Below are positions 1 to 24,397 of a stretch of DNA of 24,397 nt, piece after piece. The translations under genes were made by a program, and so were the position numbers. Location: IMG/VR virus record IMGVR_UViG_3300025101_000181, positions 1-24,397 of that record; one strand, written 5' to 3'. Under the pieces are notes generated by a model. It searched no databases. It worked only from the letters and a program-made list of their open reading frames with translations, and was not told the DNA's origin. The first letter of the stretch is position 1, and the number at the start of each line of letters is the position of its first letter. The DNA comes from a virus.

Positions 1-1
1 T

Positions 2-226
2 ATGAAAGTCAAGCACATTCTTTATAGAAATATCAATGATCTCAATAAAGAGGAATTACAATTCTATGAAGATAACCGAGAGAAATTTCAACTCAATACA
101 TGCGATAGAACAAACACTATTCATTATAGTGATGATCTAGTATGGAATGTTGAACACTTTGGTTATACTGCTATATGTGAAGAGGTTTATGATATGTTGA
201 CTGCATTAGAAGATCCAACCAGTTGA
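2..226 (+). CDS. Small hypothetical protein (74 aa, may be 5' partial)
   Basis: I do not recognise this protein. The ATG begins at the second base of the window, so the true start could lie further left and no ribosome binding site can be judged. The product is soluble and fairly acidic, with charged stretches near the N-terminus, an aromatic-rich middle (DDLVWNVEHFGY) and a probable helix at the C-terminus; there is no signal peptide or membrane segment. The TGA stop lies in the loop region of a 6-bp hairpin (219-234). The next gene starts 75 bp downstream on the same strand. Small genes of this kind are common in the accessory parts of T4-like phage genomes; no function can be proposed. Confidence 0.6.
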   Translation: MKVKHILYRNINDLNKEELQFYEDNREKFQLNTCDRTNTIHYSDDLVWNVEHFGYTAICEEVYDMLTALEDPTS

Positions 227-234
227 CAAACTGG
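219..234 (+). other. Hairpin around the stop codon of the first gene
   Basis: CCAGTT and AACTGG form a perfect 6-bp stem with a GACA loop, and the TGA stop (224-226) falls at the stem/loop edge. No T-run follows, so it is not a classical terminator; it may protect the 3' end of the mRNA. Similar stop-codon hairpins end two other genes in the first 2 kb. Confidence 0.4.
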
Positions 235-300
235 CACAATACCCACTAGGCAGTTTCAAACTTATCCTATACAATAAACATATACACATCAAACAAGATT

Positions 301-672
301 ATGAGACAAATCGAAAAGCAAATGAACTTCGCTCTATCTAATAAGGGCAATTTTTCAAAAAGCAACACCACAGTCAGTTTCCACTCTTCAGAGAATCTTT
401 CAGAGGTTAGACTTCATGGTAATTTAATTGCATGGTTTGACCATACAAAGCAATTACTAGCAATCAGTTCAGCAGGTTGGCACTCTAACACTACAAAGAG
501 TAGACTCAATGCCTTATTATATGAAGTCAATACAGGTGTGAGAGTATTCCAGAAAAACTTTGACTGGTTCGTTACCGATTTCACAGGCAAGCGAGTTGTT
601 GACTTTTATGATGGTTTACTCGTGAATAAAGACGGTTTCTCGTCTATTCAGTCACACCCTAACGTAGCATAA
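301..672 (+). CDS. Conserved phage hypothetical protein (123 aa)
   Basis: This resembles a small family of phage and plasmid hypothetical proteins whose hallmarks are an N-terminal basic helix (MRQIEKQMNFA), a central LHGNLIAWFD segment and a GWHSNTTKSRLNALL segment; I recognise the pattern but know of no assigned function. In this copy those segments lie at about residues 1-11, 39-48 and 59-74, followed by a QKNFDWFVTD segment. It has no transmembrane region and is mildly basic. The ATG follows a 75-bp gap without a good Shine-Dalgarno sequence. The TAA stop sits in the loop of a 9-bp hairpin, so the gene looks monocistronic. Assignment to the family is from memory of sequence pattern, not from a search. 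Confidence 0.75.
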   Translation: MRQIEKQMNFALSNKGNFSKSNTTVSFHSSENLSEVRLHGNLIAWFDHTKQLLAISSAGWHSNTTKSRLNALLYEVNTGVRVFQKNFDWFVTDFTGKRVVDFYDGLLVNKDGFSSIQSHPNVA

Positions 673-684
673 AAACTACGTTAG
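659..684 (+). terminator. Perfect 9-bp hairpin spanning a stop codon
   Basis: CTAACGTAG (659-667) pairs with CTACGTTAG (676-684) across an 8-nt A-rich loop that holds the TAA stop of the preceding gene. The 3' side lacks a proper T-tract (ttcgtc follows), so termination would be weak or factor-assisted; an RNA-stabilising role is equally possible. Confidence 0.45.
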
Positions 685-714
685 TTCGTCCAAATCCGCA
701 AATTCTCCGCCCCT

Positions 715-840
715 TCGTTTATTATGTTCGTCTTATCGTCTAATCCCAGTTGTACTAATAAGTATCGTCTATTAGTGCATGATCATAATTATGATCGTTT
801 ATTAGTGAATGATACTAAGAAAGATAGAAATTCGTTTATA
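715..840 (+). repeat. Degenerate direct repeat, TCGTYTATTA
   Basis: The 10-mer TCGTYTATTA occurs at 715-724, 765-774 and 795-804, with a close variant at 832-840 and a partial one at 736-742. The second and third copies extend further: both are followed by GTG.ATGAT. Spacing is irregular (50, 30 and 37 bp). It may be a protein-binding array or a remnant of a small duplicated element. Confidence 0.4.
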
Positions 841-945
841 ATAAGGATAATAAATAAATGTCTAAAAAAAGATAGTATTGCTTTCTATCTCTTTCACTAT
901 ATTACTTCTTATCATAGTAAAGATGTGATCTTATTGCACTCTTAG
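724..945 (+). CDS. Doubtful 73-aa ORF overlying a repeat
   Basis: An open frame with an ATG start, but there is no ribosome binding site, the composition is unusual, and the first third is made of the degenerate TCGTYTATTA repeats (giving two similar peptides, YRLLVHDHN and YDRLLVNDTK). The second half is lysine, isoleucine and serine rich, as expected of translated AT-rich non-coding DNA. An AATAAATA string at 849-856, resembling a T4-type late promoter, lies inside it. I lean towards non-coding but list it because it would otherwise leave an 870-bp gap between genes. Confidence 0.2.
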   Translation: MFVLSSNPSCTNKYRLLVHDHNYDRLLVNDTKKDRNSFIIRIINKCLKKDSIAFYLFHYITSYHSKDVILLHS

Positions 946-968
946 GCGACCATCTACCGATTTGTCAA

Positions 969-1193
969 GTACATATGATACAGTCACAGGTATATGCAGG
1001 CACATGCACACAGCAGTTTTCCACAGGTTTTTCCACAGGCATGTGGAGAACTTCTGATACAGGACGATGTAACAAATGATACATGGCAGATGATGTATAA
1101 AATGATACACTCATTATACCATGACATAGTATACCTGTCTATGTAACAAATGATACCGACACATCATGATGTAACATTTGATACTTGTATCAT
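969..1193. repeat. Palindromic 14-mer cluster upstream of promoter
   Basis: Copies related to GTAWCANNTGWTAC: 969-981 (GTACATATGATAC, one base short), 1069-1082 and 1143-1156 (both GTAACAAATGATAC), 1095-1108 (GTATAAAATGATAC) and 1171-1184 (GTAACATTTGATAC), plus half sites at about 1055-1060 (TGATAC) and 1187-1193 (GTATCAT). Each has outer half-sites GTA and TAC, as expected for binding of a dimer. The last copy ends 17 bp before the -35 box of the promoter at 1202. Confidence 0.75.
1017..1050. other. Three DnaA-box-like sites
   Basis: TTTTCCACA occurs at 1017-1025 and again at 1029-1037, 12 bp apart and so close to one helical turn, and TGTGGAGAA (the reverse complement of TTCTCCACA) lies at 1042-1050. 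TTTTCCACA is the DnaA box form described near cyanobacterial dnaN; the E. coli form is TTATCCACA. Whether the phage uses host DnaA here, or titrates it, is inference. Confidence 0.5.
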
Positions 1194-1201
1194 TAAGCAC
1201 A

Positions 1202-1230
1202 TTGACATAACTCAAATAATATGCTATACT
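1202..1230 (+). promoter_or_regulatory. Sigma70-type promoter TTGACA-N17-TATACT
   Basis: A perfect -35 box (1202-1207), an optimal 17-bp spacer and a 5/6 match to the -10 box (1225-1230). Transcription would start near 1237 and run towards the winged-helix gene at 1544, giving a leader of about 300 nt that contains three further palindromic motif copies and inverted repeats. An AGGAGG at 1232-1237 is too far from the next ATG (1261) to serve it. Confidence 0.65.
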
Positions 1231-1264
1231 TAGGAGGGTGGCAAAAATATTTTTTAATTTATGG

Positions 1265-1331
1265 CAGGGGGAGTGTCGATTATTTTCTTGAGAAGTCATA
1301 CCCCTGACTCTATACCTCTATTATAATCGAC
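1265..1331 (+). other. Interleaved inverted repeats in the leader (possible pseudoknot)
   Basis: CAGGGG (1265-1270) can pair with CCCCTG (1301-1306), and GTCGATTAT (1275-1283) with ATAATCGAC (1323-1331). The two pairings interleave, as in an H-type pseudoknot. A further GGTGG (1237-1241) could pair with CCACC (1331-1335). All lie just downstream of the predicted start of the promoter at 1202. Confidence 0.35.
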
Positions 1332-1348
1332 CACCAGAAAGATGCAAT

Positions 1349-1443
1349 GTACATTTTATACAATGTATCATATGATACACCGAGTTTAGGTTCTACCCTC
1401 ATTCTAGCACAGAAAAATTTGAATGTCTATGTACATTTTATAC
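1349..1443. repeat. Palindromic motif copies downstream of promoter
   Basis: GTATCATATGATAC at 1365-1378 is a perfect 14-bp palindrome and probably the best version of the site. It is flanked by two copies of GTACATTTTATAC (1349-1361 and 1431-1443) that belong to an identical 17-bp direct repeat (1347-1363 and 1429-1445). The reverse complement of this 13-mer differs from the copy at 1095-1108 by one missing base, so all belong to one family. Confidence 0.7.
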
Positions 1444-1543
1444 AAAATACCAAATATACAGATATGAAGATATATTGATTTTGGGGGTTGCACTATCTGG
1501 AAATATCACTTAATATAAGGGTGTTCGACAAACAACTTTTATT

Positions 1544-1876
1544 ATGTTCCTTTCAAATCCAGCACCTGCTAAGTCATTCTCAATCAACACTAACTCAAGA
1601 GATCTTGACTATCAGGTAAGCACTAAAGCAATCTACCAAATCATCAGAAACAACCCACAGGGTTTGACACTCACAGAAATTGCAAAGCAAGTTGACCCTA
1701 ACTGGCAAGACAGCAACTGCAAGCGTATGTTCAAGCAAGCAATCGATCCGCTTTGCCTTCGTGATGAGGTTCGTTTTACAACTTCGTCATCAGGTCGCAG
1801 AGTCAAGTACTTTCCAACTAAAGTTTCTAAGCGTTGGTTACTCAAAGAACTATACAACCAAATGATCAACGCCTGA
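1544..1876 (+). CDS. Winged-helix DNA-binding protein, putative regulator
   Basis: A small basic protein of 110 residues with a winged-helix layout: helix 1 near residues 27-41 (STKAIYQIIRNNPQG), helix 2 with TLTEIAKQVD at about 43-52, a probable recognition helix around 59-69 (CKRMFKQAI) and a basic wing (TTSSSGRRVKYFPT) near 79-92, followed by a C-terminal helix. It should bind DNA. About ten palindromic motif copies flank it on both sides (969-1443 and 1982-2041), which makes it the natural candidate for the protein that binds them and for autoregulation; this is inference from position. The ATG lacks a clear Shine-Dalgarno sequence; the leader would come from the promoter at 1202. The stop codon lies in a 10-bp hairpin. 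The repressor, activator or replication-initiator role is not settled by sequence. Confidence 0.7.
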   Translation: MFLSNPAPAKSFSINTNSRDLDYQVSTKAIYQIIRNNPQGLTLTEIAKQVDPNWQDSNCKRMFKQAIDPLCLRDEVRFTTSSSGRRVKYFPTKVSKRWLLKELYNQMINA

Positions 1877-1883
1877 TCATTTG
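1859..1883 (+). terminator. 10-bp hairpin at the end of the winged-helix gene
   Basis: CAAATGATCA (1859-1868) pairs perfectly with TGATCATTTG (1874-1883) across an ACGCC loop; the TGA stop is the start of the 3' arm. No T-tract follows. It repeats the stop-codon hairpin pattern seen at 219-234 and 659-684. Confidence 0.5.
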
Positions 1884-1943
1884 ACTCTGGCATCATAATT
1901 AGACTTCGCAAAGGAGTTAGCATTGAGTAAGTCCAGAGTCGAA
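1880..1943 (+). promoter_or_regulatory. Long-range inverted repeat enclosing a Shine-Dalgarno sequence
   Basis: GACTCTGG (1883-1890) and CCAGAGTC (1933-1940) are perfectly complementary and extend to about 11 bp with one wobble pair. The loop holds the AAGGAG at 1911-1916 and the TTG at 1923. If formed in RNA it would place the start of the small ORF inside a closed loop, as in translational control. It is followed at once by a second perfect inverted repeat, ACACCTG-A-CAGGTGT (1943-1957). Confidence 0.35.
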
Positions 1944-2033
1944 CACCTGACAGGTGTCAAGCAACTTCGTTACCTCACACAGTATCATTTGTTACTTGAC
2001 ACCTTGTCAACACCCTTTTTAGACAGTGTATAA
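1923..2033 (+). CDS. Possible small 36-aa ORF with TTG start
   Basis: A good Shine-Dalgarno sequence, AAGGAG, ends 6 nt before a TTG codon that opens a 36-codon frame. The peptide (beginning MSKSRVEHLTGVKQLRYL if TTG is read as Met) is basic at the N-terminus and leucine-rich with helical character, which looks more like a protein than random translation. Against this, the same DNA carries two palindromic motif copies (1982-1995 and 2028-2041, the second overlapping the stop) and other inverted repeats, so it may be regulatory DNA. No family is recognised. Confidence 0.4.
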   Translation: MSKSRVEHLTGVKQLRYLTQYHLLLDTLSTPFLDSV

Positions 2034-2041
2034 TTTGTTAC
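1982..2041. repeat. Two more palindromic motif copies with promoter-like boxes
   Basis: GTATCATTTGTTAC (1982-1995) is the exact reverse complement of the copies at 1069 and 1143, and GTATAATTTGTTAC (2028-2041) differs from it at one base. The second contains a TATAAT (2029-2034). The first overlaps a minus-strand -10-like GATACT that lies 18 bp from a minus-strand TTGACA (2005-2010 in plus coordinates), a possible antisense promoter towards the winged-helix gene. A plus-strand TTGTCA at 2004-2009 is 19 bp from the TATAAT, longer than optimal. Confidence 0.55.
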
Positions 2042-2099
2042 CGATTTTTTTTGCCCCCCGTGGTGAAAAACGCCTAAGTCCCTAACCTACAAAAGTATC

Positions 2100-2159
2100 C
2101 CATCGAGCGATATATAAAAAATTTCCGAAAATTAAAAAACCCCCTATAGATTTTTGTGG
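2100..2159 (-). terminator. Weak AT-rich hairpin after the minus-strand gene
   Basis: On the minus strand, beyond the stop of the 284-residue gene, AATTT-TCGG-AAATT can form a 5-bp stem with a TCGG tetraloop followed by a T-run. The stem is short and AT-only. The rest of the gap 2042-2159 holds homopolymer runs (T, C and A) and nothing else I can identify. Confidence 0.3.
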
Positions 2160-3014
2160 CTAAGCAAAGTGAAATAAGTCTGGGTGGTTTTTTCGATCTA
2201 AGACTTTCAAGCGACTCTGAGGTTTTACATACTGATCAGTCATCTGCATAACCTTCTCACCTTCATGGTGAAACCAATTTTGAAACAGTAGAAGTCTTTT
2301 GTGAAAGAGATTGACTTGACTGAAACCATCTAAGTTTGCCCCCTCTAAGTGACGGTCAGCAAAATTGAAGATAAGTTTCTCATATAGAAAGAGTCTTTTG
2401 AAGAATACTTTGACCCCATCGTGCCTACTCCAGTCATCTCTGATAATCTCATATGGTGTGTTACTATCCTTTCCTGTCATGTACTCACCTATATGAGGAT
2501 TGATTACAGACATGACTTTATATCTGGAGTGGTCATCTTTCTTAAAGACAAAATCACCAAACCCTTGATTATCAACAAAGCATATCTGTGTACCATCAAA
2601 CAGTAGGTTACACATGGCAATGTCATAGGGACCCCAGAGGACTGAGGAGTCACTTACATGAAACTTCTCGTAGTGTTTATATTGCCAGAACTGCATCTCA
2701 TCAGTGAGTTCCCTATCATCTAAGGGTTTACCACGATGAAACTCTTGAGTAATTGTGAATACACTTGGTGTTGTGCCATCTGTTCTCTCGGAAGTAAGAG
2801 TGAACTTGGGTATGATCCAAGGGTATGACATAGAAAAAACAGGGTCACGAAAGACTCCTGTCTTATTCTTCATATGGTGCAATTGAGTATTGAATCTATC
2901 ATTCATCTTCTCAAAAGACTTTTGGTTATTTGAAACATTATGAGAGGATATCTCATACCTTTTGACTATTGAAAACTTTCTCTTACAATAGAAAAGGGGT
3001 GGTTGCTTGTTCAT
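2160..3014 (-). CDS. Hypothetical protein (284 aa), possibly kinase-like fold
   Basis: I do not recognise this protein with confidence. It starts from the ATG at 3014, preceded by a purine-rich GAGAGAGA; a TTG at 3041 in the same frame would add nine residues and overlap the upstream stop as TTGA. Near the middle, a segment D-I-A-M-C-N-L-L followed after seven residues by FVDNQGFGDF resembles the catalytic-loop Asp/Asn and metal-binding Asp spacing of kinase-like phosphotransferases, but a glycine-rich loop and a clear Lys/Glu pair are not evident, so this is only a hint. The C-terminal third is rich in aromatic and basic residues, with no signal peptide or membrane span. It lies 23 bp downstream of the membrane peptide gene on the same strand and probably shares its transcript. 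Confidence 0.7.
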   Translation of the reverse strand: MNKQPPLFYCKRKFSIVKRYEISSHNVSNNQKSFEKMNDRFNTQLHHMKNKTGVFRDPVFSMSYPWIIPKFTLTSERTDGTTPSVFTITQEFHRGKPLDDRELTDEMQFWQYKHYEKFHVSDSSVLWGPYDIAMCNLLFDGTQICFVDNQGFGDFVFKKDDHSRYKVMSVINPHIGEYMTGKDSNTPYEIIRDDWSRHDGVKVFFKRLFLYEKLIFNFADRHLEGANLDGFSQVNLFHKRLLLFQNWFHHEGEKVMQMTDQYVKPQSRLKVLDRKNHPDLFHFA

Positions 3015-3037
3015 AACCGCAAGTCTCTCTCTAGTAG

Positions 3038-3127
3038 TCAAGCGTGAGGATCGTACTTACGTAGTATGTAGAGAGCAATAGCAGCACTTATAGAAGAGGC
3101 ACCGAGTACGATTACAAATAAAGGCAT
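3038..3127 (-). CDS. 29-aa single-span membrane peptide
   Basis: A short frame begins at the ATG at 3127 and ends with a TGA at 3038-3040. The peptide has a hydrophobic stretch of about 20 residues (LFVIVLGASSISAAIALYIL, residues 3-22) followed by RKYDPHA, a typical single transmembrane helix with a positively charged C-terminal flank, so the C-terminus is predicted to be cytoplasmic. It has no clear Shine-Dalgarno sequence and starts a few nucleotides after the T-tract of the terminator at 3131-3187. It does not match the small photosystem or cytochrome b6f subunits I can recall. A kinase-like or hypothetical gene follows on the same strand. Peptides this short are easy to find by chance, but the clean transmembrane pattern and the position support it. 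Confidence 0.5.
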   Translation of the reverse strand: MPLFVIVLGASSISAAIALYILRKYDPHA

Positions 3128-3130
3128 AAC

Positions 3131-3187
3131 AAAAAAAAGAGAAAAAATTTGACTCTCTGCATTCCATCCGTTAGTGAGAGTCAAATT
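3131..3187 (-). terminator. Rho-independent terminator, minus strand
   Basis: AATTTGACTCTC (3146-3157) and GAGAGTCAAATT (3176-3187) form a perfect 12-bp stem with an 18-nt loop. Read on the minus strand it is followed by TTTTCTC and then eight T (3145 down to 3131). It ends the structured transcript that starts at 3435/3436, and lies only a few bases before the ATG of the membrane peptide. Confidence 0.75.
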
Positions 3188-3436
3188 GTTTGGTATACCA
3201 CGAAGTACAACAAATCAAAACTTCATAGTATAGAGAGGTGGGAGGTTGGATTCCTGTGTACCAACAAAACAAGGGCATTTCTACAGTTAGAAAGACTTGT
3301 CTGCCTGAGTCCCGTCTGGTAAGACGATTCTGTTGTTGCCAACAGCGAGCACCACCTCTGACTCATCACCTTAACTAGCAAAATGCCAGTAAGTTTATTC
3401 AGTCACTCCCTGTAAGAGAACCGTCGCCCCCTTACA
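3135..3436 (-). ncRNA. Structured RNA, candidate sRNA or attenuated leader
   Basis: About 300 nt between a consensus promoter and a strong terminator, with no sizeable ORF, visibly more GC-rich than its surroundings from about 3240 to 3430. Predicted helices (plus coordinates): 3411-3416 with 3431-3436, at the very 5' end; 3370-3380 with 3384-3393; 3360-3365 with 3306-3311, enclosing two perfect hairpins, 3330-3345 (CTGTTG/CAACAG, 4-nt loop) and 3313-3326 (CGTCT/AGACG, 4-nt loop); 3278-3293 (TTTCTA/TAGAAA); 3245-3249 with 3261-3265. The helix at 3370-3393 has a G-U pair on the minus strand that would be an A-C mismatch on the plus strand, favouring minus. I checked it against what I remember of tmRNA, SRP RNA, RNase P RNA and 6S RNA and it fits none. 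It may act alone or control the two genes downstream. Confidence 0.65.
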
Positions 3437-3442
3437 TAAATT

Positions 3443-3471
3443 ATTATACTGTATGCTAAAAAGGTTGTCAA
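3443..3471 (-). promoter_or_regulatory. Consensus promoter TTGACA-N17-TATAAT, minus strand
   Basis: On the minus strand a perfect -35 box (3471 to 3466), a 17-bp spacer and a perfect -10 box (3448 to 3443); transcription is expected at 3436 or 3435. The -35 box is embedded in the inverted repeat AGGTTG-T-CAACCT (3462-3474), a possible operator. It lies 7 bp from the ATG of the divergent gene at 3479. Confidence 0.85.
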
Positions 3472-3478
3472 CCTCTAT

Positions 3479-4126
3479 ATGAAAATTTATTTTGATGGGT
3501 GCTCATGGACGGAAGGTGCAGAACTTAGTAACCCTGAGGAAGAGAGATATTCTAAGTTGATCTGTAACAAGATGGGTGCAGAGGAGACAAACCTTGCTAT
3601 AGGTGGTGGATCAAATGATAGGATTGTTAGAAACTTATTAGTCGAAAACAATATTGAGGATTATGACCTAGCAATTATACAGATGACTCACCCTTCCAGA
3701 ACGGAGTTCCTCAAAGGGTTGATAAAAAACAGATGGATGAAGGTGCTTCCAAATCAAAATTACAATAAGTGGTTATACTCAGAGTCTGAAAAAGAAAAAA
3801 AGGAACTATATGAAGAGCATGGTGTTGATAGTTGGGAGACAGGAGATGGACATCCGAAATTTTGGAGGCATTATTACACGAATGTGGCAAATCTCAAGTA
3901 CTTTAATATCAAAGAGAACATACAAAAGCAAACAATCTGCAATCACTGTAAGGTAAAGGGCGTTCCACTCATACTTTGTTCAATAAATCTAAGGTCTAAG
4001 TTACATTTTGACTATCTTATGAGGGTCACTAGCGAAACAAAAGCAAAAAGGGGTCATCCAAACGTGGTTGGACATCAAAAAATTGCAGAAGATGTCATGA
4101 AGTTGGTGCCTTGGGGTGTTTTTTGA
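3479..4126 (+). CDS. SGNH/GDSL-hydrolase-like protein (215 aa)
   Basis: The SGNH hydrolase fold is suggested by a short beta strand followed by FDGCSWTEG (Ser9 as candidate nucleophile in block I), GGGSND at residues 42-47 (block II/III-like Gly and Asn), and near the C-terminus GHPNVVGHQKIA with His193 as candidate catalytic base. Enzymes of this fold hydrolyse or transfer acyl esters, often on glycans. The Asp of the usual DxxH motif is replaced here (Lys190), so the triad may be incomplete or supplied elsewhere. There is no signal peptide. A paralogue with the same residue positions lies at 10994-11635, at the other end of the tailoring island. The start lacks a good Shine-Dalgarno sequence; the promoter is unclear because the divergent RNA promoter occupies the upstream DNA. 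It converges on the sulfotransferase-like gene at 4131. Confidence 0.7.
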   Translation: MKIYFDGCSWTEGAELSNPEEERYSKLICNKMGAEETNLAIGGGSNDRIVRNLLVENNIEDYDLAIIQMTHPSRTEFLKGLIKNRWMKVLPNQNYNKWLYSESEKEKKELYEEHGVDSWETGDGHPKFWRHYYTNVANLKYFNIKENIQKQTICNHCKVKGVPLILCSINLRSKLHFDYLMRVTSETKAKRGHPNVVGHQKIAEDVMKLVPWGVF

Positions 4127-4146
4127 ATGCTCAACACCTCCAAGGC
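4108..4146. terminator. 13-bp hairpin between two convergent genes
   Basis: GCCTTGG-GGTGTT (4108-4120) pairs with AACACC-T-CCAAGGC (4133-4146), a 13-bp stem with one bulged base and a 12-nt loop that contains the stop of the plus-strand gene (4124-4126); the minus-strand stop begins at 4133. No strong T-tract follows on either strand. It could work as a bidirectional terminator or as mRNA end protection. Confidence 0.5.
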
Positions 4147-5039
4147 GTTGTTCCAAACTCATTATACCACTCATCATAGTACTTTGCAAGATATTTTCTA
4201 CCATAAACCAAGTCATCATCAGTCAAGTCTTCTAAATCTGAGTCATATTGGTCACGAAGGTTTTCATAGTGTGGTGCTTTTGTTCCCATCTCAGGATAAT
4301 AGCAGTTTGGCCATAGATTTTTGATGTTATATTGTAAAAAATTACTAAGTTTTGCAACTTGATCATTTTTCCCTCCCCATAAGTCCTCTGACACCACAGG
4401 TAATGTGCTGAACACACACTTGAGACGTTTATATCTGCTTACATATTCACAATTTTCGTCAAAATTACCTTTTTTTAGATAATCCCAGTAAAAATCTTTG
4501 GAAGTTTGGTATTTTTTACGTAAATTTTCGTCATTTTGGTATTTGTGAGATAATTCACTGTATAATCTGCGAACTGGATCACGAAAAATGATCAAAACTT
4601 TGATTTTAAAGTGTTTTTTCAATTCTGGAGCAATTTTTTGTAAAAAATCCAGTGGTAATTGAGCATTGCTGTTTGAAAAGTCGGCAACATACGAATATTC
4701 GTGTTTTACTCTCTCGTAATGCCGAGTATAATACTTGATATAAGTTTCTAGACTTGGTTTTTGATATAATTCGTGAATTTCGTCGAGATTTTGATGAAAT
4801 GCATATTTACTTTGTCTTCCCCACTCATATTTCCATACTGGACTCATAGAACCTCTTATATGATTCTCATAATCTGGTTTTCTCCATTCCCAAGCGTCTT
4901 CACTATATACATGATACAAGAGATGATCCTCTTTCTTCAATCCTACGTGAGCACACTTATTTGAGCACTGTAAAGTCATGTAAAGTGGACTTGTAGCACT
5001 CCAACCCGTGCCTGCACATATAATTAATGGAACTCTCAT
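4131..5039 (-). CDS. Sulfotransferase-like protein 1 (302 aa)
   Basis: PAPS-dependent sulfotransferase fold is inferred from an N-terminal strand and loop GTGWSATSPL (residues 10-19), in the place of the 5'-phosphosulfate loop, and FRDPVRRLYS (152-161), a good match to the 3'-phosphate-binding motif R-[ND]-P-x-x-R-x-x-S. The C-terminal part (YYPEMGTKAPHY, then an acidic stretch) is shared with the three plus-strand paralogues. I chose the ATG at 5039 because it aligns with the paralogues; an in-frame ATG at 5102 would add 21 unrelated residues lying antisense to the neighbour. The lysine normal in the PAPS loop is replaced by Trp13. The gene is divergent from paralogue 2 and their start codons share CATG. 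The substrate is unknown. Confidence 0.8.
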   Translation of the reverse strand: MRVPLIICAGTGWSATSPLYMTLQCSNKCAHVGLKKEDHLLYHVYSEDAWEWRKPDYENHIRGSMSPVWKYEWGRQSKYAFHQNLDEIHELYQKPSLETYIKYYTRHYERVKHEYSYVADFSNSNAQLPLDFLQKIAPELKKHFKIKVLIIFRDPVRRLYSELSHKYQNDENLRKKYQTSKDFYWDYLKKGNFDENCEYVSRYKRLKCVFSTLPVVSEDLWGGKNDQVAKLSNFLQYNIKNLWPNCYYPEMGTKAPHYENLRDQYDSDLEDLTDDDLVYGRKYLAKYYDEWYNEFGTTPWRC

Positions 5040-6000
5040 GAAACCAGTCTTATTATTGAATATTGGTACTTGTTTTTCTGCAACAACTCCTTTATGGTAC
5101 ACTTTATCATATGATAATATGTATGTTCACAATGGACATACCAAAGAACACCACTATCTTTATGCATTGTACGCAAAAAGAGAAAATTTACCAGAATACC
5201 AAGTAATAAAAGATGAATTGGTGGATAAAGGTAATAATATTAGTAAACAAAGGAATATATTTAACAAATTAGAGTATGAGGAGAAGATGCAGTCAAAGGA
5301 ATATAGAAAAACACATAAACCTATCGAATTTACCTCGTGGTCAAAGTATATTAAGTTTGATGGAAAAGATTTCTTTGAAAAAGACCTTACATTGCAAAGA
5401 TATATTGATTATCTCTTAGAACACTACAATTATATAAAAGATGACTTTGTTGGAGTTGCAGATTTCTCAAATAGTCTTGCAAAACTGCCAAAAGAATTTA
5501 TAAGTGAGATAAGCACTAAGTTATTGGAAAATTTTGATGTGAAGGTGACCATGATCTTCAGAGACCCTGTTAGGAGATTATTTTCTACTGCCAACAGAGT
5601 ATCTCAGTGCCAAGGTCATAGAGATCCTGTCAATATGATCAAAGTGTGGGTAAATGGTCAAATGGAGGAGAATGTTTACTATTCTAACATTTACAATAAC
5701 TGGTCTAGCGTATTTGGTAAAGAAAAAGTCCACATGATTGTAATGGAGGAGTTTTCGGCAGGTAAAATACAATCACTCTGTAAATTTTTAGATTTTCCAA
5801 TAGAAAAGATTCATCAAAATGTTTATTATCCAGATATGGGTGCAAATGCACCTCGTTATGAATATTTGGCAGATCAATGGCGATCTGATATAGTTTCGTT
5901 AGATGATGACCTGTATAAACATCTATATGAGCGTATGAGTTTTGTGTATGATGAATTTGAGGAAACTTTTGGTTATATACCCGAATCGTGGAAAAAGTAA
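5038..6000 (+). CDS. Sulfotransferase-like protein 2 (320 aa)
   Basis: Begins MKPVLLLNIGTCFSATTPL; the loop at residues 10-19 corresponds to the 5'-phosphosulfate loop with Phe13 where lysine is usual, and FRDPVRRLFS lies at 174-183 (3'-phosphate binding). ADFSNS near 140-147 and NVYYPDMG near the C-terminus are shared by the paralogues. An upstream in-frame ATG at 5008 is possible, but the start at 5038 aligns best with the other copies. A TATAAT at 5019-5024 without a good -35 box lies inside the divergent gene and would give a leader of only about seven bases. The next gene overlaps by 13 bp, so the two are probably co-translated. Expected role: transfer of sulfate from PAPS to a hydroxyl or amine; the acceptor is unknown. 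Confidence 0.8.
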   Translation: MKPVLLLNIGTCFSATTPLWYTLSYDNMYVHNGHTKEHHYLYALYAKRENLPEYQVIKDELVDKGNNISKQRNIFNKLEYEEKMQSKEYRKTHKPIEFTSWSKYIKFDGKDFFEKDLTLQRYIDYLLEHYNYIKDDFVGVADFSNSLAKLPKEFISEISTKLLENFDVKVTMIFRDPVRRLFSTANRVSQCQGHRDPVNMIKVWVNGQMEENVYYSNIYNNWSSVFGKEKVHMIVMEEFSAGKIQSLCKFLDFPIEKIHQNVYYPDMGANAPRYEYLADQWRSDIVSLDDDLYKHLYERMSFVYDEFEETFGYIPESWKK

Positions 6001-6944
6001 AACTCCTTTTGAACGTAGGAACTTGTTTTTCTGCAACATCTCCATTTCACTTCACAGTTTCACTTGATAACAAGTGTGTGTTCACTGGTCATAAAAAAGA
6101 AAGTGCATATCTTGTAAATTTGATGTATGAGAAACCAGATCGCTTTATTTCTGGTCATTTTGCACCTGTAAAAAGATCAAAACCAAATAATGTTCCTAAA
6201 GGGAGAAAACCAGACGAATTGACTCATAGGTCAAAATACATTGTTGGAAAGTGGACTGAAGAAGAGGAATCTCAGTTTTTTTATGAAAAAGTATCAATTG
6301 AAAACTATATTGCTTATTATTTAAAACATTGGGAGAACTGTAAAGATGATTATGAGTGGGTAGGTGATTTCTCTAATCATAATTCACTTTTGTCCATAAC
6401 ATTCATGCAATCCATCAAAGAGAAGTTGTTAGAGCACTTTGATGTCAAAATTACTATGCAATTTAGAGATCCAGTCAGAAGATTGTTTTCTATAGCAAAT
6501 GCACAAACAAATCCCAAACATCAAGGGTATTCTGGACAATATCCAAATATGACACCAATACAAGTGATGCATAAGTGGTTATCGGGTAGATTTGAGTCAC
6601 AAGCTTATTACTCTTCATTATACAGGAAATATTGTCAAGTATGGGGTGTAGAAAACGTACGAGCGATAGTAATGGAGGAATTGTGGAATCCTGATACGCA
6701 AAAACAAGAATTGGATCATTTGTCAGATTTTCTAGATTATAAATTGACAAAAGTGCATGAAAATGTGTATTATCCAGATATGGGCAACAATCCACCAAAA
6801 TACGATTATCTTATTGATCAGTGGTCATCTGACTGGAAGAATATAACAAATGATCAATATAGTGTCTGTGCAAAACTAATGAAGTCTGTATATGTTGATT
6901 TTCAAAAAGCATTTGGGTATCTACCAGAGGCATGGATGAAATGA
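5988..6944 (+). CDS. Sulfotransferase-like protein 3 (318 aa), GTG start
   Basis: Starts at a GTG inside the end of paralogue 2; this is the only start that preserves the conserved N-terminus (EKVKLLLNVGTCFSATSPF). The loop GTCFSATSPF is at residues 11-20 with Phe14 in the lysine position, and FRDPVRRLFS at 159-168. GDFSNH near 123-128, NVYYPDMGNNPPKY and a C-terminal FGYLPEAW complete the family pattern. It is closest to paralogue 2, which also has Phe in the loop, suggesting a recent tandem duplication. It ends in an ATGA overlap with paralogue 4. Confidence 0.8.
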   Translation: MEKVKLLLNVGTCFSATSPFHFTVSLDNKCVFTGHKKESAYLVNLMYEKPDRFISGHFAPVKRSKPNNVPKGRKPDELTHRSKYIVGKWTEEEESQFFYEKVSIENYIAYYLKHWENCKDDYEWVGDFSNHNSLLSITFMQSIKEKLLEHFDVKITMQFRDPVRRLFSIANAQTNPKHQGYSGQYPNMTPIQVMHKWLSGRFESQAYYSSLYRKYCQVWGVENVRAIVMEELWNPDTQKQELDHLSDFLDYKLTKVHENVYYPDMGNNPPKYDYLIDQWSSDWKNITNDQYSVCAKLMKSVYVDFQKAFGYLPEAWMK

Positions 6945-7852
6945 AACCTATATTGCATATTAATACAGGGGTAGGATGGTCTGCCACCAAACCTCTAGCA
7001 AAAACCTTTAAAGTGTCGGGATACTGTGATGTAGGTGAAACAACAGAGAATAATATGTTGTATTACCTATGGGAGAGAATGTATAAACCTGTTCATGCAA
7101 ATTATTACTGGCATACAGAACATAAGCACAGACGCAATAAAGAAGGTAAGACAATGAGTTTTGTAAGAAAAAATACGAACTTAGATTGGTATATTGAATA
7201 TATGAAAAGTTGTGTAAAAGACGGATATAAAGGCGTGAGCGATTTCTCAAATGCTAATAATGACTTACCAGCAAAATTTATAAAACAAATTGCACCAATA
7301 CTACAAGAAGTGTTTGATGTGCGTGTAACTATGATATGGAGACATCCAGTAAGAAGATCATACTCACAAATATCAAATTACTATAGGAACTATACTGATA
7401 ACGATAACGCTCCAAGAGAGTGGAAGATAAGAGACCCAAAGAAAGCGAATGAATGGGAAAAGATAAAGAATGAATATCCTGATAGCATTTCATACTGGAA
7501 AAGTCAACTTGACAAACCATTACGTTTTTTTATTCCTGATTATGCTTCTGTATTTGAGACATGGAGTGTATTTGATAAAATTTATCCTGTAATTATGGAA
7601 GAAGCATGGGAAGATCCCACAGAACTATCAAATTTCATCGGTCATAAAATTGATGAAATGCTTCCTAATGTATATTACCCAGAGAGAGGAACAAAAGGTC
7701 CTAGATTTAAACATCTAAAACATCAATGGAATAGTGATATGCAAGATTTATCATCTGATGACTTGCAAGAAGGTAGACAGAAGTTAGATTGGATCTATAA
7801 AAATTTCAATAAAAAATTTGGATATATACCTTATCAATGGGAATCACTATGA
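6941..7852 (+). CDS. Sulfotransferase-like protein 4 (303 aa)
   Basis: The ATG at 6941 forms an ATGA overlap with the preceding stop and gives MKPILHINTG, which matches paralogue 2 (MKPVLLLNIG); an in-frame ATG at 6932 would add three residues. The PAPS-loop equivalent GVGWSATKPL is at residues 10-19 (Trp13), and WRHPVRRSYS at 133-142 replaces FRDPVRR, with His in place of Asp. SDFSNANNDLP and NVYYPERGTKGPRF are shared. The Trp in the loop and the TKGP/TKAP segment link it to paralogue 1 rather than to 2 and 3. It is translationally coupled to the next small gene by another ATGA. Confidence 0.8.
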   Translation: MKPILHINTGVGWSATKPLAKTFKVSGYCDVGETTENNMLYYLWERMYKPVHANYYWHTEHKHRRNKEGKTMSFVRKNTNLDWYIEYMKSCVKDGYKGVSDFSNANNDLPAKFIKQIAPILQEVFDVRVTMIWRHPVRRSYSQISNYYRNYTDNDNAPREWKIRDPKKANEWEKIKNEYPDSISYWKSQLDKPLRFFIPDYASVFETWSVFDKIYPVIMEEAWEDPTELSNFIGHKIDEMLPNVYYPERGTKGPRFKHLKHQWNSDMQDLSSDDLQEGRQKLDWIYKNFNKKFGYIPYQWESL

Positions 7853-7941
7853 AAAGATTATGGGAATGGATTGTAGGTGAATACAAATTATGGAAATTGC
7901 GTCGTCAAGATCCATATATTTACGAAGAAGATGACGATTAA
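7849..7941 (+). CDS. 30-aa peptide, ATGA-coupled
   Basis: The ATG overlaps the stop of sulfotransferase-like gene 4 (ATGA) and the frame ends at the TAA at 7939-7941, inside the start of the next gene. The peptide has an N-terminal amphipathic helix rich in Trp and Lys/Arg (MKRLWEWIVGEYKLWKLRR) followed by QDPYIYEE and a run of Asp. I recall similar small cyanophage peptides ending in a QDPFIYE-like motif, but no known function. The overlap at both ends argues that it is a real, co-translated gene. The helix could lie on a membrane or bind a partner. Confidence 0.65.
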   Translation: MKRLWEWIVGEYKLWKLRRQDPYIYEEDDD

Positions 7942-8962
7942 CTATTGGGCAACACCCAATATGGGTAAGATGCACATGATGCACCTTATTGAGGTCAATA
8001 AACAATCATACACAAAAAACAAATACCCATACTATTTTTACAAGCAATGGGAAGATCCTACCGACTACAAGAAAAGAGTTGAGAAAACATTCGTAGTTAG
8101 AAGAGGACAATCAACGGTTGAAGGACCGATAAAAATCAAGACTACATTTGGAGAAACCTCAGAGGTAAGGTGTAAGGAATTACATCCTTACTTGAAAGAG
8201 GTCGGTAAAATTGACAATGGTCTTACAATTGAAAAAATTCATTCAAACACGCTTCAAGTGGGTGGGGATTTGATGAAGTCTTATTTTGGAAATTTTGAGC
8301 AGAGAAAACCTCCAGATGTCTTGATGAAAGACAAGGATCCTGTAGAAGTGTTTTTTACTAATAAATGGTTTTGCGATTTACAAAAACACTTTCCAGTATC
8401 ACCCTCACCAAATTATCTTGGGACATTTTTAGAACCATATCTCAGTAATAATATAAAATGTATTGCATCTGTCATAGATGAACTATGTGATGTTGATGTA
8501 ATTTTTGAACCTTTTACTATGATGGGAAGATATATGACTGGCACTCTATCTCATCCAATTGAATATGAAACTGAAACTGAAAAATATGTTTTGAAGATAT
8601 ACAAATCAAGAAAGAACGTGATACCCTACAAAGAGGATTTAATTGACTGCTTTGCCAGTAAACTGACGAGATGGCATGGTGGACAAGGCACTATATGGGA
8701 CTATCTCGATAAAGTTGTTAGAAACCTGAGGAGAATAGAAGTGTACTTCCAGAAAAAAGGATTAGAACCTGTATATTTCAATATGGATAGAGATGACTAT
8801 AAGGAGACGTTTGGTTTTACGAACGATAGTTTACCACGAACCTATACCCATCCTGGCAATTATCCTGAACGTAAAAAATATGAACAAATAGCGAAAGAGT
8901 ATGTTATGATGAGGAATATGAAAGACATGAGGAGAAGAGGCAAAATACATGATTGGATTTAG
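7931..8962 (+). CDS. Hypothetical protein (343 aa)
   Basis: I do not recognise this protein. I choose the ATG at 7931, which overlaps the end of the 30-residue gene by 11 bp; an in-frame ATG at 7877 would add 18 residues lying wholly within that gene. The product is basic, rich in Lys, Tyr and aromatic residues, without signal peptide or transmembrane segment. Visible features are a Met-rich N-terminal stretch (NMGKMHMMHLI, about residues 9-19), CDVDVIFEPF in the middle, TRWHGGQGTIWDYL at about 238-251, and a basic C-terminal helix. The C-terminal YPERKKYEQIAKEY is faintly like the ends of some sulfotransferases, but no PAPS motif is seen. It overlaps the carbamoyltransferase gene by 14 bp, so it probably acts in the same pathway. 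Confidence 0.75.
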   Translation: MTINYWATPNMGKMHMMHLIEVNKQSYTKNKYPYYFYKQWEDPTDYKKRVEKTFVVRRGQSTVEGPIKIKTTFGETSEVRCKELHPYLKEVGKIDNGLTIEKIHSNTLQVGGDLMKSYFGNFEQRKPPDVLMKDKDPVEVFFTNKWFCDLQKHFPVSPSPNYLGTFLEPYLSNNIKCIASVIDELCDVDVIFEPFTMMGRYMTGTLSHPIEYETETEKYVLKIYKSRKNVIPYKEDLIDCFASKLTRWHGGQGTIWDYLDKVVRNLRRIEVYFQKKGLEPVYFNMDRDDYKETFGFTNDSLPRTYTHPGNYPERKKYEQIAKEYVMMRNMKDMRRRGKIHDWI

Positions 8963-10328
8963 TGAAGGTTTTCATGACGCTGCTGTCGCAGTCATCAACG
9001 ATGGAACTATTTGTTATGCAGCACATTCAGAAAGATATTCTAAGAGAAAGCACGATAAACACCTAGACATCACTGCTGCGTCTACAGCACAGTTATTATG
9101 TCATGATGGTACGATAGCATTTTATGAAAGACCGCTACTAAAGAGAACAAGACAGTTCTTTGCAGGTCAGAAATCTTGGTATAGACATAGACACCTGTCA
9201 CTCAAACCAACTGAGTATCACAGTCATCACAAATCCCATGCAGCAGCAGCGTTTCAGACATCACCATTTGATGAAGCAGCGATAGTTGTTGTTGATAGTA
9301 TAGGAGAATGGGATACTACATCTATATGGACTGCGGAGTATGGAGATTATGGAAAGGCGGTATATAAGAAGAGATGGTCGCAGTGGTATCCGCATTCTAT
9401 AGGTTTGTGGTACTCTGCACTCACGAAGTGGGCGGGATTGCGTCCTCTAGATGAAGAGTATATCTTTATGGGTATGGCAGCGTATGGTAATCCTGTGCAT
9501 ATGAATGTGGTAGAGAGACAATTGCATAAGAATAATCACAAGGGAGCAAGGATAGGTGACTATGATAAGTGTGATATTGCAAAGAGTGCAGAAAGAATAC
9601 TTCAATTAGAACTCAACAACATATTTGCAAGAGCATCAACATACAGTAAGAATATCTGTTATGGTGGCGGTGTTGCCTTGAATTGCGTTGTGAACACAGG
9701 TTTGAGGGAAATGTACAACCTTTGGATTATGCCTTGTCCTGGTGACGCAGGGGGTGCTCTGGGAGCAGCATGTCTTGCTTATGGTGGCAAGGTTGATTTC
9801 AGTCCATACCTAGGATATAATATACAGAAGTTATGTGATCCAAGGAGAGTTGTAGATGAACTCCTCAAAAAAAGAGTCGTGGGGGTTGCAAATGGCCGTG
9901 CTGAGTTTGGTCCTCGTGCTTTGGGTAATAGAAGTTTACTGGCGGATCCAAGGCAAGCTAGCACAAAAGACTTAGTAAATGAAATCAAACGGAGAGACAA
10001 ATTCAGACCCTTTGCCCCTGCGGTTTTGGAGGAGCATTGTCAGGACTACTTTGATATGCCTTCCTCATCGAGATACATGTCCTATGTCTATAAGTGTAAG
10101 CAACCAAAGGCGATACCTGCTTGTGTACACGTCGATAATAGTGCGAGAGTACAAACGGTTCCTAAAGAATCAGTAAGCATCTTGAGACCGATTTTAGAGG
10201 CATGGTACGCTCGTACTGGTTGTCCTGTATTATTGAATACATCCTTAAACATCAAAGGTAAACCCATGGTCAATACCATAGGAGATGCAATGCAATTTTC
10301 GCATAAGTATGGTGTCACTGTATTATAG
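8949..10328 (+). CDS. Carbamoyltransferase, NodU/CmcH family
   Basis: Carbamoyltransferases of this family move a carbamoyl group from carbamoyl phosphate to a hydroxyl of a sugar or small molecule through an ATP-dependent carbamoyl-adenylate. N-terminal motifs: GFHDAAVAV (7-15), SERYSKRKHD (27-36), HHKSHAAAAF (93-102, the histidine-rich metal and active-site region). Then GLWYSALTKWAGL, MGMAAYGNP, GGGVALN (239-245) and PGDAGGALGAA (264-274). The C-terminal YrdC-like domain begins near 310 with GRAEFGPRALGNRSLLADPR (316-335) and KFRPFAPAVL (351-360). At 459 residues it is shorter than the usual bacterial enzymes, mostly by compact linkers; all key motifs are present. A GAGG Shine-Dalgarno sequence lies 8 bp before the ATG, within the previous gene. 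Similar genes are known from cyanophages. Confidence 0.93.
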   Translation: MIGFSEGFHDAAVAVINDGTICYAAHSERYSKRKHDKHLDITAASTAQLLCHDGTIAFYERPLLKRTRQFFAGQKSWYRHRHLSLKPTEYHSHHKSHAAAAFQTSPFDEAAIVVVDSIGEWDTTSIWTAEYGDYGKAVYKKRWSQWYPHSIGLWYSALTKWAGLRPLDEEYIFMGMAAYGNPVHMNVVERQLHKNNHKGARIGDYDKCDIAKSAERILQLELNNIFARASTYSKNICYGGGVALNCVVNTGLREMYNLWIMPCPGDAGGALGAACLAYGGKVDFSPYLGYNIQKLCDPRRVVDELLKKRVVGVANGRAEFGPRALGNRSLLADPRQASTKDLVNEIKRRDKFRPFAPAVLEEHCQDYFDMPSSSRYMSYVYKCKQPKAIPACVHVDNSARVQTVPKESVSILRPILEAWYARTGCPVLLNTSLNIKGKPMVNTIGDAMQFSHKYGVTVL

Positions 10329-10331
10329 AGT

Positions 10332-10994
10332 ATGACTGCCCCAACTTTATTAGATCTCTTATACATCAAAAGAAATTACTTGAGTAGAGATCAATGTAAT
10401 TTGATTATCAATGATTTTGAATCAAATCCTTCTAAACCCCATAGAGAACGTGCTCCTCATGCATTTAAGAATACAGAGGTATATTCTACTTACTTTCAAA
10501 AAGATCCCCAAATGGGAACTGATAGTTTCTCACTAATTCATAGTACTGTTGAAAAGATAATAAACGAGTATCATGATTATCTCGATACATTCAATGCTTT
10601 CAATGTCTTGAGAAGATGCACTATGCTTTATCCTCATAGGTATCGTATTTTGAAATATGAGAAAGGTGCGTGGATTCATCCTCATACGGATCATGACACA
10701 GGTATCTACGGTAGTTGTACTCTCAATCTAAACGAGGAGTATGAGGGTGGTGACTTTTCTTTCTGGGGTGGTAGACACAAAGTCAAACTTGGTATTGGTG
10801 ATGTAATGATTTGGCCAGCAGATTATTTTTGGGTTCATGAAGTAGAAGAAATAACAAAAGGCACTAGGTACTCTGCAAATACATTTTTGTGCAGAAACCC
10901 ATATGATATGCCAAAAGAAATTAAATACAATGTCAAGCAGGTTGAGTATCAACCTTTTTGGCAGGCAAAAAAATCCCAACGAGGTAAAAAGTGA
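10332..10994 (+). CDS. 2-oxoglutarate/Fe(II)-dependent oxygenase, prolyl 4-hydroxylase type
   Basis: A 220-residue protein with the double-stranded beta-helix signature: HTD at residues 118-120 (iron-binding His and Asp), distal His169 in WVHEV, and Arg179 in GTRYS, ten residues later, to bind the 2-oxoglutarate carboxylate. EGGDFSFWGG near 138-147 and the GDVMIWPA strand near 156-163 are typical of prolyl-4-hydroxylase-like phage enzymes, which are frequent in T4-like cyanophages. It should hydroxylate a protein side chain or small molecule. It starts 3 bp after the carbamoyltransferase stop and overlaps the next gene as TGATG. The C-terminal tail is lysine-rich. Confidence 0.9.
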   Translation: MTAPTLLDLLYIKRNYLSRDQCNLIINDFESNPSKPHRERAPHAFKNTEVYSTYFQKDPQMGTDSFSLIHSTVEKIINEYHDYLDTFNAFNVLRRCTMLYPHRYRILKYEKGAWIHPHTDHDTGIYGSCTLNLNEEYEGGDFSFWGGRHKVKLGIGDVMIWPADYFWVHEVEEITKGTRYSANTFLCRNPYDMPKEIKYNVKQVEYQPFWQAKKSQRGKK

Positions 10995-11635
10995 TGTCGA
11001 TGTGTTTTAGTGGGTGTAGTATCACATGGGGTGATGAGTTGCATGATAGGTTGAATGAGAGATTTAGCACTCTTGTTTCCAATCACTATGGATGTCAACA
11101 TCTCAATATCGGACAATGTGGTGTGAGTAATGATTTCATAGTAAGAAATACAATTAAGTATCTGCAAAGTAATAAACCAGATATAGTTGTCATGCAATAT
11201 ACTGTTCATTCTAGATTAGAGTATTTCATCAATCAAACCACAGAGAAGTGGACACCACAGAGAGCAAACAGCACGAAGAGAAGTAGAGCATACTATTTGT
11301 CAGTGCATAATGAGATCTTTGCAGCAGAGAACATGTGGAAGAATATATTCTTGTTTGAATCATACTGCAAGAGTGTAGGTCAGAAGTATGTTTCATTGAT
11401 GGCAGATCACTTTGAACGTGTCATTATAAAACCTGAGAGATTCTATAACGGATATTATGGAAATTGGAGAAGTATGTGTAAAGATAGACAACCCTCTTTC
11501 ATACAATCTGAGTTATTAGGAATGGACAAGATAAACCCGCAAAATTACGCTCAAGGTTTCGGTGGTGGTCATCCAAGTGCGGAGGGGCATAAAGTAATCG
11601 CAAATAAAATCATTGAGTTGATAGACGCTATATAA
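10994..11635 (+). CDS. SGNH/GDSL-hydrolase-like protein, second copy (213 aa)
   Basis: Paralogue of the protein at 3479-4126: GCSITWGDEL at 7-16 (Ser9 candidate nucleophile), SND at 45-47 followed by IVRN, a conserved VVMQYTVHSRLEYF strand and loop, and GGGHPSAEGHKVIA with His193 and His199 at the same positions as in the first copy. The usual Asp of DxxH is again absent (Gly190). GAGG at 10981-10984 is spaced 9 bp from the ATG at 10994; a GTG at 10991 is in frame one codon earlier. The TGATG overlap couples it to the oxygenase. The probable activity is ester hydrolysis or acyl transfer on a glycan; the sequence cannot distinguish active from inactive. Confidence 0.75.
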   Translation: MSMCFSGCSITWGDELHDRLNERFSTLVSNHYGCQHLNIGQCGVSNDFIVRNTIKYLQSNKPDIVVMQYTVHSRLEYFINQTTEKWTPQRANSTKRSRAYYLSVHNEIFAAENMWKNIFLFESYCKSVGQKYVSLMADHFERVIIKPERFYNGYYGNWRSMCKDRQPSFIQSELLGMDKINPQNYAQGFGGGHPSAEGHKVIANKIIELIDAI

Positions 11636-11646
11636 AGTGTTATAAT
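11618..11646 (+). promoter_or_regulatory. Sigma70-type promoter TTGATA-N17-TATAAT
   Basis: The -35 box (11618-11623, 5/6 match) lies in the end of the SGNH-like gene, the spacer is 17 bp and the -10 box (11641-11646) is perfect. Expected start is about 15 nt before the ATG of the glycosyltransferase gene at 11668, so that gene probably has its own early or middle transcription. Confidence 0.65.
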
Positions 11647-11667
11647 GAATATGACTGAACTCTAATT

Positions 11668-12423
11668 ATGGCTAAAGGATTTAAGGTGGTGTCTAAACCA
11701 CCAACTGTTGACGCAAAAGACGCTTTTGATATTGAAGCAGCAAAGCAACTTCTACAAGGTAAGAGTATTGTATTTTGTTTACCTGGTAGAGGAGTATCAT
11801 ACATCTTTCTAAAGAATTTCGTATCACTCTGTTTTGAGTTGGTACAGAATGGAGCAAATATACAAATAGCACAAGACTATAGTTCTATGGTGAACTTTGC
11901 GAGATGTAAGTGTCTTGGTGCAAATGTATTACGAGGACCTGATCAATTACCTTGGGATGGTAAACTTGAGTACGACTATCAGTTATGGATTGATAGTGAT
12001 ATAGTATTCACTAATGAATCATTCTATCGTGTCCTTGCAATGGATAAAGATATTGCAGGTGGATGGTATGCAACTGAAGATGGTAGAACTACTTCATGTG
12101 CACATTGGTTAGAAGAGGATGATTTCAGAGAAAATGGTGGAGTCATGAATCATGAGATGGTTGATGGTATTGTAAAAAGACGTAAACCATTTACTGTTGA
12201 CTATTCTGGATTTGGTTGGTTACTTATCAAGAAAGGTGTATTTGAACATACAGAGATGAAGTATCCTTGGTTTGCACCACAGATGCAGGTGTTTGATTCT
12301 GGTGAGGTGCAAGATATGTGTGGAGAAGATGTATCATTCTGTCTTGATGCAATCAAAGCAGGTTTTGAAATTTGGATAGATCCTCAGTGTCGTGTAGGTC
12401 ATGAGAAAACTAGAATCATATAG
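11668..12423 (+). CDS. Glycosyltransferase, GT-A fold
   Basis: A 251-residue protein with an N-terminal strand (SIVFCLPGRG, 33-42), NFARCKCLG at 76-84 and WIDSDIVF at 107-114, giving the metal-binding DxD motif (Asp109, Asp111) of GT-A nucleotide-sugar transferases. CGEDVSFCLDAI (218-229) matches the C-terminal [GE]ED catalytic-base motif, and VGHEK at 243-247 supplies a late His that often ligates the metal. Similar proteins are common in T4-like cyanophages. It probably transfers a sugar from a nucleotide donor, perhaps to a virion or host surface glycan. No Shine-Dalgarno sequence is visible, and the gene has its own promoter at 11618. Confidence 0.85.
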   Translation: MAKGFKVVSKPPTVDAKDAFDIEAAKQLLQGKSIVFCLPGRGVSYIFLKNFVSLCFELVQNGANIQIAQDYSSMVNFARCKCLGANVLRGPDQLPWDGKLEYDYQLWIDSDIVFTNESFYRVLAMDKDIAGGWYATEDGRTTSCAHWLEEDDFRENGGVMNHEMVDGIVKRRKPFTVDYSGFGWLLIKKGVFEHTEMKYPWFAPQMQVFDSGEVQDMCGEDVSFCLDAIKAGFEIWIDPQCRVGHEKTRII

Positions 12424-12428
12424 ATAGC

Positions 12429-12620
12429 ATGACAGCAAGTATAATGCAAATGGACTTATATGACATATACATCAAAGGATCGCTAGAGTTTGAGTCAATT
12501 ACTGAGGAGGAGATGGAAGATAAAATACAAGAATTGGCAGAAGATTACTATAGAGAAGGATTCCCTCATCCAGACGAAATAGAGGTTAGATACCTTGGAC
12601 ATGAAGAAGACTCTCAGTAG
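12429..12620 (+). CDS. Small acidic hypothetical protein (63 aa)
   Basis: A strongly acidic small protein with an YIKGSLEFESITEEEMEDKI segment and a C-terminal HPDEIEVRYLG. I recall similar cyanophage small proteins with a YIKGS start and a long acidic helix, of unknown function. Internal ATGs at codons 6 and 8 are alternative starts. It begins 5 bp after the glycosyltransferase stop and ends inside a true terminator hairpin, so it is the last gene of that transcript. Confidence 0.7.
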   Translation: MTASIMQMDLYDIYIKGSLEFESITEEEMEDKIQELAEDYYREGFPHPDEIEVRYLGHEEDSQ

Positions 12621-12633
12621 AGGGTCTTTTTTT
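12607..12633 (+). terminator. Rho-independent terminator
   Basis: AAGACTCTC (12607-12615) pairs with GAGGGTCTT (12620-12628) through an AGTA loop, with one G-T wobble, followed directly by T's (12629-12633). The TAG stop of the preceding gene spans loop and stem. It separates the tailoring island from the baseplate genes. Confidence 0.85.
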
Positions 12634-12637
12634 GTCT

Positions 12638-12654
12638 CTAAATAATGATAAATA
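12638..12654 (+). promoter_or_regulatory. T4-type late promoter motifs
   Basis: CTAAATA (12638-12644) and GATAAATA (12647-12654) both resemble the T4 late promoter TATAAATA and its cyanophage form NATAAATA. They stand between the terminator and gene 25, where late transcription of baseplate genes is expected. Confidence 0.65.
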
Positions 12655-12674
12655 TACCCAGACTATAATTTTTC

Positions 12675-13079
12675 GTGCCTGCACAAAGGTTTTCGCAAGG
12701 ATTTAAGGATATTTCCTTATCCTTCAAAAGACATCCAGTAACAAATGACATACTCACACTCAAAAATGAGGATGCCATCAAACGTTCTGTGCAAAATTTA
12801 GTTCGTATCATTAGAGGTGAAATTTTTTTCAACGAATTATTAGGCACTAGAATAAGTGGATCGCTTTTTGAGTTGGCAAACAGTGACTATATCGATCCAA
12901 TGAAAACTGAAATAGAAACAGTTCTCAAAAATTTTGAACCGAGAGTTTTATTGAAGAGTGTAGATTTTGGTACTTTTCCTGATGAAAATGCTATTGAGGT
13001 AACTATAAATTATGACATTATCGGACTCTCTGCCCCTACACAATCTGTCAACTTTATACTAGAACCAACAAGGTTATAA
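12675..13079 (+). CDS. 25: Baseplate wedge subunit gp25
   Basis: A 134-residue protein, the same length class as T4 gp25 (132). The region from about residue 37 (RSVQNLVRIIRGEIFFNELLG) followed by TRISGSLFEL is the core of the gp25/lysozyme-like baseplate family, present also in type VI secretion as TssE. In T4 it joins gp6 and gp53 at the wedge and touches the tail sheath initiator. The start codon is GTG at 12675, without a Shine-Dalgarno sequence, 20 bp after the late-promoter motif. The stop overlaps the next start as TAATG. Confidence 0.92.
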   Translation: MPAQRFSQGFKDISLSFKRHPVTNDILTLKNEDAIKRSVQNLVRIIRGEIFFNELLGTRISGSLFELANSDYIDPMKTEIETVLKNFEPRVLLKSVDFGTFPDENAIEVTINYDIIGLSAPTQSVNFILEPTRL

Positions 13080-15244
13080 TGGCACTGCAACAATTCACCA
13101 ATCTAAACTTTGAGGATATCAAAACCTCAATTAAGGATTATCTAAGACAAAACTCAAACTTCAGTGACATGGATTTTGAGGGGTCAAACCTTTCCGTCAT
13201 TGTCAATCTACTTGCATATAATTCATATACCACAGCATATAATACTAACGCAGTTGTCAACGAAACATTCATAGACAGTGCAACACTAAGAGAGAACGTT
13301 GTTTCTTTGGCACGTAATATTGGATATGTACCTAGGTCAAAAAGAGCAGCGAGAATGCAAGTTGATTATAATGTTACAGGTATCTCAACCTCAACTCAAA
13401 CTATAACTTTTGAACCAGGTTTGATAGGAAATGGTGCTGTATCAAATATAAATTATCTATTTTCAATTCCAGAAAAAGTTACAGGAACTTCACTTGAAGG
13501 GATATCAAATGGAACACTTGAAGTAATTCAAGGTCAATATTTAGAATCAAGATTTGTTGTTAATGATTCTCTTCCAAATCAAAGATACATTTTACCTAAT
13601 AATGGTGTTGACACATCTACAATAAGAGTCAATATAAAAGAAAATAATTCAAGCACAACAAAAACCGAATACAAACTGGTAGACAATATAATTGGTGTGA
13701 CATCTACATCAAACATATATTTGATACAAGAAACCACTGACGAAAAATATGAAATATTATTTGGAGATGGTATATTTGGACATAAGTTATCTAATGGTAA
13801 TGTAATAGAAATATCTTATATAAAAACTGAAGGTAAGGAGGGTAATGGAGTAGCAGCTTTATCATTTGCTGGAACGATTACTAATGAGAGTTTTGCTTCT
13901 GAAACATCAACGGTAACAACACTAAGACCACAATTTCCCTCACAAAATGGCGATGATATTGAGGATGTAAGGAGCGTAAGATACTATGCACCTAGATTGT
14001 ACTCCTCACAGCATAGAGCTGTCACAGCGAGCGATTATGAAGCAATCGTGCCATCAGTGTATCCGAACATAGAGTCAATAAGTGCATTTGGTGGTGAGGA
14101 GTTGACTCCACCTAAGTATGGTAGAGTTTATATCGCTGCAAAACCAAAGAACGGATCATTCCTATCAGAATTTACAAAGAAACAAATACTAACATCTTTG
14201 AAGAACTACTCTGTAGCAGGTATAGTTCCAGAGATAATTGATTTGAAGTTCTTGTATGTGGAACTTGATAGTCATGTATACTTCAACACAAACTTTGTTG
14301 GTGACACAGAAAACTTAAGAACTGATGTAATAACTGCAATGACTGCTTTTGCGAGTGGGACAGAATTGAATAAATTTGGAGGAAGATTCAAGTACAGTAA
14401 AGTTTTATCATTGATTGATAGAGTGAGTGATTCAATAACATCAAATATAACAACAATCCGAATAAGAAGAAATTTAGTTGCACAACTGAATGTCTTTAGT
14501 CAATATGAGATATGTTTTGACAATACATTCCATATAAACCAATCATCATATAATATAAAATCTACAGGTTTTACTATATCAGGTGCATCTGGAACTGTTT
14601 ATTTTTCTGATCAACACACTGCAGGCACAGATAAAGGCAATCTTTTCTTATTCCAAATAGATGGTGATTCTTCAGTCAAAGTATTATCTACTACATTTGG
14701 ATCTGTGGATTATAAGAAGGGAGAGGTGATAATTGACACAGTGAACATTACAGGCACTGTGCTACCAGATAACATAATTGAAATACAAGCGGTACCACAA
14801 TCTAATGACGTTCTTGCTAGGAAAGAATTATATCTACAGTTTGATGTTTCTAACAGTAATTTTTATATGAGAGAAGATCCTATCTCCACAGGTGCTAATA
14901 CATCTGGTACAAGATATGATCCACAATCAAGTTACAGCAATGGTGCAAAAGTAAGAGGTGCTATCATAACAAGTTCTGCTAGTTCCTCATCATTAGTGGG
15001 ATATGTAAATGGTAATCCATACTACGGACCTTTCCACTTCCACCCAAATACAGGTAAGAAAATGGTAGGTGCGTTCCATGTATCTACTCCACATGATACA
15101 ATCTATGCCACAAGAGCAGAGAGTTTGGGAATTTCTGCACAAACATCTCCCATAGATAGTTCGTCATCTAGCACATCGATGTCATCGACACCTTCTTCGT
15201 CATCATCTTCATCATCAAGCAGTAGTAGTGGATACGGATACTAA
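13079..15244 (+). CDS. 6: Baseplate wedge subunit gp6 with Ser-rich tail
   Basis: At 721 residues it is somewhat longer than T4 gp6 (660). The N-terminus (FEDIKTSIKDYLRQNS, then NLLAYNSYTTAYNTNAVVNE) and the central SVRYYAPRLYSSQHRAVTASDYE region near 297-321 are characteristic of gp6/baseplate J-like proteins, which form the inner ring of the wedge. The C-terminal extension holds a YGPFHFHPNTG segment near residues 648-658 and AFHVSTPHDTIYA soon after, a histidine/aromatic pattern found in cyanophage structural proteins. It ends in a serine-rich tract of about 35 residues closing with GYGY. Start and stop both overlap neighbours as TAATG, so genes 25, 6 and the next are coupled. Confidence 0.92.
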   Translation: MALQQFTNLNFEDIKTSIKDYLRQNSNFSDMDFEGSNLSVIVNLLAYNSYTTAYNTNAVVNETFIDSATLRENVVSLARNIGYVPRSKRAARMQVDYNVTGISTSTQTITFEPGLIGNGAVSNINYLFSIPEKVTGTSLEGISNGTLEVIQGQYLESRFVVNDSLPNQRYILPNNGVDTSTIRVNIKENNSSTTKTEYKLVDNIIGVTSTSNIYLIQETTDEKYEILFGDGIFGHKLSNGNVIEISYIKTEGKEGNGVAALSFAGTITNESFASETSTVTTLRPQFPSQNGDDIEDVRSVRYYAPRLYSSQHRAVTASDYEAIVPSVYPNIESISAFGGEELTPPKYGRVYIAAKPKNGSFLSEFTKKQILTSLKNYSVAGIVPEIIDLKFLYVELDSHVYFNTNFVGDTENLRTDVITAMTAFASGTELNKFGGRFKYSKVLSLIDRVSDSITSNITTIRIRRNLVAQLNVFSQYEICFDNTFHINQSSYNIKSTGFTISGASGTVYFSDQHTAGTDKGNLFLFQIDGDSSVKVLSTTFGSVDYKKGEVIIDTVNITGTVLPDNIIEIQAVPQSNDVLARKELYLQFDVSNSNFYMREDPISTGANTSGTRYDPQSSYSNGAKVRGAIITSSASSSSLVGYVNGNPYYGPFHFHPNTGKKMVGAFHVSTPHDTIYATRAESLGISAQTSPIDSSSSSTSMSSTPSSSSSSSSSSSSGYGY

Positions 15245-18200
15245 TGATACAGACATCATTAACAAAAGTCAAAATAAATGAAATAATACAAAGTCAAATA
15301 CCTGAGGTAATTGGCGATGAGAATCCTCTTCTAGGTGATTTTCTAAAACAGTATTATATTTCTCAAGAATACCAAGGTGGTGCTATTGACATCGCTGAAA
15401 ACCTTGTTGAGTACAAGAATTTAGATTTTTTAAATACAGAAAATCTTATTGGTTTTACATCTGTAACTCAATATACAAATGCGAATGATGATGTAATTTA
15501 TGTTGACTCAACCAACGGATGGCCGAGTCAATATGGTTTATTTAAGATTAATAATGAAGTCATTACATATACTGGCATAGGTTCAACATCATTTGAGGGA
15601 TGTGTAAGAGGGTTCAGTGGTATAGAAAATAACAATAGAACCAATCAACCAGAGTATCTTACATTCACTAATAGTGGTGTGGCAACACACGCTGTGGACA
15701 CAAGAGTTCACAATTTGAGTAATGTATTTCTGCAAGAATTTTTAAAGAAGATAAAAAAACAAGTATTGTCAGGATTTGCAGAAAGAAAATTAGATGAGAA
15801 TCTTGATCAATCTAATTTTATAAGACAATCAAAGGATTTCTATAAGTCTAAGGGAACAGAGGAGGCGTTCAAGATATTATTTGGTGCATTGTATGGTGAG
15901 AAGGTTGAGATGATTCAACCATCAAAATATATCATAAGTCCATCAGATGCTGAATATACCGTAAATGAAGTATTATTATGCGAATTAATATCTGGTGATC
16001 CACTAAAGATATTGGGTGAAAGTATTATACAAGAAACAACACCTCTACAAACAAGTGGATCTATTACAAATGTTGAGAAAGCAGTGATAGGTGGAAACTC
16101 TTATTATAAAATTGCTTTATCAAAAGAGACAATTATAGGAAAATTTATACAAATAGGAAAAACTTTCGTCACTAAATCGGCACCTGTAGGATCCACCGTT
16201 TTAGACGTTGACTCTACAATTGGATTTGGTGCTACTGGAGAATTTCAATTTGAAGATAGAACAATATCTTATCTTGGCAAATCACTAACACAATTCACTG
16301 ATATTACAAATCTTACAGCACCTTGTGGAATTGGATCTACAGTGAAATCAGGTCTTGTTGCAACTTCATATGAGAATGGTGATTTGGGTTTACCTGTCAC
16401 ATTCAATGTGTTGGGTGTGCTCAACAAATTTGTTGGGTCTGCAATAAATCAACAAGAAGGATCAGAAATCAATATCAAACAACTTGGTAGAATTGAAAAC
16501 GATCTTACATACAAAACGTGGATTTACAACACAGCATCAACGTATGCTATTGAGAGATACACACTCAAGAGCACTAATAGTTACAACTTCAAACTTGCAG
16601 CAGCAAACTTCTCTCTTTATGTGGGAGATGAAATAGAGGTTATTGATCAAACCGATCCTGATAATAAGTTGAATGGTACGATAACATTTGTTTTTGACGA
16701 AGATCAAGATGATTCTATATCTGTCAGTGTGCCCACACTTGATACAACAAAGAAATATAATATAAGAAGAAAATTAAAAATTCAAAGAGGTAGCACAGCT
16801 GACGTACAGAACACTTATACAGATGGAATTTCTGTTTACGTTGCTTCTAATAGTCTACCACATTGGATTATTGACCCACAGAAAAGAATAAGACCATTTA
16901 CTAACGTAGGTGTCAACACCACACAGGTTGAAATTACTGTGCCTGATCATGATTTTTATGATGGTGATTTAGTTGCATACTCTTCATCAGGCATTGGAAC
17001 ATTGACTAACTTGAATGAAGGTGAGTCATATTATGTAAAGAGAGTTGATAGTAATACCGTCAAATTAGCATATACAGGAGAGAACGTTAGAAGAGGTCAA
17101 TTCATAACTGCCTTCATAGGTGATGATATAGGTTCACTTACATCACACACACTCACACCAGACTCACTATTTGGGACTGACTTAGGTGCACAAAAAGTAC
17201 TAAGGAAGTTTAGTGATCCTGAATTTAGGGAAGTAAAGGACAAAACTGTTCAGGGTGGCATTGGATTATTTGCAAATGGTGTTGAAGCATACTCATACAA
17301 ATCATCCGACATCATATATTTTGGACCTTTACAAAGTGTAGAGGTATTGAACTCTGGTTCTGGATTTGATATTGTCAATCCACCTACTTTGACGGTGACA
17401 CAGGACGGACATACAGGTGTAGCAGCATCAGTGATAGCACAGGTAGAAGGTACATTAGAAGAAATATTAGTTGATGACGAGGGTTTTGATTATGAAGAGG
17501 TGCCAACAGTAAAAGTTATTGGTGGAAATAATACTACAGCCATAGCAAAGGCAAAGATGAAGTTTGTTCATCAAACTGTAGAGTTTGATTCAACTTCGAC
17601 TGGTGGTGTGGTGAACACTGACACAGACAGATTCGTATTTACAAAACCGCATGGATTCAAACATGGTGAGGAGATAATATATCAAAATCAGGGTAGTTCA
17701 GGTATAGGTATTGGTATTACACCTGGTGTATTGGTTGATACAGCACCATACTTTGTTGTGAAGTTGGATGACTTTCAAATTCATATATCTGAGTCAAGAT
17801 CAAAGGCATTAGCTGGTATAGGCACCATTGATATTACAACTAATGGTGGTGGTTTACAGAGTTTCAAAACCACTGACAGAAGACAAAAGGTTGACAAAGT
17901 TCTTGTGCAGAGTGTTGGTTTATTCAAAAATAGAGAAGTGCACACAAGCACTGGTATCAATACGTTTACTGATACAATTAATATACCCTCACATGGATTC
18001 AGTAACTCAGAAGTAATCAAATATTCAGTAATTAGTGGTAATACTGGTATTGCGACAGCTTCTGCAATAGGTGGTCTTACAAATAACAGTGAATATTTTA
18101 TAAAGAAAATTGATAATGATAGTTTTAGATTATCAGACAATAAAGATCTAGCATCATTTATAAAGTTGAATGATGATGGTCTGGGTGAACATGTATTTCA

Positions 18201-21200
18201 AGATCCACCTATATTCGTGGACATCAGTGGTAGACAAGGTATATCAACTGTTAATGCAACTGCTACACCAATTATACGAGGAAATATAAATGCAGTGCAT
18301 GTAAATCACAAAGGAAGTGATTTTGGTTCAACAGTCATAAATGATAACTTCAAACCAGTCATTGAACCTGTCAATGGTAAGAATGCATTCTTGCAACCAT
18401 TTATTGTAAATGGTGGTATAGATCAAATTATTATCAAAGATGGTGGAGAGAAATTCTTTAGTGCAGATATTATAATTGATGGTGATGGTGTTGGATGTAA
18501 AGCAAAGGCAAACATATCAAATGGAACTATAACAAGTATTGATATAATCAATAAAGGAGCTGGATATACACAAGCACAAACAACTGCAAGAGCAAAAACA
18601 CCAGGTCAAGGAGCTATATTCTCAAGTGAAGTCAAAAAGTGGACTATCAATCAAGTTGAGAGATATGCTAAACAAGGTGATGTAAAAGAAGATGACGGAT
18701 TCTTAGTTACACCAACAGATTTTATAGCAGGTAATCCATATGTAAATTATTATGTTCCACGTAATCTTAGAAACTTCTTAGGAGACCTTGGACAAGATCA
18801 TTCACCTATTCTAGGTTTTGCGTATGATGGTCACCCTATCTACGGACCTTATGCGGTGGTTGATGGTAAGAAAAAGTATATTGAATCAAGTTATCGTAAG
18901 TTAGCGAGTTCAAGGGTAGACGGACCTGATATCAGCATATACCCAGCTGGTTTCTTTACAGAAGATTTTTCATACGTTGCTGGTACTGGTGATCTTGATG
19001 AACATAATGGTAGATTTGCACCAACCCCTGAGTATCCTAATGGTGTATACGCATACTATACAACTGTTGATTCAATTGAGGTAAACAACCCTAACAGTCC
19101 ATTCAACAATGCTAGGACACCAGTTTTTCCATATATTATTGGAGACACATACTTCTCTAAATTCCAAAACTTCAATAATGCTTATGATTCAAATCAAAAC
19201 TTGAATATAGCAAATTTAGGTTTGGTTAGAAATACAGAACCATACAATATAAATGAGTATGAATTTGTATCACAAGCAAATAAAAATACAAATATCAATT
19301 CAATTGTAACACAAACTAAGAGTGGTATAATTGATAGAATTGATATAGTAACTGCTGGAAAAAATTATAATGTAGGTGATAAATTAATATTTGATAATCA
19401 AGATACAGGTGGATTTGGTGCAGTTGGTAAAGTAAGTTTTGTAGAAGGACCTGATATTACAAATATTACCTCATCAATAACTGAGATAGAAGACATAGTT
19501 CTAGTTGCAAATGCTAGTGGTGTAATAGGCATACACACAGGACCTATAGGTATTCCAGACAATTCATTTGTTGAAATTATTGGTATATCAACAGACACTC
19601 ATTCAAATTTATCAGCTCGCAATGTGCAAATCAACCTCAAACAGGTGAGCACTGGTCTTGGCGTGTCCATGGCGAATGTCAATAATACAGGACTTACCAC
19701 GAGTGTTGTAATCACTGATTGGATACCAGATGTCATACAAGGATATAAGTTTAAAATCAATGACACTCTACAGATTGATAATGAGCAACTTAAGATAATA
19801 AATTTTGACGCAAAAAATAATAGGCTGGAATTACTTAGAGCACAGAATGGTACAGCAGGTGCTGCACATACATTTGGCACCAAAATCACAAGATTGGAAA
19901 ATGAATTCTCATATCAATTAGATAAAGGAGTAAATCTAATAACAGATGAGGATCAAGCATATTATTTCAATGCAGAGAAGGTAGTAGGCACAGGAAATAC
20001 CTTTGGTGTAGGAATTGGCACCACTGTCACAGTGGCTGGAAGAGGTGGTCATCAATTAGTATCATTCTTCAATAATGAAACAAAAGACATATTCATACCG
20101 ACAAGAACAATTTACATGCCACGTCATCCCTTCAAAAACGGTGACAAAGTAGAATATAGTCCAGGTGCAGGTACATCACTCACATATCAAACTGAGGCGA
20201 TGAAGAGAGTTACATCTGCATTCAAGGCTCCTCTACCATCTGAGGTATTCGTACAGGTTTTAGATAATAATCTCATAGGAATTGTCACAACTCAAACAGG
20301 TATAGGTTCTGATCTTGATAGAGTAATGTTCAGTGCTAACGTAGCGATTGGAAATACTCACTTCTTTAAGACTAAAAAAGACGTAGTAACAGGGACACTA
20401 AGAATTATAAATGTGACAGCAACTTCAAATAATCATACATTTGAAAGGAACGATACTCTTGATTTGACCATAGTATCATCCGCCACCAGTTCAGTTACAG
20501 CATTGTACGATCCTGGCACTAGATTTGTAAGTATTGGTTCATCTATCAACCCTCCTATATCATTGACTATTGGTGATACCTTGAAGATAGACACCTCTGA
20601 CGTATCTCTTGAAAATACTAAACTATTGTTTTTCCTTGATCAGGATTATAATAAACCTTTTGTAGGCACTGGTAAATCTACAATAGAAGTGGTAAACACA
20701 GGTATACCAGGTGATGCAAATTCAGAGACCTCAATACACTTCACAAATCGTGTACCTGATGTTCTGTATTACAAGTTTGTACCACTACAAAATACAAAAG
20801 TAATTGAGACAAACAAAGAAATAAAAGACTACTCTAAAATATTTGTAAATTCAAGCAAATTTACTGGTAGACACACAATACTATCAAAGGACACAAATAC
20901 CTTCAGTTGGAATTTATTTACAGTGCCTGAAAAGGTTGGGTATACAAGTGAATCACAGATTTCTTATATTACAAATACCTCAAACGTAAGAGGGGGTGTT
21001 GCAAGAGTTTTATTACAAGGTGGTGGATCAAGTTATGATGACGTGCCACAGGTGTCAGTTGCATCTACTACTGGATCTTCTGCAAACTTAAAAGCATTTG
21101 GTAGCGATATAGGTAGGTTGGATGAAGTGCAATTAGTTGATACTGGATATGATTATCCATCTGATCTTACTCTACAACCACAGGCAGCAGTGCCACAAGT

Positions 21201-23538
21201 ATTGTTCTTGAAAGATAATTTTGCGGTTGAAAGTGTAGCTATCACATCTACTGGTAGAAACTACCTCACACCACCAAACTTTGTTGTATATAATAGTAAG
21301 ACTGATACCATAAACAATAGTGCAGAATTCAGTGCAGATCTTGTAGGTGGATCTGTTTCTAGCATCAAAGTCATATCACCTGGCGGTAATCTTAGTTCAG
21401 GTGATGTTGAATTGTACGCTGTCAATAACACTAATGGTGTTGGTATTATAAGTGCATCATACTCTGATCCAAATGTAACTCTAACATTACAAACTCCCCT
21501 CACAGGATTTACCACCGCAATACCTCTTCCATTTGAAAAAGGTGATAAAGTATTTGTTGAAAACGTGGGTGTATCTTCTGGTAATGGATATAATTCTGCA
21601 AACTATGGATATAACTCATTTACTATTACAGGTGTAAACACAGCGTTTGGTAATGTAAATGAAGCGACGATAACTTACCAAGTTGATAAAAATCCTGGTG
21701 CGTTTGATTTGGGTAAATATGGTGTTGTAATTAAAGACAAAGATCTTGCTAAATTCAAGGTAAATCTTATTGAAAGTAAATTCTTGAATGGTGAACCTGT
21801 TGTTTCATCTTCAGGTAAAGAATCAAGAGTAATAGTTGGTGAAGGTAAAACTAGAAATGTTCTTAGAGTTGATTCTTTGGTGGGATTCAACACAGGTGAT
21901 GTTGTAACAGGAAAGTTTTCTAGAGCAGGTGGAACCATAGATTCCTCTCAAGCATACGGTGGATATTTCACTCTTGACACCACTGCTGAAAAATCATTTG
22001 GTTGGGCAAGAGATACAGGAAAATTGAATGATTTCTATCAAAGAGTTCAAGATAATGATTACTATCAACACTTTGCATATTCACTTAAGAGTTTTGTAGG
22101 TATCAATAGTTGGAGTGAACCAGTTGATTCTCTTGCACATATAGCAGGTTTCAAAAAACACTCAGATCTTCTTATAAATTCTGTTCCTACCACATCATCA
22201 GAACCTGCAGGTATATCATCTGGTGCAGGTAATGTAGTTGTAATTGATTCAACAGCATCATTACTTGAAAGAGTCAATTTTGATTTAGTCAGCGAGAACA
22301 CTAATCTTGATGAGAATATAAGTGACGAAATTCAATTCTTGACTGGAAAATTTGGTGATGGTCTTATTTGTAAATCTAATAGAGTGCTTCAATTAGATGA
22401 CATCAGTCCTCAGTTTTACTCAGATCCAAACCTTATAAGATCAGTTGAACTTGATACGTTTGACATGTTGACAGGAGGTCCTGGTGGTGATGGTATAAGT
22501 GCTATCAAATACTACGCACAAGTTACTCTTGATGTGTCAGCAGGCATAGCATTCAATGCAACTCAATATTCAGAATTTGTGGTTTTCCATGATGGCACAA
22601 ACGCTTATCTAAACACTTATTCAGAACTTTCTGATCAAGATGATTTGGGTGAATTTATAACTGAAACAAACGGTGCTCTAGCGAGTGTTTTATATGTACC
22701 TGCTAACTCAGCATTAGAATATGACATAACATTCCATAAAGAAATAATCACAAATGGTGTAGGTGTAGCATCCACTGCATTTGGATTGATGGAGTATAAA
22801 GGAGTTACTAAGACTCTCGCAGTAAGTAATACTTTACAGGATGTTGATGAGATTGATACAACCATGTATAAGTCTGGAAGTATACTCGTATCAGCAAGAG
22901 GACCTGAGGGTGAAAAGGAGATAGATGAGTTCTTATGGCTGGCAGACGGTGCTAACAACGTACTGTTCACTAATATAGGTAATATGGATGCAGACACAGA
23001 CATAGGTCAGTTCTCTATCAATAATGTCAGTAACGTATTGAAGTTGCAGCACACACCTCCTGTAGGCATGGCAGTGACAGTATCTTCACTTACCAGAGCA
23101 GTTGGTGTAGCACAGACACACGGTAATTCAGGTATTTTAGATAAGTATCAAGTTGGTGATACTTGTTTAGACAGCACATTTATACAACTACCTGCAAATG
23201 GTTCACCAAGTGAACAAATTATATCCGAAAAAGCATATGCAAACTACACTACATGTAGGTTCCATGTTGAAATACACAACACAACTGATGATGAGTACTC
23301 AGTATTCATAGTAGGTTCAAACTCATTTGGTGGTAATGCAACGTATAACACATATAATCATCTATTCACAGATGATACTATGAAGCGTAATATATCAAAT
23401 ACAAACATACATATTACTAGCACTAACACCCAACTAAAGTTCTTACCAGTAGCAAATAAGGCATATACGATAAGAACATATGAACTTAAGATTGATAAAC
23501 CAGACTCTGTTGCAAGCAACACAACCATAACGTACTAA
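15244..23538 (+). CDS. Giant virion structural protein with YHYH domain (2764 aa)
   Basis: Follows gene 6 directly, the position of T4 gene 7, and begins with INEIIQSQIPEVI and FLKQYYISQEYQGG, a start I associate with large cyanophage baseplate or tail proteins; equivalence to gp7 is inference. The body is built of repeated beta modules: (a) segments like VEVLNSGSGF...PPTLTV and IDIINKGAGY, recurring near residues 700-760, 1065-1115, 1360-1400 and 1920-2060; (b) H-x-F-x-x-G-x-x-[IV] modules near 565, 800, 915 and 1622; (c) a YHYH domain at about 1185-1280 (GFAYDGHPIYGPY, then DLDEHNGRFAPTPEYP). The C-terminal 400 residues contain VTLDVSAGIAFNATQYSEF, known from other cyanophage tail proteins. 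No signal peptide or transmembrane segment. It is nearly three times as long as T4 gp7 (1032). Confidence 0.85.
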   Translation: MIQTSLTKVKINEIIQSQIPEVIGDENPLLGDFLKQYYISQEYQGGAIDIAENLVEYKNLDFLNTENLIGFTSVTQYTNANDDVIYVDSTNGWPSQYGLFKINNEVITYTGIGSTSFEGCVRGFSGIENNNRTNQPEYLTFTNSGVATHAVDTRVHNLSNVFLQEFLKKIKKQVLSGFAERKLDENLDQSNFIRQSKDFYKSKGTEEAFKILFGALYGEKVEMIQPSKYIISPSDAEYTVNEVLLCELISGDPLKILGESIIQETTPLQTSGSITNVEKAVIGGNSYYKIALSKETIIGKFIQIGKTFVTKSAPVGSTVLDVDSTIGFGATGEFQFEDRTISYLGKSLTQFTDITNLTAPCGIGSTVKSGLVATSYENGDLGLPVTFNVLGVLNKFVGSAINQQEGSEINIKQLGRIENDLTYKTWIYNTASTYAIERYTLKSTNSYNFKLAAANFSLYVGDEIEVIDQTDPDNKLNGTITFVFDEDQDDSISVSVPTLDTTKKYNIRRKLKIQRGSTADVQNTYTDGISVYVASNSLPHWIIDPQKRIRPFTNVGVNTTQVEITVPDHDFYDGDLVAYSSSGIGTLTNLNEGESYYVKRVDSNTVKLAYTGENVRRGQFITAFIGDDIGSLTSHTLTPDSLFGTDLGAQKVLRKFSDPEFREVKDKTVQGGIGLFANGVEAYSYKSSDIIYFGPLQSVEVLNSGSGFDIVNPPTLTVTQDGHTGVAASVIAQVEGTLEEILVDDEGFDYEEVPTVKVIGGNNTTAIAKAKMKFVHQTVEFDSTSTGGVVNTDTDRFVFTKPHGFKHGEEIIYQNQGSSGIGIGITPGVLVDTAPYFVVKLDDFQIHISESRSKALAGIGTIDITTNGGGLQSFKTTDRRQKVDKVLVQSVGLFKNREVHTSTGINTFTDTINIPSHGFSNSEVIKYSVISGNTGIATASAIGGLTNNSEYFIKKIDNDSFRLSDNKDLASFIKLNDDGLGEHVFQDPPIFVDISGRQGISTVNATATPIIRGNINAVHVNHKGSDFGSTVINDNFKPVIEPVNGKNAFLQPFIVNGGIDQIIIKDGGEKFFSADIIIDGDGVGCKAKANISNGTITSIDIINKGAGYTQAQTTARAKTPGQGAIFSSEVKKWTINQVERYAKQGDVKEDDGFLVTPTDFIAGNPYVNYYVPRNLRNFLGDLGQDHSPILGFAYDGHPIYGPYAVVDGKKKYIESSYRKLASSRVDGPDISIYPAGFFTEDFSYVAGTGDLDEHNGRFAPTPEYPNGVYAYYTTVDSIEVNNPNSPFNNARTPVFPYIIGDTYFSKFQNFNNAYDSNQNLNIANLGLVRNTEPYNINEYEFVSQANKNTNINSIVTQTKSGIIDRIDIVTAGKNYNVGDKLIFDNQDTGGFGAVGKVSFVEGPDITNITSSITEIEDIVLVANASGVIGIHTGPIGIPDNSFVEIIGISTDTHSNLSARNVQINLKQVSTGLGVSMANVNNTGLTTSVVITDWIPDVIQGYKFKINDTLQIDNEQLKIINFDAKNNRLELLRAQNGTAGAAHTFGTKITRLENEFSYQLDKGVNLITDEDQAYYFNAEKVVGTGNTFGVGIGTTVTVAGRGGHQLVSFFNNETKDIFIPTRTIYMPRHPFKNGDKVEYSPGAGTSLTYQTEAMKRVTSAFKAPLPSEVFVQVLDNNLIGIVTTQTGIGSDLDRVMFSANVAIGNTHFFKTKKDVVTGTLRIINVTATSNNHTFERNDTLDLTIVSSATSSVTALYDPGTRFVSIGSSINPPISLTIGDTLKIDTSDVSLENTKLLFFLDQDYNKPFVGTGKSTIEVVNTGIPGDANSETSIHFTNRVPDVLYYKFVPLQNTKVIETNKEIKDYSKIFVNSSKFTGRHTILSKDTNTFSWNLFTVPEKVGYTSESQISYITNTSNVRGGVARVLLQGGGSSYDDVPQVSVASTTGSSANLKAFGSDIGRLDEVQLVDTGYDYPSDLTLQPQAAVPQVLFLKDNFAVESVAITSTGRNYLTPPNFVVYNSKTDTINNSAEFSADLVGGSVSSIKVISPGGNLSSGDVELYAVNNTNGVGIISASYSDPNVTLTLQTPLTGFTTAIPLPFEKGDKVFVENVGVSSGNGYNSANYGYNSFTITGVNTAFGNVNEATITYQVDKNPGAFDLGKYGVVIKDKDLAKFKVNLIESKFLNGEPVVSSSGKESRVIVGEGKTRNVLRVDSLVGFNTGDVVTGKFSRAGGTIDSSQAYGGYFTLDTTAEKSFGWARDTGKLNDFYQRVQDNDYYQHFAYSLKSFVGINSWSEPVDSLAHIAGFKKHSDLLINSVPTTSSEPAGISSGAGNVVVIDSTASLLERVNFDLVSENTNLDENISDEIQFLTGKFGDGLICKSNRVLQLDDISPQFYSDPNLIRSVELDTFDMLTGGPGGDGISAIKYYAQVTLDVSAGIAFNATQYSEFVVFHDGTNAYLNTYSELSDQDDLGEFITETNGALASVLYVPANSALEYDITFHKEIITNGVGVASTAFGLMEYKGVTKTLAVSNTLQDVDEIDTTMYKSGSILVSARGPEGEKEIDEFLWLADGANNVLFTNIGNMDADTDIGQFSINNVSNVLKLQHTPPVGMAVTVSSLTRAVGVAQTHGNSGILDKYQVGDTCLDSTFIQLPANGSPSEQIISEKAYANYTTCRFHVEIHNTTDDEYSVFIVGSNSFGGNATYNTYNHLFTDDTMKRNISNTNIHITSTNTQLKFLPVANKAYTIRTYELKIDKPDSVASNTTITY

Positions 23539-24397
23539 TGACATTTCAATTAGCGTCAGTCAATAAACAATTCAATACTGCAAGTGAGAGTTTTCAAACT
23601 TCTTTTAGACTCACGCATAAAGGAGATCTTTTATTTTCTCGTGAGATAAACGCAGCGTCATCGAGTGACGTAATTATTAAGAACGACACCATATCAATCA
23701 AGAATCACTTTTTCCAAACTGGTGAAGAATTGACTTATGAGGCATTTGATGGCACACCTATTGGTATAGATCATGCTAGTCCAGGTATAGGTGCTGCAAC
23801 AACTCTTCCATCATCAGTTTTTGTTATAAAAACATCGGAGAACACTTTCAAACTAGCTGCCACCAGAGACTTAGCAATATCTGCTGATAATATAGGATTT
23901 ACTACTGTAGGTTTTGGTACAACACAGAGTTTTACAACACAAAAACCAGATACAAAGTGCATTGTCACCATAGACAATGTAGTACAATCACCTCTTCTAT
24001 TGAATACTAACGTATCGACTACTTTGAAGACCACGATGTTCAATCGTGAGGCAAGATTTACTGATGTCAACAAGTTTAAGCAATATGACATCATAAAAAT
24101 GGGTAATGAGATAATGCGAATACAAGTTATTGGGTTTGGTACGCAGACAGATAATGTTTTGGTTGATCGTGCATGGATGGGAACACAGGAAGAAGCACAC
24201 TTAGTAAATGATCCAGTAAATTTGGTGCGGGGAGATTATAATATCAGAAAAAACAAAATACATTTTGCAGATACGCCTTTTGGGGGAACTAGACAAAATA
24301 TTGGAATACAATCAAGTGCGGTCAATGTGTCTGCAAGTAGATTTTCAGCATTGACTGAGATATTCAGCACTGGTACACAAATAAAACTCAGATCAAG
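23538..24397 (+). CDS. Virion structural protein, 3' truncated by the window
   Basis: The ATG overlaps the preceding stop (TAATG) and 286 codons remain open to the window edge, so the gene continues to the right. The start is MTFQLASVNKQFNTASESF. Residues of about 55-115 (HFFQTGEELTYEAFDGTPIGI, then FVIKTSENTFKLAATRDLA) match the H-x-F-x-x-G modules of the giant protein upstream, and a later NEIMRIQVIG...VDRAWMGTQEEAH segment matches its NEQLKIINFD...LLRAQNGTAGAAH. It is therefore a modular tail or baseplate protein of the same family. The exact role is unknown; by position it could correspond to a T4 gene 8 or tail-tip equivalent. Confidence 0.8.
   Translation, partial: MTFQLASVNKQFNTASESFQTSFRLTHKGDLLFSREINAASSSDVIIKNDTISIKNHFFQTGEELTYEAFDGTPIGIDHASPGIGAATTLPSSVFVIKTSENTFKLAATRDLAISADNIGFTTVGFGTTQSFTTQKPDTKCIVTIDNVVQSPLLLNTNVSTTLKTTMFNREARFTDVNKFKQYDIIKMGNEIMRIQVIGFGTQTDNVLVDRAWMGTQEEAHLVNDPVNLVRGDYNIRKNKIHFADTPFGGTRQNIGIQSSAVNVSASRFSALTEIFSTGTQIKLRS

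Follow-up and report, generated by a model that had tools for sequence, protein, structure and literature searches.

Results

A promoter, a folded RNA and a terminator precede two genes

The window analysed here is a 24,397-nucleotide stretch of viral DNA (IMG/VR record IMGVR_UViG_3300025101_000181, positions 1 to 24,397). On its minus strand, a promoter is followed by a folded RNA of about 200 nucleotides, an intrinsic terminator, and open reading frames (ORFs) of 29 and 284 residues (Table 1). An earlier note, made from the letters alone, had described this arrangement, and most of its parts hold. The TTGACA-N17-TATAAT promoter is the sole site matching at 12 of 12 positions in a promoter scan of 1900-5200. 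The note's remark that no other promoter is visible for the two genes also agrees with the scan, which returned no minus-strand site of at least 9/12 between 3443 and 3040. Both ORFs are present, as is the 12-bp terminator with its T-run, which can be read directly from the sequence and was detected by two custom scans; a stock terminator scan missed it because the loop exceeds the length which that scan allows. A second short hairpin region lies between the structured stretch and the terminator. As for the proposed RNA structure, the 310-nt stretch has a minimum free energy (MFE) of -97.8 kcal/mol versus -77.4 ± 4.9 kcal/mol for shuffled sequences (z = -4.2, with none of 100 shuffles equalling it), and it matches an Rfam family (see below); the note's count of seven helices is superseded, the fold having 12, pseudoknot included. 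As read from the sequence, the promoter, the pseudoknotted fold and, here, the intrinsic terminator make up a self-contained transcription unit.

Table 1. Positions of the manA RNA, its transcription signals and the genes behind it in the window
Feature	Position	Strand	Basis
Sigma70-type promoter TTGACA-N17-TATAAT (-35 TTGACA, 3471-3466; spacer 17; -10 TATAAT, 3448-3443)	3443..3471	minus	12/12 match
manA RNA (Rfam RF01745), full-length match	3235..3434	minus	covariance model
5' hairpin (helix 1), at expected transcription start	3413..3434	minus	cmscan alignment
Pseudoknot GGGAG (3410-3406) / CUCCC (3244-3240)	3240..3410	minus	kept in 63/63 relatives
Central helix UGAGUC (3365-3360) / GACUCA (3311-3306)	3306..3365	minus	helix 5 of manA fold
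Variable hairpin with GCAA (GNRA-type) tetraloop	3330..3345	minus	helices 7-8 of fold
Intrinsic terminator, arms AATTTGACTCTC (3187-3176) / GAGAGTCAAATT (3157-3146), 12 pairs, 18-nt loop, then T-rich tail reaching 3131	3131..3187	minus	sequence, MFE fold, terminator scans
29-residue membrane peptide ORF, MPLFVIVLGASSISAAIALYILRKYDPHA	3038..3127	minus	relatives in 4 loci
284-residue ORF, family not assigned	2160..3014	minus	relatives at 53-55% identity

The folded RNA is a manA RNA

When the window was scanned against Rfam 15 with cmscan, a single match was returned, to the manA RNA (RF01745), with a score of 181.5 bits (gathering score 55.2), an E value of 2.5e-49 and coverage of model positions 1-192 of 192. 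Our own covariance model R1, which was built with the window included, scores the RNA at 204 bits. That the window RNA is a manA RNA of a T4-like cyanophage is thus virtually certain. It is a new member of an already catalogued family, and the idea that it represents a novel one, put forward because no RNA family seemed to match, is refuted by the RF01745 match. The 2010 description of manA treated its being an RNA as certain, proposed it as a candidate riboswitch, and placed nearly all examples in T4-like cyanophages and marine metagenomes (PMC2864571). The manA sources in our analysis comprise 39 cyanophage and marine virus records, and the phage origin of the window fits the family since its genes include one for a T4-type baseplate wedge subunit and one for a Nol-like carbamoyltransferase.

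Covariation was assessed in an alignment of 63 non-redundant manA relatives, using the Rfam structure plus the pseudoknot. In this alignment, 92.2% of the cells are paired, and both partners have changed in 34 of the 55 pairs. Double-change cells number 351 versus 102 ± 11 after shuffling, a value that none of 500 shuffles reached; when the partner is slid by one column, pairing falls to 47%, and all slid versions were exceeded. All six pairs of helix 1 show double-sided changes, and helix 5, the central TGAGTC/GACTCA helix, is 99% paired with compensatory changes in five of its six pairs. The helices, the central one included, covary strongly, and the differences among relatives do not break them. 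The GGGAG/CUCCC pseudoknot is paired but never varies in the 63 relatives, so that it offers no covariation evidence, while being consistent with the fold. Transcription from the minus strand, as proposed earlier, is supported by this covariation and by the RF01745 model, which matches that strand only. We also encountered divergent manA subtypes scoring 89-142 bits (L138, L168, L383, L302 from S-SSM7 and L135 from P-TIM40), which would better the family model.

A promoter directly precedes manA in most loci

The presence of its own promoter, which would be expected of a trans-acting small RNA, is a general property of manA. Among 116 non-redundant loci, 107 have a site of at least 10/12 directly 5' of manA, versus approximately 2.7% of random stretches. 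Seven of the nine loci below this score have a TTGACA box, mostly with TATAAA, and the last two have a tRNA (L109) or a tRNA-like sequence (L058) directly upstream. Since the -10 box ends 20-32 nt before the GGGAGTG sequence, transcription should begin at helix 1. It is thus very probable, judging from these sequence signals, that manA has its own promoter and 5' end. The -35 TTGACA often lies within an upstream terminator hairpin (L002, L030, L048, L054, L126, L131 and others), as exemplified by L002, which reads GGAGGGGTTGACACCCTCC-T7-ATG-CAATAAT, so that one sequence would end the preceding transcript and start manA.

In the 90 loci found without bias, an upstream terminator was scored in 38 and a downstream one in 34 (38%), the latter versus 23 of 180 random stretches; about 60% of loci have no nearby downstream terminator. 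Candidate 3' ends of manA's own are a terminator in the window and in these 34 loci, and tRNA processing sites in a few. In the remaining manA loci, neither of these two 3'-end signals is evident.

tRNA genes and a conserved 3' hairpin adjoin manA

In S-SSM7, manA ends at 151563 and a tRNA-Gly gene starts at 151564, a spacing also seen in L020 and L079, while four more loci have a tRNA-Asn gene 7-18 nt past the CTCCC strand. On the other side, a tRNA-Thr gene lies directly upstream of manA in L009, L109 and L119, ending in L109 at 1191 with manA starting at 1192. Processing of such abutting tRNAs would release manA.

Many loci carry behind manA a hairpin of the form GACC-UAAGAUGCA-ACUC...GAGU-(C/G)GGGCAGAUGGUC, which is conserved, lies outside the Rfam model and is essentially confined to such sites. 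Its strands, GACCUAAGAUGCAACUC...GAGUGGGGCAGAUGGUC, are found 15-50 nt past manA (e.g., L013:522-537 and L015:3492-3507). The 16-mer GACCTAAGATGCAACT occurs in 120 contig stretches, nearly all of them directly behind a manA, the remainder being without the 3' partner strand or cut by contig ends; occurrences without manA (L139, L141, L166, L176, L189, L224, L227 and others) have no partner strand and were set aside as chance. A T-tract (six to eight T in eight positions) follows the hairpin in all 35 cases in which neither gp32 nor tRNA-Gly comes next, versus two to four T before gp32 (six in one case) and four before tRNA-Gly. The T-tract is thus mostly missing before these two genes, as if read-through matters there. 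The window is without this hairpin and has an unrelated terminator instead.

The CCUAAG...AUGG strands of the 3' hairpin resemble the 11-nt GAAA tetraloop receptor, and helix 8 of manA is often capped by a GNRA loop. By automatic loop calls, which are imperfect, GNRA loops and the CCUAAG hairpin show no significant association (p = 0.25), and docking between the two has no statistical support and is kept as a lead only. UUCG loops were seen only in loci without the 3' hairpin (7/83 versus 0/67 with it), a difference confounded by relatedness.

manA is kept at one copy and changes place

Exactly one manA is found in each of 16 phage records (the 15 first found, which include two near-duplicate pairs, and S-SSM7, the only carrier among 10 further cyanophages checked) and in each of 37 viral contigs of 21-236 kb. 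Its surroundings vary: it lies behind gp23 or pstS, ahead of transaldolase, gp32 or a carbamoyltransferase, or in the gap from regA to purL. The consistent set of controlled genes that a cis-regulatory element should have was not found, as downstream ORFs match 52 PHROG families (110 loci) and the RNA has changed place between P-HM1 and P-HM2. Some genes do recur, namely gp32 (19 loci), transaldolase (15), thyX (10) and phosphomannomutase (10).

The P-HM1/P-HM2 pair is informative, since the two phages are assigned to one species and their core genes are 88-92% identical. In P-HM1, manA occupies the spacer that follows gp23, with a terminator/promoter before it and another terminator after it. 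In P-HM2, the spacer behind gp23 holds a simple terminator, and its flanks align without the promoter-manA-terminator cassette. The manA of P-HM2 is found instead in the interval from pebS to gp32, which in P-HM1 is a mere 48-nt spacer. The sites differ, and each phage's site is empty in the other; manA thus moved without any change in its copy number of one. We consider it likely, with good confidence, that manA is an autonomous, relocatable unit.

The longest adjacent ORF is co-oriented with manA more often downstream (99/109, 91%) than upstream (88/114; p = 0.006), although this use of gene orientation as a strand test is blurred by spurious antisense ORFs. Together with the recurrence of gp32, transaldolase and thyX, this indicates that many manA transcripts run into genes.

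Several annotated "hypothetical proteins" overlie manA and are probably not genes: PHM2_011/012 (NC_015284 4849-5023), SSSM5_127 (NC_015289 116417-116623), PSSM4_169.1 (NC_006884 164884-165057), PHM1_121 (NC_015280 112705-112881) and SSSM7_180 (NC_015287 151441-151572). A search of cellular sequences gave 60 pattern matches in genome contigs. Two of the five most plausible by source, which were the ones checked, are manA: one lies on a 189-kb contig from a single Prochlorococcus cell, the other in the metagenome-assembled genome of a gammaproteobacterium, probably as phage DNA. The size of the former contig (L267, QCLS01000003.1, Prochlorococcus sp. AG-418-C09) points to a phage genome that was amplified along with the cell.

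The genes behind manA in the window and the proposed switch

The 29-residue peptide is real, as judged from its close relatives (MPLFLIVLGASxxGAxxALYIxRKYDP.., 29-31 residues) in L034, L182, L363 and L383. Of the five peptide genes, four lie right behind manA (those of the window, L034, L182 and L383, the manA of L383 being divergent, at 129 bits), and in all four a terminator-like hairpin separates the two, its T-run reaching nearly to the ATG. In L363, the peptide is encoded elsewhere on the manA-bearing contig. L383 has a second small ORF, MLLFLLICIIAVLYFVVFLNKFDPH, between manA and the peptide, of which the spacer in the window looks like a remnant. The 284-residue gene has no Pfam or PHROG match, and its structure model (pLDDT 36) was unusable and gave no function. 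Its relatives (L383, L384 and one phage record, at 53-55% identity) are not directly behind manA in L383 and L384, and the gene is therefore not tied to manA. The peptide associates with manA more closely than this gene does, so that a local regulatory role is possible.

The earlier note had also proposed that the TGAGTC strand of the central helix pairs alternatively with the terminator's 5' arm, switching the RNA between two folds. Our test for such an expression platform, which covered the central-helix strand only, gave a null result. Across 120 non-redundant loci, the mean longest match between the helix-5 strand and its own downstream region is 4.31 versus 4.29 when permuted, with 89 of 200 permutations as high. 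Among the 13 members with a TGAGTC helix, the window alone has TGACTC downstream, and in the common 3' hairpin, too, the arms show no tracking of helix 5. The helix/terminator switch is accordingly not conserved. Some other form of attenuation is possible, considering the hairpin found between manA and the peptide in four loci.

Discussion

On the strength of its sequence context, we favour the view, at about even chances, that manA is an autonomous RNA gene driven by host sigma70, which acts mainly in trans and whose neighbours are transcribed by read-through. A promoter of the host-sigma70 type, and of an early type, would place the start of the RNA on nucleotide 1 of the manA fold, and the phage would keep it at one copy as an autonomous RNA gene. 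The RNA would do most of its work in trans, perhaps by attaching to the ribosome or to a protein of the host or phage, and downstream genes would often be transcribed by read-through without being dedicated targets. A dedicated switch accounts less well for the single copy, the promoter of its own, the relocation and the unrelated neighbours than such an RNA gene does. Because co-orientation is commoner for downstream than for upstream ORFs, a terminator is missing from most loci and the T-tract is lost before gp32 or tRNA, we hold action in trans, taken by itself, at somewhat less than even and keep leader models under consideration.

One leader model, shared by the earlier note, is that of a cis-acting metabolite riboswitch or attenuator, in which a ligand controls termination or translation of the next gene (Weinberg 2010; Rfam type Cis-reg). 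It was published as a candidate (PMC2864571) and would account for the 91% co-orientation, for the terminator just after manA in 38% of loci, for the one between manA and the same peptide gene in four loci, and for the role of several downstream genes in sugar or nucleotide metabolism. A dedicated switch is nevertheless hard to reconcile with one copy per genome, differing next genes and relocation within one species. The helix/terminator switch is not conserved, tRNA genes immediately adjoin manA, and gp32 and transaldolase follow it both with and without an intervening hairpin, all of which make this explanation unlikely. By analogy with HK022 put or the EAR (epsC) element, nascent manA RNA might instead bind RNA polymerase at the promoter and carry it past the first and later terminators, whatever genes follow. 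Such processive antitermination would explain why manA is always 5'-terminal behind a strong promoter, why any gene type, tRNA included, may lie downstream, and why terminators behind manA are followed by genes without an evident promoter. However, about 60% of loci have no nearby terminator to overcome, a single copy per genome would serve one operon only, and nothing in sequence or structure linked manA to put or EAR, cmscan having given manA alone. We regard it, too, as improbable.

A further possibility, and a more doubtful one, is that the compact pseudoknotted fold shields the 5' end of early transcripts from host RNase E. The fold does begin at the expected transcription start and its downstream partners are unrelated, but several copies would be expected of a generic stabiliser, where one per genome is found. 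Moreover, the strict conservation of loop sequences exceeds the needs of simple protection, and manA in P-HM1 is flanked by terminators. As for a chance fold or an artefact, the generic folding ability of any 300-nt RNA is all that speaks for it, and the Rfam E value and strong covariation reduce its probability to practically nil.

A bolder, combined reading is that manA is a trans-acting viral RNA gene and not a riboswitch, which Prochlorococcus and Synechococcus myoviruses carry at exactly one copy per genome in a promoter-RNA(-terminator) cassette able to relocate among unrelated sites. It would include a conserved 3' hairpin domain that the Rfam model lacks, and might be exchangeable with wcaG. 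This combined proposal is tentative, and we place it on the doubtful side of even. Should manA indeed be an RNA gene that stands alone in one copy, work on its function would turn away from metabolite ligands and adjacent genes, towards early infection and partners of protein or RNA. RNA-seq data have been published for infection by P-HM2, which carries manA (PMC5082946).

Several known systems offer points of comparison. GOLLD and ROOL are structured phage RNAs with functions not assigned, often near tRNA genes (PMC12286853). They are much larger than manA and form nanocages, and the likeness is one of context only, with no sequence or fold link claimed. The HK022 put and EAR (epsC) antitermination elements are promoter-proximal folded RNAs before varied genes; manA can be compared with them in the way it might work, and cmscan detected no family membership. 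Closest in origin is the wcaG RNA (RF01761), which comes from cyanophages and from the same 2010 study, likewise has no assigned function, and differs from manA in fold and length (98 positions). Five genomes bear it, four of them at a single place and Syn1 with two adjacent matches. None of 23 genomes has both RNAs (14 manA only, five wcaG only, four neither), which gives a hypergeometric probability of 0.004, calculated by hand, ignoring relatedness and on a sample partly chosen by manA. This suggests that the two possibly replace one another; S-CREM1 has been reported with both (PMC9964418).

The window RNA itself shares with the published manA RNA its family, helices, invariant pseudoknot strands and marine T4-like cyanophage source (PMC2864571). 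Since 2010, manA has figured in the literature as a probable riboswitch, and the label "cis-regulatory" is repeated in recent papers on cyanophage genomes. What we describe on copy number, change of place, promoter and 3' hairpin appears to be new: our literature search met with no earlier report, although one may exist. What is added to the RF01745 description is a near-universal own promoter, a single copy with relocation, exact abutment of tRNAs and, in a large subset that does not include the window, a 3' hairpin.
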